NCBI RefSeq assembly: GCF_001939115.1
Contig: NZ_MQTZ01000052.1
Coordinates: forward strand, 30,542-94,541
Origin: Leptolyngbya sp. 'hensonii'
Lineage (GTDB): Bacteria; Cyanobacteriota; Cyanobacteriia; GCF-001939115
Direction of reading: 5' to 3'
Length of the DNA: 64,000 bases
The notes under the pieces were generated by a model that saw only the letters and a program-made list of their open reading frames with translations, was not told the origin of the DNA and ran no database searches. Of the stretch, positions 1 through 64,000 are shown one piece after another (the first letter of the stretch is position 1; each line of letters starts with the position of its first letter). A program made the translations under genes and the position numbers.

Positions 1-207
1 TTTAGGTTGCGGCTCAGGCATTCTGCCAGTAGCGCAAGGGTGAACTTGGCTCAACTTTATCTGAAAAATTTCGTCTCTTGGTTCAATCAACCCTGATTTG
101 CTACAAATTGGCTGGATGATCCTTGATAGGCTAACACTGTAGTCATAATTTTTGGTTAGATAAAACTGGGTCGCTGAATTGCCCTTTGTTGGTTTCAATC
201 GGGAGAC

Positions 208-1413
208 ATGCTAAGTCACACAATCCTATCTACCCCAATCTCTTTGCTGGCTCGCCTGAAACAGCAATTTTGGTGCCAGACATACCGCTGGTCGCTTCCT
301 GCCCTGGTTTGGCTCGCTACTATTGCTCCAGCGGGGGCTCAGGTTGAGTTACGAGTTGCCCTTGAAGAAGGGGTTTCCCAGGTTCAGGTTGCCAGTTCTA
401 CCAAAGCGATCGTGCGGGAGAGTACCGGACGTTTGTTGGGTGAGATGCCTCCAGGGAGTGCTTATGATGCTCGCATGGGTCCCAAAGGCATTACCTTGTC
501 CAATCAGTTTCCTGGGAGCAAGCTCTGGATTGAGCCCACTGCCGGAGGCTATGTTTGGGTGGGCGATCGCTGGTATCGAGGGCGTCTGTTGTTGCTTCCC
601 GCCGCTAAAGGACTGACCGTCATTAACTTTGTCGATCTGGAACAGTACCTCTACAGTGTTCTGGGTGGTGAAATGAGGCCAGACTGGCCCCAGGAGGCTC
701 TGAAAGCTCAGGCTGTGGCTGCGCGATCCTATGCGCTTTACAAGCGTCAGCATGCAAGCAAGAAACTGTTTGATCTGGGGGATAGCACTGCCTCTCAGGT
801 TTATAAAGGGCTGATCTCAGAATCTGCTGGGACGCAGATGGCGGTTCGAGAGACACAGGGGCAGGTGTTGATTTATAAAGGTCAGATTATTCAGGCCGTG
901 TTTCACTCTTCTGCTGGCGGACGCACAGAGAATTCCGAATTTGTTTGGACGCAAGCGTTGCCCTATCTGCGGAGTGTCCCAGATTTTGACCAGGGAACTC
1001 CCAATTATGAGTGGGTCAAAGTCTTCTCCAGTCAAGAACTGAAAGCCCGCCTACCCGGATTGGGGAATATCTTGTCCTTTATCCCGCAACGGCTGGCACC
1101 CAGTGGACGTATTATCACGATGAAAGTTGTTGGTGATGCAGGCAGCCGGATCATGAGTGGTAATGACCTGCGCAATGCCTTGAACTTAAAGAGTACCCTG
1201 TTTGTCGTGACGCCCCAGGCTGCAACCAATGGCATTAAGGATAATGTCAGGACTCCTTCCCTGGCTTTCCAGGTGAGTGGTCGTGGTTTCGGACATGGCT
1301 TGGGCATGAGTCAATGGGGCGCCTACAACATGGCAGTTCGAGGCATGAATTATCAGCAAATTGTTCTCTATTACTACAAAGGAGCGGCTCTCGCTCGGAT
1401 TCAAGTCCGTTAG
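208..1413 (+). CDS. SpoIID/LytB domain protein (secreted, cell-wall associated)
   Basis: The 401-residue product has a cleavable-looking signal sequence: a basic start, then a hydrophobic run at about residues 29-41 ending in APAGAQ. The rest is a SpoIID/LytB domain; its hallmark is the segment LEQYLYSVLGGEMRP followed by AVAARSYAL, and the C-terminus carries GHGLGMSQWGA. In SpoIID this family cleaves peptidoglycan glycan strands; in cyanobacteria its role is not established, so lytic activity on the wall or septum is inferred from the family. ATG at 208 follows GGGAG closely. A short hairpin (CGGGAA/TTCCCG, 1416-1431) follows the stop codon. The next genes also look envelope-related, which fits. 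Confidence 0.85.
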   Translation: MLSHTILSTPISLLARLKQQFWCQTYRWSLPALVWLATIAPAGAQVELRVALEEGVSQVQVASSTKAIVRESTGRLLGEMPPGSAYDARMGPKGITLSNQFPGSKLWIEPTAGGYVWVGDRWYRGRLLLLPAAKGLTVINFVDLEQYLYSVLGGEMRPDWPQEALKAQAVAARSYALYKRQHASKKLFDLGDSTASQVYKGLISESAGTQMAVRETQGQVLIYKGQIIQAVFHSSAGGRTENSEFVWTQALPYLRSVPDFDQGTPNYEWVKVFSSQELKARLPGLGNILSFIPQRLAPSGRIITMKVVGDAGSRIMSGNDLRNALNLKSTLFVVTPQAATNGIKDNVRTPSLAFQVSGRGFGHGLGMSQWGAYNMAVRGMNYQQIVLYYYKGAALARIQVR

Positions 1414-1524
1414 TTCGGGAAATGATTCCCGGATGAAATAGCGCAGAGACCTCAGCAATTGAGCCCTGTTGTCCTTCGATGAGCACCCCTAAGATGATCG
1501 GTAAATCAGGGTGCTTATTGAACC

Positions 1525-2166
1525 ATGACTACAGGGCAATTTGATGCGGTGCAGGTTGACCCCCAGGGCTGGGCTCAGAGCGACGACGCTTCTGAACTTG
1601 TGTTGTCGGGGATGGGCAGACCGCTCTTTGAACAACCGGATCTCACTCCATCCGATTCCCTCCTCCTGAACTGTCTGCAACGGCTTGAGGCTGTTGAGTC
1701 ATCGCTGCAGGTTTTGATGGCAGCGGCTCAGGTTCAAATCAGTGAACAACGAGATCTGCGTCAGAACAGCGATGCCCTGGCCAGCCAGTTAACGGACTTG
1801 CAAACGGCGATCGGTCATCTCAGCCAGGGACTGTCTCGACAATCCCCACTGAGTTCTACGGATCTGAAACCCCTGGAGGATCAGCTGGTTCAACTGGGCA
1901 CCTTGATTTGCCCTGGCCCTTCTAGCTTGCAGTTGTTGGGTGGAGGCATGGCGGTGCTGTCTGCCGTTCTGGTCCTCTACACCAGCCTTGTTCTCCGCCC
2001 AACTTACCTCAGCCTGAGCCGGATGCTATCCCAACAGCAGGGGGCGATCAGTCATCTCCTGGCCTGCACACTCAACCCCAAAACGACCCCGTGCAAGGAC
2101 CTTCGCCGGTCGATCGACAAGCAGCAGTCCCCCACCAAGCCATCTCGCCTTCCCTCCCCCCTGTAA
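1525..2166 (+). CDS. Hypothetical coiled-coil protein with one membrane segment
   Basis: I do not recognise a family. The 213-residue product has a heptad-rich helix at about residues 50-105 (LQRLEAVESSLQVLMAAAQ and following), a glycine-led hydrophobic span at about 132-155 (GGGMAVLSAVLVLYTSLVL), then a basic and proline-rich tail. This suggests a tail-proximal single-pass membrane protein with a coiled-coil oligomerisation segment. ATG at 1525 follows a loose inverted repeat (AGCACCC at 1482 and GGGTGCT at 1509). Its TAA stop lies inside the stem of a strong hairpin (2161-2192). Neighbours on both sides are envelope proteins, so an envelope role is possible but unproven. Confidence 0.55.
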   Translation: MTTGQFDAVQVDPQGWAQSDDASELVLSGMGRPLFEQPDLTPSDSLLLNCLQRLEAVESSLQVLMAAAQVQISEQRDLRQNSDALASQLTDLQTAIGHLSQGLSRQSPLSSTDLKPLEDQLVQLGTLICPGPSSLQLLGGGMAVLSAVLVLYTSLVLRPTYLSLSRMLSQQQGAISHLLACTLNPKTTPCKDLRRSIDKQQSPTKPSRLPSPL

Positions 2167-2192
2167 AGCCGCAATCAATCGCGGCTTTACAG
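2161..2192. repeat. Perfect 12-bp-stem palindrome (dispersed hairpin, possible terminator)
   Basis: CTGTAAAGCCGC (2161-2172) and GCGGCTTTACAG (2181-2192) are exact reverse complements separated by AATCAATC. It overlaps the stop codon of the upstream gene. There is no T-run after it, so intrinsic termination is uncertain. It resembles the short HIP1-like palindromes found elsewhere in the window. Confidence 0.7.
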
Positions 2193-2224
2193 ACCTGTGA
2201 TGGGATGTCTTTCCCTGAATCTAG

Positions 2225-2248
2225 AGAGCCGCGATCAATCGCAGCTCT
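2225..2248. repeat. Second, imperfect copy of the 2161 palindrome
   Basis: AGAGCCGC (2225-2232) and GCAGCTCT (2241-2248) pair with one mismatch around the loop GATCAATC, nearly the loop of the first hairpin. The two copies lie about 60 bp apart between two plus-strand genes, which suggests either local duplication or two insertions of the same element. Confidence 0.6.
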
Positions 2249-2293
2249 AAGTCCGTCGTGGCTTCATATCTTTGCATACCCTCTCCTAAAACC

Positions 2294-3535
2294 ATGAATC
2301 AAACGCCGAAACGCTTCGCTCTCTTTTGTCTGCTGGGCTTTTGTCTGGCTGGATTACTGGCGATCGTTATTTCTGAACCAAAGATCAGCCGCAGTCAGCC
2401 CCAACCTGCTGCCACAATCGCCCTTCCTGCGACCTCTCCCACAAGCTCTGCTGGTCCGGTTGCTGGCCAGACTCTTGCAGTTCCGGATCCTGCTAAAGTC
2501 ACCCGTCCTAGTCCTGCGGCAAATCCCTTGTATCCCATCAAACTCAATGGGAAATTTGGCTATATCAATGTTGCTGGCCAAGTTGTCATTCCGCCTCAGT
2601 TTGAGGAGGCCAGGTTCTTCTCTGAAGGGATGGCAGCAGTTAGGGGCAACGATCCAACAGTAAAACCTGCAGCAACCTCTCGGTATCGCCAGGCTCAATG
2701 GGGGTTCATCAATCTTCAGGGTCAGTGGATCACTGGGGCCGAATTTGATCAAGTCAAGCCCTTTTCAGAGGGATTGGCTGCCGTCCAGATCAATAGCACA
2801 GGGTCTAGTCTCTGGGGATTTGTCAACAAAACAGGTCAAATGGTTATTCCCCCTGCTTACACAGAAGTCGAATCCTTTCAGGAAGGGCTGGCAGCCGTGG
2901 AAATCGATCGGCAATGGGGCTACATTGATTCCTCTGGCAGCATGAAGATTCAGCCGCAATTTGCTCCAACAGCGGGAAGAAATGAACCCCCCCACTCTTT
3001 CTCGGAAGGACTGGCAGCAGTCATGCCTGCTCAAAGCAATGGCCGCTCTTCTGGCTATGGTTACATCAATTTTGCCGGTGAATTTGTGATTCAACCGTCT
3101 TATAGATTAGCCTTACCCTTCTCGAATGGCCTTGCTGCCGTAATGGTCAGAGACAAATTTGGTTTTATTGACCCTACCGGTGCGATGGTGATTCAGCCTC
3201 AGTTTCAGATGGCTCAACAGTTTTCCGAAAACCTGGCCCAAATTGCCTTTGACCAAAACCCTGATGATAGGCGCTGTCCTTACCTGCAGGGTTATATTGA
3301 CAAAACGGGACGAACCACGATCGCACCTCAATTCTGTCTGACCCGTCCGTTTTCGGCTGGGTTGGCCCTGACCGATCGGGGATTTATCAACAAATCTGGC
3401 CAGGTTGTTTTGAAACCGGATGGGGTAGTTGAGGGTGAGTCATCCTTTGGCCGTGGTTTGGTTCAGATAGCGGTCGATCGCAAAGTCGGGTACGTGGACA
3501 GAACCGGTCGATACATCTGGCAACCGACAGAGTGA
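2294..3535 (+). CDS. WG-repeat protein, membrane-anchored or secreted
   Basis: About 413 residues. A short basic N-terminus is followed by one hydrophobic segment (about residues 8-24, LFCLLGFCLAGLLAIVI), a proline/alanine-rich linker to about residue 80, and then roughly nine WG-type repeats of the form xWGYIDxxGxxVIxPQFxxAxxFSEGLAAV. WG repeats make beta-rich scaffolds; molecular function is unknown. ATG at 2294 is preferred over the in-frame GTG at 2258 because it puts the hydrophobic segment at the very N-terminus. It is followed 45 bp later by another cell-wall-type gene in the same direction. Confidence 0.8.
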   Translation: MNQTPKRFALFCLLGFCLAGLLAIVISEPKISRSQPQPAATIALPATSPTSSAGPVAGQTLAVPDPAKVTRPSPAANPLYPIKLNGKFGYINVAGQVVIPPQFEEARFFSEGMAAVRGNDPTVKPAATSRYRQAQWGFINLQGQWITGAEFDQVKPFSEGLAAVQINSTGSSLWGFVNKTGQMVIPPAYTEVESFQEGLAAVEIDRQWGYIDSSGSMKIQPQFAPTAGRNEPPHSFSEGLAAVMPAQSNGRSSGYGYINFAGEFVIQPSYRLALPFSNGLAAVMVRDKFGFIDPTGAMVIQPQFQMAQQFSENLAQIAFDQNPDDRRCPYLQGYIDKTGRTTIAPQFCLTRPFSAGLALTDRGFINKSGQVVLKPDGVVEGESSFGRGLVQIAVDRKVGYVDRTGRYIWQPTE

Positions 3536-3580
3536 TCTGGCACGAGTCATAGTCTTTCTTCGTAATTCAGGAATATTGCA

Positions 3581-5830
3581 ATGCCAAAGATTTTTTTGGA
3601 TGGGCAGATCAATCTGACCCAACAGAATCCCGATCGCTACGAAACATTAGGTAACCTGTCTCAAGTAGAGGCCCAACAATTATCGAGGGCAGTTTTCGGG
3701 AATGGCCCTGGGGCTGAACTCCTGAATCTTCTGGACCAGCAGTACAGCAATGGCACAGGGACGCTGATCAAGCGAGAAATTGCCCTGGCTCGCCATGAGG
3801 GGGGGTTGAGATTTGGGCGAGAGAATCCAGACCCCGCCAGTGGTTACAATTTTGGCACCTTCCAGATTGGCGGGTTGGATACGACGGCATCAGAGAGCCG
3901 AGCGAAGTACGATCGCAATTTACAGGCAGGTCTGAAGCTATACCAGCAACTAACGGGTAAAACCGTTGATCCAGCTACCCTGACCCTGGCCGATCGAGAT
4001 ATTATTTGCCACCTCGGTTACATCTACACCGAAAGACAACGCTCCTACAATGGCGAGTATTATGCAAACGCTCCAGGTCGTCCGCCAGAGGCTATTTTTC
4101 GGGATTTAGGCAATCCGGCTCTGCCTGTTAACCAGGCGGTTGAACTCATGTCGAGTGGTATCCAGGGAGGCATTCGCGACATCGGGGAAGATGTCTATCG
4201 TATGCAAAGCCAACTGGTTGTGGACAAGCAGCAGATGAGTCAAGCGGTTGAGCAGGGCCGCACCCTCATGCAGGGAACCGTTGGCTTGGGAGATGTCGGC
4301 GCAGATGTGAAGGAAATTCAGACTCGTTTGAAAGCACAGGGCTATCCCATTCAAGTGTCTGAATCGTTTACCAGAGAAACTCAGCAGGCCGTTATGGCTT
4401 TTCAGCGTCGTCAAGGGTTGGAGGCCGATGGTGTTGTAGGGCCAAACACATGGGATGCCTTGTCCCCAGTCTCCCGATCGCAGCAAACCATGACACCAGA
4501 TCGTACCCCCCAAGTAGAACAAGAGGCACAGAATAATACGGCGATGGAAAAAAATGTGGAAACTGCCGCAACGTCTGCATCTGTCACAACCAATTCCGTT
4601 GAAACCAAGCGTGTCAGTCCTGAACCCGCTCAGGCTCAGGCTGAAATTCCAAATCGAATTGAACTCCCGAATGGAGATCGGACGGCGAAGCATAATTTCA
4701 CGATCAAAGCTACTGCTCAAACTGCCGTTAACGGCAAAGTTGTGTCTGGAAGTCCTTCGAACTCAATTCAGTCAGATGCGCCATTGCTTCGGTATGGCGA
4801 TCGAGGTCAGGCGGTGACGCAGGTGCAGACAGCCCTCAATCAGAGGGGGGCCAGTATTGTTGTGGATGGGGTTTTTGGTGCCCAAACACAGCGGGCTGTG
4901 GTTGGTTTTCAACGGAGTCAAGGACTGGAGCCAGATGGCATCGTCGGTCCCAGTACTCGCGGTGCCTTGGGGTTAGCGCAGCGACAACCGGGTCAATCCC
5001 CATTATCTGTGCAACAGACTCAGGCCACTGCCACCAACCCATCCTTGAAGCTAGATCGTCTGAGAATCCCTGCTGGTAATACGTACTATGGCGCACCCCG
5101 TGATGGAGGCAATCGACAGCACGCTGGCACAGATACCTACAATCCAGCACAAGATGGCAGAACTGAGGCAGCCAAATCGAGTCTGGGCGGCATCATTCTC
5201 AAGGTCGAAGTGCAAAGAGATGCTGGTGGTAACCCCGTTGGCTATGGCTCATACATCGATATTTACAATCCCACCCTGGGAGTAGTTGAGCGGATTGCAG
5301 AATTCGATACTCCCAAGTTTTCTCCAGCAGATGTGGGCAAGGTCATTCCCGCAGGAACTGTGGTCGGAACGGGGGCAAGTCTGACTGAAGTGATTCACCG
5401 GGAAGTTCGTCCCTATGCAATCTACCGACAAGGCCCCAATTCTCAATATGGTTTTGCGGGGACAGTGGATTGGGCAGATTTCATGGTGAGGAATGGCATT
5501 TACAAGCTGGAAGGTAATGATCTAGTTCCCACAGGACGGGTATTACCAGCACAGCAGATAGAGAAGATTCAGGCTTCTCTAACACCAGAGGTTCAGGCAG
5601 ATGTTGACAATGTGATTGCCCAGGGGACGCCCCAGGACATCCCTTTTGCTCTGGCCGATCATCTGAGCGAACAGACAACTCTGCTTGATATGCTATCGCT
5701 CGACTCCAAAAACGATTCACTAAATTCAGAGGCCCAGCAGAATCGCCAGGCCGTCTTGCAACCGTCAAATTCCCTGAGTCAGGCATCAACTCAGGCCTGT
5801 CAGCAGACCAGCGGCATGGAGCTTGACTAA
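3581..5830 (+). CDS. Large multidomain protein: lysozyme-like N-domain, two PG-binding domains, M23-like domain
   Basis: 749 residues. Residues about 60-160 contain ARHEGG and NFGTFQIGG, a pattern like a lysozyme/transglycosylase catalytic Glu (E73) followed by the Gly/Gln-rich motif; this is inference from motif shape. Two peptidoglycan_binding_1 domains are clear at about 236-296 and 402-465, each ending in FQRxQGLExDGxVGPxT. They are joined by a Thr/Pro/Gln-rich linker. Residues about 495-640 resemble an M23 metallopeptidase: HAGTD supplies H514 and D518, and IHREVR supplies H606, but the usual first His of the HxH motif is Val604. There is no N-terminal signal peptide. Likely a wall-binding hydrolase or structural wall protein. 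Confidence 0.7.
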   Translation: MPKIFLDGQINLTQQNPDRYETLGNLSQVEAQQLSRAVFGNGPGAELLNLLDQQYSNGTGTLIKREIALARHEGGLRFGRENPDPASGYNFGTFQIGGLDTTASESRAKYDRNLQAGLKLYQQLTGKTVDPATLTLADRDIICHLGYIYTERQRSYNGEYYANAPGRPPEAIFRDLGNPALPVNQAVELMSSGIQGGIRDIGEDVYRMQSQLVVDKQQMSQAVEQGRTLMQGTVGLGDVGADVKEIQTRLKAQGYPIQVSESFTRETQQAVMAFQRRQGLEADGVVGPNTWDALSPVSRSQQTMTPDRTPQVEQEAQNNTAMEKNVETAATSASVTTNSVETKRVSPEPAQAQAEIPNRIELPNGDRTAKHNFTIKATAQTAVNGKVVSGSPSNSIQSDAPLLRYGDRGQAVTQVQTALNQRGASIVVDGVFGAQTQRAVVGFQRSQGLEPDGIVGPSTRGALGLAQRQPGQSPLSVQQTQATATNPSLKLDRLRIPAGNTYYGAPRDGGNRQHAGTDTYNPAQDGRTEAAKSSLGGIILKVEVQRDAGGNPVGYGSYIDIYNPTLGVVERIAEFDTPKFSPADVGKVIPAGTVVGTGASLTEVIHREVRPYAIYRQGPNSQYGFAGTVDWADFMVRNGIYKLEGNDLVPTGRVLPAQQIEKIQASLTPEVQADVDNVIAQGTPQDIPFALADHLSEQTTLLDMLSLDSKNDSLNSEAQQNRQAVLQPSNSLSQASTQACQQTSGMELD

Positions 5831-5841
5831 AAAGGGCTCGT

Positions 5842-7164
5842 TCAAGAGTGGGGCTCGTTCAAGCGGCGATCCCACTCCGCATCAAGTCGGGCTGACTGGT
5901 TGACTTCCTGTTCTAACAGATCCGTTTCGGTGGTGTAGGCTAGATCTTCCTGCCGGATAACGGTTTCATTGGCAAACTGACGGGCATACTTGAGCTTCCG
6001 CTGTAGCGGCTCGTTCTCGTCTGCCCGATTCAGTTGGAGCGATCGGATCCGCCGTTCTTTATTCCGAGCCTCGATCTGACGATTGCGCCACTGGACCCAA
6101 AAGTAACGGATGAGTGGAATCCCCAGGAAACCAACCCCATAGCCCAACAGCAACCCGTAGATGGATTGGGTAAAGGCGACCAAACCCCCCAGTTTTGCAG
6201 CAACGATCCCATCTCGCAGCATGGCTCCCAGCACTAGGGCACCAATGAGATTCACAGCACCCAATCCGGCTGCCAGCATGAGCTGGCCGGACCCTGCTTC
6301 ACTAAAGCGCCAAGGCTTTTCCTCCAGATAGGCTGGAACTGACTTGGAACGCTGTCCCGCTGCAGTGGTTTGCAGTTCTGGAAAGTGATAGACAATGTCC
6401 CCCTCCGGACTGACTTCTGGCCGACCGTCGAAGCGAGCCAGAACGGGCAGCATATATTCTTCGTATTCCTGGGCAAATCCCTGACCGGTGCTATCCAGAT
6501 AGGGGGCAATTTGCTCTGCTGTGACAGCCCCTTTGTTATTGCGGATGACGGCTGCGATCGTCTGCCAGCGCCGCTCCTCTAGATTAAAATTGGGATTGCC
6601 ATCCCCAAAGATGAAGGAGAACACGGCCTCCAGAAAATTCATCTGGGGTTCTTGATTGAACTGGGAGTAGCGCTGCTCATAGCGCCGATCGTAATAATCT
6701 GGGTAAAAGATCCAGAAGAAATCTGGACCAAACCAGAAATGGGGCATGTAAATTGCCCCTCCTCCCCCTCCAGAATCATGCCGATCGTCACTGTCTCGAC
6801 TGGAGTTGGTCGCTGTGATGATCACAATAATAGTCACGACAATCAAGATGATAGACAGAATCAGAACAATTCCGAATGAGATCCGAATCAAATAAAACAG
6901 AACCCGCCAGACTTTCTGCCACCATTCCTGTAAGCGCAAACGGAAATACTTATTTTGCAGGATCGATCGAAAATTTTTCGGGAAAAGATAGACAATTTCC
7001 CCCGATTCGGATACCTGTAGGTGGCCGCCTGCCTCCGATGCCAAAGCTAGTAACCCCTGTTGGGCCAGGTTGACCTCCAGACCTGCCTGGGTAGCCACGT
7101 CCCCTGTTGTAACTCGGTAGCCGAGCTTCTCGACAGCCTGCATGATGGTAGGGTTAGGAGCCAT
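5842..7164 (-). CDS. Conserved-looking membrane protein with two winged-helix-like repeats
   Basis: 440 residues, function not recognised. The N-terminal segment (residues 1-65) and a middle segment (about 200-265) share a pattern: a helix-turn-helix-like stretch followed by SESGEIVYLFP in the first and SPEGDIVYHFP in the second. Between them lies a strongly hydrophobic span (about 88-118, LFYLIRISFGIVLILSIILIVVTIIVII), a Ser/Asp/Gly-rich loop and an aromatic FWFGPDFFWIFYPDYYDRRY stretch. A second pair of hydrophobic helices lies at about 295-355, and the C-terminus is a charged helix. It reads as a membrane protein carrying two small cytosolic winged-helix-like domains. The gene is convergent with the wall hydrolase, with 11 bp between them. 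Confidence 0.6.
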   Translation of the reverse strand: MAPNPTIMQAVEKLGYRVTTGDVATQAGLEVNLAQQGLLALASEAGGHLQVSESGEIVYLFPKNFRSILQNKYFRLRLQEWWQKVWRVLFYLIRISFGIVLILSIILIVVTIIVIITATNSSRDSDDRHDSGGGGGAIYMPHFWFGPDFFWIFYPDYYDRRYEQRYSQFNQEPQMNFLEAVFSFIFGDGNPNFNLEERRWQTIAAVIRNNKGAVTAEQIAPYLDSTGQGFAQEYEEYMLPVLARFDGRPEVSPEGDIVYHFPELQTTAAGQRSKSVPAYLEEKPWRFSEAGSGQLMLAAGLGAVNLIGALVLGAMLRDGIVAAKLGGLVAFTQSIYGLLLGYGVGFLGIPLIRYFWVQWRNRQIEARNKERRIRSLQLNRADENEPLQRKLKYARQFANETVIRQEDLAYTTETDLLEQEVNQSARLDAEWDRRLNEPHS

Positions 7165-7253
7165 ACACGTTATCCCTTAGCGTTAGGAAATACCTTACTT
7201 CTTCCAGTATAAAAGCCCCAAAAGTTATTCTTACAGCACCCCATCTCTCTGGC

Positions 7254-9851
7254 TTACGGGAAAAGCGCGGCAGAACAGTATCGGTTTCGACCCAGCCGTT
7301 TGGCCTCATAAAGGGCTTGATCTGCAGTCGCAATTAACCTATCCGTTGTTAATTCTTGGCTAGGAACAACGGTTGCAATTCCGACACTGGCTGTAACGTA
7401 CTGGCTGATGGGGGAAGCTCTGTGATCAATTGTCAGGAGCTGAATCCCGTTGGTAATAGCTTCAGCTACAGCAATAGCTCCTGCAGTGGTTGTGTGGGGT
7501 AAGATCACAACAAATTCTTCACCGCCATAACGGGCGGCCAGGTCAGTGGAGCGTTTAACCGCTTGTTTGATCGCCTGAGCTACCTGGATTAGACAGGTAT
7601 CGCCTATTTGATGACCATAGCTATCGTTATAAAGCTTGAAATAGTCGATATCACAAAGCAGCAGGGATAGGGTTGTTTTCTCTCGTTGTGCCCGCTGCCA
7701 TTCCTGCTGGAGATAGAGGTCAAAACTGCGACGATTGGCCAATCCGGTCAGGCTATCGATCGTAGCCAGGCGCTCCAGTTCTCCATTCGCAGTTTGGAGA
7801 GCGGCCTCGGCCTGTTTCCGATCTGTGATATCTCGTACCATGACCAGGACTTCATCCTCTCCGCAAACAGTGATGCGGACTTCCTCGTAATGAAAGTCCT
7901 CCCCGATCGTCAATTGGTGCTCGTATACCTGAAGTTCACCGGTCGCTAGGGCTTGGTGGGTGTACTGCATTCTTTTTTCTGCCAGTTCAGGTGGCAGGAT
8001 GTTGTAAACGTTAGCCCCTGCTTTGGATTTTTGAGGCTTAAAGAGCTGAAAACTGCTGCTCCTGAACACCTGCAAGTATGTGCCATTCCGGTGCATGCGA
8101 ATTAAGAGGTCGGGAATAGCCTGCATCATGGCTTTATTGGTCAGCTCGCTCTGGCGCAGAGCTCCTTCGATCTGTTTCAGTTCAGTGACGTCCCGACAAA
8201 CCATCAATACAGAGTCGATCGACCCATTACCAGAAGATTCAGGCACTAGACGGGCATGGTAATAGGCCAACTGTGTCGGGGAAGGATAGGCAAATTCAAG
8301 GGTTTGTTCTTGTCCAGTATCGAAAACTTTCTGCCCTGCTGCTTGCCAAAGATCTACCAGTGGTTGAGGCAACCCCAGTTCCTGAGCTGTATTGTGCATA
8401 AATCTGGAGGCAGAAATCCCGGTCTTCTGTTCGATCACGGGATTGACATAGAGAGGTTGAAAGCATCGATCCCAGCGAATGATGATATCAGGGGAATGTT
8501 CGATCAGGGCTTTATTTTCCTGCGCTTGCTGATGCAGGAGTTCATCAATCAGCTTCCGATCGTGGACATCTCGATGAGTTCCTGACATCCGCAGCGGAGA
8601 ACCATCACGATCAAAGGCAACTACCTTCCCATAGTTGGCTATCCATTTCCACTCCCCTGCTTGAGTTCGTAACCGGTATTCAAACTGATAGATAAAGGCA
8701 TGGTTTTCTAGATGGGCTTTTAAAATGTCCATCACCCAGGGTTTATCATCTGGATGGATGAGGCTTTCCCAGGCCCGGATATGTTTTGGAAGATCATCAG
8801 AAGCGTAACCCAGCATGTCCAGCCAGCGGGGGCTAAAGTATGCTTCACCCGTTTTCAGATTCCAATCCCATAATCCTTCCCCCGATCCTTCTAAAGCTAA
8901 TTCGAGACGCTGACGGCTTTCCCATAAGGCTGTTTCGGCTTGTTTGTTCTGGAGATCAATCTGGTTCAAAGTCCTGGTGGTTTTCAAAATAACGCTACCC
9001 ATAACCAGTGTCACCAGAATGCTCTGCACAGCGACCTGAGCTTCTGCACTGTAGAGTTGTCTGGTGTAGCCTAGCTGACATAGTTTGCCAATCAGCGGGG
9101 GAGCTAGTATGGCGATCGGCATCACCTGACGAGCGATCAGGCTGCCCTGTCCCTCACCACTGATCAGGAGCATAATGCCGCGATCGGGACGGGCGAAAAC
9201 AATGCTGGTGCCGAGTAACAGGAAATTAATTGCTGCTGGAAGGGTCATCCCAGTATGGAGTCCCGCATGGTGAAGGAAGGCATCGCCGTACCCCAGGAAA
9301 CCCAAAAAAGCAATCAGCCAACCTGCTACACCCAGCACTTGGGTGATGAGATAGTTTGGCTGTTGGATGTTCAGAATCAGCATGGCTGAGCCCAACAGCA
9401 GTGAGGCGATGACTGCATCGGGTGCCACTTGTTCTGGACTTGGATAGCTGCCTTCCATGTTGGGCTGCGGCAGTAGCACCTGATCGAGGCCCAGATCAAC
9501 GTGGAATCCGTACTGAGTTAAGGTCAGCACTGCAATAATCACAAGAACTGCTGCTGCTGTTAGGTTGAGCCATTGCATAATCTGTTTGGATTGTGCATGT
9601 TGAATTTTGCCTTGCTGATGCCAGAGCCAGAGAGACAGACCTCCCAGGATAAAGGTAAGGACAGTGTTGGTCTTGATTGTTGGCCAGCTTGAAGCAAAGC
9701 CTTTGAAGAGATATAGGTCAGCGATCCAGCCTAATAGCATGGCTAAACCAATCAGGACCACAACGATGGCTAGACTTTCGGAGGCCAGACGAAAAAAAAC
9801 CATGCGTTGGGTTGAGGGCACTGGGAGTCGCGCAGCTGTGGCTGTTTCCAT
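7254..9851 (-). CDS. Membrane PAS-PAS-PAS-GGDEF diguanylate cyclase
   Basis: 865 residues. About 300 N-terminal residues form several hydrophobic helices, an integral-membrane sensor region. Three PAS-type modules follow (about 315-440, 445-570 and 580-690; the first has GLWDWNLKTGEAYFSPRW). The C-terminal 170 residues are a GGDEF domain with RYGGEEF at about residue 775, a competent active-site signature. An RxxD inhibitory site (RSTD) lies five residues before GGEEF, so product inhibition by c-di-GMP is expected. No EAL domain is present. The protein should make c-di-GMP in response to a membrane or PAS-bound signal. Upstream DNA carries a 19-bp tandem repeat (9900-9937). Confidence 0.9.
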   Translation of the reverse strand: METATAARLPVPSTQRMVFFRLASESLAIVVVLIGLAMLLGWIADLYLFKGFASSWPTIKTNTVLTFILGGLSLWLWHQQGKIQHAQSKQIMQWLNLTAAAVLVIIAVLTLTQYGFHVDLGLDQVLLPQPNMEGSYPSPEQVAPDAVIASLLLGSAMLILNIQQPNYLITQVLGVAGWLIAFLGFLGYGDAFLHHAGLHTGMTLPAAINFLLLGTSIVFARPDRGIMLLISGEGQGSLIARQVMPIAILAPPLIGKLCQLGYTRQLYSAEAQVAVQSILVTLVMGSVILKTTRTLNQIDLQNKQAETALWESRQRLELALEGSGEGLWDWNLKTGEAYFSPRWLDMLGYASDDLPKHIRAWESLIHPDDKPWVMDILKAHLENHAFIYQFEYRLRTQAGEWKWIANYGKVVAFDRDGSPLRMSGTHRDVHDRKLIDELLHQQAQENKALIEHSPDIIIRWDRCFQPLYVNPVIEQKTGISASRFMHNTAQELGLPQPLVDLWQAAGQKVFDTGQEQTLEFAYPSPTQLAYYHARLVPESSGNGSIDSVLMVCRDVTELKQIEGALRQSELTNKAMMQAIPDLLIRMHRNGTYLQVFRSSSFQLFKPQKSKAGANVYNILPPELAEKRMQYTHQALATGELQVYEHQLTIGEDFHYEEVRITVCGEDEVLVMVRDITDRKQAEAALQTANGELERLATIDSLTGLANRRSFDLYLQQEWQRAQREKTTLSLLLCDIDYFKLYNDSYGHQIGDTCLIQVAQAIKQAVKRSTDLAARYGGEEFVVILPHTTTAGAIAVAEAITNGIQLLTIDHRASPISQYVTASVGIATVVPSQELTTDRLIATADQALYEAKRLGRNRYCSAALFP

Positions 9852-9879
9852 AAGCTTCTAAGTTTCCTCAATGGGCAAG

Positions 9880-9942
9880 CATCTTTTTAAGATGTCATTG
9901 CATCTTAAAAATGCCACCGCATCTTAAAAATGCCACCGCATC
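9880..9942. repeat. Tandem 19-bp repeat and small hairpin upstream of the cyclase gene
   Basis: GCATCTTAAAAATGCCACC occurs twice head to tail (9900-9918 and 9919-9937) and a third partial GCATC follows. Just before it, CATCTT (9880-9885) and AAGATG (9889-9894) form a hairpin using the same GCATCTT core. The block lies 28-90 bp upstream of the cyclase start codon, where a regulator or promoter would sit. Confidence 0.6.
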
Positions 9943-10001
9943 ACCAGAAGAATATCAATCCTCTGGGTTTAGATTGCAAGATAGCTTACGCCTATGAAAA
10001 A

Positions 10002-10544
10002 TTAGTATCCTCTCAGACGTCTAACCAGAGACTCAAAGCGGGTTACCGCCAGATCCAGATTTTCTAGCACATGGGGGTTAAGGTCATTGGTTGAAGCAGA
10101 GCGCTCCTGCTGGGGCGGTTCTTTCCCATAGCCCAGATGACTAACTGTTTCTCGTAAGCGATCGGAGAGAGAGAAGGCCAGCGATCGGTACAATCGAGAT
10201 GCAAACCCCAAATCATTATTGAGCTTTCGATTGAGCTGTTGTAAAGGAATTGAGAGCACCAAGGATGGCTCGATCGCTTCCACGGTTGCAGAAGGTAGGT
10301 GAGAATCAATAAAAGACATTTCGCCGACCACCTCACCGACTGAGAGGCGGGCAATTTCCTGACCACCTAGGGCATCGACTGATACGGCCAGAGTTCCTTT
10401 TAACACGATGTAGAGGGCATCAATCTCCTCTCCTTCCTGGATCAGAATTGTGCCCGTCGGAATTTCCTCCCGACGTCCTACATAAACCATCCAATCAAAA
10501 TCTTCATCGCTCAGCTCTCCAAGAATGAATAGAACCTTCTTCAT
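10002..10544 (-). CDS. Cyclic nucleotide-binding domain protein without DNA-binding domain
   Basis: 180 residues. Residues about 12-120 form a cNMP-binding/Crp-type beta-roll: GTILIQEGEEIDALYIVLKG, then VGEVVGEMSFID, the phosphate-binding cassette region where GEMS replaces the classical GExA. The C-terminal 60 residues are helical and polar and have no helix-turn-helix, so this is not a transcription factor by itself. It starts 19 bp after the stop of the M23 peptidase gene on the same strand and is probably cotranscribed with it. Ligand unknown. Confidence 0.8.
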   Translation of the reverse strand: MKKVLFILGELSDEDFDWMVYVGRREEIPTGTILIQEGEEIDALYIVLKGTLAVSVDALGGQEIARLSVGEVVGEMSFIDSHLPSATVEAIEPSLVLSIPLQQLNRKLNNDLGFASRLYRSLAFSLSDRLRETVSHLGYGKEPPQQERSASTNDLNPHVLENLDLAVTRFESLVRRLRGY

Positions 10545-10563
10545 AGCTTTTAGGTACTGTGGC

Positions 10564-11814
10564 CTAACTGGAAGGTTGATTAGCGGTTTGGGCAGCTTGA
10601 ATCGCTTTTTCCAGTTGAGCTAAAGCATACTCCAGTTGAGGTCCTGGATCGAGAACGATCCAGCCCTCTGGGGTCAGTTGCCAGAACTCAAAATGGAGGT
10701 GGGGACCAGTCGAATTTCCAGTACTACCAACGCGACCGATGACAGTACCTTGTTCAACCCAATCACCCGGTTTGACCAAGATTTCGGACAGATGAGCGTA
10801 AAGAGTTTGCTGGGTTCCCTTGTTATGGGAAAGGGTGATTGCCAGCCCATAGCCACTCTGGACATCCGCAACTTCAACTCTGCCAGTATAGACTGCTACA
10901 ACAGGAGTGCCTAGAGGAGCTGCCAGATCGGTACCTGCATGGAACCGCTGATCGCCGGTAATGGGGTGAACGCGCCAGCCAAAATTAGAGGTAATGGGAG
11001 CCAAAACAGGTAGAGGAAAGATCAGGCTAATGTTGCCATTGCCTAATCTGACCGGGAGTTGGGTAGACCAGTTTTTGTAGTAGGCCCGGCTGGCAGCCGT
11101 GGTGACCCCTGCAGGATAAATCTCGGTATCACTGCCATACCCTGCGGGCTGGTAAGCCCTTGTACTGCCACCCCCTTCAGCACCTCGAACAGAGGCAGAC
11201 TGGCCAACAATTGCGCCTAAGGTACTGGCTGCCACCCCCAGGGGATTCTGGGTGGAGAACAGGGTGTTTAAGTTAGAAGTCAAGCCAACCAGGACTCCCT
11301 GATTGCTGCTAGCCATAATTTCTGCCTGCACTGTAGAGCTTTGGGCGACCTGACGGGCAACATCATACTGATTTTGGCTGGCGTAGTTGGCCAGATTTTC
11401 TTTTTGCTTGGCTTGCTTGGCAGGAATATCCCGTTGGACCAGCTCTGACAATTTGCGCTGCAAGAGTTGCGATCGCTGTTGTTTCCGACTGAGGGCTTCG
11501 GAGGGTGGCGCAGGCGTGATTACAGGAGTTGGGGCAGCAGGTTGGCTTTCGGGGGGTATGGTAGCCGCAGGTTGTGGGGCGTCAGACTGGTTTTCTTCAG
11601 GGGCCTGATCCGGAGGAATCAGGTTTGGGGCTGGGGAAGATGGGGCAACGGAGGATTCTGTCGTTGGGGGTTCAGTTGCAACCCGAAAGGGGATGGACGA
11701 TCCAGGGGTTGCCCTTTGAACCAGGACAACTGCAGAACCTGGAGGGACAACCTCAATGGGCTTGTAGGGCCGATTCATCTGCTGTAGAAGCAACGAGGAC
11801 GACAGATCTAACAT
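10564..11814 (-). CDS. M23 family metallopeptidase (LytM/NlpD-like)
   Basis: 416 residues. The N-terminal 110 residues are rich in Pro, Ala, Ser and Gln, and a Lys/Gln-rich coiled-coil stretch follows at about 112-150. The C-terminal domain (about 280-390) is a canonical M23/LytM domain: HAGTDLAAPLGTPV supplies the first zinc ligands, LYAHLS the catalytic His, and GPHLHFEFW the final HxH. Such enzymes cut peptide cross-links in peptidoglycan or activate amidases. No clear signal peptide is visible from ATG 11814; an internal ATG at 11778 (MNRPYKP) is an alternative start. It heads an operon with the cyclic-nucleotide-binding gene. Confidence 0.87.
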   Translation of the reverse strand: MLDLSSSLLLQQMNRPYKPIEVVPPGSAVVLVQRATPGSSIPFRVATEPPTTESSVAPSSPAPNLIPPDQAPEENQSDAPQPAATIPPESQPAAPTPVITPAPPSEALSRKQQRSQLLQRKLSELVQRDIPAKQAKQKENLANYASQNQYDVARQVAQSSTVQAEIMASSNQGVLVGLTSNLNTLFSTQNPLGVAASTLGAIVGQSASVRGAEGGGSTRAYQPAGYGSDTEIYPAGVTTAASRAYYKNWSTQLPVRLGNGNISLIFPLPVLAPITSNFGWRVHPITGDQRFHAGTDLAAPLGTPVVAVYTGRVEVADVQSGYGLAITLSHNKGTQQTLYAHLSEILVKPGDWVEQGTVIGRVGSTGNSTGPHLHFEFWQLTPEGWIVLDPGPQLEYALAQLEKAIQAAQTANQPSS

Positions 11815-12094
11815 TGCGATAATTCGGATAGGGTGGAAGCTACTTCGGAATCAGGGCAGAGTCGCAGTTCAATCCGTTAACCAGATCTAGTGAATCAGCT
11901 CTGGAAGTCATTTTTGCCTGTGAAATTTAACACTTGCCGAATAGCTTCCGCAATAATATCCGCAAAACTTCCCAATGCCAATTATTCAAGATTTCTTACT
12001 TGACAAATTGCTGAATGCTATGTGCAATGCTTTAGCATCCTATATTGAATAGGATTTTCCCCCGCAATCATCGTTGGCAGGAAAACCCCGACCC

Positions 12095-13660
12095 ATGGAA
12101 TTCACCTCAATTACTTATGGCCTTTTGTTACTCAGTGTTCTGGGTATCTACTGGTCAGTTCAACGAGAACCGCTCAAGCTTTTAACGCTACTGGTTGCGA
12201 GTCTGGTTTTTTACTGTGCCATGCAGGTTGAAAACGTCCCAAAGGTTGAGGGAGTCCCCCGCGTGGAATATGTCCCCATTCTGCTGATCTTGCTCCTGCT
12301 GATGGTGGTGGTCAATTTCCGGCTGGGTCTAGAGTTAGGGGAAAATGTGACGACGGGCTCCCACACCAGGGACTGGCAACTGACCAATGAAGACTGGCAA
12401 TTTGCTCAGCAGGACTGGGGGCATCGCCGGTTCAAGCTATTGTGGCTCGGCATCATTTTCAATGTTTTGCTCCTGTTCAGCTTTAAGTACATCCCGTTTT
12501 TCCTGGAAACGGTCCGGGCAGGATTTCATTTCGCAGCGGCTGGGCAAAGCGCAACCTGGGTGAAGGCTAATCTGATTGCCCCTTTGGGGCTGAGCTTCTT
12601 CTGCTTTGAGTGTATTGCCTACCTGGTTGATGTGTATCGGGGAGCACCGGCGACACCTAACCTGCTGCAGTTCGCGACCTATAAATTGTTCTTTGCCAAA
12701 CTCGTCTCTGGTCCTATCACTCGCTACCATCCCTTTATTGCCCAGTTGAAGAGTCAACGGGGACTCCGGGCTGATCAGGGGATTGAAGGCTTGTGGTTGA
12801 TTGGCTGTGGTGCCGTGAAGAAGGTGCTGCTGGCCGATCGATTAGGAATTTTTGTGGATATCAGTTTCAATAATCTGCAACGGGCGGGAAGTGGTGATCT
12901 CTGGCTGGCCACCTTTGCTTACGGACTGCAGATCTACCTGAACTTCAGTGGCTATGTCGATATTGTGCGTGGCAGTGCAATGCTTTTAGGCTTTAACCTG
13001 CCGGAAAACTTTGATTTTCCGTATTTCAGCACCAACATTGCAGACTTCTGGCGACGCTGGCATATCACTCTGGGGGACTGGCTCCGCAACTATCTGTACT
13101 TTCCTTTAGGGGGGTCACGCAGCGGGTTGATCAGAACCTGCGTGAATCTCATGCTGGTAATGCTGATCGCCGGGATCTGGCATGGAGCAGCCTGGGGTTT
13201 TGTTGTTTGGGGCGGGTTGCATGGTCTGGCTCTGGTAGTACATCGTTTGACAGAGTCTCAAGTGAGCCGGATTGACTGGTTAAAAAGCCTGTGGCGAACT
13301 CCTCTACTCTTACTGCCATCCTGGTTCCTGACTCAGGCGATGGTGTTCTCATCCTGGATTTTCTTCCGCTTGCCTGATTTAAAAGAATCGGGTTGGGTTG
13401 TGCAGCATTTGTGGGGTCATGGGGCTGACACCCAATTCGCCCAAAAAGTTTACGTTGAAACCCTCGGCTTGGAGGCGGCTCAAATCAGTTTTTTGCTATG
13501 GTTACTCGCAGCTTTGATGGGGCTGACTTACTTGATTCAGCGGCAATTAAAGCTGCAACTAAACTGGCCATTGAAGTTAATGCTGGTGCCCCTTTGCTTT
13601 TATGCGAGCTGGATTCTGGCTCCGAAGGGGGATATGCCCTTTATTTACTTTGATTTTTGA
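12095..13660 (+). CDS. MBOAT (AlgI/DltB-like) membrane O-acyltransferase
   Basis: About 521 residues with many hydrophobic helices. Signature regions are WRRWHITLGDWLRNYLYFPL and AGIWHGAAWGFVVWGGLHG, the second carrying the conserved catalytic-type His of the membrane-bound O-acyltransferase family. AlgI-type members move acyl groups across the membrane to acetylate polysaccharides. The start chosen is ATG 12095 (MEFTSITYG) rather than the in-frame TTG at 12074, because it begins at the first transmembrane helix. No SGNH/AlgX-type partner lies next to it, so the acceptor is unknown. Confidence 0.87.
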   Translation: MEFTSITYGLLLLSVLGIYWSVQREPLKLLTLLVASLVFYCAMQVENVPKVEGVPRVEYVPILLILLLLMVVVNFRLGLELGENVTTGSHTRDWQLTNEDWQFAQQDWGHRRFKLLWLGIIFNVLLLFSFKYIPFFLETVRAGFHFAAAGQSATWVKANLIAPLGLSFFCFECIAYLVDVYRGAPATPNLLQFATYKLFFAKLVSGPITRYHPFIAQLKSQRGLRADQGIEGLWLIGCGAVKKVLLADRLGIFVDISFNNLQRAGSGDLWLATFAYGLQIYLNFSGYVDIVRGSAMLLGFNLPENFDFPYFSTNIADFWRRWHITLGDWLRNYLYFPLGGSRSGLIRTCVNLMLVMLIAGIWHGAAWGFVVWGGLHGLALVVHRLTESQVSRIDWLKSLWRTPLLLLPSWFLTQAMVFSSWIFFRLPDLKESGWVVQHLWGHGADTQFAQKVYVETLGLEAAQISFLLWLLAALMGLTYLIQRQLKLQLNWPLKLMLVPLCFYASWILAPKGDMPFIYFDF

Positions 13661-13760
13661 GGGGCTTTCTGAGAGGAATTAATCAGGACATCTCAACAAG
13701 GTGCTGGCAATTAAAGCTGCGATTAGAAGGAATATGCGCCTCAAGTTGTATAGAGATTGC

Positions 13761-13814
13761 GTTACAAAAATTTACGTATATTCGTGAACAAATTTACAAA
13801 AACATGAATAAAAT
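13761..13814 (+). promoter_or_regulatory. Candidate psbA promoter with HLR1-like element
   Basis: GTTACAAAAATTTACGTA (13761-13778) matches the HLR1 light-response consensus (G/T)TTACA(T/A)(T/A)NN(G/T)TTACA(T/A)(T/A) at all but one position; HLR1 is the binding site of RpaB in front of high-light genes. Directly downstream, TGAACA (13785-13790) and TAAAAT (13809-13814) are spaced 18 bp and could be -35 and -10 boxes, giving a leader of about 80 nt. A further TTTACA half-site is at 13793. Confidence 0.5.
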
Positions 13815-13899
13815 GAGTCCAAGGATCATCAACTTTTTAGGTTTGAGACCTATGGGTTGATTTTCCCTCATTTCGTTACTTAGCATTCATAAAATAACC

Positions 13900-14982
13900 A
13901 TGACCACAACCATTCAAAGACGCGAAAGCGCCAACGTTTGGGATCGGTTTTGCAATTGGGTTACCAGCACCGACAACCGCCTTTATGTAGGCTGGTTCGG
14001 TGTTCTGATGATTCCTAACCTGCTGACCGCAACCATTTGCTTTATCATCGCCTTCATCGCTGCTCCTCCCGTGGACATCGATGGTATCCGTGAGCCTGTG
14101 GCTGGCTCCCTGATCTATGGCAACAACATCATCTCTGGTGCCGTTGTTCCTTCTTCTAATGCGATCGGCCTGCACCTCTATCCCATCTGGGAAGCGGCTT
14201 CTCTGGATGAGTGGCTGTACAACGGCGGTCCTTATCAGCTGATCGTTCTGCACTTCCTGATTGGTGTTTTTGCTTACATGGGTCGTCAGTGGGAACTCTC
14301 CTACCGTCTCGGTATGCGCCCCTGGATCTGCGTTGCTTACAGCGCTCCTGTATCTGCTGCAACTGCTGTATTCCTGATTTACCCGATCGGTCAAGGGTCC
14401 TTCTCCGATGGGATGCCCCTGGGTATCTCCGGGACCTTCAACTTCATGATCGTGTTCCAGGCTGAGCACAACATCCTGATGCACCCCTTCCACATGCTCG
14501 GTGTGGCGGGTGTGTTCGGTGGTTCTCTGTTCTCCGCCATGCACGGTTCTCTGGTGACCTCCTCCTTGGTGCGTGAGACCACTGAAGTTGAGTCCCAGAA
14601 CTACGGTTACAAGTTCGGTCAAGAAGAAGAAACCTACAACATCGTTGCTGCTCACGGTTACTTCGGTCGTCTGATCTTCCAATATGCATCTTTCAACAAC
14701 AGCCGTGCGCTGCACTTTTTCCTGGGTGCTTGGCCGGTTGTCGGTATCTGGTGCACCGCTCTGGGTATCAGCACGATGGCGTTCAACTTGAACGGTTTCA
14801 ACTTCAACCAATCTGTTCTGGATTCTCAGGGCCGGGTTATCAATACTTGGGCTGACATGATGAACCGGGCTAACCTGGGGATGGAAGTGATGCACGAGCG
14901 CAATGCTCACAACTTCCCTCTGGACCTGGCTGCTGGTGAGTCTGCTCCCGTTGCAGTTGCCGCTCCTGCAATCCATGGCTAA
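13900..14982 (+). CDS. psbA: Photosystem II protein D1
   Basis: 360 residues, the normal precursor length. All functional residues fall at standard numbering: Tyr161 (YZ), Asp170, Glu189, His190, His198, His215, Ser264, His272, and His332, Glu333, His337, Asp342 and Ala344 around the Mn cluster. The 16-residue extension after Ala344 would be removed by CtpA. Residue 130 is Gln and 286 is Thr, features of the standard or low-light D1 form rather than the Glu130 high-light form. A HLR1-like site lies upstream and a strong terminator lies downstream, so the gene is a single transcription unit. Confidence 0.99.
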
Positions 14983-15006
14983 TTGAGGTCTTACCTCGCT
15001 TTAGTC

Positions 15007-15037
15007 AAGCGCTCTCCCTCAGGGGGGGGCGCTTTTT
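15007..15037 (+). terminator. Rho-independent terminator of psbA
   Basis: AAGCGC (15007-15012) pairs with GCGCTT (15029-15034), continued inward by TCTCCC with GGGGGG (two G-U pairs) around a TCAG loop, and followed by TTT. This is a GC-rich 12-bp stem with a T-run, 24 bp after the psbA stop codon. Confidence 0.88.
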
Positions 15038-15143
15038 ATTGTCCTAGGGCAATGGACCTGTTACTCCCGAAACGGGGTTGCTGTGCTTCTCACCAGAATG
15101 GGCTATGACTATCCACTAGCATGGGGATTGCAGGTAGAACCAG

Positions 15144-15623
15144 ATGACGAGAAAAATCCTGTATCTATTGATTGGTCCTAAAGGAGCAGGAAAAACCTAT
15201 ATTGGAACCCTGGTTGACCAGCGAACTGAAATTCGATTTCTTCGAGTTGAGCCCATTTGGTTGGGCCTGCAGCCTGGAGAGGATGGCTGGCAGAAGGTAG
15301 AACAGACGATCGCAGCGATGTTTGAGCACCATGATCAGGTCATGATCGAAAGCCTGGGTGCTGGAGACGCATTCACCCAGTTCCGTGCTTCTCTGGCCCG
15401 GAAATATACGCTGAAGCTGATCCGGGTCTATGCAGAGTTGGACACTTGCCTCACCAGGGTCAAAACCCGCAGCAGTGCCGATCACATTCCTGTTTCCGAT
15501 CATCAGGTCGAATACTATAACAAGATTGCTGCAGCAGTAATCTATGATTGGGATTTAGAAATCAACAATCAGTCTCCCGCCTCGGATGAGGCGATTCTGG
15601 CTGCGATTCAGACTCTGGTTTGA
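15144..15623 (+). CDS. P-loop NTPase/kinase-like protein
   Basis: 159 residues. The N-terminus is a beta strand followed by a Walker A motif, IGPKGAGKT (residues 10-18), as in small nucleotide or shikimate kinases. A possible Walker B is VMIESLGAGD in the middle, and the C-terminal half has alternating helix and strand. Substrate is not recognisable. It lies between the psbA terminator and cysA, with 115 bp before cysA, so it probably has its own promoter. Confidence 0.65.
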   Translation: MTRKILYLLIGPKGAGKTYIGTLVDQRTEIRFLRVEPIWLGLQPGEDGWQKVEQTIAAMFEHHDQVMIESLGAGDAFTQFRASLARKYTLKLIRVYAELDTCLTRVKTRSSADHIPVSDHQVEYYNKIAAAVIYDWDLEINNQSPASDEAILAAIQTLV

Positions 15624-15738
15624 TTTTTAAGTACATGATGGCAAGGACCATCCGTGTAGAAAAATATAACTAGGATCAAACCGCAAAATACGGTAAACTT
15701 GTCGGCTATGCGGGGATTGACCTGGGAGGTCATTAAGC

Positions 15739-16755
15739 GTGGGTATTGTCGTCGAAAATGTATCCAAACAGTTTGGGAATTTCAAGGCTGTTGATCAGGT
15801 TAGCCTGGAGATTGTTTCTGGCTCTCTGGTAGCCCTATTGGGGCCGTCTGGTTCTGGCAAATCTACCCTGTTGCGGTTGATTTCGGGGTTGGAAACTCCG
15901 GACACCGGACGGATCCTGTTAACGGGGGATGATGCCACCTATAAGAGTGTGCAGGACCGCAATATTGGTTTTGTGTTCCAGCACTATGCCCTCTTCAAGC
16001 ACATGACTGTGCGGAAAAATATTGCCTTTGCCCTGGAAATTCGAAAGGTACCCCAAGACCGGATTAAAAAGCGAGTCGGAGAGTTGTTGGATCTCGTGCA
16101 GCTAGCCGGATTGGGCGATCGCTATCCTTCCCAACTTTCCGGGGGGCAACGGCAACGGGTGGCCCTAGCCCGGGCCTTGGCGGTGGAGCCGGAGGTGCTG
16201 CTGCTGGATGAGCCTTTCGGTGCTCTGGATGCCAAGGTGCGTAAAGACTTGCGGGCCTGGTTACGGCGTCTGCACGATGAGGTCCATGTCACTACTGTTT
16301 TTGTCACCCACGACCAGGAAGAGGCGATGGAGGTGGCTGATGAGCTGGTGGTGATGAATCGGGGGCAGGTCGAACAGTGTGGTTCCCCGGCAGAGATTTA
16401 TGATCATCCCGCTTCCGCTTTTGTCATGAGCTTTATTGGGCCTGTCAATGTGCTCCCCAGTACCTCCAAAATTTTCCAGGGCAATGGCTTCGAGGCGATG
16501 CATCCGGAAGTCTTTCTGCGGCCTCAGGATGTCTTAATTGAAACCTCTGAAAAGGGGCCGACTGTTCCAGCCCGAGTCAGTCGCATTATTCATCTGGGGT
16601 GGGAAATTCAGGCAGAACTAACCCTGGATGATGGCCAGGTTGTCACTGCCCATCTGACCCGTGAACGGTTTGATGACCTGAAACTGGAGCCGAACCAGCG
16701 GGTTTATGTTAAACCCAAAGAGGCTAAATCTTTCCCAATTCACTACTCCATTTAA
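15739..16755 (+). CDS. cysA: Sulfate/thiosulfate ABC transporter ATP-binding protein
   Basis: 338 residues. Walker A is GPSGSGKST (about residues 36-44), the signature is LSGGQRQR, and Walker B is [12 protein letters not shown]. The C-terminal 100 residues are a TOBE-like regulatory region. It matches CysA throughout, including the [13 protein letters not shown] start and [15 protein letters not shown]. The start is GTG 15739, supported by GGAGG nine bases upstream. Permease (cysT/cysW) and binding-protein genes are absent here, so it would have to work with components encoded elsewhere. The amidase gene begins 12 bp downstream and is probably cotranscribed. Confidence 0.88.
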
Positions 16756-16767
16756 GTGACGTGAGTT

Positions 16768-18177
16768 ATGAACCCAGTCGATCTGGCTTTTACCCCAGCT
16801 CTGGAACAGGCTCGTCTAATTCGAGCAGGACAAATTACGCCGATCGATCTGGTTGAACTTTATCTGGAGCGGATTCAGCGTTTAGATCCTCAGTTAGGCA
16901 GCTATTACACGGTCATCGCCGATCAGGCCCTGGCTGATGCCAGAGCCAAGACAGAGGCCCTGGTCCATGCCGATCGGGCCAGCCTCCCTCCTTTTTTTGG
17001 AGTTCCGATCTCCATTAAAGACCTGAATGCCCTGGCGGGGGTGCGCTGTACCTATGGGGCTGCGGCCCTAGCGGATAATATTGCTGGCCATGATGATGGG
17101 GTGGTGACCCGGATTAAGCAGGCTGGTTTTGTCATTCTCGGGAAGACCGCGACGCCTGAACTGGGATCACTCCCCTACACGGAAACGGAGGTGTTTCCGC
17201 CAGCCCGGAACCCCTGGAATCTGGACTACACGCCGGGCGGTTCCAGCGGGGGGGCGGCAGCGGCCCTGGCTGCCGGACTCTGCCCCATCTCCCAGGGGTC
17301 GGATGGGGGAGGGTCGATTCGAGGGCCAGCGTTTTGTTGTGGTGTGGTGGGAATTAAACCAGCCCGGGGGCGGGTGAGCCAGGCTCCCGTGGGGGATTCC
17401 CTCAGCGGTTTGGCTACAGATGGTCCGATCGCCCGTACCGTGGCCGATGCTGCGGCCTTACTGGATGTTATGGCTGGTTACATTACGGGCGATCCCTACT
17501 GGTTGCCAACTCCCCAGCCTTCCTTCCTGGAGGTGGCCCGTCAGGCTGAGACGCCTCCTCTGAAAATCGCCTTCGCAACAACCCTGCCCCTTGTGGGAGA
17601 AGTTGATCCCCTCTGTCAGCAACCGGTGCTAGAGGTGGTGCAGCTTCTAGCGGAGATGGGGCACCATCTGGAAGAAGGATGTCCAGATTTCTCTACGCTG
17701 GTTGACCCCTTTGTTGACGTCTGGCAAAGTGCCATTTCTGCCGCTGGCATTCCAACTGAATACCTGGGTTCTGTCAATCGCTGGTTGCTGTCCCGTTGCG
17801 GAACCTGTGGAGATTACCTACGGGCCGTGGCTACCGTGCAACAAATTGGTCGCCGGATTGTAGCCTTCTTCGATACCTATGATGTGCTGATCCTGCCAAC
17901 TTACACCCATCCAACTATTCGAGTGGGAGAGTGGGCCGATCTGGACCCAGAGTCAGCATTTCAGAATATCATCCACTGGGTCGCTCCCTGTCCCCCGTTT
18001 AATGCCAGTGGCCAGCCCGCGATCGCCTTACCGATCGGCTTCACCCCTGAGGGATTGCCGCTGGGGGTTCAACTTGTGGGGCGGCCTGCCGATGAATCCA
18101 CGCTGATTGCCCTGGCCGCCCAGATTGAGGCTGCCCGCCCCTGGAGCAACCACCGGCCTGATTGGGCAACGGTTTAG
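16768..18177 (+). CDS. Amidase signature family enzyme
   Basis: 469 residues. The Ser-cisSer-Lys triad is visible: Lys84 in PISIKDL, Ser159 in TPGGSSGG, and the nucleophile Ser183 in GSDGGGSIRGPA, with the standard 24-residue spacing between the two serines. It therefore hydrolyses an amide bond. It resembles GatA in architecture but is divergent, so a general amidase role is likelier than glutamyl-tRNA amidation. It follows cysA by 12 bp. Its stop codon overlaps the stop of the convergent MlaD-like gene. Confidence 0.85.
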   Translation: MNPVDLAFTPALEQARLIRAGQITPIDLVELYLERIQRLDPQLGSYYTVIADQALADARAKTEALVHADRASLPPFFGVPISIKDLNALAGVRCTYGAAALADNIAGHDDGVVTRIKQAGFVILGKTATPELGSLPYTETEVFPPARNPWNLDYTPGGSSGGAAAALAAGLCPISQGSDGGGSIRGPAFCCGVVGIKPARGRVSQAPVGDSLSGLATDGPIARTVADAAALLDVMAGYITGDPYWLPTPQPSFLEVARQAETPPLKIAFATTLPLVGEVDPLCQQPVLEVVQLLAEMGHHLEEGCPDFSTLVDPFVDVWQSAISAAGIPTEYLGSVNRWLLSRCGTCGDYLRAVATVQQIGRRIVAFFDTYDVLILPTYTHPTIRVGEWADLDPESAFQNIIHWVAPCPPFNASGQPAIALPIGFTPEGLPLGVQLVGRPADESTLIALAAQIEAARPWSNHRPDWATV

Positions 18178-19490
18178 GGAGCAGAAATAGGAGTGGGGCT
18201 GATGTTATGCAGGGTCTGCTCAGTCAGGACGATCGCCGGATCAAGGGCTTTCAGGCGGTTGTCTGAGGTGGAAAACGTGTAGGTTGACGGGGGAACAGTG
18301 ACCGTAATTTTCCGCGAGGGCTGACTTTCTTCAGGAAGTTTCAGGGGCGTCAAGCTCTGGGCAATCATGGCCTGCTCCTGCAGTTGCTCAGCAGAGGAGA
18401 CCAGCGTGCTGAGGCCATTCACCAACCGCCGCAGGTTACTCCGAAACGCTGGGTCTCCAGTTAATTCATCTAGATCGGACGTGATTTTCTGGGCATTCTC
18501 AAAGGTGGCCCGGGCAGAGTCCAGAGTTTGCTGAAGCCGCACAATCACGGTCGGGTCATTCAAATTTTTGGATAGATCCCGAAGGTTGGCTGATGCCTGG
18601 GCAGCATTCGCGGAAAGTTGCTCCAGGTTAGCGAGTAACTCGCCCTGTTCTACCCGACTGAGCAGAGGGCTTAGACTCCGCACAGAGAGCTGGAGTTGCT
18701 CACTGGCTTGACTGAGGTTGTTGAGGGTTGAGGTCAGGGTTGCTCGGTTCTCAACCAGAAGGCTGTTGATTTGTAACGCCGTGAATCCAAATTTGTCAGC
18801 GGTCGTGCCGATCGACGTCGCAGTCAGGGCCAGGGAATTGGTAGTATTCTGGGCTGAGCGTGAGAGAGAGCCGACCTCCAGGCGGACGGCCCGGGTCAGA
18901 CCAGTGAGTTCGTTGGTCATCCGGGCAATACCCGCCGCTGCTGCTGAAGCATTTTTGGTCAGAACCTTGACGTTTTCCACAAAATTGGGGTCGCTCAGTT
19001 GGCGGGTGAAGCGAATCGACGATCGAATCAGTTCGTCCACGCTGGCACCAGCCTGGCCAGGGAGCCGGGAGCCATTGCAGATAATCTGAGTCCGATCACA
19101 TCCGGCATCCAGAGGTCTGGCTGAGATCGCGCCCTGGGGAATAGATTTCTGGGGAATGATATCGATGAAGGTTTCTCCGATCAGCCCCGACTGGCTGGCT
19201 TCTACCAGCGAGTCCCGGGGAATAATTAGATCGGCGGGAGAAATTTGCAGTTCTACATCAACCCCATTCGATCCGGGCCGGATGGCGATGATTTTCCCAA
19301 CGGTCACACCTCGATACCGTACCGGTGTGCCCACCTGAATTCCACGGGCACTGGCAAATTCAACGATCGCTTTGTAAGTTCTGTTAGAGGGATTGAAGCC
19401 CCGTAGCCAGAGACCCAGACCTCCAAAGAAGGCAATTCCCAGCAAAATCAGCAAACCTGCTGAACCCTCTCGAACTGTGCGTGTGCGCAT
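18174..19490 (-). CDS. MlaD/MCE family lipid-transport substrate-binding protein
   Basis: 438 residues. One N-terminal transmembrane helix (about residues 10-31) is followed by an MCE/MlaD domain (YKAIVEFASARGIQVGTPVRYRGVTVG, split here as YKAIVEFASARGI and VRYRGVTVG). A long helical region of about 300 residues follows. These proteins form periplasmic rings or tubes that carry phospholipid between membranes. ATG 19490 has an AAGGAG ribosome-binding site six bases upstream. The matching ATPase gene precedes it in the same orientation (82 bp gap); an MlaE-type permease is not in the window. Confidence 0.88.
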   Translation of the reverse strand: MRTRTVREGSAGLLILLGIAFFGGLGLWLRGFNPSNRTYKAIVEFASARGIQVGTPVRYRGVTVGKIIAIRPGSNGVDVELQISPADLIIPRDSLVEASQSGLIGETFIDIIPQKSIPQGAISARPLDAGCDRTQIICNGSRLPGQAGASVDELIRSSIRFTRQLSDPNFVENVKVLTKNASAAAAGIARMTNELTGLTRAVRLEVGSLSRSAQNTTNSLALTATSIGTTADKFGFTALQINSLLVENRATLTSTLNNLSQASEQLQLSVRSLSPLLSRVEQGELLANLEQLSANAAQASANLRDLSKNLNDPTVIVRLQQTLDSARATFENAQKITSDLDELTGDPAFRSNLRRLVNGLSTLVSSAEQLQEQAMIAQSLTPLKLPEESQPSRKITVTVPPSTYTFSTSDNRLKALDPAIVLTEQTLHNISPTPISAP

Positions 19491-19572
19491 GGACTCTCCT
19501 TATGGCCTATTCCCTACTTTAGGATGATAGATTTTCGATGCGTGCAAGCCTTGCCGGTAACGACCCTACTGT

Positions 19573-20355
19573 TCATCCAATCACCTGAATTGGACCTTCG
19601 ATACTGCCACTAAAAAACTGACGGATGACCGGATGATCCGCCGTATCGATATCGTGAACTGTGCCTTCCCATTGCACCTTACCTTGATAGAGAAAGATAA
19701 TCCGATCGGCAGTTCGGCGAATGGTGCTTTCCTGATGGGTCACCATGACATAGGTCCGGCATCCTCCCTGAGTACACTGTAAATTCCGAATCAGATCTTC
19801 AATCACGGTTGAGGCGATCGGATCCAGGCCGGCTGTCGGTTCGTCATACAGCAGAACTTCCGGTGTATCCCTCGGGTTATCCGGATTGGACATAATCGCT
19901 CGGGCAAAACTGACCCGTTTGCGCATGCCACCGGATAACTCAGCCGGGTAGAGATGACCGATGCCTGGTAGACCCACCATATCCAGTTTCTCCTCGACTA
20001 ATTCGTGAATTCGCCCGGTGGAGAGGCGAGAATGTTGATAGAGGAGAAAACCAACATTCTCCTCAACCGTGAGCGAATCAAACAGGGCAGCCTGCTGAAA
20101 CACCATCCCGATCCCGATCGGATCTTCTGCGTCCTCAATCACGCCTTGGCGGTGCTGTCCCTGGACATAAATTTCCCCATCATCAGGAGCCAGGAGGCCA
20201 GCGATGAGCCGCAAAATAGTGGATTTTCCCGTTCCAGAGGGTCCAATGATGGCCAAGGCTTCCCCCCGGTAAATCGTCAGATCGACGCCATTCAGAACGG
20301 TGTTATCCCCAAAGGTTTTGCGTATGCCTTTTAGTTCGATCAAGGGTTCGGCCAT
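19573..20355 (-). CDS. MlaF-like ABC transporter ATPase (lipid/organic solvent transport)
   Basis: 260 residues. Walker A is GPSGTGKST (about 38-46), the signature is LSGGMRKR, and Walker B is VLLYDEPTAGLDP, a combination typical of MlaF/Ttg2A. FARAIM and VTHQEST (H-loop) are present. It is the ATPase partner of the MCE protein encoded 82 bp downstream. The two would energise retrograde or anterograde phospholipid transport with a separately encoded MlaE permease. Confidence 0.88.
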   Translation of the reverse strand: MAEPLIELKGIRKTFGDNTVLNGVDLTIYRGEALAIIGPSGTGKSTILRLIAGLLAPDDGEIYVQGQHRQGVIEDAEDPIGIGMVFQQAALFDSLTVEENVGFLLYQHSRLSTGRIHELVEEKLDMVGLPGIGHLYPAELSGGMRKRVSFARAIMSNPDNPRDTPEVLLYDEPTAGLDPIASTVIEDLIRNLQCTQGGCRTYVMVTHQESTIRRTADRIIFLYQGKVQWEGTVHDIDTADHPVIRQFFSGSIEGPIQVIG

Positions 20356-20442
20356 AGAATCTGGATTAAAATTCTGTCGTCAACCTGCAACATTGATGCT
20401 ATGCTCCCGGTCAGGTAAGTTCATCAACATTTGAGTAGATTA

Positions 20443-21906
20443 ATGTCGATCGGTTTACTGCGACAAGCTCTGCATGCCCTGACGGACTCGCGCCATCGAA
20501 TCCCCAGTTCTGGCAGGATGCCTGTCGCTCGTTCCAGACGCCAGGATAGAAGGCCTTTCCAGTGGTTCAAGTGGCTAGCTCCCGGATTGTTTGTCAAGCG
20601 TTGGCTGCTTTTAAGTGCGGCTGGTGTCTTATTAACATGTCTGGGAATTGCGATCTGGGTCAAGCTGACACCCATCTTTTACATTACCCAGTTTATCGGG
20701 GATGTGCTGGAGCAGATTGCCCGGATTCTACCAAACCGGATTAGTGGTCCTCTGGCCGTTGTGATTGGGCTTTTGTTTATTCTCTGGGGGCAAAGTCGAA
20801 CTTTGAACTCCATTACAGAAGTCTTGATGCCGGAAGGGGATGATGAACTGGTCGATGTGTTGCTAAACCACCGGCGATTGCACCGGGGGCCTAAAATTGT
20901 CGCGATCGGGGGTGGAACTGGTCTTTCCACCCTGCTCCGGGGCTTGAAGGAGTATAGCGCCAATATTGTGGCCATTGTCACGGTTGCGGACGATGGGGGG
21001 TCTTCCGGTCGGCTGCGCCGTGAAATTGGGGTGCTGCCCCCTGGGGATATCCGGAACTGTCTGGCGGCTCTGGCTGATGAAGAAAAGCTAGTCACAGAAT
21101 TGTTTCAGTATCGGTTTAAAGCTGGAGATGGGCTACAGGGACATAGTTTCGGGAACTTGTTCCTGACGGCTATGGCCGAGGTGACGGGTGATTTGGAACG
21201 GGCGATCGCGGCCAGTTCTCAGGTATTGGCTGTACGAGGTGCGGTCCTCCCGGCTACCCTGAGTGATGTCAAGCTCTGGGCTGAATTGAGTGATGGGCGT
21301 TACGTGGAAGGAGAGTCCAGCATTACGGCAGCCAGGGGACAGATTGTTCGGATTGGGTGTTTGCCTGCGGCTCCTCCTGCCTTACCCAAGGCCTTGCAGG
21401 CCATCCATGAGGCTGACTATATCATCATTGGCCCAGGGAGTCTCTATACCAGTGTGATCCCCAATTTGCTTGTGCCGGAGATTGCGGAAGCGATTGCAGC
21501 CTGTCAGGTGCCGCGTATTTATGTCTGTAATGTCATGACTCAACCGGGTGAGACGGATGGTTACACAGTTTCAGATCACATCCGGGCCATTGATCTAGCT
21601 TGTGATCAGCCCCTGTTTGATGCGGTGCTGGTACAGAAACGCAGTCCATCTGCTCAGGCTCTGATTCGCTATGCTCAGGATGATTCCCAGCCCGTGATAC
21701 TCGATCGGGAAACCGTCAAACAGTTGGGTCGCCGGATTGTGCTGGCGGATGTGATGCAGGAGGATGAATTGACTGGGCTGGTGCGTCACGATCCACAGCG
21801 CCTGGCTAAGGTGCTACTGCGGTGGTACGGACGGGTACAGGGACTGACTGCCCTGACCGGAGCGGAAGAAAAACTGGCTCCGGTGCGGCATCAGAAGATG
21901 GCCTGA
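20443..21906 (+). CDS. YvcK/CofD-like protein (gluconeogenesis factor family)
   Basis: About 487 residues. Two hydrophobic helices lie near residues 48-70 and 98-118 ahead of the soluble domain, a layout common in cyanobacterial members. The YvcK core begins [19 protein letters not shown], continues [15 protein letters not shown] and [14 protein letters not shown], and includes [17 protein letters not shown]. These are the nucleotide-sugar-binding signatures. In Bacillus YvcK supports growth on gluconeogenic substrates and cell-wall metabolism. ATG 20443 is preferred over TTG 20431. It is followed 14 bp later by tsaE. Confidence 0.88.
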
Positions 21907-21920
21907 TGTAGACCAGGGTT

Positions 21921-22412
21921 ATGAGAAACAACTTGCCTGTCCATGAGGTGCTGTTGACCGATGCCGGTGCAACCCACCGACTGGGAGTGAGATTGGGAGA
22001 ATCCCTGCCAGCCGGCACTGTTTTGCTCTTGCAGGGGGATTTGGGGAGTGGGAAGACAACCCTGGTGCAGGGCATTGCGGCAGGACTGGGTCTGGACGGA
22101 CCGATTGAAAGTCCCACGTTTACCCTGATTAATGAGTACCTGGAAGGTCGCCTGCCGCTCTACCACCTGGATCTGTACCGTCTTGAGCCACCAGAAATCG
22201 TGGATTTGCACCTGGAGGTCTATTGGGAAGGCAGGGAGGTGGAACCGGGCTTGGTGGCGATTGAGTGGGCCGATCGATTACCCTATATCCCAGCCAGCGC
22301 TGTCAAATTGGTTCTCACCTATGAAGTGGGTGGAGCCCGTCGGGTGCAGTGGTCTCCGATCGGAGAAGAGTCTGAGGCGGTGATGGCTGCACTGCTTCAG
22401 GTGTGGTCTTGA
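21921..22412 (+). CDS. tsaE: tRNA threonylcarbamoyladenosine biosynthesis protein TsaE
   Basis: 163 residues, normal length. It has the Walker A GDLGSGKTT at residues 39-47, the TsaE signature SPTFTLINEY, and LYHLDLYRL. TsaE is the ATPase that recycles the TsaBD complex in making t6A37 on ANN-decoding tRNAs. It lies 14 bp after the YvcK-like gene and probably shares its transcript. A short hairpin overlaps the end of the gene. Confidence 0.95.
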   Translation: MRNNLPVHEVLLTDAGATHRLGVRLGESLPAGTVLLLQGDLGSGKTTLVQGIAAGLGLDGPIESPTFTLINEYLEGRLPLYHLDLYRLEPPEIVDLHLEVYWEGREVEPGLVAIEWADRLPYIPASAVKLVLTYEVGGARRVQWSPIGEESEAVMAALLQVWS

Positions 22413-22430
22413 ACCCTGAAGATAGGGTTT
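22412..22430 (+). terminator. Possible weak terminator after tsaE
   Basis: AACCCT (22412-22417) and AGGGTT (22424-22429) form a 6-bp stem with a 6-nt loop, followed by only one further T. It overlaps the tsaE stop codon. Weak support. Confidence 0.35.
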
Positions 22431-22931
22431 GACGATGTGCCCCCCCAGGCTTAAATTTCCAACGGTTGACCACTCAGCCACCCGATGGTCGATCGTCACT
22501 TCAATTTTGCTTGTTTCAAAGCCACTCCTGGGAGGGTGCGGTTAACCTACCCCCTGAGGACATCTGGCCTTTCCTACCCTGACATGGATCAGACTTCTAT
22601 CATTGAGCCGCCCAGCCTCTATACTAAGTTCTTTGAATTTAATGCTATTTTTCGAGATATTTAAGTATCTGAATACTTATGATTAATAGTCGGGGTCAAT
22701 CTCTCAGTGGTTGACGCGGGATATGCAAACTTAGATATTTAACCTTGGATATCATCCCTGCTAATCTGAGCGGTTACTTGAGACAGTCATAGCGCGGGTA
22801 ATCGGGAAAAATCGGCAGGCATCCCGGCCATTCTGGAACCTCACAACTGGTTAGGTCACCTGAAGTGGGGGGCCGTCGGGGAAGCAAGGAAACAACGCCA
22901 TCGATTCAGTAAATTAAGGACTAATCGCTAC
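22413..22931. other. 519-bp spacer before the RNase R-like gene
   Basis: No protein-coding signal was found. The middle (about 22620-22760) is AT-rich and contains the hairpin TAAGTAT/ATACTTA around CTGA at about 22661-22678. The last 130 bp is more GC-rich and precedes the RNase start codon. This most likely holds the RNase promoter and leader; a long 5' untranslated region is possible. I could not place convincing -35/-10 boxes. Confidence 0.4.
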
Positions 22932-25280
22932 ATGGAATTTTCAATCGCTACACTGTTGACCAATTTTGCGGATGATAAATTAGTTGCTCCAAAAGTTCTA
23001 GAGAAAAAGTTGGGTTGTCAGGATGATGCCAGCTTACGAAAACTACAGGTATGCCTGGACGCACTAGAAAAAATTGGAATTTTGACTAAGGATCGGGGCC
23101 GATACAAGCGGGTTACGGAAGAAGGTGTTGTTGAAGGCAAATTGCGTTGCTCCAGTAAAGGCTTTTGCTTTGCAATTCAGGATGTTGAAGGCTCAGAAGA
23201 TATTTACATTCGGGAGAGCCAACTCAGTACGGCCTGGAATGGCGATCGGGTGCTGGTGCGCATTACGAAAGAAGGCAGTCGTCGTCGGAGTCCAGAGGGT
23301 GAGGTGCGCCTGATTCTGGAGCGGGCGAATAGTTCTGTGCTGGCCCGGGTACGGCAGACGGAAACAGAATCTTTCCGGGCTGTTCCCTTGGACGATCGAT
23401 TGCTGTTTGAAATTGAATTGCTCTCCAATGGAGTGAACCTGGCAGAGGCTATTGATCACCTGGTGAATGTGGAAGTGCAGCGCTATCCTCTGGGCCGCCA
23501 CTTACCGATCGGTCGAGTGACGCAGGTGTTGGGAAGTGATGCCCAGTCTGCTGCTGATACGGATATTGTTTGCTGCAAATATGACCTGCGGCGCATTTTC
23601 TCCCCAGGGGTGCTGCAGGAAGCCACTGCCCTGACAGGGGAGATGGATGCGGAAGAAATCGAGAGCCGCCTGGATCTGCGGGATTCGCTGACCATTGCCC
23701 TGAAACCCAAAGACCCCCTTCCAGAGCAAAACTGTGATGATGCCTTAACCCTGGAAAAAACGGAAGATGGGCACTGGCAATTGGGAATTCACATTGCTGA
23801 CGTTGCTTACTATGTGGAGCCAGATTCACTGCTAGACCTGGAAGCTCAAAAGCGGGGGACTTCTGTCTACCTGGGCGACACCCATCTGCCCATGTTGCCG
23901 GAGGATGTGGCCCATCTCTGCTCCTTTACTCCTGGCCAGGATCGGCTGGCGGTTTCGGTGCTGTTTACCCTGGATGCGGCGGGTCAGATTCTGGAGTATG
24001 AATTGCAGCCCACGATCATCTGCCTGGATTATCAACTGAGCTATGAACAGGCGCAGGCGATTCTGGAGCGTCATGGCTTGGCGGCAACGGCAGAGGCTGG
24101 GGAGGAAGAAGTCGATGGGGTTGCGATCGAGGAGGAGACGCAGCATCTGTCTGCGGCCTTTGAAATTCTGGATCAACTGTTTGCCCTCAGCCAGACTTTG
24201 AGAGCCCAGCGACAACAGCGGGGAGCCTTTGAACTGAACCTGCCAGATACCCGCTTCCACTATGACGATGAGGGAGCCCTGGGGGCGATGGTGGTGTCCT
24301 CCTCCCTGTTTGCCCGCCTGATGGTCGTAGAGTTTATGATGTTGGCTAACCAGGCGGTTGCTGCCCACCTCCAGGCTCTAGGGGTTCCGGGGATTTATCG
24401 GGTCCATCCCACACCCAATTTGGGGGATGTTCAGGAACTGATGAAGTTGGCCAGCAACATGGGGATTGATCTGCAACTGGAGCAGGAAGATAACATTCGG
24501 CCCCGAGACTATCAGAAGTTTGTGCAGCAATTTGCTGAGTCTCGGACCGAAAAAGTCTTGACCCTGCTGCTGCTGGAAACCTTAAAACCGGCGGTTTATA
24601 ATGTGACGCCCCGCCCCCATTTTGGATTGGCTCTGGAGCAGGGTTATACCCACTTCACCGCACCGATGCGGCGCTACCCGGATTTGCTGGTCCATCGGGT
24701 GTTGCAGGCTGTCTTCAGTGAAGGACGCGATCGACGCACGGCTCGGACCAAAGATACGGTGAATCTGCGTCATAGTTCCTGTCACGGCAAAATCAACTGG
24801 AATGTGCTGCCCCCGGAGCTGCACCAGGAGTTTGAGGCCCAGTTTGTGGCTCAGGTGATTCATTTGAGCGAGCGGGAAAAAATTGCTCAGGAAGCAGAGG
24901 AAGATCTGGAAGGTCTGAAGAAGGCAGGCTTTATGAAGGCCCATACGGGCGAAATCTTCCAGGGATTGATTACAGGGGTACAATCCTACGGTTTCTTTGT
25001 GGAGATTGAAGACCTGCTGGTGGAAGGGCTCGTGCATGTCAGCTCGCTCAAAGATGACTGGTATGAGTATCGCTCTCGTCAGCAGAAACTGGTCGGGCGC
25101 AAGAATCGCAAGCAATATCGCCTGGGTGATCAGGTCGAAGTCCAGGTCAAGAGTGTGGACTATTATCGGCAGCAGATTGACCTGATTGCGGTTGGAGGAG
25201 GGAGTGAAGCCTCCGATGAAGATGGGGACGAGGGGCAACCCGTGGGAACCGATCTGGATGGGGATTTGGGTGAAGAATAA
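22932..25280 (+). CDS. rnr: RNB-family exoribonuclease (RNase R/VacB-like)
   Basis: 782 residues. An N-terminal helix-turn-helix-like segment (1-60) and cold-shock-type OB region (about 65-130) precede the RNB catalytic domain (about 250-560) and a C-terminal S1 domain (about 635-755, GEIFQGLITGVQSYGFFVEIE), then an acidic tail. RNB enzymes degrade RNA 3' to 5'. In the metal-binding motif the residues read D261, N267, D269, D270 where RNase R has four Asp, so the second Asp (equivalent to D278 of E. coli RNase R, aligned by eye) is Asn. ubiX begins 20 bp downstream. Confidence 0.88.
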   Translation: MEFSIATLLTNFADDKLVAPKVLEKKLGCQDDASLRKLQVCLDALEKIGILTKDRGRYKRVTEEGVVEGKLRCSSKGFCFAIQDVEGSEDIYIRESQLSTAWNGDRVLVRITKEGSRRRSPEGEVRLILERANSSVLARVRQTETESFRAVPLDDRLLFEIELLSNGVNLAEAIDHLVNVEVQRYPLGRHLPIGRVTQVLGSDAQSAADTDIVCCKYDLRRIFSPGVLQEATALTGEMDAEEIESRLDLRDSLTIALKPKDPLPEQNCDDALTLEKTEDGHWQLGIHIADVAYYVEPDSLLDLEAQKRGTSVYLGDTHLPMLPEDVAHLCSFTPGQDRLAVSVLFTLDAAGQILEYELQPTIICLDYQLSYEQAQAILERHGLAATAEAGEEEVDGVAIEEETQHLSAAFEILDQLFALSQTLRAQRQQRGAFELNLPDTRFHYDDEGALGAMVVSSSLFARLMVVEFMMLANQAVAAHLQALGVPGIYRVHPTPNLGDVQELMKLASNMGIDLQLEQEDNIRPRDYQKFVQQFAESRTEKVLTLLLLETLKPAVYNVTPRPHFGLALEQGYTHFTAPMRRYPDLLVHRVLQAVFSEGRDRRTARTKDTVNLRHSSCHGKINWNVLPPELHQEFEAQFVAQVIHLSEREKIAQEAEEDLEGLKKAGFMKAHTGEIFQGLITGVQSYGFFVEIEDLLVEGLVHVSSLKDDWYEYRSRQQKLVGRKNRKQYRLGDQVEVQVKSVDYYRQQIDLIAVGGGSEASDEDGDEGQPVGTDLDGDLGEE

Positions 25281-25300
25281 GAGCAGCCTTGATCGCCATT

Positions 25301-25921
25301 ATGTCTAATTCTCCTGCCTTGCCCCTTATCCTGGCTGTTTCAGGGGCTTCCGGCTTGATTTATGCTGTCCGAGCTCTGAAATATCTCCTGCAAGCCCATT
25401 ACACGATCGAGCTGGTGGCTTCCAAAGCTGCATTCATGGTCTGGCAGGCGGAGCAAAATCTGCGACTGCCCGTTGAACCGGCCCAGCAGGAGCAGTTCTG
25501 GCGGCTCCAGGCTGGTGTCGAGCAGGCAGGAACTTTGATCTGCCATCCCTGGGGGGACGTGGGGGCGACGATCGCCAGCGGCTCCTTTCGTACCCTGGGC
25601 ATGCTGGTCATCCCTTGCAGCATGAGTACCGTGGCGAAACTGGCTACCGGACTGAGTTCAGATTTGCTAGAGCGGGCTGCTGATGTCCAATTGAAAGAGG
25701 GACGGCGGCTGGTGCTGGTGCCCCGTGAGACGCCCTTTAGCCTGATTCACCTGCGTAACCTGACAGCCCTGGCTGAGGCGGGAGCCCGGATTGTGCCCGC
25801 CATTCCAGCCTGGTATCACCAGCCTCAAACGATCGAGGACCTGGTGGATTTTGTTGTCGCTCGAGCCCTGGATCAACTGGACATTGACTGTGTGCCCCTA
25901 AACCGCTGGCAGGGATATTAG
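25301..25921 (+). CDS. ubiX: Flavin prenyltransferase UbiX
   Basis: About 206 residues. The N-terminal LAVSGASGLIYAVRAL flavin-binding segment, the SMSTVAKLATGLSSDLLERAADV stretch (given here as SMSTVAKLATG and LLERAADV) and LVLVPRETPFSLIHLRNL are the UbiX/Pad1 signatures. It prenylates FMN to give the cofactor used by UbiD decarboxylases, which in cyanobacteria act in plastoquinone synthesis. ATG 25301 is chosen over TTG 25289 because it starts directly before the core strand. The gene follows the RNase gene by 20 bp. Confidence 0.95.
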   Translation: MSNSPALPLILAVSGASGLIYAVRALKYLLQAHYTIELVASKAAFMVWQAEQNLRLPVEPAQQEQFWRLQAGVEQAGTLICHPWGDVGATIASGSFRTLGMLVIPCSMSTVAKLATGLSSDLLERAADVQLKEGRRLVLVPRETPFSLIHLRNLTALAEAGARIVPAIPAWYHQPQTIEDLVDFVVARALDQLDIDCVPLNRWQGY

Positions 25922-25980
25922 GGATACTGCAAACCGCTAACAGGCCGGGACCATGCAGACGGTTGCGTTCATGGGATAAG

Positions 25981-26012
25981 CTGAAGAGGTGTTGCATCCA
26001 ACCTCTCTTCAG
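25981..26012 (+). terminator. Hairpin after ubiX, possible terminator
   Basis: CTGAAGAG (25981-25988) pairs with CTCTTCAG (26005-26012), and inner bases GTTG/CAAC extend the stem. There is no T-run, so factor-independent termination is doubtful. Confidence 0.35.
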
Positions 26013-26046
26013 TCAGGCATACGATGAAGACTCACTTTGAATCGGT

Positions 26047-26835
26047 ATGGCTATGGTGCGCCTGATTCTTTTCCTCCTGATTTTGATTGGTTTGACCCTG
26101 TTTACCCTGCAGAACTGGTCATTCTCTCTGCCATTAGTTTTTTTGGGGCTCCAGTCTCAGTCCTTGCCGCTGGCAGTCTGGGTGTTGGCTGCGATCGCAG
26201 CCGGTGCCACAACGACCTTGATCCTGTCTCTGTTGCTCCGGGTTTCGACCTATTTTTCCCTGGGACCGGTCAAACGGAAGGTCCGTTGGCGGGGGGACGA
26301 TCGGCCCTCCCCAGGTTTCCGTTCCCGTGCACCTCAGCCTTCGTCTCCACCGGCTGACTCATCTCCCCCTCGCAGCCAGGTTGACTCAGAGGCCGCAACC
26401 TCCGATCGGGCCAGGGTTGTGGATCGAACCGGCGCGGATGAGGACTATTTCGATGAAGATCTGATCGACGAGGAGGATGACTTTGTCGATCAGATGGACC
26501 CTGCACCCCGGCGCTCCTCCCCGCGCTCTCCTCATCAGACAACTGCCAAACCACGGGTAGCTGCCAAACCCAGGGATGACTCTGGCTACTCCTATAGCTA
26601 TCGTGATCCGGCCAACTTTGGTGCAGGCCGCCGTGAGGCGGTTTATGATGCAGAGTATCGGGTGATTGTCCCTCCCCACAATGTGCGCGAAGACTCTATA
26701 CCGAAGCCGCCCCCCAGCTATAGTCCTCCCCCACCACCCCAGCGGACGGCCTCCAGTGATGAGGAAGACTGGGGGTTCGACTTTGACGACAATGAGGAAT
26801 TTGTGGACGAAGAGCCTAATCGACGTTCCCACTGA
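26047..26835 (+). CDS. LapA-type (DUF1049) membrane protein with disordered tail
   Basis: 262 residues. Two N-terminal membrane helices (about 4-24 and 38-66) enclose TLFTLQNW, the pattern of the LapA/DUF1049 family. The remaining 190 residues are Pro, Ser, Arg and Asp rich and look disordered, with acidic runs (DEDYFDEDLIDEEDD) and a proline run near the end. LapA family proteins are linked with lipopolysaccharide assembly in proteobacteria; the cyanobacterial role is unknown. Coding to 26835 is supported by consistent codon use. Confidence 0.7.
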   Translation: MAMVRLILFLLILIGLTLFTLQNWSFSLPLVFLGLQSQSLPLAVWVLAAIAAGATTTLILSLLLRVSTYFSLGPVKRKVRWRGDDRPSPGFRSRAPQPSSPPADSSPPRSQVDSEAATSDRARVVDRTGADEDYFDEDLIDEEDDFVDQMDPAPRRSSPRSPHQTTAKPRVAAKPRDDSGYSYSYRDPANFGAGRREAVYDAEYRVIVPPHNVREDSIPKPPPSYSPPPPPQRTASSDEEDWGFDFDDNEEFVDEEPNRRSH

Positions 26836-27183
26836 TTGCTGGCTTTCCGCTTGGAAATCATTCCGTTGGGTGAGTCTGATACAGGAGCCCGGTTCGGCAT
26901 AATAGGCATAGCCCGACTGTCATTGCCAGGAGTAGAGAGGCGCACAGTTGGAGGATAGATGGCGTTCTGGAGCTTTAGTTTTACCCCCCGGCCCCAGATT
27001 AAATGTGTTAGCTTAAATGAGGTTTCTTTAAGATTCTTAACAGAAAGGGGCATTTTTCCGAGAGGGCTGGGCTGGAAATTCCTCTGTGGAAATGATGTTT
27101 CCATAACTTCTGTCTTCACAACTTAAGGGACAGCTTAAGTAACAGCCGTACTGGATGGGATGTTCCGTCAAAGGAGTAGGGTG
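26836..27183. other. 348-bp spacer upstream of the efflux operon
   Basis: No gene seen. It is AT-rich around 26995-27045. Just before the adaptor gene is a perfect interrupted palindrome (27121-27140), described separately. The segment most likely carries the promoter and operator of the three-gene efflux operon. Confidence 0.45.
27121..27140. promoter_or_regulatory. Candidate operator: ACTTAAG-N6-CTTAAGT
   Basis: Perfect 7-bp arms (27121-27127 and 27134-27140) with spacer GGACAG, 44 bp before the start codon of the efflux adaptor. Symmetry and placement suit a dimeric repressor, but no cognate regulator is adjacent. Confidence 0.4.
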
Positions 27184-28533
27184 ATGCAATTTCCCCTGAT
27201 TGGCAAAAAACTAGAGCAGCCCACTCCCCTGGTCTTTGGGATTGCAGCTACGGTCCTTGTAGGGACAACTGCTGCTATCACCTATACCCTGGTTCAAAAG
27301 CAGGCTCCACTGCCGAATGTAGCTGAGATTACGACCCCAGTAACCTTGCAGGATCTGCCGATCGGAATTGCGGCCAGTGGGGTGATCACCCCAGTGCAGA
27401 CAGTTAATGTCAGCCCTAAAGTGGCAGGGCGAGTGGCCCAGTTATCGGTGGAACAGGGCGATCGGGTTCGCAAGGGGCAGGTGATTGCCCGCATGGAGGC
27501 CAGGGAACTGGAAGCTCAGTTAAATCAACTGAGGGCGACCGTAGATCGGGCTCAGGCCCGCTTGCAATTACTCCAGAATGGGGCAAGGGTGGAGGAAGTT
27601 GCCCAGGCCGAGTCGGCGGTAAACCAGGCAGAAGCTCAGGTGGAGCAGGCTCGTTCGCGGCTGATTTTGGCTGCCCAGCGCATCAATCGCTATCAGAATT
27701 TGTATACGGAAGGGGCGATTTCCCGCGATCGGCTAGATGAGATCCGTAACGAGTCCCAGACGGCTCAGGGCAGTCTGGAGCAGGCTCAGTCTAGAGTCAA
27801 CGAGCTGCGCCAGCGATTGCAGCAACTCCGTAATGGTAATCGCCCGGAAGAGATTGCCCAGGCTGAAGCGGATGTGGCCGAAGCCCAGGGAAGGCTTCAG
27901 GCGGTGGAAGCTCAGTATGATGATACCTTTGTCCGGGCTCCTTTTGATGGCATTGTCACCCAGAAATATGCCACGGAAGGGGCTTTTGTCACGCCAACCA
28001 CCTCTGCTTCTGGGGCTGCCTCAGCAACCTCTTCCACAGTTGTAGCGGTGGCGAATGGATTGGAAGTGCTGGCGGAAGTGCCAGAGGTCAGTATTAGCCA
28101 GGTAAAACTGGGTCAGAAAGTTAATATTACAGCCGATGCCTATCCTGACCAGGTGTTTGAGGGCCGGGTGCGGTTGATTGCTCCAGAAGCCGTGAAAACT
28201 CAGAACGTCACCTCCTTTCAGGTGCGGGTGGCCGTGGTGACAGGCAAGACCCAATTGCGCTCTGGAATGAATGTGAATTTGTCGTTCCAGGGGGAAACGC
28301 TGGCCAATGTACTGGCGGTGCCCACGGCCACGATCGTCACCTGTCGGGGAGAAAAGGGGGTGCTGGTGCCTGATGATCGCAACCGGGCGAAATTCCAACC
28401 GGTGGTGGTTGGCGTAACCAGTGGGAAGCAAACCCAGATTTTGCAGGGGCTCAAATCCGGCCAACCGGTGTTTACTGAGTTGCCGAAGGGTCAAACTCTG
28501 GCGGATATCAAGGCCTGTAAACCCGAAAAGTAG
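27184..28533 (+). CDS. Efflux periplasmic adaptor (HlyD/MacA-like membrane fusion protein)
   Basis: About 449 residues. One N-terminal membrane helix (about 15-36), a split lipoyl/barrel-sandwich domain (GRVAQLSVEQGDRVRKGQVI and FVRAPFDGIVTQKYATEGAF), and between them a long coiled-coil hairpin (about 85-225) rich in Glu, Gln and Ala. The C-terminal beta-barrel resembles MacA. It would bridge the inner-membrane ABC transporter to an outer-membrane channel. ATG 27184 is chosen over 27160 because GGAG lies seven bases ahead. It is the first gene of the adaptor-permease-ATPase operon. Confidence 0.9.
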   Translation: MQFPLIGKKLEQPTPLVFGIAATVLVGTTAAITYTLVQKQAPLPNVAEITTPVTLQDLPIGIAASGVITPVQTVNVSPKVAGRVAQLSVEQGDRVRKGQVIARMEARELEAQLNQLRATVDRAQARLQLLQNGARVEEVAQAESAVNQAEAQVEQARSRLILAAQRINRYQNLYTEGAISRDRLDEIRNESQTAQGSLEQAQSRVNELRQRLQQLRNGNRPEEIAQAEADVAEAQGRLQAVEAQYDDTFVRAPFDGIVTQKYATEGAFVTPTTSASGAASATSSTVVAVANGLEVLAEVPEVSISQVKLGQKVNITADAYPDQVFEGRVRLIAPEAVKTQNVTSFQVRVAVVTGKTQLRSGMNVNLSFQGETLANVLAVPTATIVTCRGEKGVLVPDDRNRAKFQPVVVGVTSGKQTQILQGLKSGQPVFTELPKGQTLADIKACKPEK

Positions 28534-28568
28534 TATTGCGATGCATAGGCTGATCAGGAGATTAGAGT

Positions 28569-29819
28569 ATGGACCTGGTTGAAAGCGTCAAGATGGCAAC
28601 CACGACCCTGGCTGCGAATAAATTGCGCAGTGCCCTGACGATGCTGGGAATTATTATTGGCAATGCCTCGGTGATTGCTATGGTGGGGATTGGTCAGGGG
28701 GCACAGCGCTATGCAGCTAGCCAATTTGAGTCCTTAGGTCCGAACGTACTTTTTGTGATTCCTGGGACGGATAGTGCCCGCAACCGCACCTTTGAGATCC
28801 CGAAAACTCTGGTGCTGGCTGATGCCGACGCGATCGCCACTCAGGTTCCTACGGTGCGCGAGGTGGCTCCCCAGATCCAGCGCCAACTGACGGTGGCCTA
28901 TCGGGGGCGATCGAAAAATAATCTGGAAGAGGTGAACAAGACGACCCTGGTGCTGGGAACAACGCCCAGTTTTGTGACGGTGCGCAACTTTGAAGTCGCA
29001 ACTGGGCGGTTCATGACCCAGGATGATGTCAAGGAAGCCGCTCAGGTGGTGGTACTGGGTTCGGAGTTGGCCCAAAGTCTGTTTGGTAGGGACCCCAAAA
29101 AAATAGTGGGGGAGCAGTTGCGGATTAATAACCTGCCCTTTCAAGTGATTGGGGTATTGAAGGAGAAGGGAGACTTCCTGGGTAGTAGCCAGGATGATCT
29201 GGCAGTGATTCCCTGGTCTACCATGTCCAATCGGATTGTTGGACGCACCTCTCCCTATGGGATTGAGGTGACGGCTATCTCGATGTCAGCTCGGGACGAG
29301 AAGAGTGTTCCAGCAGCCGAATTCCAGGTGGCAAATCTGCTCCGGTTGCGCCATCAGATTACCCGGGAGGATGACTTTACCGTCCGCAGCCAGAAGAGTG
29401 CCCTGCAGATTATCGGCAACATTACCGGGGCCCTGACGGTGATGCTGGCTGCGATCGCCGGGATTTCTCTCCTGGTAGGAGGCATTGGCATCATGAACAT
29501 CATGCTGGTGTCGGTGACCGAGCGGACCCAGGAAATTGGCCTGCGGAAAGCGATCGGAGCCTCTCAGCAAGACATCCTGATTCAGTTTATGATCGAGGCC
29601 ATGATTCTTTCTGCTCTTGGGGGGCTGGTCGGGACGCTGGTTGGATCAGGTGGTGTTCTCGTGGTGGGTCTTATTTTTCCACCCCTACAGGCTGGTATTT
29701 CGGTGCCAGCCGTACTTTTAGCCGTGGGAGTATCCGGTGGCATTGGCCTGTTTTTTGGCGTGTTACCGGCCCAGCGAGCAGCACAATTAGACCCGATCGT
29801 GGCCCTGAGAACCGCCTAA
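28569..29819 (+). CDS. MacB-type ABC transporter permease (FtsX family)
   Basis: 416 residues. Layout is one membrane helix near residues 20-42, a large extracytoplasmic MacB_PCD domain (about 45-275), then three helices at about 285-310, 335-365 and 375-400 of the FtsX fold. NKLRSALTMLGIIIG at the start and GGIGIMNIMLVSVTERTQEIGLRKAIGA are hallmark sequences. It pumps small molecules, peptides or lipoproteins with the ATPase and adaptor encoded next to it. Spacing to the adaptor gene is 35 bp. Confidence 0.92.
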   Translation: MDLVESVKMATTTLAANKLRSALTMLGIIIGNASVIAMVGIGQGAQRYAASQFESLGPNVLFVIPGTDSARNRTFEIPKTLVLADADAIATQVPTVREVAPQIQRQLTVAYRGRSKNNLEEVNKTTLVLGTTPSFVTVRNFEVATGRFMTQDDVKEAAQVVVLGSELAQSLFGRDPKKIVGEQLRINNLPFQVIGVLKEKGDFLGSSQDDLAVIPWSTMSNRIVGRTSPYGIEVTAISMSARDEKSVPAAEFQVANLLRLRHQITREDDFTVRSQKSALQIIGNITGALTVMLAAIAGISLLVGGIGIMNIMLVSVTERTQEIGLRKAIGASQQDILIQFMIEAMILSALGGLVGTLVGSGGVLVVGLIFPPLQAGISVPAVLLAVGVSGGIGLFFGVLPAQRAAQLDPIVALRTA

Positions 29820-29897
29820 CCGTTAAAAATATGCCCCGTAGAACTGCGATTGTTCGCGGCTCTGCCGATTCAAAAATTGTGTTTCATTGGATTTCCC

Positions 29898-30617
29898 ATG
29901 GCCAACATCATTATTCGGTTAGAAGATATCCAGAAAATCTACGGTGCCGGTGAAACCGAAGTTCGGGCCTTATTTGACGTTAATCTGGTTGTGGAACGGG
30001 GAGAATACTGCTCCATCATGGGGGCCTCTGGCTCTGGAAAGTCCACCATGATGAATGTGATTGGTTGCCTCGATCGACCCACTGCCGGACGCTACTACCT
30101 GGACAATGTGGACGTGGCTGGATTGGGTGATGCCGAACTGGCCCATGTCCGCAATCGCAAGCTGGGATTTGTGTTCCAACAGTTTCATCTACTACCCCAA
30201 TTGACAGCCCTGGAAAATGTCATGCTGCCAATGGTTTATGCCAACGTTTCGGCAGAGGAGCGGCGGCGGCGGGCAACGGAGGCCCTGACCCAAGTGGGCC
30301 TGGAGAACCGATTGAACAACAAGCCCAGCCAGCTTTCGGGGGGGCAGCAACAGCGCGTGGCGATCGCCCGAGCGATCGTGAACCGTCCTGTATTGTTGCT
30401 GGCGGATGAACCCACTGGTGCCCTGGATACCCGGACTACGAAAGAAGTAATGGATATTTTCACAGCCCTCAATGCTGATGGGATGACGGTGGTGATTGTG
30501 ACCCATGAACCAGATGTGGCTCGGTTAACCCGTCGGATTATCTGGTTTCGGGATGGGCAGATTCTCCATTCCCATTTAGCTCCTCAGGAGTTAGGTCAGG
30601 TTAGCAGTTCTTCCTGA
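29898..30617 (+). CDS. MacB/LolD-type ABC transporter ATPase
   Basis: About 239 residues. Walker A is GASGSGKST, the signature is LSGGQQQR, and Walker B is VLLLADEPTGALD; TVVIVTHEPDVA carries the H-loop. It is the ATPase partner of the preceding MacB-type permease (78 bp upstream). ATG 29898 is chosen over the in-frame TTG at 29850 because it starts two residues before the first core strand. Adaptor, permease and ATPase in this order matches the devBCA arrangement known in cyanobacteria, though the permease is of the MacB type. Confidence 0.93.
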   Translation: MANIIIRLEDIQKIYGAGETEVRALFDVNLVVERGEYCSIMGASGSGKSTMMNVIGCLDRPTAGRYYLDNVDVAGLGDAELAHVRNRKLGFVFQQFHLLPQLTALENVMLPMVYANVSAEERRRRATEALTQVGLENRLNNKPSQLSGGQQQRVAIARAIVNRPVLLLADEPTGALDTRTTKEVMDIFTALNADGMTVVIVTHEPDVARLTRRIIWFRDGQILHSHLAPQELGQVSSSS

Positions 30618-30716
30618 GGTCAGTCTGGAAAGTTTTGCAAAACCTGATCGGTGGTTGGCCAAATGGGGAAAGATAGGTTCAGTAGGAACACCAGTTTCTG
30701 CAAACCTGTCATGGGT

Positions 30717-30748
30717 TATGGAGGCGCAATAGTATGGAGGCGCAATAG
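30717..30748 (+). repeat. Perfect 16-bp tandem duplication
   Basis: TATGGAGGCGCAATAG is repeated exactly at 30717-30732 and 30733-30748, ending 7 bp before the start codon of the micro-protein gene. It contains GGAGG, so the duplication gives two Shine-Dalgarno-like sequences. Confidence 0.75.
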
Positions 30749-30755
30749 TAAGGTC

Positions 30756-30977
30756 ATGCCCAAGAAAACGATCACGCTTGTTATAACGCTGCTGGCCGCG
30801 ATCGTGCTCCTGTTTGGAGACTTTCTGCCCGCACCATTCAGCACGATCAGTAAGAATACTCGCAATACGATGAACAACTTTGTGGCTGGGCTGTTTCCGT
30901 CCTGGCGACCCAAAAGCAGGCCGAACGAGCGAACCGAAAAGGCGCTGGAGCAAGAACAGCAACAAAACACCCGCTAA
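30756..30977 (+). CDS. Small single-pass membrane protein (73 aa)
   Basis: The product has a basic N-terminus (MPKKT), one membrane helix at about residues 5-23 (ITLVITLLAAIVLLFGDFL), and a polar, charged tail ending in Glu/Gln-rich sequence. AAGG lies a few bases before ATG 30756. The family is not recognised. It lies between the efflux ATPase and a convergent DUF445 gene. The reading frame is open further upstream to 30651, but that part lacks protein-like composition. Confidence 0.5.
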   Translation: MPKKTITLVITLLAAIVLLFGDFLPAPFSTISKNTRNTMNNFVAGLFPSWRPKSRPNERTEKALEQEQQQNTR

Positions 30978-30993
30978 GAATCTGCAGGGTGCA

Positions 30994-32238
30994 TCATCCC
31001 AGGCGAAGCAGGAGTGAGGCTGCTTGCGCTAAACCAATCACAAATCCGAGAATGCCGCCCAAATTGACGATCGCCTGTAACTCGCTCTTGACGATCCCCT
31101 GAATCCCAGCTTCCAACTCCTGGGGAGAGGTAGATTTGACTCGATCGATAATCACCTGGTCAATATTCAGAATCGGAATTGCTTCGGCCACAATTTTTTC
31201 CAGATCTTTTTCCAGGTAGCGCTCCAGAATCAAAGCCAGTTCTTGACTCACCACTTCCAGGGAAACCTCAACGGTGACTGAACTGCTGAGCTGCCGCAGG
31301 ATGAGTTCGGAGATTTTCTCCCAATCGGTGGACCCACTCAAGCCCAGGAGTAACTCCGACCCCTGGTCTTGCAGATAGGAGCGGACTGAGTCTCGCATCG
31401 TTTTGCGCAGTTGCCGGACGGTAGAAATGGGCAGACTTTGCAACGATAACTTCTGCAGAAATTCCTTCAAACGATTGCGGATTTTGAGCGATAGTAGAAG
31501 TTCGGCCAGACGAGCATTGCTGGCATCCTTTTCATCCAGGCAGTAGGTGCGCAGTCGGCTCAGAGCATTGCGCATCCCAAAGAGGTTAGCGATCACCCAG
31601 TAGGTGCCACTGGTTTTCTCCCGAAACCCTTCATCGATGATCTGGATATTTTCATCAGTGAGAAAATCGACCAGGATTTGGCGCAAGGCATCAGGGGGCA
31701 GGGCAATTTGCAGGATCCAATCCGATAATTTACCAGCCTGTTCTTCATTCAATTGAAATTCCAACAGTACCTGGTCAAAAATCTGATTCAGTTGGGCTTC
31801 CAGAAAGTCTTCCCGATGGGCCAGAACGCTTAAGAGACGCGGCAGAGACTTTCCGGTTAAATCTTCAAGGATGCCTGCCAGAACGGTGGTGGCTTTATGG
31901 TTATTGTCGAGGCGGATTTGGTCGATCGCCAGTCGGAGCAACCAGAGAATACCCTGTTGTACCCGTTCAGTTTGCAGCAACCGCCGGGCCAGAGTTTGCA
32001 ACTCATCTGGTGTCAGCAAGGACCCCATGATGGTATCTGAAATCCGCTTAGCCAGGCGTTCCTGATTGCGAGGAATCAGGCCAGGGGTAAACGGTACCTG
32101 CCAAGTGCCGATGTACAGGGTTTTATAAGGGCGAAACAACATCTTAATCGCGATGTCATTTGTAAAGTACCCAATTATGCCCCCTACGATCGGAGGACCA
32201 GCAAGCAGCCAGAGGGTTGAAAGATCTACAGCAGTCAC
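30994..32238 (-). CDS. DUF445 family membrane protein
   Basis: 414 residues. The N-terminus reads [22 protein letters not shown] then [17 protein letters not shown], the conserved start of DUF445 proteins, and the C-terminus ends in a membrane helix ([19 protein letters not shown]). The middle 330 residues are amphipathic helices. Molecular function is unknown. The start is GTG 32238; no later Met precedes the conserved N-terminus. menG lies 15 bp upstream in the same orientation. Confidence 0.85.
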
Positions 32239-32253
32239 GTTAATCTTGAACGG

Positions 32254-32952
32254 TTAATTGCCCTTCGTGAGGACTAGTACTCCCATCGTACCTCCGGCAA
32301 TAGGGTAATGGGTGGCCTCGGCAAAACCGGCTTTGTGAGCTAATTTCACCTGCTCTGGGCCAGACAGAAATGCGTCCAGACTGGGACCAATGTATTGATA
32401 TTCTGCGGCCAATCCAAAACGCTCGGCAGTAGGGACGACGATCGTTGCCAGATACCAGCGCTGAAACGCCTGCATCAGGGGTTGGGTGGGTTGGTGGAAA
32501 TCCAGTATAGCGGCAGTTGCTCCCGGTTTCAGGACTCGATGAAGTTCTTGCAGGGATTGCAGCCGATCGGTGACGTTTCGCAGCCCATAACCCATGGTTG
32601 CGGCATCAAAATGATGGTCTGGAAAGGGCAAATGCTGCACATCGGCCTCTATCCAGGTAATGGTGGGGCTGGGCCAGTCCTGAGCAGCCTGCTGACGAGC
32701 GATATCCAGTTGTGCCGAAGCAAAATCCACCCCAAAAACCTGGCCTGCCGGAGTGACTTGGCGAGCCAGTAGGCGGGCCAGATCGCCGCTGCCGCAGCAT
32801 AAATCCAGGCAGACATCCCTCTGTTTGGCCCGACTCCATTTCACTGTCATCTGCTTCCAAACGCGATGCTGCCCCAGGCTCAGCCAATCATTCAACGGGT
32901 TGTAGACGGGGGCAATGCGATTGAATAGGGCCTGAATGTCGGTAGATTGCAT
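32254..32952 (-). CDS. menG: 2-phytyl-1,4-naphthoquinone methyltransferase (MenG/UbiE family)
   Basis: 232 residues. SAM-binding motif I is LDLCCGSGDLARLLA; VFGVDFASAQLDIAR and the UbiE signature GYGLRNV follow. In cyanobacteria this enzyme carries out the last methylation in phylloquinone synthesis for photosystem I. ATG 32952. It sits 9 bp after the response-regulator stop and 15 bp before the DUF445 gene, so the three minus-strand genes may form one transcript. Confidence 0.93.
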   Translation of the reverse strand: MQSTDIQALFNRIAPVYNPLNDWLSLGQHRVWKQMTVKWSRAKQRDVCLDLCCGSGDLARLLARQVTPAGQVFGVDFASAQLDIARQQAAQDWPSPTITWIEADVQHLPFPDHHFDAATMGYGLRNVTDRLQSLQELHRVLKPGATAAILDFHQPTQPLMQAFQRWYLATIVVPTAERFGLAAEYQYIGPSLDAFLSGPEQVKLAHKAGFAEATHYPIAGGTMGVLVLTKGN

Positions 32953-32961
32953 GGGAGACCC

Positions 32962-33912
32962 CTACACTGTGGGGCGATAGTAGCGGGTGCAGGTCATGGC
33001 CAGGGCAGTCTGCTGGGCAGACAGATGGAGTAGATTCAGCTCATCTTCCCTGAGTTTGCAGGGTTGTTTCCATTGCAGAGAGAGAACAGCCAGAACCTCT
33101 CCCCGGTAGGTAATAGGAATGACGATATGGGCCTGAATGCGATGGCTCTGATAAGCCGCCACCCCGGAAAGCTGGGGATCCGAGGAAACATTAGCCACAT
33201 TCTGGATCGCCTGACTGGTAATGGCTTCCCGAGAGAGGGGGTCGTCAGCCAACCAGCTTGTGGCCGAACCCCCTGAACTATAGATGCCACAGGCGGACAC
33301 CAGAGCATTCCCTTCAACCACCTGCAAAATGCACACATCGGCCAGAAAGTTTTTACCAAAAGCGCTGGCGATTGGATCCAGACAGGCTTCCAGATTAGCC
33401 GAGTCTTGAGCAACCTGGCCAATTATGGAAAGGAGATCAGTCTGGGCTTGGGCTCGACGCAACTCTTCAGTTCGTTGCTTTAGGAGTTCGTAGGTTTCTG
33501 CTGCCCGCTGGACCACGGCTTTCAGCTCATTGGGATCCCAGGGTTTCGTGATGTATTTGTAGACTTGGCCAGAATTGATCGCATCCACCAGGTCTTCCAC
33601 ATCCGTGAACCCCGTGAGAATGATCCGCATGGTGTCTGGAAACTGGGGCACTGTTTTGCTGAGAAACTCAGTCCCCTTCATTTCGGGCATGCGCTGATCG
33701 GAGATAATGACAGCGACCTCTCCCTCTGCCTGGAGCACTTCCAGGGCCATGACCCCACTTTCCGCCCGCAGAACGTTAAAGTCTCGCCGGAAAGTTCGGT
33801 ACAGGAGGTCCAGATTATCAGGTTCGTCATCTACCACCAGCATTTTTGGCTTTTGAGGACGTTCTGGGCTAGCTATCTGACGGCTGATGCCGTCAGTCTG
33901 GACATTACTCAT
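32962..33912 (-). CDS. Response regulator: REC domain plus GAF domain
   Basis: About 316 residues. The receiver domain (about 22-140) has the acidic pair in LVVDDEPDN, phosphoacceptor Asp72 in IISDQRMPEMKG, the Thr of ILTGFTD and Lys of YITKPWDP. A coiled linker leads to a GAF domain (about 165-305, HIVIPITYRGEVLAVLSLQW). There is no DNA-binding or catalytic output. ATG 33912, with AAGGAG nine bases upstream, is chosen over TTG 33918. The partner kinase is not adjacent. Confidence 0.9.
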   Translation of the reverse strand: MSNVQTDGISRQIASPERPQKPKMLVVDDEPDNLDLLYRTFRRDFNVLRAESGVMALEVLQAEGEVAVIISDQRMPEMKGTEFLSKTVPQFPDTMRIILTGFTDVEDLVDAINSGQVYKYITKPWDPNELKAVVQRAAETYELLKQRTEELRRAQAQTDLLSIIGQVAQDSANLEACLDPIASAFGKNFLADVCILQVVEGNALVSACGIYSSGGSATSWLADDPLSREAITSQAIQNVANVSSDPQLSGVAAYQSHRIQAHIVIPITYRGEVLAVLSLQWKQPCKLREDELNLLHLSAQQTALAMTCTRYYRPTV

Positions 33913-34223
33913 GGTCAAAAAGCTCCTTAGGCAATTTCGAGCAGGTAACTAATCCGCCATAATAACTGAGTTTAGGGGACTTGTCTTTGCTACTTCTGGA
34001 CCTGAGCCCTATTTTGACATGTTTTTATTCTTCTTCTAGAGTGATGAAGCAAGTCTGCAGAGGGCACAGCGAAGGGAGCAGTGAGGGATGATGGGCAAGA
34101 GCCGTGATCCAAGCATGAGAACAATGCCTGCCGCAGAAAAACAGGGTGCTAGGAATTGGGCTCCTAAAAATGAGTGGACTTAAAGTTTATTTGTATAAAA
34201 ACCTGAATAATCTTTGATCATTC
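33913..34223. other. 311-bp spacer between response regulator and small membrane gene
   Basis: Contains the response-regulator Shine-Dalgarno at its left edge. Both flanking genes are on the minus strand, so it would hold the regulator's promoter. No ORF, tRNA or strong hairpin seen. Confidence 0.4.
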
Positions 34224-34487
34224 TCACAGAGGGTTAATATCTGAGGACTGAACTACCCAGGTGAGGGAACCAGACTGCTCCAGATAATAGGATGCATCCT
34301 GAGACAGATGAGAGACATAACCCATGTAATCTCCCATCAAAAAGTAGACAGCCATCATGGCTGCTGCCGAACTGGCAACTAAAAACCCAGCTAACATCAG
34401 GGAGAATTCCTTGCGATCAACGGCCTGCTGCATCAGATGCAGTGCCCAGGTCACTAATGCGATCACAAAGACAATAATGAGAAACAT
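34224..34487 (-). CDS. Small hypothetical membrane protein (87 aa)
   Basis: Two hydrophobic helices, about residues 1-20 (FLIIVFVIALVTWALHLMQ) and 28-51 (LMLAGFLVASSAAAMMAVYFLM), separated by a short charged loop, then a polar tail rich in Ser and Gln. Family not recognised. No Shine-Dalgarno is evident, but the upstream DNA is AT-rich like a promoter. It stands alone between two larger spacers. Confidence 0.5.
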   Translation of the reverse strand: MFLIIVFVIALVTWALHLMQQAVDRKEFSLMLAGFLVASSAAAMMAVYFLMGDYMGYVSHLSQDASYYLEQSGSLTWVVQSSDINPL

Positions 34488-34730
34488 AAAAATTTACGTT
34501 TTTTAATACTTCATACATTTTAACAACAGTCTAAGCTAGAGTAACCTACTCCAGCAAGGTAAAAATGAGTTTTAAGATTGACTTAAGAATTGTTCGGCAG
34601 GGTGAAGCGATCGAAAGCCCCTACAAATGGTAGTTCGTCTTCGAAGAAGCATTGCTTGAAGTCAATCGGCCCCCTTTGGCTCCGGATGTTATCTCCTGGT
34701 GGTGGAGAGCTATAGCGGGGGTCGAGGATA

Positions 34731-35117
34731 TTAAGGATTCTGGGCTTGGAGGTAAGCTCGCCAGCCTCCCCAAAGGGTAATTTCACGCTGGCCTTCACAA
34801 AGGATGGGTTCTCCCAGTACTCCCAGAACGATTTCCCCATCTTCCAGGCGAACTTTGCCCACGCAGAGGCCGGGAGGTTCCTGTAAAAAAACAGTGCCCA
34901 CAGCAGCGAGTGGGAGGGACCACACTTCAACGGCGATCGCCTGACCGCCCTCACGAACCCGAAGCATCGCCGGGTGAATATCCCCGATCGACCAGAGTCG
35001 GTAAGCTGGTTCTGTTCTGGCTTCCCGAACAAACGTAGCACCGACAGCGAGGAGATTATTGTTTAAGATCAATCCTCGCATCAAGGTGCCATTAACGGCT
35101 AAATGTATCTGTTCCAT
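34731..35117 (-). CDS. Stand-alone allophanate-hydrolase C-terminal-like domain protein
   Basis: 128 residues. The pattern LILNNNLLAVGATFVREART, YRLWSI, AMLRVREGGQAIAVEVWSLP, VGKVRLEDG and ITLWGGWRAYL matches the C-terminal domain of allophanate hydrolase (gamma-glutamylcyclotransferase-like fold), here as a whole protein without the amidase half. In full-length enzymes this domain is thought to decarboxylate the product of the amidase step in urea amidolyase-type degradation. It begins nine bases after the C39-like protease stop and is downstream of urease. The role is inferred as nitrogen-compound metabolism. It is not UreE, UreF or UreG. Confidence 0.7.
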   Translation of the reverse strand: MEQIHLAVNGTLMRGLILNNNLLAVGATFVREARTEPAYRLWSIGDIHPAMLRVREGGQAIAVEVWSLPLAAVGTVFLQEPPGLCVGKVRLEDGEIVLGVLGEPILCEGQREITLWGGWRAYLQAQNP

Positions 35118-35126
35118 TCATCCTGA

Positions 35127-35969
35127 TTAGAGTCCGGCTGGGAGACCTGTAGGTTTGCCCTGCACACTGGTCACAATTCTACCCCAGCCCGATTCGCCCC
35201 CCTGGTCCCAGAAGATTTGCTGCATTACATCATAGCTATAGAGGTCGTAGGCTCCTCCCAGGCCAATATCGTAGGAGTCGCTGGCTCCATGTCGCGACCC
35301 ATAAGGGTCATGAACCAGCCAGATCTTGCGCATTGGATTGTGCCCAACAATCAAGCAGATATGCCCACTGCCTTTGTAGGCAAAACCGACCACAACGGGA
35401 ATACCGAGCCCCAAGGACTGTAAGACATCTTTGGGGGATAGGGAGTAGCTGAAATAGGATTCAATTCCCAGGTCTCTCAATGCTTCTGTTTGAGCCCCAT
35501 GATCGATAGTGTCCCCGTATTTAGCCACAATTCTCATATAGAGCGACTCTGGTTCCGGGTAACCTTGAGCCTGGGCCTGTTTCGTTAATTCTCCTTTGAG
35601 GAGATAATCAGCCAGCATGGTGTTGCTGGTGGTGTTGCACTGACGCCAACCCCCACCAAAGATCGCTGGGTCATTATTTAATTGGGAACAGTAGGGGACG
35701 GGTAGCTTGATCGGCTTCAGGAGGTCTTCCCCTTCAATTTTGATATGGGGGTCATAGGCATAGACTTTCTGGAGTTTGGTTTTCCCATCTCTGGCGGTGA
35801 GGGGATGAGCCAACACCAAATAGAGATGCTGATTGCGAGCGGGAGCATATTCAGTCACGTAAAAACTATGCCCTTTCGGGATAGGGATTCTTTCGGCATC
35901 ACTTAAATCGGTGGCCCCCAATATTTTCTTTTTTAAGAAAGTATTTGCTGCGGCAGTTACCTTAGGCAT
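35127..35969 (-). CDS. C39-like cysteine peptidase
   Basis: 280 residues. The C-terminal two-thirds has a papain-like C39_2 pattern: Cys111 in GGGWRQCNTTSNTM, His203 in GSGHICLIVGH, and Asp221 in LVHDPYGSRHG, giving a plausible Cys-His-Asp triad. The N-terminal 90 residues form a separate beta-rich segment with HSFYVTEYAPARNQHLY. There is no signal peptide, so it is probably cytoplasmic or exported by a non-classical route. ATG 35969 has GAGG ahead. It lies 94 bp downstream of ureC and nine bases upstream of the allophanate-hydrolase-like domain gene. Substrate unknown. Confidence 0.75.
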   Translation of the reverse strand: MPKVTAAANTFLKKKILGATDLSDAERIPIPKGHSFYVTEYAPARNQHLYLVLAHPLTARDGKTKLQKVYAYDPHIKIEGEDLLKPIKLPVPYCSQLNNDPAIFGGGWRQCNTTSNTMLADYLLKGELTKQAQAQGYPEPESLYMRIVAKYGDTIDHGAQTEALRDLGIESYFSYSLSPKDVLQSLGLGIPVVVGFAYKGSGHICLIVGHNPMRKIWLVHDPYGSRHGASDSYDIGLGGAYDLYSYDVMQQIFWDQGGESGWGRIVTSVQGKPTGLPAGL

Positions 35970-36063
35970 AATGCAACCTCATCGTGGGGGAAAACAACAC
36001 CCATCTTGTGACCATGATGGGCAAGATTAAGGACACCGTAAATTCGACAAACCGCTAATTTCT

Positions 36064-37773
36064 CTAAAATAGGAAATAACGCTGGGCCATCGGCAAAACG
36101 GTTGCTGGTTCGCAGGTCAGGAGTTGCCCATTGGCTCTGACTTCGTAAGTTTCTGGGTCCACTTCCATGACAGGCAAAGCATCGTTGAGCTTCATGCTTT
36201 GCTTGCTGAGCTGGCGCGTGCCAGAAACAGCGACAGCAGGTTTCTGGAGTCGTAGTTGGGTTGGAATTTCCCGTTCCAGCGCCATCTGGGAGACGAAGGT
36301 CAGGGATGTGGCGACGATCGCCCCCCCATAGCTGGCAAACATGGGCCGCATATGCACGGGCTGGGGGGTGGGAATACTGGCGTTGGCATCCCCCATCTGG
36401 GCCCAGGCAATCATCCCACCTTTCAGGACCAGTTCTGGTTTGACCCCAAACATGGCCGGACGCCAAAGGCACAGATCCGCCAGTTTACCCTCCTCGATCG
36501 AGCCTACGTACTGGGCAATGCCATGGGTAATCGCCGGATTAATTGTGTACTTGGCGATATAGCGTTTGGCCCGCTGGTTATCGTTGCGGTCTGTATCTTC
36601 CGCCAGTGCGCCCCGCTGTACCTTCATTTTGTGGGCAGTTTGCCAGGAACGGATAATCACCTCCCCGATCCGCCCCATGGCCTGGGAGTCGGAGGAGATC
36701 ATACTGAAGGCTCCCAGATCGTGCAGGATATCTTCGGCGGCGATCGTCTCCCGGCGAATCCGCGACTCGGCAAAAGCCACATCCTCTGGAATGCTGGGGT
36801 CCAGATGGTGGCAGACCATCAGCATATCCAGGTGCTCGTCCAGGGTGTTGAGGGTGTAGGGCCGGGTAGGGTTGGTTGAGGAGGGCAGCACATTGGCTTC
36901 GCCACAGATTTTGATGATGTCTGGGGCATGGCCGCCCCCGGCCCCTTCCGTGTGATAAGTGTGGATGACCCGATCCTTAAAGGCGGCGATCGTGTCTTCC
37001 ACGAACCCAGCTTCATTCAGGGTGTCCGTATGGATGGCCACCTGCACATCATACAGATCAGCCACCGTCAGACAGGTATCGATCGCAGCAGGGGTGGTGC
37101 CCCAATCTTCATGCAGTTTCAAACCCATGACTCCTGCCTGAACCTGCTCAATCAGTCCTTCTGGGCGGCTGCTATTGCCCTTGCCCAGAAAACCCAGGTT
37201 CATGGGAAAGGCATCGGCGGCCTGCAGCATGCGATGGATATTCCAGGGGCCAGGGGTACAGGTGGTGGCATTTGTACCGGCAGCGGGACCCGTGCCCCCT
37301 CCAATCATGGTGGTAATCCCAGCGGCGATCGCCACCTCGATTTGCTGGGGACAGATGAAGTGAATGTGGGTGTCAATACCGCCTGCAGTCAGGATCATGC
37401 CTTCCCCGGCGATCGCCTCCGTCCCTGGCCCAATGATGATATTGATGTTGTCCTGAATGTAGGGGTTGCCTGCCTTGCCAATTCTGGCGATGCGACCATC
37501 CTTAATCCCGACATCGGCTTTGACAATTCCCCACCAATCCAGGATCAGGGCATTGGTGATCACGACATCTACCGCACCATTGGCATTGGGAATGGGAGAT
37601 TGCCCCATGCCGTCTCGAATCACTTTGCCGCCCCCGAATTTTACCTCCTCCCCATAGGTGGTGTAATCTTGCTCCACTTCGATGATCAGGTCGGTATCCG
37701 CCAGACGAACCCGATCACCAACGGTGGGACCAAAGGTTTCTGCGTAGGCGCGACGATCCATGCGATAGCTCAT
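36064..37773 (-). CDS. ureC: Urease subunit alpha
   Basis: 569 residues, standard length. Nickel ligands are in place: His136 and His138 (DTHIHF), carbamylated Lys219 ([10 protein letters not shown]), His248, His274 and Asp362. The flap Cys321 and catalytic His322 (MVCHHLD) are also present. It hydrolyses urea to ammonia and carbamate, giving CO2, with UreA and UreB. It is the last urease gene in this minus-strand cluster. ureE, ureF and ureG are not in the window and must be elsewhere for nickel insertion. Confidence 0.99.
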
Positions 37774-37828
37774 GCTGTTCTGTCTTCCTCACATCTGCTG
37801 GTGGACTGGAACCCGATTCGGGGATGGT

Positions 37829-38134
37829 TCAGAGCGGGCCGTTGATTTTGCCATTGAAGCCGTAGATCTGGCGACTACCCACCAGGGCTACTAGTTCTAC
37901 GGTGCGATCGTCCCCTGGTTCAAAGCGGACGGCAGTTCCGGCAGGAATGTTGAGGCGCATGCCGCGAGCCTGTTCCCGGTCAAACTGTAGCGCTGCGTTG
38001 ACTTCATAGAAGTGGAAGTGGGAGCCAATCTGGATCGGACGATCGCCCGTATTTGACACCTGCAGACGCAGGGTTGAACGGCCAGCATTGAGTTCGATGT
38101 CACCAGGTTCAACGTAAAATTCTCCGGGGATCAT
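37829..38134 (-). CDS. ureB: Urease subunit beta
   Basis: 101 residues from ATG 38134 ([19 protein letters not shown]), matching the usual UreB length. It includes [19 protein letters not shown] and [15 protein letters not shown]. The frame is open to 38230, but the extra 32 residues would overlap the end of the upstream gene and are absent from the family. It lies 55 bp before ureC. It is separated from ureA by the inserted membrane-protein gene rather than adjoining it. Confidence 0.97.
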
Positions 38135-38210
38135 GGCAAGGGCTAACCTGTGAGTAATTTCCACACCTGCAAGTGTCTCACAAGACTGTAGAAAAAGAGT
38201 AGTTGAAAAG

Positions 38211-39989
38211 TCAGGATTTGGTAGGCTCAATTAGATATTTGAACAAAGCACCTTTGGCTAGGCGATCGACGGTCGAAGTGGTTCTGGGTTTGAGGGAAAA
38301 GAGTTCTCCACCTCGCAACCGGAGAGGCCCTTCAATGCGGGTGAGTTGCTGGTTGACGGGTTTGAGGAAAATCAGGTGGGAGTCGCTCTGAACACGAGCA
38401 TAGCCAGGCCAGGTCAGGGTAAAACTGATAAAGCCACCTTCCCCATCCGATCGGGTTGCATTGGGCCATTTCTTCAGCACAATGTAGGCTTTGGGCTGAC
38501 GTTTCCAGTCCTTGGGGAACTGATAGATTTGTTCGAAGACGAGTTCATCTGCCCAGGAATTTGTCTTAATAAATTGAGTTTGGGGCAGATGTTCATTGGA
38601 GATAAAAATGATGGTGTTGTCTTCAATATCAGGGCTATTTTCTACCACAGCAGTCCAGAGCTGTTTCTGATAGTTCCAACTCAAAATATAGTCGTGCTGA
38701 ATCACGACTCGATAGGCGACAACTGTGCCTAAATAGAAAGCCAATAAAACCAGGGCATAATTTCCCAGACGAGCAGTATTAAAAATAGTGAGAAGTCGAG
38801 AAATAAGATAGGCAAAACAAAAAGAACCCCCGAAAGTGGCAGCCAGATGAACAGAAGTCATACGGCCTAGTTCAGCGATGGGAGGATAGTGGGTGAAGGA
38901 AAAAACATAGCCTAATCCGAACAGAATCAGTCCAGAGATAAATAAGCGAAAATCAGAATGAATCAGCACCTGAATTCCAGGCCAGAGTTGCTGGGGGCGA
39001 AGCAAATTTCGCCATGTTCGAAGGGAGTTTGGAAGTAAGAAACTAAGCGTATCGTGGGGTAAGGTCGGTTGGTTTGAACGGGGAAGCTTGAGAAGTTGGA
39101 ACAGACCCAAAAAGACCCCTGAAAAAATCAGAAAAAATAGAAGTGCGTCCCCTGTCCATTGGGAAATTGCTTTGAAAGGGGCTGTAAAAAATAGGGAACT
39201 ACTAACAGAGGGGCCAATAAAAATAGCCTTGATAATTTTCGTGAAAATATCAGTTAACGTGCCTGCTGCATGAGAAACCCGGGGTTCACGACTCAGCAAG
39301 CGGATCAGGAACGAGCCCAGAACGAGCCCTGCCAGGATGCTGCCGTGGCGGATCAGACGTAACCCTAATTTGCGATCCCAGGACTGGTTCAAAAGGGGAA
39401 TGCCAAAAAATACGGGGAACGTAGATTCATAACACAGCAGAGAACAGGCAATAACTGCGTAAGAGATTGTTTTCCGACCTTTCAAATAGCAGAGGGTGGC
39501 GATCAGCAGAAAGGTGAGGGAATTCTGGAGCATGAATGCATGGCAGAGCAATGTTTTGGTGGTGTCTGCCGGAAATAAACAGAAGGCGATCGCACCCGTG
39601 AAAGCAAAAATCCTGGAATCTAGTATTCGCAGAATTTTATAAAACAGAAAACAGTTCAGAAAAACGGATAGAAATCCAAGGATATAAATCCCCTGTAAAC
39701 CCCCTAATTTGTCTCCCAGAAAAGCAAACAAACTGTACAGATAGTAACCGATCGGTTTGCCGGAAGGCCACAGCCAGAATACTTCTAATTGCTGAATTAA
39801 ATAGGACCAGGGCTGATCCATAGCCGTTGAAATGACGGCATAGTCGTCCTCATAAAATCCAAATTTTTGAATATGGAAAAAATGGGAAAACCAGCTGAGT
39901 AATCCCAGAAAAATAAAGGCGAACCAGGATTCGTTCTGAAATAGGGAGGAGAACGGACGGATGATTCTGGATGGCAGGGCCGCGGCCAT
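38211..39989 (-). CDS. Multi-pass membrane protein, GT-C glycosyltransferase-like
   Basis: 592 residues with about ten to twelve predicted hydrophobic helices. The first loop carries FYEDDYAV, an acidic Glu-Asp-Asp placed as in GT-C (GT39/GT83-like) glycosyltransferases, where such residues act in catalysis; the C-terminal 130 residues form a soluble, mostly beta region. The specific family is not recognised, so GT-C is inference from topology and this motif. The DNA is visibly richer in A+T than the urease genes on either side. It lies between ureA and ureB in the same orientation, with 15 bp to ureA, which looks like an insertion into the urease operon. Confidence 0.6.
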
Positions 39990-40004
39990 AGGCTGCAGTT
40001 CGAT

Positions 40005-40307
40005 CTAATGGATCGGGTGATGTACAGTTACTAGTTTAGTTCCATCGGGAAAGGTGGCTTCGACCTGAACTTCGTGGATCATTTCTGGGATGCCTTCCAT
40101 GACGTCGTTGCGGGTTAAGAGGGTGGTGCCATAGCTCATGAGTTCGGCGACGGTGCGGCCTTCTCTGGCTCCTTCTAGAATTGCGGCGGAGATGTAGGCG
40201 ATCGCTTCGGGGTAGTTCAATTTGAGTCCCCGGTCTTTGCGTCGTTCGGCGAGTAGGGCGGCGGTGAAGATTAGTAGTTTGTCTTTTTCCTGGGGGGAGA
40301 GTTGCAT
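40005..40307 (-). CDS. ureA: Urease subunit gamma
   Basis: 100 residues, the standard UreA length. Starts [20 protein letters not shown] and contains [21 protein letters not shown] and the C-terminal [13 protein letters not shown] end ([10 protein letters not shown]). UreA is a structural subunit of the urease trimer. It follows ureD on the minus strand after a 55-bp spacer with a dispersed palindrome. The GT-C-like gene begins 15 bp downstream. Confidence 0.98.
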
Positions 40308-40333
40308 AGGGTTGGGATATGGGGTTTGGGTGG

Positions 40334-40353
40334 AGACGCGATAAATCGCGTCT
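40334..40353. repeat. Dispersed palindrome between ureD and ureA
   Basis: AGACGCGAT (40334-40342) and ATCGCGTCT (40345-40353) form a perfect hairpin with centre AA. The same core, with flanking GTACGG versus TTACGG, occurs again at 45474-45493. It contains the HIP1-like CGCGAT core. Confidence 0.75.
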
Positions 40354-40362
40354 GTACGGGTT

Positions 40363-41238
40363 TTAGGGGATTGGGGGCAGAGCGTCGGGCCAGATGCGGG
40401 GGGGATGGGCTGATCGGTTCAGGAGGGTAAGTCGAAGCAGGTTCCAGACGGCCATGAACCAGCGGCGGGCTTCGATCGTGGAAGCTCCCCGGTAGCGGCA
40501 CAGGAGCCCTGCTTGCAGACGGGTGACCCCGATTTCACCCCGTGGGGAGGGATGTTCCCAGAGTTGGCGGGCTTGGGTAACCAGATCACGGGAGATGGCC
40601 TGTCCAACAATCGCCAGACTGGCGATCACGGGTTGGTTGGCTAACCCATGGGGGCTGCGAAACACAGTTTCACAGCCTTCGATCCATTGGGGATCGATCC
40701 AGAGGGGATGCCCTGCTCGCCAGATTTCGGTGCGCGATCGCCAGTGACCCTGAACAAACTGTTCGCCTCTCGCACTGCGTCCTAATCGGGTCATCTCCCA
40801 ACCCATCCAGATGGACGTTGGAGCCAATTCTACCCGTAAATGCTGTCGATGAATGGCGTCATTGAAAACAATTGTTTCTTGGGGCAACCATTCCAGGCAG
40901 GCGTGGTCAGCCAGGGTAATCTGGATGGTTTGGCTGGATTCCAGGGAACTCCGGTAGATCTTGGCGGCGGCGGCGGTAGTAATCAGGGCATGGGTGTGGG
41001 GTTGTAAGGTGAGGTGGAGAGAAAGCCGATCGCCCCCAACCATCCCTCCAGCCGTATGGAGAATCACGGTGTGGCAAACTTCTGGCCCTTCTGGATAGAA
41101 GGGTCGTTGAAGTTTCAACGGCGCGCAGGCATAGGAGGTACTGGGAAGCGTCATCCCCTGACGGTTACTGTAGGTGAGGTGGAGTTGACCGTGCCAGGTG
41201 TGGGGTTCAAGCATGATCGTCTGAAGAGAACTGTTCAT
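40363..41238 (-). CDS. ureD: Urease accessory protein UreD
   Basis: About 291 residues from ATG 41238 ([17 protein letters not shown]). Family motifs are [40 protein letters not shown] and [16 protein letters not shown]. UreD binds apo-urease first and guides nickel insertion with UreF and UreG. The frame is open to 41358, but the extra codons would run across a palindromic site (41335-41351) and have no family support. It heads the urease cluster, divergent from sbtA. Confidence 0.93.
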
Positions 41239-41707
41239 GGACTGACCTGGCGCGAACCGGAGAAATGGGAAAGGGTGTAAGCTGTGAACCCCGCAAAATT
41301 TAACCCCAATCAACAACCTGGATTTTGGCTGCCCGTCAATCATTGATTGACTTGCCACTAGTGGACCTTCGAGTACTTTAAGCGTCTTAGGGTCACCTTG
41401 AGGTCACTTTTTTGGCGATGCCGCATCTGATAGGGCTACTGCAAACTATTTTGAACGATTCAGCGTTACTTTGCAGGAACCTTGGAGATAAAACTTAAAG
41501 AAAATAGGGGTCAATAGTCCGCTATAGATTAAGTTTAATCCCTGTCTCAGGGGATCCCAATTCACATTCTGATTCAGAATAGGTTTCATCCTGTGCTTCG
41601 TCAGCGGCGTTGCCTGCAACGTCTATGCCAGCGCATAGTTTGGAATCCCGACTGATGAGTCACGCAAAGTTCTGTATTTTATGGCTTTCCCGACCTGAGG
41701 AGTGGGC
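41239..41707. promoter_or_regulatory. Divergent regulatory region between ureD and sbtA (469 bp)
   Basis: Holds two clear palindromes: GTCAATCATTGATTGAC (41335-41351, perfect arms around one base) and GATTAAGTTTAATC (41527-41540, perfect arms around GT). GGTCAC is directly repeated at 41391 and 41402, an 11-bp spacing. The urease side has no canonical GTA-N8-TAC NtcA site. The palindromes are plausible binding sites for regulators of urease and of low-CO2 induction of sbtA. No -10/-35 pair was assigned. Confidence 0.5.
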
Positions 41708-42676
41708 ATGGATGCTAGCCTGATTGTCTCCAATATTTTAAATCCGCCTGTACTGTTTTTCTTTCTGGGAATGATCGCGATTTTCGTCAAATCCGATCTG
41801 GAGATTCCCCCGCCTGTCCCTAAATTGCTCTCCCTGTATCTCCTGTTTGCGATCGGCTTCAAGGGGGGCGTGGAACTGATCAAAAGTGGGGTGACGCAGG
41901 AAGTCATCTTCACCATGTTGGCGGCAATGCTGATGGCCTGCTTTGTGCCGATCTACACCTTCTTTATTTTGAAGTTGAAACTGGATAGCTACGATGCCGC
42001 TGCGATCGCAGCCACCTACGGCTCTATCAGTGCGGTGACCTTCATTACCGCTAGCGCATTTCTCCATGAACTGGGCATTGATTACGATGGCTATATGGTG
42101 GCTGCTCTAGCCCTAATGGAGTCGCCAGCTATTATTGTGGGTCTAATTTTGGTCAACCTGTTCACGGTAGACGAGGAGCGAGAATTTGCTTGGGGAGAAG
42201 TGTTGCAGGAAGCATTCCTCAACAGTTCCGTTTTTCTTTTGGTGGGGAGTCTGCTGATTGGGGTACTGACCGGTGAGCATGGCTGGAAAATGCTGGAACC
42301 CTTCACCCAGGGTTTGTTCTATGGCATTCTGACTTTCTTCTTGCTCGATATGGGATTGGTCGCTGCCCGAAGAATTAAAGACTTACAAAAAACCGGTGTT
42401 TTTCTGATTTCATTTGCCATACTGATTCCGATCGTCAATGCAGGCATTGGATTGCTGATTGCCAGGTTTATCGGCATGCATGAGGGAAATGCTCTCCTGT
42501 TCGCTGTGCTGTCCGCTAGCGCTTCTTACATCGCTGTTCCGGCTGCCATGCGCTTGACCGTTCCCGAAGCAAACCCTAGTCTGTACGTTTCAACAGCCCT
42601 GGCCGTGACCTTTCCGTTCAATATTATCGTGGGGATTCCCCTCTATTTGTACGGAATTCAACAGCTTTGGAGATAA
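41708..42676 (+). CDS. sbtA: Sodium-dependent bicarbonate transporter SbtA
   Basis: 322 residues from ATG 41708. It has ten or so membrane helices. Family segments include MIAIFVKSDLEIPPPVPKLLSLYLLFAIGFKGGVEL (cited as KSDLEIPPP and AIGFKGGVEL), ATYGSISAVTF and SASYIAVPAAMRL. SbtA is a high-affinity Na+/HCO3- symporter of the plasma membrane in the CO2-concentrating mechanism. The regulator gene sbtB starts three bases after its stop. It is divergent from the urease genes. Confidence 0.97.
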   Translation: MDASLIVSNILNPPVLFFFLGMIAIFVKSDLEIPPPVPKLLSLYLLFAIGFKGGVELIKSGVTQEVIFTMLAAMLMACFVPIYTFFILKLKLDSYDAAAIAATYGSISAVTFITASAFLHELGIDYDGYMVAALALMESPAIIVGLILVNLFTVDEEREFAWGEVLQEAFLNSSVFLLVGSLLIGVLTGEHGWKMLEPFTQGLFYGILTFFLLDMGLVAARRIKDLQKTGVFLISFAILIPIVNAGIGLLIARFIGMHEGNALLFAVLSASASYIAVPAAMRLTVPEANPSLYVSTALAVTFPFNIIVGIPLYLYGIQQLWR

Positions 42677-42679
42677 CAC

Positions 42680-42991
42680 ATGCATTTAGTTAAAAAGATT
42701 GAGATTATTGCCGGTTCCTTTGAACTGGCCAAGATTCTGGAAGGGCTGGATCAGTCCGAGGTTCATGGGCATGTGGTGATTCGGAATGTTACAGGGAAGG
42801 GGTTGCGGGGCAACACCGAAGACCTGGACATGACGATGTTGGATAACGTCTATGTGCTGGCTTTCTGTATGCCCGATCAGATTAAGCCAGTTGTGGAGCA
42901 TATTCGACCCATCCTGAATAAATTTGGGGGCACCTGTTACATCTCCGATGTGATGGAGATTCGATCGGTCAAATGCGTGTCTTCCTTGTAA
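42680..42991 (+). CDS. sbtB: PII-like signalling protein SbtB
   Basis: 103 residues. The PII-like ferredoxin fold reads KKIEIIAGSFELAKILEGL, then the T-loop region VTGKGLRGNTEDLDM, then YISDVMEIRSVKCVSSL. SbtB binds adenylyl nucleotides including cAMP and inhibits SbtA. Three bases separate it from sbtA, so the two are cotranscribed. The chain ends just after the first Cys, so the C-terminal CGPxGC redox loop described for Synechocystis SbtB is missing. Confidence 0.95.
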   Translation: MHLVKKIEIIAGSFELAKILEGLDQSEVHGHVVIRNVTGKGLRGNTEDLDMTMLDNVYVLAFCMPDQIKPVVEHIRPILNKFGGTCYISDVMEIRSVKCVSSL

Positions 42992-43092
42992 TAGATTTCG
43001 ACTCATAGGGGCAGCCTCTAGCGTTGCCCTGTCTTGCAATCACTTCTAAATTTGCCTAGATCAACCCATTTAGATGAGGAATTTAAGGAAAA

Positions 43093-43800
43093 ATGAGTCC
43101 AATCAAATCTGTTCTCGATCGCCGACATGTGCTGAAATTGGGTGCCGTTGCTGCCTATGGTCTGGTAGCCACTGCTGCTGACTGGTGGCAACATCCGGAG
43201 CCAGCCTGGGCAGCGGAGCCTCCTGCCGTGAGTCCAGATGTGGCCTTACAAAAGCTGATGGAGGGAAATCAGCGCTTCGTCCAGCAAAGAACCCGGCATC
43301 CTAACCAGAATCGAGCGCGGCTACAAGAGGTGGCTCAGGCTCAGCATCCTTTTGCCACGATTTTGAGTTGTGCTGATTCGCGCGTGCCCTCTGAAATTTT
43401 GTTCGATCAGGGGCTGGGGGATATTTTTGATGTGCGGGTGGCGGGTAATATTGTCACGCCGGAGGCCCTGGGTAGTCTGGAATATGCCGTGGCCCTCTTG
43501 AACTCGCCTCTGCTGATGGTTCTGGGACACGAGCGTTGTGGGGCCGTGACAGCAGCCGTGCAGGGGGAAGCCCTCCCTGGGAGCATTGGCACTTTCGTCA
43601 AGGCCATCAAGCCAGCTTTGGCCAGGGTCCGGGGGCAACAGGGGGATACAGTGGATAATGCGGTGACCGCCAATGTCCAATACCAAATGGAACGGCTGCA
43701 GAAATCCTCTCTCCTGACTGAACGCATCCGGTCCAGCCAGTTGAAGCTAGTGGGTGGCCGCTATGACCTGGATACGGGGGTTGTGACGATCGTCGCCTGA
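43093..43800 (+). CDS. Periplasmic beta-carbonic anhydrase with Tat signal (EcaB-like)
   Basis: 235 residues. The N-terminus has the twin-arginine pattern DRRHVLKLGA (Arg10-Arg11), a hydrophobic segment and a likely cleavage after AWA (residue 40). The beta-carbonic anhydrase zinc site is Cys93, His146 and Cys149 with the Asp95-Arg97 dyad (SCADSRVPS, GHERCGAV). It should interconvert CO2 and HCO3- outside the cytoplasm. It lies 101 bp after sbtB in the same direction, suggesting functional coupling with bicarbonate import. It resembles the EcaB type, but I cannot confirm orthology. Confidence 0.92.
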   Translation: MSPIKSVLDRRHVLKLGAVAAYGLVATAADWWQHPEPAWAAEPPAVSPDVALQKLMEGNQRFVQQRTRHPNQNRARLQEVAQAQHPFATILSCADSRVPSEILFDQGLGDIFDVRVAGNIVTPEALGSLEYAVALLNSPLLMVLGHERCGAVTAAVQGEALPGSIGTFVKAIKPALARVRGQQGDTVDNAVTANVQYQMERLQKSSLLTERIRSSQLKLVGGRYDLDTGVVTIVA

Positions 43801-43821
43801 GCGGGTCTCACCCCTGAGGCA

Positions 43822-44559
43822 TCAGAGGAGAATCCGATCAACAAACTTGGCAATAAATTCCTGGGAGATCGGAGTTTCTCGTAAATTCTGGACAATTGCT
43901 TTGAGTTCGTCCTGGTGATTTAGGTAGCGATCGCAATAGCGGGTAATGCGAATGGTCAAATCCTGGGCATCCAGTTCCGGGTGGAACTGAAACCCATAGA
44001 AGGGGCGATCGGCAATCTTGAACGCATGGTAAGGGCAGCGATCGGAATAGGCCAGCAGAATGGCATCCTGAGGCATGGCAGCGGCCCGTTCTTTGTGGCC
44101 TGCGATCGCCCAGAACCCATCGGGAACATCATGGAACAGAAGATCCTCCGCCGCAGCATTGGTCAACCAGAGGGGATAGGCTCCGATTTCCATACTGGCC
44201 TTGTCCACAATCACCTGCCCTCCCAAGGCGGTGACAGCGGCTTGGAAGCCGAAGCAGGAGGCAAAGACAGGCAGACCCGTCTGCATGCAGTGGATCAGGA
44301 GCTGTTCCGTCGGATGCACGAAGGGATAGCGATCGGGCTGGGTGACGGAAGCGTCGCTCGAACCACCGACGAAGAGAGCATCATACCCATCCACGCAGGT
44401 CGGGTCAAATTCTGGTGTGGCAAAAACATCCAGCACCTGGAACTGCTGCGACTCCAGATGGCTGTAGCGGACAAATTGGTCAAACTCTTCTTGCCGGGTC
44501 TGATCATCATCCCGGATCTGAAGCAACAGAATTTTGAGTTGAGAGCGTTGTTTCGCCAT
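43822..44559 (-). CDS. Class I glutamine amidotransferase-like protein
   Basis: About 245 residues. The nucleophile elbow is PVFASCFGFQAAV, with GFQFHPELD carrying the His-Glu of the triad; these match GATase class I. As a free-standing enzyme it resembles GMP-synthase-like amidotransferases that act with unknown partners. ATG 44559 is preferred over TTG 44574, which lies inside a palindrome. It is downstream of the cmp operon on the same strand but separated from it by a likely terminator. It converges with the carbonic anhydrase gene (21 bp apart). Confidence 0.82.
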   Translation of the reverse strand: MAKQRSQLKILLLQIRDDDQTRQEEFDQFVRYSHLESQQFQVLDVFATPEFDPTCVDGYDALFVGGSSDASVTQPDRYPFVHPTEQLLIHCMQTGLPVFASCFGFQAAVTALGGQVIVDKASMEIGAYPLWLTNAAAEDLLFHDVPDGFWAIAGHKERAAAMPQDAILLAYSDRCPYHAFKIADRPFYGFQFHPELDAQDLTIRITRYCDRYLNHQDELKAIVQNLRETPISQEFIAKFVDRILL

Positions 44560-44564
44560 GGAAA

Positions 44565-44588
44565 ATGAGGGCAATTAATTGCCCTCAT
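44565..44588 (-). terminator. Candidate terminator of the cmp operon (perfect palindrome)
   Basis: ATGAGGGCAATT at 44565-44576 is followed directly by its exact reverse complement to 44588. On the minus strand it folds as a 10-bp stem with a TTAA loop and is followed by TTTT. It lies 40 bp after the cmpD stop. The symmetry could also make it an operator for the next gene, which starts six bases away. Confidence 0.55.
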
Positions 44589-44628
44589 CGTAATACCAAT
44601 TGAAATTGATGCTGCTGTAAAATCAGAA

Positions 44629-45459
44629 TTAATCTACGTCATGGGCGAACCGATGGTATAGAAAGTCCAGGGCATCGTTCCGCAGTTTGTAGTATTCCGG
44701 ATCCTCCATGATGCGGGTGCGATCTCGGGGCCGACTGAACGGAATCGTCAGCACTTCCCCAATCTTTGCGGCTGGTCCATTCGTCATCATCACCAGGCGA
44801 TCGGCCAGAAACAGGGCTTCATCAATATCATGGGTAATCATCAGCACTGTACAGCGATGGTCGCTCCAGATCTTCAGCAGTTCTTCCTGCAACTCTTCTT
44901 TGGTAATTGCATCCAGTGCCCCAAAGGGTTCATCTAAGATCAACACCCGTGGACAGACAGCCAGGGCCCGGGCGATGGAAACCCGTTGCCTCATCCCGCC
45001 AGAGAGTTGGCCAGGCTTTTTGTGAGCCGCATCCGATAAGCCGACCATAGCCAAGTGTTCCTGGACGATCGAGATTTTCTCGGCCCTGGATTTCTGGGGA
45101 TAGACTGCATTGACCGCCAGGTAAATGTTCTCGTAGGCGGTGCGCCAGGGGAGGAGGGCATAGTTCTGGAAAACGACCATGCGATCAGGGCCAGGCTCTT
45201 TGATTGGTTTCCCTTGCAGCACGACATCTCCATCCGTCGGCCTGGCAAACCCGGAGACCATATTCAACAGGGTTGATTTGCCACAACCAGAGTGACCGAT
45301 GACACAGATAAATTCGCCTTCACTGACCTCTAGATTGACATCTTGAAGGACCGTATAGGGGCCTTTGGGCGTGGGATAGACCTTAGACACATCACGGATG
45401 GACAGGTAGGGTGTAGTCGGAGGGAGCAGAGTCAGATTTTTGGTAGTCATAGTTTCCAT
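44629..45459 (-). CDS. cmpD: Bicarbonate ABC transporter ATP-binding protein CmpD
   Basis: About 276 residues. Walker A is GHSGCGKST, the Q-loop is VFQNYALLPWRT, the signature is LSGGMRQR and Walker B is [12 protein letters not shown], as in the NrtD/CmpD subgroup. It is one of two ATPases of the BCT1 bicarbonate importer; identity as CmpD rather than NrtD rests on the CmpA-type binding protein in the same operon. ATG 45459 is chosen (ATG 45450 is possible); the frame stays open upstream through a dispersed palindrome, which argues against a longer form. Confidence 0.82.
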   Translation of the reverse strand: METMTTKNLTLLPPTTPYLSIRDVSKVYPTPKGPYTVLQDVNLEVSEGEFICVIGHSGCGKSTLLNMVSGFARPTDGDVVLQGKPIKEPGPDRMVVFQNYALLPWRTAYENIYLAVNAVYPQKSRAEKISIVQEHLAMVGLSDAAHKKPGQLSGGMRQRVSIARALAVCPRVLILDEPFGALDAITKEELQEELLKIWSDHRCTVLMITHDIDEALFLADRLVMMTNGPAAKIGEVLTIPFSRPRDRTRIMEDPEYYKLRNDALDFLYHRFAHDVD

Positions 45460-45473
45460 AGGTTTTGGGGAAG

Positions 45474-45493
45474 AGACGCGATAAATCGCGTCT
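45474..45493. repeat. Dispersed palindrome between cmpC and cmpD
   Basis: Identical to the 40334-40353 element (arms AGACGCGAT and ATCGCGTCT). It sits in the 59-bp gap between cmpC and cmpD, so it would be in the operon mRNA and could form a hairpin affecting processing or cmpD expression. Confidence 0.75.
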
Positions 45494-45518
45494 TTACGGA
45501 GAGAGCGATCGGGTGTCA

Positions 45519-47528
45519 TCAGGCTGCGATCGTGGGGCCAGGCCGAGCGTCTAGGATGATCTCAGCGACACTGAAATCCCGTTTGATGGAAAGACTGTTG
45601 AGGTAGGCGATCGGGTCTTCGGTGTTGAAGACTGTGCCATCAAACAGTTGGATTTGGCTACGGCTGTAGTTGACATCCAGGCCCAGTTCGCGAGCAGCAA
45701 CGCTAAAAACGCTGATCCGGCAGATGCGCTCTAGGATTTCGACCCAGTTTCGGGGGAAAGGCGTGTCTCCCCAGCGGGCCATCTGGGTCATGACCCAGAG
45801 TTGCTCGGTGCGGCTGGGACGGTTCAGCCCCCCTTCGCTATAGAACTGGTGATGGGCATATTGCCGTAGATGATGCTCCAGGCTGCAGACCTGGGGATTT
45901 GGATCGCCGAGGTGAATGTAACCCAAGTCGGTGCTGACGTATTCCCGACGAGCCAGGATGAAACGAATTTCCTCAGCATTGTCTGGATTGGCACAGTAGC
46001 GGCAGGCTTCTAGCAAGGCTTTGACTAGGGCAATGTGGGTGTTGGGATGGGCATTGGCCCAATCTTCCCGCACGCCCAAGACTTTGCCGGGATGACCATG
46101 CCAGATCTCCAGATCGGTGGCGATCGTAAAGCCGCATTCTTCGACAGCAGCCCGGATATTCCAGGGTTCGCCAACGCAGTACCCGTCGATGCTCCCTGCC
46201 TTCAGGTCAGCAACCATTTGGGCTGGAGGAATGGTCTTCAGTTCTACATCATAGTCGGGGTCAATGCCACCGGCAGCCAGCCAGTACCGCAGCAACAGAT
46301 TGTGCATGGAAGAGGGATGGACCATGCCCAGGGTGTGCCGATGATCGCGGGTCTGATACAGCATCTGCTTCAGATCAGCCAGGGTATAGACACCCTGGTC
46401 ATAGAACCGCTTGGCCAGAGTAATCGCGTTACCATTACGGGTCAGAGTCAGGGAGGTGACTGTTGGGATGGGCTGATTATCCACACCGCCAAGGGTCAGC
46501 CAGAGGGGCATCCCGGCAGGCATTTGAGCTGCATCCAGATAGCCCCCCTGAATGCCATCGGTAATCCCACGCCAGTTGCTCTCCCGGACCAGGGAGACTT
46601 CATCCAGGCCATGCTTGGCGAAGAACCCCTTCTCCTGAGCAATGGCCAGAGGCGCACAGGCGGTCAGGGGCAGGAAGCCAATTTCCAGATTGACTTTCTC
46701 CAAACCATGCCGGGAAACAGCGACTTGTTTTTTAGCCCGAATTTTCTTGACGCGCTTCTGCTGGTTCAGGAAATAGATCATTTCACTCCGCAGACTGTAG
46801 TAGCTTGGATGTTCGACCACATCCATGCGTTTGCGCGGTCTGGGGATATCCACCTCCAGAATCTGACCAATCTTCGATTCGGGACCATTAGTGAGCATGA
46901 CGATGCGATCGGAGAGCAACACGGCCTCATCCACGTCATGGGTCACCATCACAGCCGTAACCTGATTTTCCTCACAGATTTGCATCAGTTGCTCTTGCAG
47001 ATTGCCACGGGTGAGGGCATCCAATGCGCCAAAGGGTTCATCCAGCAGCAACAGTTTTGGACGAATAGAGAGGGCTCGGGCGATCGCGACCCGCTGCTTC
47101 ATACCTCCCGATAACTGGGCTGGTAGCTTATCCGCAGCGTGGCGCAGACCTACCATATCGATATGATGTTCGACAATTGCCCGGCGCTCACCCGCAGGCA
47201 AATCCTTCATGACTGCATTAACCGCCAGGGCAATATTTTCGCGCACGGTGCGCCAGGGTAGTAGGGAATAGTTCTGAAACACCACCATGCGATCGGGGCC
47301 GGGTTTGGTGATGCGTCGTCCTTCCAGGGTGACGACTCCTTCTGAGGGCAGATCCAAACCAGCAATCATATTCAGCAGGGTGGACTTCCCACAACCAGAG
47401 TGACCAATCAGTGACACGAACTCACCCTTTTTGATCTGGAGGTCGATGCCTTTCAGCGCAATATATTGTCCTCCACCGGTCAAATTAAACACTTTATTGA
47501 TTTGATCAACCGCAACAAAGATGCTCAT
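45519..47528 (-). CDS. cmpC: Bicarbonate ABC transporter CmpC: ATPase fused to a CmpA/NrtA-like domain
   Basis: About 669 residues. Residues 1-260 are an ABC ATPase (Walker A GHSGCGKST, signature [20 protein letters not shown]). After a basic linker, residues about 285-665 are a solute-binding domain related to CmpA/NrtA (IGFLPLTACAPLAIAQEKGFF, YCVGEPWNIRAAVEE, GHPGKVLGVREDW). In NrtC the equivalent domain mediates substrate-dependent regulation of transport; the same is inferred here. ATG 47528 is preferred because GGGAG lies five bases upstream; ATG 47540 is an alternative. Confidence 0.87.
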   Translation of the reverse strand: MSIFVAVDQINKVFNLTGGGQYIALKGIDLQIKKGEFVSLIGHSGCGKSTLLNMIAGLDLPSEGVVTLEGRRITKPGPDRMVVFQNYSLLPWRTVRENIALAVNAVMKDLPAGERRAIVEHHIDMVGLRHAADKLPAQLSGGMKQRVAIARALSIRPKLLLLDEPFGALDALTRGNLQEQLMQICEENQVTAVMVTHDVDEAVLLSDRIVMLTNGPESKIGQILEVDIPRPRKRMDVVEHPSYYSLRSEMIYFLNQQKRVKKIRAKKQVAVSRHGLEKVNLEIGFLPLTACAPLAIAQEKGFFAKHGLDEVSLVRESNWRGITDGIQGGYLDAAQMPAGMPLWLTLGGVDNQPIPTVTSLTLTRNGNAITLAKRFYDQGVYTLADLKQMLYQTRDHRHTLGMVHPSSMHNLLLRYWLAAGGIDPDYDVELKTIPPAQMVADLKAGSIDGYCVGEPWNIRAAVEECGFTIATDLEIWHGHPGKVLGVREDWANAHPNTHIALVKALLEACRYCANPDNAEEIRFILARREYVSTDLGYIHLGDPNPQVCSLEHHLRQYAHHQFYSEGGLNRPSRTEQLWVMTQMARWGDTPFPRNWVEILERICRISVFSVAARELGLDVNYSRSQIQLFDGTVFNTEDPIAYLNSLSIKRDFSVAEIILDARPGPTIAA

Positions 47529-47576
47529 CTGCTCTCCCATGAATGCTTTTTATTGGATAGTTCGTCACCTGAGTTG

Positions 47577-47670
47577 TCATTTGGCAGTTTGTTGATGAGT
47601 GCCCATGACTTGGATTGCAATTGTCATTGGTCATTTGGCAGTTTGTTGATGAGTACCAATGACCAATGAC
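47577..47670. repeat. 24-bp direct repeat and 12-bp inverted repeat in the cmpB-cmpC spacer
   Basis: The same 24 bases occur at 47577-47600 and 47631-47654 (start TCATTTGGCAG, end GATGAGT). GTCATTGGTCAT (47623-47634) is inverted at 47659-47670, ending in the cmpB stop codon. The GGTCATT heptamers are like the short tandem repeated repeats (STRR) of filamentous cyanobacteria. Confidence 0.7.
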
Positions 47671-48509
47671 TACTTCTGTTCTTCGGGTAGAATCAGGGTT
47701 TGGACGTAGGCGATCGCTTTATCCAGGATTAGACCCACCAGACCGATGTAGACAAGGGCAATAATGACTTCGCTCACATAGTTGTTTTGATAAGCATCCC
47801 AGATGAAGAATCCAATTCCGACAATGCCAGACATGACAATTTCAGCGGCAATAATCGCCAACCAGGCTAGACCAATTCCAATGCGAAGACCCGTAAAAAT
47901 GTAGGGAAGTGCAGCCGGAATCAACACATTGAAGAAGTAATCTCGCTTCGTTAATTGCAAAACTCGCGCAACATTTTTGTAGTCCTGGGGAATTTGTTTG
48001 ACCCCAACAGCCGTGTTAATCAGAATCGGCCAGATTGCCGTGATGAAGATAACGAATAGCGCCGCTGGTTCATTCTGGCGCAGAGCTGCCAGAGAGATCG
48101 GAACCCAGGCCAAAGGGGGGACTGTCCGCAAGAGCTGAAAGAGGGGATCCAGGGCTTTCGACATCACTTTGCTGGTTCCGACGAGAATACCCAGGCCAAT
48201 CCCCACGATCGCTGCCAGGGAGTAGCCGATCGCCACCCGTTGCAAACTGGCCAGGATTTGCCAGCCGAGACCTTTGTTTGTTCCACCCAGGTCAAAGAAG
48301 GGCCAGACAATGAATACCCAGGTTTTCTGTACCACCTGAATTGGACCCGGCAAGGTAGCTCCGGGGGTCCAGGAAAACAGTTGCCAGATTAGCAGGAACA
48401 CGGCAATGCCAGCGATCGGCGGGACCAGTTCGGGAAATTGCTTTCCCAGTTTGACGAATAAAGCATTTGATAGGGTACCATTCGTCGATCGTTTCTGTAC
48501 GGTCACCAT
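47670..48509 (-). CDS. cmpB: Bicarbonate ABC transporter permease CmpB
   Basis: 279 residues with about six membrane helices (first at about 33-52). The EAA-like loop of binding-protein-dependent permeases is IPAALPYIFTGLRIGIGLAW. It is of the NrtB/CmpB/SsuC/TauC family, and WQLFSWTPGATLPGP and LLRTVPPLAWVPISLAALRQNEPAALFVIF (cited as LLRTVPPLAWVPISLAAL) are typical NrtB/CmpB segments. AGGAG lies ten bases before ATG 48509. It forms the membrane channel of the cmp importer. Confidence 0.88.
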   Translation of the reverse strand: MVTVQKRSTNGTLSNALFVKLGKQFPELVPPIAGIAVFLLIWQLFSWTPGATLPGPIQVVQKTWVFIVWPFFDLGGTNKGLGWQILASLQRVAIGYSLAAIVGIGLGILVGTSKVMSKALDPLFQLLRTVPPLAWVPISLAALRQNEPAALFVIFITAIWPILINTAVGVKQIPQDYKNVARVLQLTKRDYFFNVLIPAALPYIFTGLRIGIGLAWLAIIAAEIVMSGIVGIGFFIWDAYQNNYVSEVIIALVYIGLVGLILDKAIAYVQTLILPEEQK

Positions 48510-48544
48510 AAATCAAGATCTCCTGAGTAGGTTTTTGGTTTGGT

Positions 48545-48607
48545 CATTAGGTATTAGGCATTAGGGATTGGATTAATCCCCTTTAGGCAGGGGTGGCCCG
48601 CAGGGCC
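48545..48607. repeat. Heptanucleotide repeats and GC-rich hairpin in the cmpA-cmpB spacer
   Basis: CATTAGG, TATTAGG and CATTAGG run head to tail at 48545-48565, a short STRR-like array. Beside it GGCCC (48595-48599) and GGGCC (48603-48607) form a hairpin within GGGGTGGCCCGCAGGGCC. Both look like dispersed cyanobacterial repeats inserted in the operon. Confidence 0.65.
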
Positions 48608-48621
48608 GGGGTGGGTCATGA

Positions 48622-49998
48622 CTAAATGGCCACCCGCTTAATCACCAAACTTTTTAAGTAAGCTGTGGGATCTGCAGGATCAAACTGGATGCCATCGAAG
48701 AAGGTTTCCACACCACGGGAGGTGTCCTTGGGAATCTCTGCTGCAGCTACCCCTAGTTCCTGAGCTGCTTCCCGCCAGAGATCTTCCCGATTCACCTGGT
48801 CGATTAATGCCTTAGCTTCGTCCAGAATGCTCAGCGGGAGGAACCCCCAACGCACACTCTCCGTTAAGAACCAGAGATCGTGACTCTTATAGGGATAGGA
48901 CACACTACCCTGGCTATCTGTCCAGTAGCGAACCGCCATGGATTTGTCATTAATGATGCGGCCATCCCCCATGTCGTACTTGCCCATCAGGGGGTCGAGC
49001 AACACATCGACAGGCAAGTTGAAGTACTGGCGATCGGAGAGGATGCGGGCCAATTCTTCCCGATTCTCATCCCGATCGCACCATTGCTGGGCCTCCATGA
49101 CGGCTTTCAAGATGGCCTTTGTTGCTTTGGGATGCCGCTCTACCCAGTCAGACCGCAGAGCCAGATACTCTTCGGGATGGTTTTTCCAGATTTCAGCGGT
49201 GAGCGCCGACAGGAAACCAACCTTATCTTTGACAATCCGATAAGGCCAGGGGTCCCCTGTGCTGAAGGCATCCATGGTGCCAGTTTTCATGTTGGCCACA
49301 GTCTGCGCCGCCGGAACGGTCAGGAGCTTCACATCCCGATCGGGGTCAATGCCTCCAGCCGCCAACCAGTAGCGAATCCAGAAATCCTGATTCGCCTGGG
49401 GGAACGTATAGGCAGCCGTGAACTGGGAACCAGTCGCCTTAAGCTGACCAAACAGGGATTTGGTACTGGCTAACTGGAGGCCAATCCCTTTACCCAGATG
49501 CTTACCTGCGATCGCAATCCCGTTCCCCTGGGTATTTAATTTGAGCACCAGGGCCATCGGAATCGGTCGATTCCCTTTGGTAATTTTGCCTGTCGTCAAG
49601 CCATAGGGCATGGGCATCTGCCACTGCCCTCCATCTACCCCTCCCCCCTGGGAGCCAATTTCCACATTATCCCTGGCTGCTCCCCAGTTAGCCTGCTTCG
49701 CCAGTTCCACCTGGGCCATGCCGTACTTGGCGAACAAGCCTTTGTGGAAGGCAATGATTAAGGGGGCAGCTTCAACAATCGGCAGATAACCCAATTTGAC
49801 CGTTGCCGTCTCAGGAGCCTGAGCCGGATTCACATTGGCAGCCTGGGCTGTTTGTTGAGGTGCGGTCATCCCCGCTTGCCTCAACACCTCATCCGGTGGA
49901 TTCCCCAAACAACCTTTCAATAAAACAGAACTGCTTGCCGCTGCTCCTGCAGTGAGCAAAAAGCGTCGTCTTGATAAGAAATTAAATACATTGTCCAT
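48622..49998 (-). CDS. cmpA: Bicarbonate-binding lipoprotein CmpA
   Basis: 458 residues. It starts with twin arginines ([13 protein letters not shown]) and a lipobox LLKGC (Cys30), so it is exported and lipid-anchored. The CmpA/NrtA fold follows. Motifs are of the CmpA type: [34 protein letters not shown] and [13 protein letters not shown], with Glu277 where nitrate-binding NrtA proteins have Lys (HPEK); NrtA proteins carry DGAHILSPMP and FCVGEPWN instead. It should deliver HCO3- to CmpB. GGAG lies eight bases before ATG. This is the first gene of cmpABCD. Confidence 0.85.
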
Positions 49999-50727
49999 AG
50001 GGTTTCTCCAGATGAACTGAATTGTGATGGCGGTTAGAAGCGTTGTCAGAGCTCAGCCAGCACAGACAAACAGGCCAACCAACCTGTCTGCTCCCTGCGA
50101 AGCCAGCAGATATGCATGGGCAAGGCTTTCTGACCCTGGAAGTCAGGTCTCAAAAGCACCCAATTATTCAGCTCTGAAAATTTTTCTAAGTTGACTGTTG
50201 TGGGAATCAACTTACGTTTTCTTTCTAGAATTAAATTATCATCTTTTCAGTTCTTGAAAAGGCTTGATAAGTTTAATCAGAAAATAGATTCTCAATCATA
50301 TTGATAAGTATTTATTGTATGAATCCCTGTTGAGAGTATTCGTTTTCAATATGATAGAGCTAACTCAATCGATCGACTCAATTTAACTTAATACCTATTC
50401 CAGATATAGCTTTGGCCAGAAAGGATAGGACGCTTAACTGCCGGGTCCAGATAGCCTTTCTGACTTGCCGCCGCCAAGCTTTGCATCGGCTACGGCTATA
50501 AGATTCATGGTTGATAAAACCGATCAGTTCATGCCTAATATTGATTTCCTAAACCAGGCTTCTGAGTAGATTTCTCTGTGATTTAATCCAAGAGTTTATA
50601 GAAAGCATCGCATTAAATTGATGCATGGATTTGAAAGCATTGCATGGGCCTTTCAGTAACCATCAATAAGTATCTATGAGTTAATCATAAATGCCCCTTT
50701 CTACTAGTCGGAAAGCTGGGGGGCAAA
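49999..50727 (-). promoter_or_regulatory. 729-bp cmp promoter region with two inverted repeats
   Basis: No gene found. Two perfect interrupted palindromes stand out: TAAGTTGA-N12-TCAACTTA (50187-50214) and CTTTTCA-N5-TGAAAAG (50243-50261), about 190-260 bp before cmpA. GATAAT on the minus strand near 50237-50242 could be a -10. Further up, GAAAGCAT(C/T)GCAT is directly repeated at 50601 and 50633. No exact CmpR TTA-N7/8-TAA or NtcA GTA-N8-TAC site was found by eye. The long leader fits tight regulation by inorganic carbon. Confidence 0.5.
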
Positions 50728-51246
50728 TCAAGGGGCCAAGGTGATCGGCGACAATATTGCAGCATCTTGACTGGCCGGGAGTTGCCGTCGCCATTCCTGA
50801 ATGCCCCCTTTCAGGACCACAAATTTCAAGCCCGTTGCTTGCAATAACTTGTATGCTTTAACCGATCGTGCACCAGCGGTGCAGTACAGAACCAGCGTTG
50901 GGTCCGCCCCACCTTTCTGGGCGGCTTTGGCGATCGCCTTGATCTGGATGACCCCAAAGCCCATTTCCAGGTCACTCAGAGGCACTAGTTCACTATTCCC
51001 GATGCGGTCTTCGTCATGCTCCTCCGGCGATCGCACATCCACCAGAACCACAGGCTTCAGTTTCCCCTGCTGCAGGTCGGCTACCGTCACCTGAGGTGTA
51101 CTGAGACTGGCAATGTAGGTGGGGATGTCCATCTGGTTGGAGTAAGCCGCTATTGCCAATCCGCCGGTTCCCAAAGCCGCCAACCCCACCACGACCAACC
51201 CAGGATACAGACGACGCCATACTTGACGAGACAGTTTAGGGAACAT
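50728..51246 (-). CDS. Membrane-anchored rhodanese-like protein
   Basis: 172 residues. One N-terminal membrane helix (about 14-34, YPGLVVVGLAALGTGGLAIAA), then a rhodanese domain with VVLVDVRSPEEHDEDRI and the active loop LYCTAGARSVKA, whose Cys could carry a persulfide. The domain would face the periplasm or thylakoid lumen. Its start overlaps the end of the preceding hydroxylase-like gene by 11 bp, suggesting translational coupling. Confidence 0.87.
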   Translation of the reverse strand: MFPKLSRQVWRRLYPGLVVVGLAALGTGGLAIAAYSNQMDIPTYIASLSTPQVTVADLQQGKLKPVVLVDVRSPEEHDEDRIGNSELVPLSDLEMGFGVIQIKAIAKAAQKGGADPTLVLYCTAGARSVKAYKLLQATGLKFVVLKGGIQEWRRQLPASQDAAILSPITLAP

Positions 51247-52006
51247 AGGTCATTTTTCTCCGAAACGGATGGATGAGTTGTTGCAGATAGCTGGATGGGA
51301 CAGGCTCGGCAATGCCATAGCGATCGGGCCTGTAGTGGCGCGGCAGGTAGAGGGTCCCGCCCAACCAATCCACCAGGGGAAGTTGGGCCGCAAAGTTTTT
51401 GTTGTACCGCCCAGGGTCGCTGCTGTGGTGGCAATGATGGGCTTCTGGGGTCATGATTATCCACTTGAGAACCCCACAGTCAACCTTTAAATTGGCATGG
51501 ATAAAGAAAGCGATCGCAGCCGAGATCAGCACATAGGCTGCAAAAGTTTCCTGGGAAAATCCCAACAGTAATAGAGGGACCAGTTGAAAGACTTTGGTAA
51601 AGACCTGATCCAGGGGATGAACCTTGACCGCAGCCAGCCAATCGAGTTCCTTGGCACTGTGATGCACCTGGTGAAACCGCCACAACCAGGGCACGCAATG
51701 GAGCAGGCGATGGGCAAAGTAATAGCCGATGTCTGCAACCAACATGGCTTCGAACAACTGGAGCCAAATCGGTTGGGTCGCAATGGGAACAGCGACGATC
51801 GACTTTTGTTGCAGCATCAGCACCGAGACCGCCAAGGTAATCAGCATCCCCGCCCCCCGGCCAATGCAGTAGCCCGTGAAGTAGTAGATCACATCTGTCC
51901 ACCACCCGAAACGCAGGATAGGCTGACGCCGCAGACCCAGCCACCGTTCCAGAGGGATGAAAATCAGAGCCAGGAGGCAGAATCCACCGATCGCGTGAAA
52001 GAACAT
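51236..52006 (-). CDS. Sterol desaturase / fatty acid hydroxylase superfamily protein
   Basis: 256 residues, about four membrane helices. The di-iron histidine boxes are HRLLH, HQVHH and HHCHH, in the correct order and spacing. It should use O2 to hydroxylate or desaturate a lipid or carotenoid; the substrate cannot be told from sequence. It overlaps the rhodanese gene by 11 bp. Upstream lies a region with a MITE, then the divergent ndhF gene. Confidence 0.88.
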   Translation of the reverse strand: MFFHAIGGFCLLALIFIPLERWLGLRRQPILRFGWWTDVIYYFTGYCIGRGAGMLITLAVSVLMLQQKSIVAVPIATQPIWLQLFEAMLVADIGYYFAHRLLHCVPWLWRFHQVHHSAKELDWLAAVKVHPLDQVFTKVFQLVPLLLLGFSQETFAAYVLISAAIAFFIHANLKVDCGVLKWIIMTPEAHHCHHSSDPGRYNKNFAAQLPLVDWLGGTLYLPRHYRPDRYGIAEPVPSSYLQQLIHPFRRKMTYVP

Positions 52007-52101
52007 GCTTGATACCCAATTGTCTCGCTAGAGAGTTGCCTGCGTCTGAGGGCATGGCACTATCCTTACTTAAATTCACGCTCTTCTGGGGGATTACGGA
52101 G

Positions 52102-52211
52102 GGGTGCGTGTCACCTTATTGGTAGAAAAATCAGGCATACCTGCCAAGAGCTTGAACTAGCTACGGCACGTTAAGTCTTTTATTTTTCTCTGTAGAAGGT
52201 GACACGCACCC
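52102..52211. mobile_element. 110-bp MITE with 16-bp terminal inverted repeats and 9-bp target duplication
   Basis: GGGTGCGTGTCACCTT (52102-52117) and its exact complement AAGGTGACACGCACCC (52196-52211) are the ends. They are flanked directly by ATTACGGAG at 52093-52101 and again at 52212-52220, a perfect 9-bp direct repeat. The 78-bp interior has no ORF. This is the structure of a non-autonomous element that was moved by a transposase in trans; no matching transposase is in the window. Confidence 0.88.
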
Positions 52212-52220
52212 ATTACGGAG

Positions 52221-52559
52221 AGCGGCCCTAACATCTCCTCAGGATTACCATAGAAGAAATTCAATTAATACCATTAGCCCCAGATAATCTTTTAATCATA
52301 GAGTCTAATTAACTGATTTAATTGACATAAATAATCATTGAATTCAACAAGAAATCATAAGCAAAACTTAGAAGTGATATCGCTAATTTTATTGGTTTGT
52401 AAGGCTTTTCGGAATCCATGAAGAAGCAAATTGATGTCATACTTTTTGATAATTAAGAAATGTTGAACTGTCCCTATAAAAATCAATTAAGACCAGGGCA
52501 GCTCAAAGGAACTTTTCTTTTAATTGTGAATTTCCTGAGTTTTTTAGAGGCAATAACCG
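52221..52559 (+). promoter_or_regulatory. AT-rich upstream region of ndhF
   Basis: After the MITE there are about 340 bp of AT-rich DNA with no gene. AATTAA-N5-TTAATT (52307-52323) is a perfect interrupted palindrome and includes TTA-N7-TAA, the form described for CmpR-type LysR sites, although such matches are easy to get in AT-rich DNA. TTGACA is at 52322, but no -10 is correctly spaced from it. AGAGG lies about ten bases before the ndhF ATG. Confidence 0.4.
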
Positions 52560-54389
52560 ATGGCCCAATTGTTACTACAGACCATCTGGCTCATACCTTG
52601 TTATGCCCTGCTGGGCACGGTTCTGTCCGTCCTGTGGTTTCCTTCTATGATCCGCAGGACAGGTCCCCGACCTGCCGGATATGTCAATTTGTTGATGACA
52701 TGCTTGGCCTTGCTCCATAGCGTTTTAAGCCTGTCTGCCATCTGGGGACAGCCTGCCCAGGAGTTCTTGCTTCCCTGGTTGCAGGTGGCCAATCTGGATT
52801 TAACCCTGCCTATTTTGCTTTCTCCCACCACCGTAGGGGCCTGTGTGGTAATTACGGGCATCAACCTGCTGGCGCAAGTGTATGCCGTGGGTTATATGGA
52901 GATGGATTGGGGTTGGGCCAGATTTTACTCCCTGCTGGCCCTATTTGAAGCGGGAATGTGTACGCTGGCCCTCTGTAATTCCCTCTTCTTCAGTTACATT
53001 GTGCTGGAGATCCTGACCCTGGGGACCTATCTGCTGGTAGGCTTCTGGTTCAACCAATCCCTGGTGGTTACGGGTGCGCGGGATGCATTTCTGACCAAGC
53101 GGGTCGGGGATCTGTTCCTGCTGATGGGGGTGATTGCGCTGCTCCCACTGGCTGGAACCTGGAACTTTACTGAACTGGCCGATTGGTCTCAGACGGCCCA
53201 GGTCGATCCCACCGTGATGGCCCTGGTCAGTCTGGCCTTAATTGCCGGTCCCATGGGCAAATGTGCCCAGTTTCCCCTTCACCTGTGGCTGGACGAGGCC
53301 ATGGAAGGTCCTCTACCCAGTACCATTTTGCGGAACTCGGTGGTTGTGGCCACAGGAGCCTGGGTTCTGATTAAACTGCAACCGGTGCTGGCCCTTTCGC
53401 CGATCGCCATGGTGGCCCTGATCTTCATCGGTGGCTTAACCGCCGTCGGGGCATCCTTGATTGCGATCGCCCAGATTGATATCAAGCGCACCCTCTCCTA
53501 TGCCGTCAGCGCTTACATGGGGTTGGTCTTCATTGCTGTGGGCACCCAACAGACGGAAGCGGCGTTTCTGCTGACCCTGACCCATGCACTGGCTATGTCC
53601 CTGCTGGTCATGAGCATCGGTTCCATCATCTGGAATAGCGTCACCCAGGATTTGACCCAATTGGGGGGTCTGTGGTCGCGCCGACCCATTTCAGGATTGG
53701 CCTTTCTCACAGGGCTGGCAGGTTTAGTGGCCTTTCCTCCCTTAGGCAGTTTTTGGGCCTTACTGAAACTGGCAGACGGTCTCTGGAGCACACAACCCTG
53801 GCTGGTTGGATTACTTCTGTTCGTCAATGGCATGACTGCGTTTAGCCTGACCCGGGTCTTCAGCCTTGTTTTTGGGGGGCAGGCTAAGCAGATGGCGCAA
53901 CGATCGCCCGAAATTCACTGGCCCATGGCTTTTCCCATGGTGGTGTTACTGGGCTTCACCCTGCATCTACCTCTGGTGCTACAGGCATTTGACCTTCTCC
54001 CCCACTGGGCAACGCTGAATACCGATGTGGCTCTGCTGTTGATCTGGTCTACCCTCTCTGGTATCAGCATTGGGGGAGTTGTTTATCTGGGAACCGCTGT
54101 GCCCAAGCCGGTGCAACTGCCTTGGGTAGCTCTGCAGGAGTTGCTGGCCTATGACTTCTATACAGCCAGATTCTATCGCCTGAGCATTGTGTTTGCGGTT
54201 GATCTGGTCTCTCGTCTGACCGCCTGGTTCGATCGCTACATTGTCGATGGCCTGGTCAACCTGTTTGGCCTGGTCACCCTGCTGAGTGGGCAGAGCCTGA
54301 AGTACAGCACTTCAGGCCAGGGACAGTTCTACATCCTAACTATTTTGCTGGGCATCGGCCTGGTCGCTGTCCTGGTCTTTACGTTCTGA
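52560..54389 (+). CDS. ndhF: NDH-1 CO2-uptake complex subunit NdhF (F3/F4 type)
   Basis: 609 residues with about 15 membrane helices, similar to the proton-pumping L-type subunit of complex I. LSPTTVGACVVITGINLLAQVYAVGYM, here cited as GACVVITGINLLAQ, and DAFLTKRVGDLFLLMGV and GPMGKCAQFPLHLWLDEAMEGPLPS (cited as KCAQFPLHLWLDEAMEGP) are family segments. It is followed by ndhD and a CO2-hydration gene, which marks a CO2-uptake complex (NDH-1MS or MS') rather than the respiratory one. I cannot decide between F3 and F4. It lies 86 bp before ndhD. Confidence 0.9.
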   Translation: MAQLLLQTIWLIPCYALLGTVLSVLWFPSMIRRTGPRPAGYVNLLMTCLALLHSVLSLSAIWGQPAQEFLLPWLQVANLDLTLPILLSPTTVGACVVITGINLLAQVYAVGYMEMDWGWARFYSLLALFEAGMCTLALCNSLFFSYIVLEILTLGTYLLVGFWFNQSLVVTGARDAFLTKRVGDLFLLMGVIALLPLAGTWNFTELADWSQTAQVDPTVMALVSLALIAGPMGKCAQFPLHLWLDEAMEGPLPSTILRNSVVVATGAWVLIKLQPVLALSPIAMVALIFIGGLTAVGASLIAIAQIDIKRTLSYAVSAYMGLVFIAVGTQQTEAAFLLTLTHALAMSLLVMSIGSIIWNSVTQDLTQLGGLWSRRPISGLAFLTGLAGLVAFPPLGSFWALLKLADGLWSTQPWLVGLLLFVNGMTAFSLTRVFSLVFGGQAKQMAQRSPEIHWPMAFPMVVLLGFTLHLPLVLQAFDLLPHWATLNTDVALLLIWSTLSGISIGGVVYLGTAVPKPVQLPWVALQELLAYDFYTARFYRLSIVFAVDLVSRLTAWFDRYIVDGLVNLFGLVTLLSGQSLKYSTSGQGQFYILTILLGIGLVAVLVFTF

Positions 54390-54475
54390 GGATCACTGTT
54401 AGTTGGAGGCGTTGTACGCAACAGTTCTCTGCCCAATCCTATCAACCCCAATTTTGAATTAATGAATGGATCCCT

Positions 54476-55984
54476 ATGCTGAGCCTCTTGATCTGGCTTC
54501 CTATTTTTGGTGCCCTCCTGGTAGCCCTCTGGCCGGGAAAGGCCACGACTGGATCGATCCGATGGGTGGCTCTGGCGATCGCCACGCTCACCCTGCTCTG
54601 GACCGGCTTCTTAATGGCCCGCTTCGACTTCGAGCTGGCTGGGTTGCAAATGCAGGAAACCCTGCCCTGGATTGATGCCCTCGGTTTGACCTATGGGCTG
54701 GGAATAGATGGTCTGTCCCTGCCCTTGTTGGCCTTAAACAGTTTTTTGATCTGGATTGTAATTTTTGGAACCAACGCGCAAATAGCCCGACCGCGTCTGT
54801 TCTACTCCCTGGTTCTGATCGTGTCCGGTGCGATCGCAGGAGCATTTCTGGCCCAGAACTTGCTGCTGTTTGTCCTCTTCTATGAGCTGGAATTGATTCC
54901 TCTCTATCTGATGATTGCCGTCTGGGGCGGGGCCAAACGGGACTATGCCGCCATGAAGTTCCTGCTCTACACCGCTGTCTCTGGGGTTCTGGTACTGGTC
55001 GGTTTCCTGGGCATTACCTGGCTGAGTGGGTCTTCCAGCTTTGACTACAATGCCGTCTCCCCCAGTGACTTACCCTTAACAGTCCAGCTGATTCTACTTA
55101 CCCTGATCCTGATTGGCTTTGGGATTAAGACTCCGCTGGTGCCCCTGCATACCTGGTTGCCCGATGCTTATGTGGAAGCATCCCCGCCTGTGGCTATTTT
55201 GCTCGGTGGCATCCTGGCGAAGTTGGGCACCTACGGGCTGGTTCGTTTCGGTCTGCAACTGTTTCCAGAATCCTGGTCGCTGGTGTCGCCGGGATTGGCC
55301 ATCATCGGTGTGTTCAGTGTCCTCTATGGTGCTCTGACAGCGATTTCCCAGCGCGATATTAAACGGATGGTCGCCTACAGCTCGATCGGTCACATGGGCT
55401 ATGTCCTGGTGGCCTGCGCCGCTGGAACCGAGTTGAGCCTGTTGGGCGCGATCGGTCAGATGGTCAGCCACGGTTTGATTCTGGCTGTTCTCTTCTACCT
55501 GGTTGGGGTGATTGAGACCAAGGTCGGAACCCGGGATCTGGATGTGCTGAATGGTCTTCTCAATCCGGTTCGAGGTTTACCGATGGTTAGTGCCCTGTTG
55601 ATTCTGGCAGGCATGGCGAGCGCTGGAATTCCTGGCTTGGTCGGATTCATTGCCGAGTTTCTGGTTTTCCAGGGCAGTTTCCCCGTCTTCCCCGTAGCAG
55701 CTCTCCTGTGCGTGCTGGCCAGCGGTTTGACCGCTGTCTATTTTGTGATTCTGCTCAATCGGACCTGCTTCGGCAAGCTCAATAATGCCACCGCCTATTA
55801 TCCCCGGGTTACCTGGCTGGAACAGGCTCCGGCCCTAATCCTGGTGGCCATCATCTGCTTCCTGGGGGTACAACCCTCCTGGCTACTGCGCTGGAGTGAA
55901 CCCACAGCCGCCGCGCTGATTTCTACCCTGCCGCCGGGCAGTACCCAGACGATCGCCCAATCCCCTTCACCTGGACAGCCCTGA
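54476..55984 (+). CDS. ndhD: NDH-1 CO2-uptake complex subunit NdhD (D3/D4 type)
   Basis: 502 residues, about 14 membrane helices. M-type complex I signatures are LGIDGLSLPLLALNSFLIW (cited as GIDGLSLPLLALNS), the Glu in LFYELELIPLYLMI, and FGIKTPLVPLHTWLPDAYVEA (cited as KTPLVPLHTWLPDAYVEA). It would form the antiporter-like distal membrane arm together with NdhF. ATG 54476; an upstream ATG at 54462 is out of frame. The cup gene starts 72 bp downstream, so the three are probably an operon. Confidence 0.92.
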   Translation: MLSLLIWLPIFGALLVALWPGKATTGSIRWVALAIATLTLLWTGFLMARFDFELAGLQMQETLPWIDALGLTYGLGIDGLSLPLLALNSFLIWIVIFGTNAQIARPRLFYSLVLIVSGAIAGAFLAQNLLLFVLFYELELIPLYLMIAVWGGAKRDYAAMKFLLYTAVSGVLVLVGFLGITWLSGSSSFDYNAVSPSDLPLTVQLILLTLILIGFGIKTPLVPLHTWLPDAYVEASPPVAILLGGILAKLGTYGLVRFGLQLFPESWSLVSPGLAIIGVFSVLYGALTAISQRDIKRMVAYSSIGHMGYVLVACAAGTELSLLGAIGQMVSHGLILAVLFYLVGVIETKVGTRDLDVLNGLLNPVRGLPMVSALLILAGMASAGIPGLVGFIAEFLVFQGSFPVFPVAALLCVLASGLTAVYFVILLNRTCFGKLNNATAYYPRVTWLEQAPALILVAIICFLGVQPSWLLRWSEPTAAALISTLPPGSTQTIAQSPSPGQP

Positions 55985-56056
55985 TCCTCCTCAATCCCAT
56001 GGCGGACTGGCATTTCATGCAACGCCTCTATCTGAATCCTCTACCAAATATTTCCC

Positions 56057-57358
56057 ATGACAACAGCAATTCTGAACCAGGCCACTATCCCTGCCTCGAA
56101 ACATGAATACGCTGACATCATCCATCGCCTGGAAGCAGGTGGATCGATGCTGCCAGATACCCCAGAGAATCTGATGCAGATCATTGGCATTTACAAAGCC
56201 TATGCAGTGCCCATGGATTTCTACTGGCGGGATCTGCTCTATATTGCTGAGCGTGTATTTCTCGACCCCTTCCCCTTCTTTAAGTACTTCCTGCCCCAGG
56301 AATACCTGGACCTGCATAACCACTATGCCGGAGACGATGCCGATCTGAGGATTTGGCGGGGACCTGCGACAGCCCATCCGGAATTGCTCGCCTTTATGGA
56401 AAAAGGGGAGACTTTCAAGATGCCCCGCCTCTTCCATCACCTCTGGCACGATCGCATCAATATGGAATTTGCCGAAGCTTGTATGCGGGCAATGCTCTGG
56501 CACCGCCACATGTATGCTCCTGTGAATCAGTTTGATGCCTATCTGGATAGTGACGAATACCGGGCAAATGCCGATCGGGCTATCCGGGCTTACTTCAAGT
56601 ACAACCCAGTGATGCTGGGTCTCTATCAACTGTTCCCAGAGATGTTCCTGGAGCAATGTCGGCAGATGTCCTACTATGCCAACCTGGGCCTGTTCTGGGA
56701 GGTGATGGCTCCTGTATTTTTCGAGATGTCTGACCTCTACGACGAAGGGGGATTCAAAGGCGTCCCGGATGCCATGAACTTCCTGGTGAATGGGATTTTT
56801 GCGATCGCCGGTCGTCCTATTTATCACCATGCCTATATTCGGGGTGAATGTTACGAAATCATCCCCAAATCCAAGGGCTTTACCTGGTTGTATGAGGCTG
56901 CGCTGCCTTATGTCGAGGCTGTGTTTTACCGCACCGCTCCCTTCCGGGGCACCAAATCCTACAATGCTCAAGCCAAACAGGTGCCGGATGACCAGAAAGA
57001 TTTCCACTACGGCATTCTCTATGCGGATGTCTTCCCGGTCGGCACGGCTGGGATTCCACCGACGCTGCTGATGCAGGATATGCTCCACTTCCTGCCTCCC
57101 TATCTGGTGGAGTATTACCAGCAGCATTGCCGGGGTGAGGACGATGTGTTGATTCAGTTAGGGATCAGTTTTCAGCGATCGATGTATAACGTCACCTCAG
57201 CCGTGATTCAGGCCTTGCGAACCGCCCTCCTGTATCCCCTGGATGACCCCAATCCCAGGCACCTGATGGCCAATCGTCAGTTTTTCGAGGCCCAAATGGA
57301 TCGCTTCAACCGGCCAGAAGCTCGTTTGCGGATGATTCAAAATCAGGATTACCGATAA
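56057..57358 (+). CDS. CO2 hydration protein (CupA/CupB, ChpY/ChpX family)
   Basis: 433 residues, soluble. It contains the family blocks GGSMLPDTPENLMQIIG, FYWRDLLYIAERVFLDP and FHHLWHDRINMEFAEAC, and RCYEII-like GECYEIIPKSKGFTWLYEAALPY (cited as GECYEIIPKSKGFTW). Cup proteins bind the NDH-1 arm and convert CO2 to bicarbonate in one direction using redox or proton energy. Length fits CupA somewhat better, but no CupS gene follows, so I leave A or B open. It is the third gene of the ndhF-ndhD-cup group. Confidence 0.92.
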   Translation: MTTAILNQATIPASKHEYADIIHRLEAGGSMLPDTPENLMQIIGIYKAYAVPMDFYWRDLLYIAERVFLDPFPFFKYFLPQEYLDLHNHYAGDDADLRIWRGPATAHPELLAFMEKGETFKMPRLFHHLWHDRINMEFAEACMRAMLWHRHMYAPVNQFDAYLDSDEYRANADRAIRAYFKYNPVMLGLYQLFPEMFLEQCRQMSYYANLGLFWEVMAPVFFEMSDLYDEGGFKGVPDAMNFLVNGIFAIAGRPIYHHAYIRGECYEIIPKSKGFTWLYEAALPYVEAVFYRTAPFRGTKSYNAQAKQVPDDQKDFHYGILYADVFPVGTAGIPPTLLMQDMLHFLPPYLVEYYQQHCRGEDDVLIQLGISFQRSMYNVTSAVIQALRTALLYPLDDPNPRHLMANRQFFEAQMDRFNRPEARLRMIQNQDYR

Positions 57359-57627
57359 AGGGTCAGGGCTGGCCTTGGGGTCGGCCCTTGACTGGTTCCA
57401 GCTTGAAAACAGGGGAAAGTTCAGGGGATTCCTGCCCAGGATGCTTATCTCTGGGCTTTTTACCAAGCCCAGAAGATTACTGAATCTGCAATTTGGCTAT
57501 CAGGGGAAATTCGTGGAATCACCGAGTTCATTGACGACGATCACAGGGCAATCTAGGCTCAATCACAGAAATTTTCTGGTGAAAGACTGAAGATTAATAT
57601 CGAGCCAATTCACCTCTGTTGTGTCCT

Positions 57628-57840
57628 ATGCTGCTTAACTTGCTACCTTCGGCCATTGTTGAACTGTATGCCTCTACCCTGGCAACAGGCAAGCTGACCC
57701 TGGCCGATCGCTATGGTCTATTCGCTGCCCTGATGGACAATTCCCTCAGCTCAGAAGAATTCAAGATGATTGATCGGGTCCTTTATGGGCTGCGTCGGGG
57801 ACACATTCAGGTAGTGGACGATTTGTCTACTGTGCAGTAA
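57628..57840 (+). CDS. Small conserved-looking cyanobacterial protein (70 aa)
   Basis: Starts MLLNLLPSAIVELYASTLATGKLTLAD when cited in part (MLLNLLPSAIVELYASTLAT) and continues DRYGLFAALMDNSLSSEEF; it looks like a compact three-helix protein with a basic RRGHIQVV end. ATG 57628 is preferred over GTG 57619. The function is unknown. It starts 269 bp after the cup gene, so it likely has its own promoter, and is followed 48 bp later by another small gene. Confidence 0.65.
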   Translation: MLLNLLPSAIVELYASTLATGKLTLADRYGLFAALMDNSLSSEEFKMIDRVLYGLRRGHIQVVDDLSTVQ

Positions 57841-57888
57841 CCTTGTATCTGCTGTAACTTATTGCTATCTTCAGGGGGTGATGGAGTC

Positions 57889-58101
57889 ATGGAAACCTTG
57901 GTTCACAACAAATTAATCCAATTCTTGCAGGACGATCTGGCCGTCCCTGCAGACTCTATCTCCCTGGCACTCCAACATTCTGAGCAAATGACCGGCTTGT
58001 TGCCGATGATTCTCTGGCAGTATGGCCTGATTTCTCTGGTTCAACTGGAGCGAATCTTTGACTGGCTTGAAACCAATCGCCCCTTGCCCCAAGAGCTTTA
58101 G
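57889..58101 (+). CDS. DUF2949-like small protein (70 aa)
   Basis: METLVHNKLIQFLQDDLAVP followed by ALQHSEQMTGLLPMILWQYGLI-type sequence and LVQLERIFDWLE matches my recollection of DUF2949, a cyanobacteria-specific family of about 60-70 residues with unknown function. It is all-helical in appearance. ATG 57889 lies in GGAGTCATGGAA. Its stop overlaps the stop of the convergent histidine kinase by 4 bp. Confidence 0.65.
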   Translation: METLVHNKLIQFLQDDLAVPADSISLALQHSEQMTGLLPMILWQYGLISLVQLERIFDWLETNRPLPQEL

Positions 58102-60491
58102 AGCCCGGAGAGCGTTGTGATCGCTGCCAGCAATTCAGCCAGATTGACCGGTTTATTTAAGTGAATCTGAAAACCGGCCTGGAGCGATCGTTGCTGGTTG
58201 TCTGCTCCAGCGTAGGCTGTGAGCGCGATCGCCGGAATTCCCCCCCCCTGTTCTGGCTTGAGCGTTCTAATCCGACCCATAAGGGTATAGCCATCCTGGT
58301 CAGGCATCCCAATGTCGCTAATTAACACGTCAAAAGGGGAAGATTGGTGCAGGGCCGTCACTGTCCAAATTGCTTCCTCTGCGCTTCCCACTGCCACAAC
58401 TTCCAATCCATGGGTTTGTAGCATCTGAACCATAAGTTGACGTGCATCTATCTCATCATCCACTAGCAGAATCCGCAACGCAGCCAGTTCGGATGAACTA
58501 TTTAAACGGGAAGCCTCCCTTTCAGGGACTGTCCGCCGCAGGTGACTCTGCTGCTCGACGGCTATCAGGGGCAACGTCACCATGAATGTGGCTCCTTTCC
58601 CCTCCCCCTCACTCCTGGCCTGAATTGTCCCACCATGGAGTTCAACGAGCTGGCGCACGATCGCCAGTCCCAACCCCAATCCACCGTACGATCGGGTAAT
58701 GGAACTATCCGCCTGCCGGAAGCGATCAAACACATAGGGCAGAAATTCTGGACTGATCCCTTTGCCTGTATCACAAATTTCCAGTTGAGCGTAGCGTGCC
58801 TGACCAGAGATCATCTTCGGATCCGATGTTTTCTGGTTTGGCAGGCACTGAGCTTCCCTGGTGGCAGATCCCATCACCAGAGATAACCGTACCGCCACCT
58901 GTCCTCCTTCAGGAGTGAACTTAATCGCATTGGACAGCAGGTTCCAGACCACCTGCTGCAAGCGATCGAGATCCCCTGCAACCAGCCCCATCTGCCGATC
59001 TAGAACAGTCTGTAACTGGATTCTTTTGGCCTCTGCCGCCGGACGAACGGTTTCCAGGGCTGTAGTGATAACCGCAGGGAGGCTGACAGGACGAATATTC
59101 AAACGCAACTGCCCCCGGATAATCCGTGAGACATCTAACAGATCTTCAACCAACTGAGCCTGAGCTTTAGCATTGCGTTCAATGGTTTCCAGGGCCCGAT
59201 GGATAGTGGTTGGATCAAGCTGGCGGGTTTGCAGCAGATGCACCCAGCCCAGAACCGCATTCAGCGGCGATCGTAATTCATGGGATAGGGTCGCCAGAAA
59301 TTCGTCCTTGAGTCGGTTAGCTGTTTCCGCTTCAGTCCGGGCTAACTGCTCAGACTGCAACAGCAGTAATCGTGCTTGTTCAGCCTCTCGTAATTCTGTG
59401 GCTGCCTGTTCCAGTGCTATGTAAGCCCGGACCTGGGATCGGGTAATCCCAAACAAAATCAGACTAATCAACCCACCAATCAAAGCAACAAAGGGAACCA
59501 GTCGGCGTTCTGAGTTAGAGTCCAGATCTGGACGGGAGGAGAAGGTAATGGTCCAGGGATGTCCAGCAATCTCGATCTTTCTGACCGTGTGAAATCGGGG
59601 TTGATAGGACAAATTCTTGAAGCGGTCCTTGTGTCGTGAATCATGTAACAGGTATTCTGGACGCGGCTCTAATCCGTCATAGATCTGGAAATTCACCAGC
59701 TCCCCCTGGGGCTCTCCAAAAATACCCTGGATAAAATCATCTGCCCGGAAGGGAATATAGACAAATCCTCTCAGGTTCGCCTGCCGCTGAGCTATTGTAG
59801 GGGGTGTGAGGGCTCCCTCATAAATTGGCAGATACAGCAGAAAACCGGCCTGTTTGTTAGGATCAATCTCCTGCACCAGGGTAACCCGACCAGACATAGC
59901 AGGCCTGCCGCTATCCCGAGCCCGTTCCATCGCTACCCGGCGAATGGGTTCCGTAAACATATCAAAGCCGATCGCCGCCTGATTGCGCCGGTCCAACGGT
60001 TCCAGATACACGATCGTATGGTACTCCTGCCGGACATAGGGGGGGCGAATGTAAAAATTCTGTACGCCCTGCCGCCGCATGGTCTGGACCAGGTCCTCTA
60101 CCTGGGAAGGAGTAACTCGCCTGGAAAACCCAATTCCCTGAAGACCCGGGTACTGCTGACGCAAACTCAACTGGCTGACATAAATCCGAAATTCATTCAG
60201 GCTGACCCGATCGGTGGCTGCGAACAGACCATTGCCTGCCCGTAACAGGGCAATACAGGTATTGATCCGGTCCTGAATATCCTTTAAGGTTCGCTGTGTG
60301 GCATTGTCAAACTGGAGTTGATCTCTAGCCCTGGCAGTGGTCTCTACTGAGAGGATGGCGATCACAGTCAGCAACAGGGTTCCCAGCAAGACGAAGTAGG
60401 GAATGGCAATGCGACTAAGGCATCGGGCCCCCAATCTAGAAGTAAAGGACCGGAGCATTTCTGAAAGCTGGACTTGCATCCTGTTCGACAT
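58098..60491 (-). CDS. CHASE-domain hybrid histidine kinase with C-terminal receiver
   Basis: About 797 residues. One membrane helix (about 30-50), a CHASE sensor domain (about 75-290, containing GIGFSRRVTP and FVYIPFRADDF), a second helix (about 320-345), then a coiled linker, HisKA with His at about residue 402 (ATLSHELRSPLNAVLGW), HATPase (NLLSNAIKFT, GLGLGLAIV), and a receiver domain with Asp at about 724 (DVLISDIGMPDQDG). It senses an extracellular or periplasmic ligand and phosphotransfers internally. ATG 60491 is chosen over TTG 60497; ATG 60479 is also possible. Confidence 0.92.
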   Translation of the reverse strand: MSNRMQVQLSEMLRSFTSRLGARCLSRIAIPYFVLLGTLLLTVIAILSVETTARARDQLQFDNATQRTLKDIQDRINTCIALLRAGNGLFAATDRVSLNEFRIYVSQLSLRQQYPGLQGIGFSRRVTPSQVEDLVQTMRRQGVQNFYIRPPYVRQEYHTIVYLEPLDRRNQAAIGFDMFTEPIRRVAMERARDSGRPAMSGRVTLVQEIDPNKQAGFLLYLPIYEGALTPPTIAQRQANLRGFVYIPFRADDFIQGIFGEPQGELVNFQIYDGLEPRPEYLLHDSRHKDRFKNLSYQPRFHTVRKIEIAGHPWTITFSSRPDLDSNSERRLVPFVALIGGLISLILFGITRSQVRAYIALEQAATELREAEQARLLLLQSEQLARTEAETANRLKDEFLATLSHELRSPLNAVLGWVHLLQTRQLDPTTIHRALETIERNAKAQAQLVEDLLDVSRIIRGQLRLNIRPVSLPAVITTALETVRPAAEAKRIQLQTVLDRQMGLVAGDLDRLQQVVWNLLSNAIKFTPEGGQVAVRLSLVMGSATREAQCLPNQKTSDPKMISGQARYAQLEICDTGKGISPEFLPYVFDRFRQADSSITRSYGGLGLGLAIVRQLVELHGGTIQARSEGEGKGATFMVTLPLIAVEQQSHLRRTVPEREASRLNSSSELAALRILLVDDEIDARQLMVQMLQTHGLEVVAVGSAEEAIWTVTALHQSSPFDVLISDIGMPDQDGYTLMGRIRTLKPEQGGGIPAIALTAYAGADNQQRSLQAGFQIHLNKPVNLAELLAAITTLSGL

Positions 60492-60513
60492 CCACAAGGG
60501 TTTGAGATTTCCT

Positions 60514-60984
60514 TTAACGGACGTTCACCGAATACGTAAATTGAAAGGCTGGAAAATCTCCCGGCTGCTTAGGTTTACCCGTCAGAACTAGGTCATAGCC
60601 ACCCGCTTTAGGAAAGGTAATCTCTGTACCAGGAACCCCCTTGTATTGCTCCACTGCGATCGCTTTCAAGGTGGGTTGCAGGATAGGTTGGGGATTGCGA
60701 CTGCGGGGAACCGCATAAACTGCCAGACGGCAGTCGCATTGGGAGAGGGAAATAGGCTGTCCACCTCGCCGAGTGAGGGCAAACCAGGCCCTGGAAGATT
60801 GGCCAGCCTTAGGGTTGTGGTTCGGCTCAATGTGGAAGGTGGCCGCAACGTTACCCTTGGTCTGGATATTGTGGGCTAGCATCGATCGGGCTGGACTTAA
60901 CATAGAACAGCAGGTGAGGGCAGCCAGGTTAATCCCTGTGGCCCAAAATCGCTCTCCTATCACCTTTTTATTTTTGGGAAACAT
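60514..60984 (-). CDS. Small secreted protein, FixH/YtkA-like by appearance
   Basis: About 156 residues from ATG 60984. A basic N-terminus and hydrophobic segment (FWATGINLAALTCCSML) suggest export. The mature part is beta-rich with AHNIQTKGNVAATFHIEPNH, FALTRRGGQPI and FPKAGGYDLVLTGKP, an immunoglobulin-like pattern reminiscent of FixH/YtkA domains linked with copper or oxidase assembly; this is weak. It overlaps the upstream TauE-like gene by 17 bp, so the two are translationally coupled and likely work together. Confidence 0.6.
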   Translation of the reverse strand: MFPKNKKVIGERFWATGINLAALTCCSMLSPARSMLAHNIQTKGNVAATFHIEPNHNPKAGQSSRAWFALTRRGGQPISLSQCDCRLAVYAVPRSRNPQPILQPTLKAIAVEQYKGVPGTEITFPKAGGYDLVLTGKPKQPGDFPAFQFTYSVNVR

Positions 60985-62182
60985 AGAACTTCTCCAATCG
61001 TAGGATAAACCAGAACCAGCGCTGACGAACCAGCAACACAAACAATAATCCTATCCCCAGGAACACAGTCCGAACTTCAGTGGCCATCGTCCCTTCCAGG
61101 TTGCCCAGGTAGTGAGAACCAATCAGCGCCGTATGCACCACCGCCAGCACCAGAGCTGGCATTGTCAGCAGGTGGATCAGCCGCCAGAACTTGCCCAGGA
61201 GGTTGATCAGGCGATCGTGGCTTGTCAGCACTGCAGGGGTCATCAGGGCCAAGGCAATGAGACCCGTCCAGATCCCCCACTGATGTTCTGGTAGTAGGAA
61301 GTTCACGGCATCCAGGTTCCAATCCAGGGTATGGTTCAGGCTATGGAGGCTATGGGCCACAGCCAGGATAAATGCTCCCACCCCCAGAAGGCGGCGGTAG
61401 CGCAGGGGCTGGGGCCACAAGCAACTGATGGGACGAGCTACCAAAGCCAGCATCAAACAGAACAAGGCAGCATGGCCCGTATAGTCTGTCATGGCCCCGG
61501 TGCGCAGTAGGGTCAGTATCCCGATCGTCAGCGTCACCCAACCGCCCAGACGAAAAAGCTGGCTGCGGCGATCGGCACTCAGGGATGCCGCTGATACCCC
61601 AACCCCAAACATGGCAGGTACAGTCCCCAGGCCAAAAGCGAGTAAGGTCAGTGCTCCCTGGTGGATCTCTCCTGTCTCTGCTGCTTTAATCTGAGCCACA
61701 TAGAGGAATCCACAGGGAATTAGCCCCCAGGTCAGGCCCAGAAAAGCCGGAGTCCACCAGTAGGTCTGTCTGGAGAGCCCCCTCATGACATGCTCCAAAC
61801 GGTGATGCAGACCGCCCTGCAACAATGGATGCAGGATGGGCAGATGGGGAAATCCCTTCGGAGTAATTTGAGCCAGACCCATCCAGATCAGAAGCAGACC
61901 GGTCAGGATCGCCAGTCCCTGCCGCAGGATGCTGTCGATACCCGCCAGTTGCCCTCCGGCTAGCAACACGGATCCGACGGCTCCAATCCCGGCCCCGACC
62001 AGAATGTAGCTGAGAATTCGCCCCAGGTTCAGGAGGCTGTGAAAAACCAGCCGTTGTTTCCAGGTCGTTGTCCCCCCTGGGTTGGCTAAAGAAAATGCCA
62101 CCACCAGAGGACCACACATGCCCAGGCAATGGCCAAAGCTCCCCAGAAAGCCCAGGTTCATGATCAGGAACAGCTCAATCAT
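60968..62182 (-). CDS. Fused TauE/SafE (UreH-like) and ferric-reductase-like membrane protein
   Basis: 404 residues with about ten or more helices. Residues 1-215 match the TauE/SafE-UreH_2 family (GFLGSFGHCLGMCGPLVVA, GLLLIWMGLAQI, GLTWGLIPCGFLYVA), often involved in metal or thiol transport. Residues about 240-400 resemble MsrQ/YedZ-type ferric-reductase domains: AVAHSLHSLNH and RLIHLLTMPALVLAVVHTAL supply paired His residues on helices that could bind heme b. The fusion, plus a coupled secreted protein, suggests membrane redox or metal handling. It is not a urease-linked gene by position. Confidence 0.75.
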   Translation of the reverse strand: MIELFLIMNLGFLGSFGHCLGMCGPLVVAFSLANPGGTTTWKQRLVFHSLLNLGRILSYILVGAGIGAVGSVLLAGGQLAGIDSILRQGLAILTGLLLIWMGLAQITPKGFPHLPILHPLLQGGLHHRLEHVMRGLSRQTYWWTPAFLGLTWGLIPCGFLYVAQIKAAETGEIHQGALTLLAFGLGTVPAMFGVGVSAASLSADRRSQLFRLGGWVTLTIGILTLLRTGAMTDYTGHAALFCLMLALVARPISCLWPQPLRYRRLLGVGAFILAVAHSLHSLNHTLDWNLDAVNFLLPEHQWGIWTGLIALALMTPAVLTSHDRLINLLGKFWRLIHLLTMPALVLAVVHTALIGSHYLGNLEGTMATEVRTVFLGIGLLFVLLVRQRWFWFILRLEKFYVSQK

Positions 62183-62240
62183 CTTTGCGATCGCAAGCAG
62201 TTAAGGGGCCAGCTTCCAAGATTTTCAGGAGGAATAGTTG

Positions 62241-62320
62241 ACCTGCACCCTATTTTAAGGGGTTGGTGTTGTCTGTAGAGACGTTCGTGACAGGTCTCTA
62301 GAGGCAACACCCTGTGCAGG
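62241..62320. repeat. Compound hairpin between the epimerase and the TauE-like gene
   Basis: GGTGTTGTCTGTAGAGAC (62265-62282) pairs with 62294-62311 with one mismatch and one G-U pair around an 11-nt loop. Outside it, CCTGCAC near 62242-62248 pairs with GTGCAGG near 62314-62320. The GTAGAGACGTT core resembles the dispersed palindromes of Nostoc-type genomes. It could end the epimerase transcript; there is no T-run. Confidence 0.6.
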
Positions 62321-62335
62321 GATAAGTTGGAGGGA

Positions 62336-63346
62336 TTAACTGTGGTAATAATCCCGATACCAGGTGACGAATTTCTGCAACCCCGCTTCGATCGAGGTCG
62401 CAGGCTTAAAACCGACATCCCGGACCAGGGCATCCACGTCTGCGAAGGTCTCAATCACATCCCCAGGTTGCAGAGGCAGAAAATTCTTCTGGGCTTCCAG
62501 ACCCAGGCACTTTTCCAGGGTTTCAATGAAGTGCATTAATGCCACCGGTTGATTATTGCCAATGTTGTAAATCCTGTAAGGGGCATTGCTGGTTCCTGGA
62601 TCGGGATTCTGACCCGACCACTGGGGATTGGGTTGGGGAATGTGATCTAGGGTCCGTACCACTCCCTCAACTACGTCCTCAATGTAGGTGAAATCTCGTC
62701 TCATTTGGCCATGGTGGTAAACGTCGATCGACTGTCCGGCCAGAATGGCCCTGGTAAAGGAGAAGTAGGCCATATCGGGGCGACCCCAGGGACCGTACAC
62801 GGTAAAAAACCGGAGCCCGGTTGTGGGGAGCCCATAGAGATGGCTGTAGGTATGGGCCATCAACTCATTGGCTTTTTTGGTGGCTGCATAGAGGCTGACT
62901 GGATGATCCACATTGTCATGCACCGAGAAGGGCATTTTAGTGTTGGCACCATAGACAGAACTAGAGGAAGCAAACACCAGATGCTGCACTTCCGTATGAC
63001 GGCAGCCCTCCAGGACATTGACAAAGCCTACCAGGTTGCTATCTACGTAGGCATGGGGATTTTTCAAGGAATAGCGCACACCCGCCTGGGCTGCCAGGTG
63101 AACCACCCGATCGAACTTTTGCTCTAAAAACAGGTTGGCCGTCGCCGCCCGGTCTGCCAGATCCAGGGGATAGAATTGGAAACCTGATTCTGCCTGTAGT
63201 TGGGTCAGACGCCCTTGTTTCAGGTTGACATCATAGTAGGGATTCAAATTATCGAGGCCAACAACCTGATCGCCCCGTCGCAGCAGTTTCTGGGCAAGAT
63301 GGAAGCCGATGAATCCGGCTGCTCCAGTGACTAATACCTTCGCCAT
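62336..63346 (-). CDS. NAD-dependent epimerase, UDP-glucuronate 4-epimerase-like
   Basis: 336 residues. Rossmann motif [34 protein letters not shown], the catalytic Ser-Tyr-Lys set (FASSSSVYG and YAATKKANE), and [14 protein letters not shown] are all present. NPYYD and the sequence around [15 protein letters not shown] match the CapI/LspL branch, which converts UDP-glucuronate to UDP-galacturonate for surface polysaccharides. ATG 63346. It stands as a single gene, with a compound hairpin downstream and an IS1-type transposase upstream. Confidence 0.9.
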
Positions 63347-63493
63347 ATATCCTCAATTCTTGATGGTTGATCTCGAGATCCTTGAAGTTGTCCTCAATTT
63401 CCTATACGCTCTGTACGGTTTTATAGCCCTGTAATTCTATATACATTCATGGATAATTTATCTGGTTTTTGACGACGTATTTTTGGTTGTGCA

Positions 63494-63994
63494 TCAAATA
63501 ATTGTTGGATAAGTTGCGAAGTCTTGCCAAGTCCAAGGCTCTGCTGCCAAGTTTGCTCGTTGAGCCGCAGTTGTTTTGAATCGGCTATGCCGCCAAATCC
63601 AATTGAAATAACTGACAACCAATCGTGTAGTCACCTTCGTTTGCTCCCACACCTTGCCAAACTTGTTTTGCCGTCGATGCCACCGTCCTGTTTGTTGCCG
63701 GATAATACCATTGGTTCTCTCTAATCGTTGGGTTTTATCCTTACCAATGTGATGATGAATTTCTGGTGGAAGGACTCGTTCATACCCTCCCCAATCATCG
63801 CTATTCCACTGTTTGCACTCCGTTTTTCCTTCCGTTGTGACCATCAGTTCTTCAATCAACTCATCCGTATGCTTTCCCACACGGGCCGCCAAGATCAGCC
63901 CACTGCTATTGGCTAAACTCAACCCCACCCAACAGTCTCCCAGGTCTAATTCTAGGGGCAGACATTGCTTCTGTTTTTTTGCACAAAGGACCAC
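63494..63994 (-). CDS. IS1 family transposase, C-terminal part (truncated by window edge)
   Basis: 166 residues visible. DWGGYERVLPPEIHHHIGKD and QRLERTNGIIRQQTGRWHRR and VSYFNWIW match the DDE domain of cyanobacterial IS1-family transposases. The frame is closed by TGA at 63998-64000, yet the conserved DE-x-WSFV block continues in the other frame (EMWSFVQK) and meets this frame at a run of seven A, the usual position for a -1 frameshift. Either programmed frameshifting or a one-base loss is possible. The left end of the IS and its inverted repeat were not located. The other half lies beyond the window. Confidence 0.8.
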   Translation of the reverse strand: MVLCAKKQKQCLPLELDLGDCWVGLSLANSSGLILAARVGKHTDELIEELMVTTEGKTECKQWNSDDWGGYERVLPPEIHHHIGKDKTQRLERTNGIIRQQTGRWHRRQNKFGKVWEQTKVTTRLVVSYFNWIWRHSRFKTTAAQRANLAAEPWTWQDFATYPTII

Positions 63995-64000
63995 ATCTCA

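Follow-up and report, generated by a model that had tools for sequence, protein, structure and literature searches.

A window of 64,000 nucleotides from Leptolyngbya sp. 'hensonii' (the whole stretch of DNA analysed here) carries, between a fatty acid hydroxylase superfamily gene and the genes of a CO2-uptake NDH-1 complex, a short sequence bounded by inverted ends. This locus raises the questions of what kind of element the sequence is, which enzyme could have moved it, and whether it matters to the genes on either side. Read directly, the element is 110 bp long (16 + 78 + 16) and lies at 52102-52211. Its terminal inverted repeats, GGGTGCGTGTCACCTT on the left (52102-52117, + strand) and AAGGTGACACGCACCC on the right (52196-52211, - strand), are perfect over 16 bp, and an imperfect extension at 83% complementarity lengthens the arms to 30 nt (52102-52131 and 52182-52211). 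Between the arms lie an inner block at 52132-52148 (element positions 31-47), conserved by pairwise identity, and a core at 52149-52181 that is more variable in alignment and lacks coding potential by frame check. Two exactly matching copies of the 9-bp target duplication ATTACGGAG enclose the whole, one at 52093-52101 and the other at 52212-52220. Stop codons interrupt all six reading frames of the element, and it encodes neither a transposase nor any other long frame. The first-pass annotation had described 16-bp inverted ends, 9-bp duplications and a 78-bp non-coding interior, and each of these proved exact on reading.

Within the window, the element stands alone. A scan of the whole window for inverted repeats of at least 12 bp, 40-2500 bp apart, returned it as the sole case of perfect inverted repeats with exact 8- or 9-bp flanking direct repeats, and 20 mononucleotide shuffles used as a control gave 0 returns. 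The 16-mer end itself occurs at only two sites in the whole window, even at 3 mismatches, a setting at which shuffled sequence averaged 0.59 matches. We recognised no published description of the element in the literature searched, outside which most subscription journals lie, and the accessible part of a 2024 review of MITEs (PMC10969869) does not mention ISKra4.

Setting of the element between the hydroxylase gene and the CO2-uptake operon

To the left of the element lies a fatty acid hydroxylase superfamily gene (51236-52006, - strand; open reading frame with a PF04116 match of 105.6 bits). To its right, on the + strand, follow ndhF3 of the CO2-uptake NDH-1 complex (52560-54389; open reading frame with a TIGR01960 match of 994.2 bits), an ndhD-type subunit recognised by profile match (54476-55984) and the CO2 hydration protein ChpXY (CupA; 56057-57358; TIGR01964, 776.5 bits). 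The location between a 'desaturase-like' gene and ndhF, as first annotated, is thus right as to place, with the former gene renamed as a member of the fatty acid hydroxylase superfamily (PF04116). The start of ndhF3 is 339 bp past the right duplication, and the hydroxylase start codon is nearer, at 86 bp from the left duplication; the latter distance fits the 50-250 bp from genes that ISKra4 elements are stated to favour in the accessible part of a survey (PMC9208149).

A simple consensus scan of 52000-52620 found 0 sigma-70-type promoters and 0 terminators, and with 0 promoter-like sites there, the region lacks the -35 box, some 13-17 bp away from a junction, that marks the sigma-A-targeting ISKra4 group. 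A match to ATTGA-N11-ATTGA, a candidate CcmR/NdhR site, occurs at 52321-52341, and it was set aside and not used further because 0 of 15 relatives match the patterns, which were our own. In Synechocystis, a fragment 333-191 bp before ndhF3 served as a CcmR-binding region (PMC3401165, consulted in part), and if the layout here is as in Synechocystis, the element would lie just outside that region. The best explanation of the element needs no effect on ndhF3 or on the hydroxylase gene.

Two further observations concern genes of the window. The best match to the hydroxylase, from a Rokubacteriota bin, has 41% identity, and no record title among the best 80 of 211 related loci names a cyanobacterium, so that the gene may be of horizontal origin. 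At 37332-37617, Rfam reports a match to 5_ureB_sRNA (121.9 bits), a family described from Helicobacter; conserved urease coding sequence alone may explain this match.

Partner insertion sequences and the transposase family

The family of the transposase, which the first-pass annotation left blank, is given by insertion sequences that share the element's ends. The exact 16-bp end is found in 18 of 388 genomes of the class, and the table contains no match to the reversed-pattern control. In 11 of these 18 genomes, our own included, the 16-bp end extends into a conserved end of about 30 bp, (C/A)TTGRKAGAAAAAT or a variant, and in the other seven (G166, G087, G140, G524, G488, G467 and G291) the match looks like chance. 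Complete insertion sequences with the element's ends number five, namely one in G403 (1159 bp), three in G473 (1154-1155 bp) and one in G399 (1155 bp). Their ends differ from the window end by at most one mismatch in 16, with both ends of the G403 copy identical over 16, and four of the five are flanked by exact 9-bp duplications, the G399 copy having none. The likeness reaches beyond the 16-mer to 35 bp on each side of the element: its left arm agrees with the right end of a G473 insertion sequence at 33/35 (94.3%), and its right arm with the left end of the one in G399 at 32/35 (91.4%). The transposase profile test took in two of the five insertion sequences, and the proteins from G403 and G473 score 264.7 and 263.5 bits against NF033572 (ISKra4 family), above its curated cut-off of 205. 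In the four copies with frames listed (from G403, G473 and G399), the transposase is laid out in two frames in a -1 relation.

A wider motif of the same kind leads to the same family. The motif GGGNGCRTGTCACYTTTGC is present in 41 of the 388 class genomes, again with no reversed-control match in the table, and its matches include nine paired ends 1145-1222 bp apart; the three transposases tested there pass the NF033572 cut-off of 205 with 272.5, 280.1 and 290.8 bits. Elsewhere, GGGTGCRTGTCACCTT was matched in 5 of 386 genomes of the phylum, our own and 4 others, in which the match was judged chance. Loci L081-L084 lack a second end, and in L081 and L084 the motif falls inside an open frame. 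When compared with plasmids, the G403 insertion sequence matches 6 records at 60-80% identity over at most 41% of the query, all from Nostoc, Kovacikia, Microcystis or Leptolyngbya and three of them annotated as ISKra4 family transposase. The window element itself has no match among plasmids, the copy in G410 (described below) has none among plasmids or phages, and the paired-end pattern and two MITE-specific patterns have 0 matches in viral contigs.

How the element compares with known systems can be stated against the transposase superfamily to which ISKra4 belongs. In the part consulted of PMC3942029, the rule for this superfamily is given as repeats of 18-39 bp, a terminal cytosine and duplications of 8 or 9 bp, and the element fits with its 3′ end CCC, its 30-bp arms at 83% and its 9-bp duplication. 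According to the same source, a -1 frameshift connects the two reading frames that encode the transposase of the ISMich2 group (p-MULT 4). The element resembles this group in its inverted ends, which begin with GGG and run to about 30 bp, in its 9-bp duplication and in the -1 relation of its partners' two frames; unlike the group, it is 110 bp long and lacks a transposase. The element probably belongs with ISMich2, an assignment drawn from the two-frame layout of the partners, with its predicted frameshift, rather than from a tree with a named reference, and the enzyme that moved it was probably an ISMich2-type transposase. With the 13 named ISKra4-group elements that lie upstream of sigma-A promoters, according to the portion of PMC3942029 consulted, it has in common the transposase family and an intergenic site upstream of genes; in that portion, however, sigma-A specificity belongs to the ISKra4 group and not to the ISMich2 group, and the consensus scan found no promoter-like site at 52000-52620.

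Other MITEs of the same class (109-168 bp, with GGG..C[AG]TGTCAC ends) share the end consensus, the size class and, in many cases, the 8- or 9-bp duplications, but they have other cores and mostly differ in the bases past position 16. Some of them are also multi-copy, unlike the window element, as exemplified by a 149-bp MITE in the same genome.

Copies, duplications and the resident ISKra4 elements

Homologous copies of the element occur, one per genome at the thresholds used, in five other genomes: G410, G404 and G590, with decayed copies in G560 and G485. The G410 copy (110 bp, 92/111 identical to that of the window) and the G404 copy (109 bp, 86/111) have the same arms and a homologous core, and the G590 copy (110 bp) is identical at 81/111. 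A covariance model built from the window, G410 and G404 copies matches in 6 of 388 genomes, namely those three, G590, G560 (where the ends of the copy have decayed) and G510. The two G510 matches belong to another MITE, of 120 bp, and by reading, the model matches in G510 and G503 alike are other MITEs with different cores. The decayed G485 copy was found by BLAST with the G410 locus within the family of G410 and went unreported by models R1 and R2 at E 1e-4, and since the models missed it, the counts of carrier genomes and of copies per genome are lower bounds. Among the six carriers, family labels f1 and f3 occur once each and f15 and f24 twice each, four labels in all, and the neighbouring reading frames differ among the window, G410, G404 and G590 loci. 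Between the window copy and those of G410, G404 and G590, the interior is 68-76% identical in the absence of coding constraint, which suggests horizontal spread or selection; amplification within one genome fails to explain single copies with a conserved block in six genomes under four family labels. Just left of the G410 copy, at about 2038-2075 of L230, lies a dispersed repeat that recurs in several related genomes, with 10 matches in G500.

Target duplications accompany elements of this kind far beyond the window. Among 57 distinct paired-end elements with related ends in the loci compared, 26 have an exact 9-bp duplication, 13 an exact 8-bp duplication and 18 neither, and the 39 of 57 with either compare with 0 of 3192 swapped flank pairs. 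Within the MITE's own family, an exact duplication is found only at the window copy: the G590 copy has 8 of 9 bases, the G410 and G404 copies have no exact duplication, and in the G560 and G485 copies the ends themselves are lost or changed. The recent insertion claimed in the first-pass annotation is plausible, with the exact 9-bp duplication in its favour. Perfect ends by themselves say little about age, since the G410 copy has them over the full 16 bp but lacks a duplication. In 19 other relatives, all of the same class, the window insertion site gives matches in or near ndhF3 that fall short of the insertion point. An empty site emerged neither from these nor from the best 80 of 211 loci related to the hydroxylase. 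Among 35 other members of the G410 family, the G410 insertion site is matched on one side at a time: G505 covers part of its right flank and G429 part of its left. Both alignments stop before the insertion point, and none of the loci retrieved matches the two flanks together.

In its own genome (G000; 5.94 Mb, 77 contigs), the element is single-copy. MITEs are usually, though not always, multi-copy, and a single copy lowers the fit to the textbook picture, leaving the identification unaffected. A lack of further copies in the genome or in relatives had been named at the outset as grounds against a MITE; none were found in the own genome, but the five other genomes do have them. Small matches on C2, C30 and C11 are short stretches, judged to be chance or, on C30, a lone end. 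The looser end motif GGGNNCRTGTCACYTTTGC, with at most 1 mismatch, occurs 29 times in the own genome against 0 for the reversed pattern, and many of these occurrences are the ends of other short elements.

These other short elements are of more than one kind. The 149-bp MITE mentioned above, with ends GGGAGCATGTCACTTTTGC and GGGTACATGTCACCTTTGC, has at least 8 copies (L055, L060, L062, L064, L067, L070, L072 and L092), with duplications of exactly 8 or 9 bp at 6 of the 8, and the genome showed no insertion sequence that ends in this way. A second group, with ends GAGTGCATCCCA and GAGAGCATCCCA, comprises L085 4691-4856, L086 4554-4693, L088 6350-6489 and L090 4234-4373; its ends resemble those of the resident ISKra4 elements, which are its likely parent. 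At L085 4054-4220, a GGGTACATGTCAC-type end faces a GAGAGCATCCCA-type end 167 bp off, possibly forming a chimeric element, and the flanks carry no duplication. At L022, a resident ISKra4 element (about 1465-2648) abuts, by reading, a methyltransferase-like frame (1106-1504); because the frame runs into the end of the element, the gene may have been truncated by the insertion.

Origin of the element and its conserved inner block

By its sequence features, the element is a MITE of the ISKra4 family, and the original identification as a MITE was correct, borne out by ends common to full insertion sequences, an exact 9-bp duplication and homologues beside other genes. The kind is already known, and the element is a further member of it. 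Since ISKra4 ends surround a core without a transposase and an exact 9-bp duplication flanks them, an ISKra4-family transposase working in trans very likely put this MITE in place. The arms would be exchanged relative to an ISKra4-family insertion sequence, the left one coming from its right end and the right one from its left; a DDE transposase would have bound both ends and inserted the element into ATTACGGAG, with the 9-bp duplication left after gap repair. None of the five insertion sequences compared matches the core significantly, and the element is therefore not a simple internal deletion of any of these. The enzyme may have come from an element now absent from the genome, or may have acted across subfamilies, and the MITE family would have reached several bacterial families (likely cyanobacteria, to go by the genes of the window and the plasmid records matched) partly by horizontal transfer.

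A source closer to hand would be the resident ISKra4 insertion sequence of the own genome, of which the element could be a deletion derivative moved by the resident itself. The genome does hold 13 ISKra4 transposase matches, one of them above the curated cut-off, together with short elements that have the resident's kind of ends, yet the resident ends (GAGTGCATCCCAC and GAGTGCATCCCAG, of the pattern GAGTGCATCCCA[CG]TTTTG) are by hand count only 11/16 and 10/16 identical to the window end. The foreign partners do far better, with G403 ends identical over 16 and G473 and G399 ends matching over 35 bp. A search of the own assembly for an insertion sequence with GGGTGCGTGTCACCTT ends, and hence for a partner of the element, found none. 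Given its ends we reject the resident as parent, and such an origin has only a very slight probability. That the element belongs to some other family of insertion sequences is barely credible: other families also make 9-bp duplications, but the end identities of 33/35 (G473) and 32/35 (G399) are with insertion sequences, and the G403 and G473 transposases are of the ISKra4 family above the cut-off.

A different proposal is that there is no transposon at all, and that the sequence is a regulatory element under conservation, or the gene of a small RNA, whose ends are palindromic by chance. Its occurrence as one copy per genome agrees with this, as does an inner block nearly as conserved as the ends across six copies (0.784), and the + strand folds at -52.3 kcal/mol (z -8.08), although inverted ends alone would give that. 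Against it stand the exact 9-bp duplication, neighbouring reading frames that differ from locus to locus and ends common to insertion sequences; moreover, Rfam at gathering thresholds has no match at the element, and 0 of 34 predicted pairs show a both-sided change among three copies. We give this proposal a probability slighter still than that of a resident parent, and insertion of a MITE in trans by an ISKra4-family transposase is the reading that we retain.

The inner block is the mildly surprising feature of this MITE: genomes of several families, each with one copy, have a conserved core in common. With six copies aligned, two of them incomplete, mean pairwise identity is 0.80 and 0.86 for the 16-bp ends, 0.82 and 0.95 for the adjoining arm segments (17-30 and 82-94), 0.784 for the inner block (31-47), 0.554 for the centre (48-73) and 0.68 for positions 74-81, so that the 17-bp inner block has a conservation near that of the ends. 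Past 35 bp, positions 31-47 found no counterpart in the insertion sequence ends compared. On its minus strand, the block reads TTGGCA at 52142-52147, and TTG[AG]CA is present in 6/6 aligned copies; a promoter here is a guess, because no good -10 partner is seen. It is conceivable, though we consider it doubtful, that this is a horizontally spreading cyanobacterial MITE lineage, with one copy per genome, that keeps, as cargo, a 17-bp block whose TTG[AG]CA box points outward. If so, every new insertion would place half a promoter, or a site for protein binding, next to another gene, and the box here would face the fatty acid hydroxylase gene. For the family as a whole, an orphan MITE is now tied to a transposase family, and the partner insertion sequences allow a direct test of mobilisation in trans.
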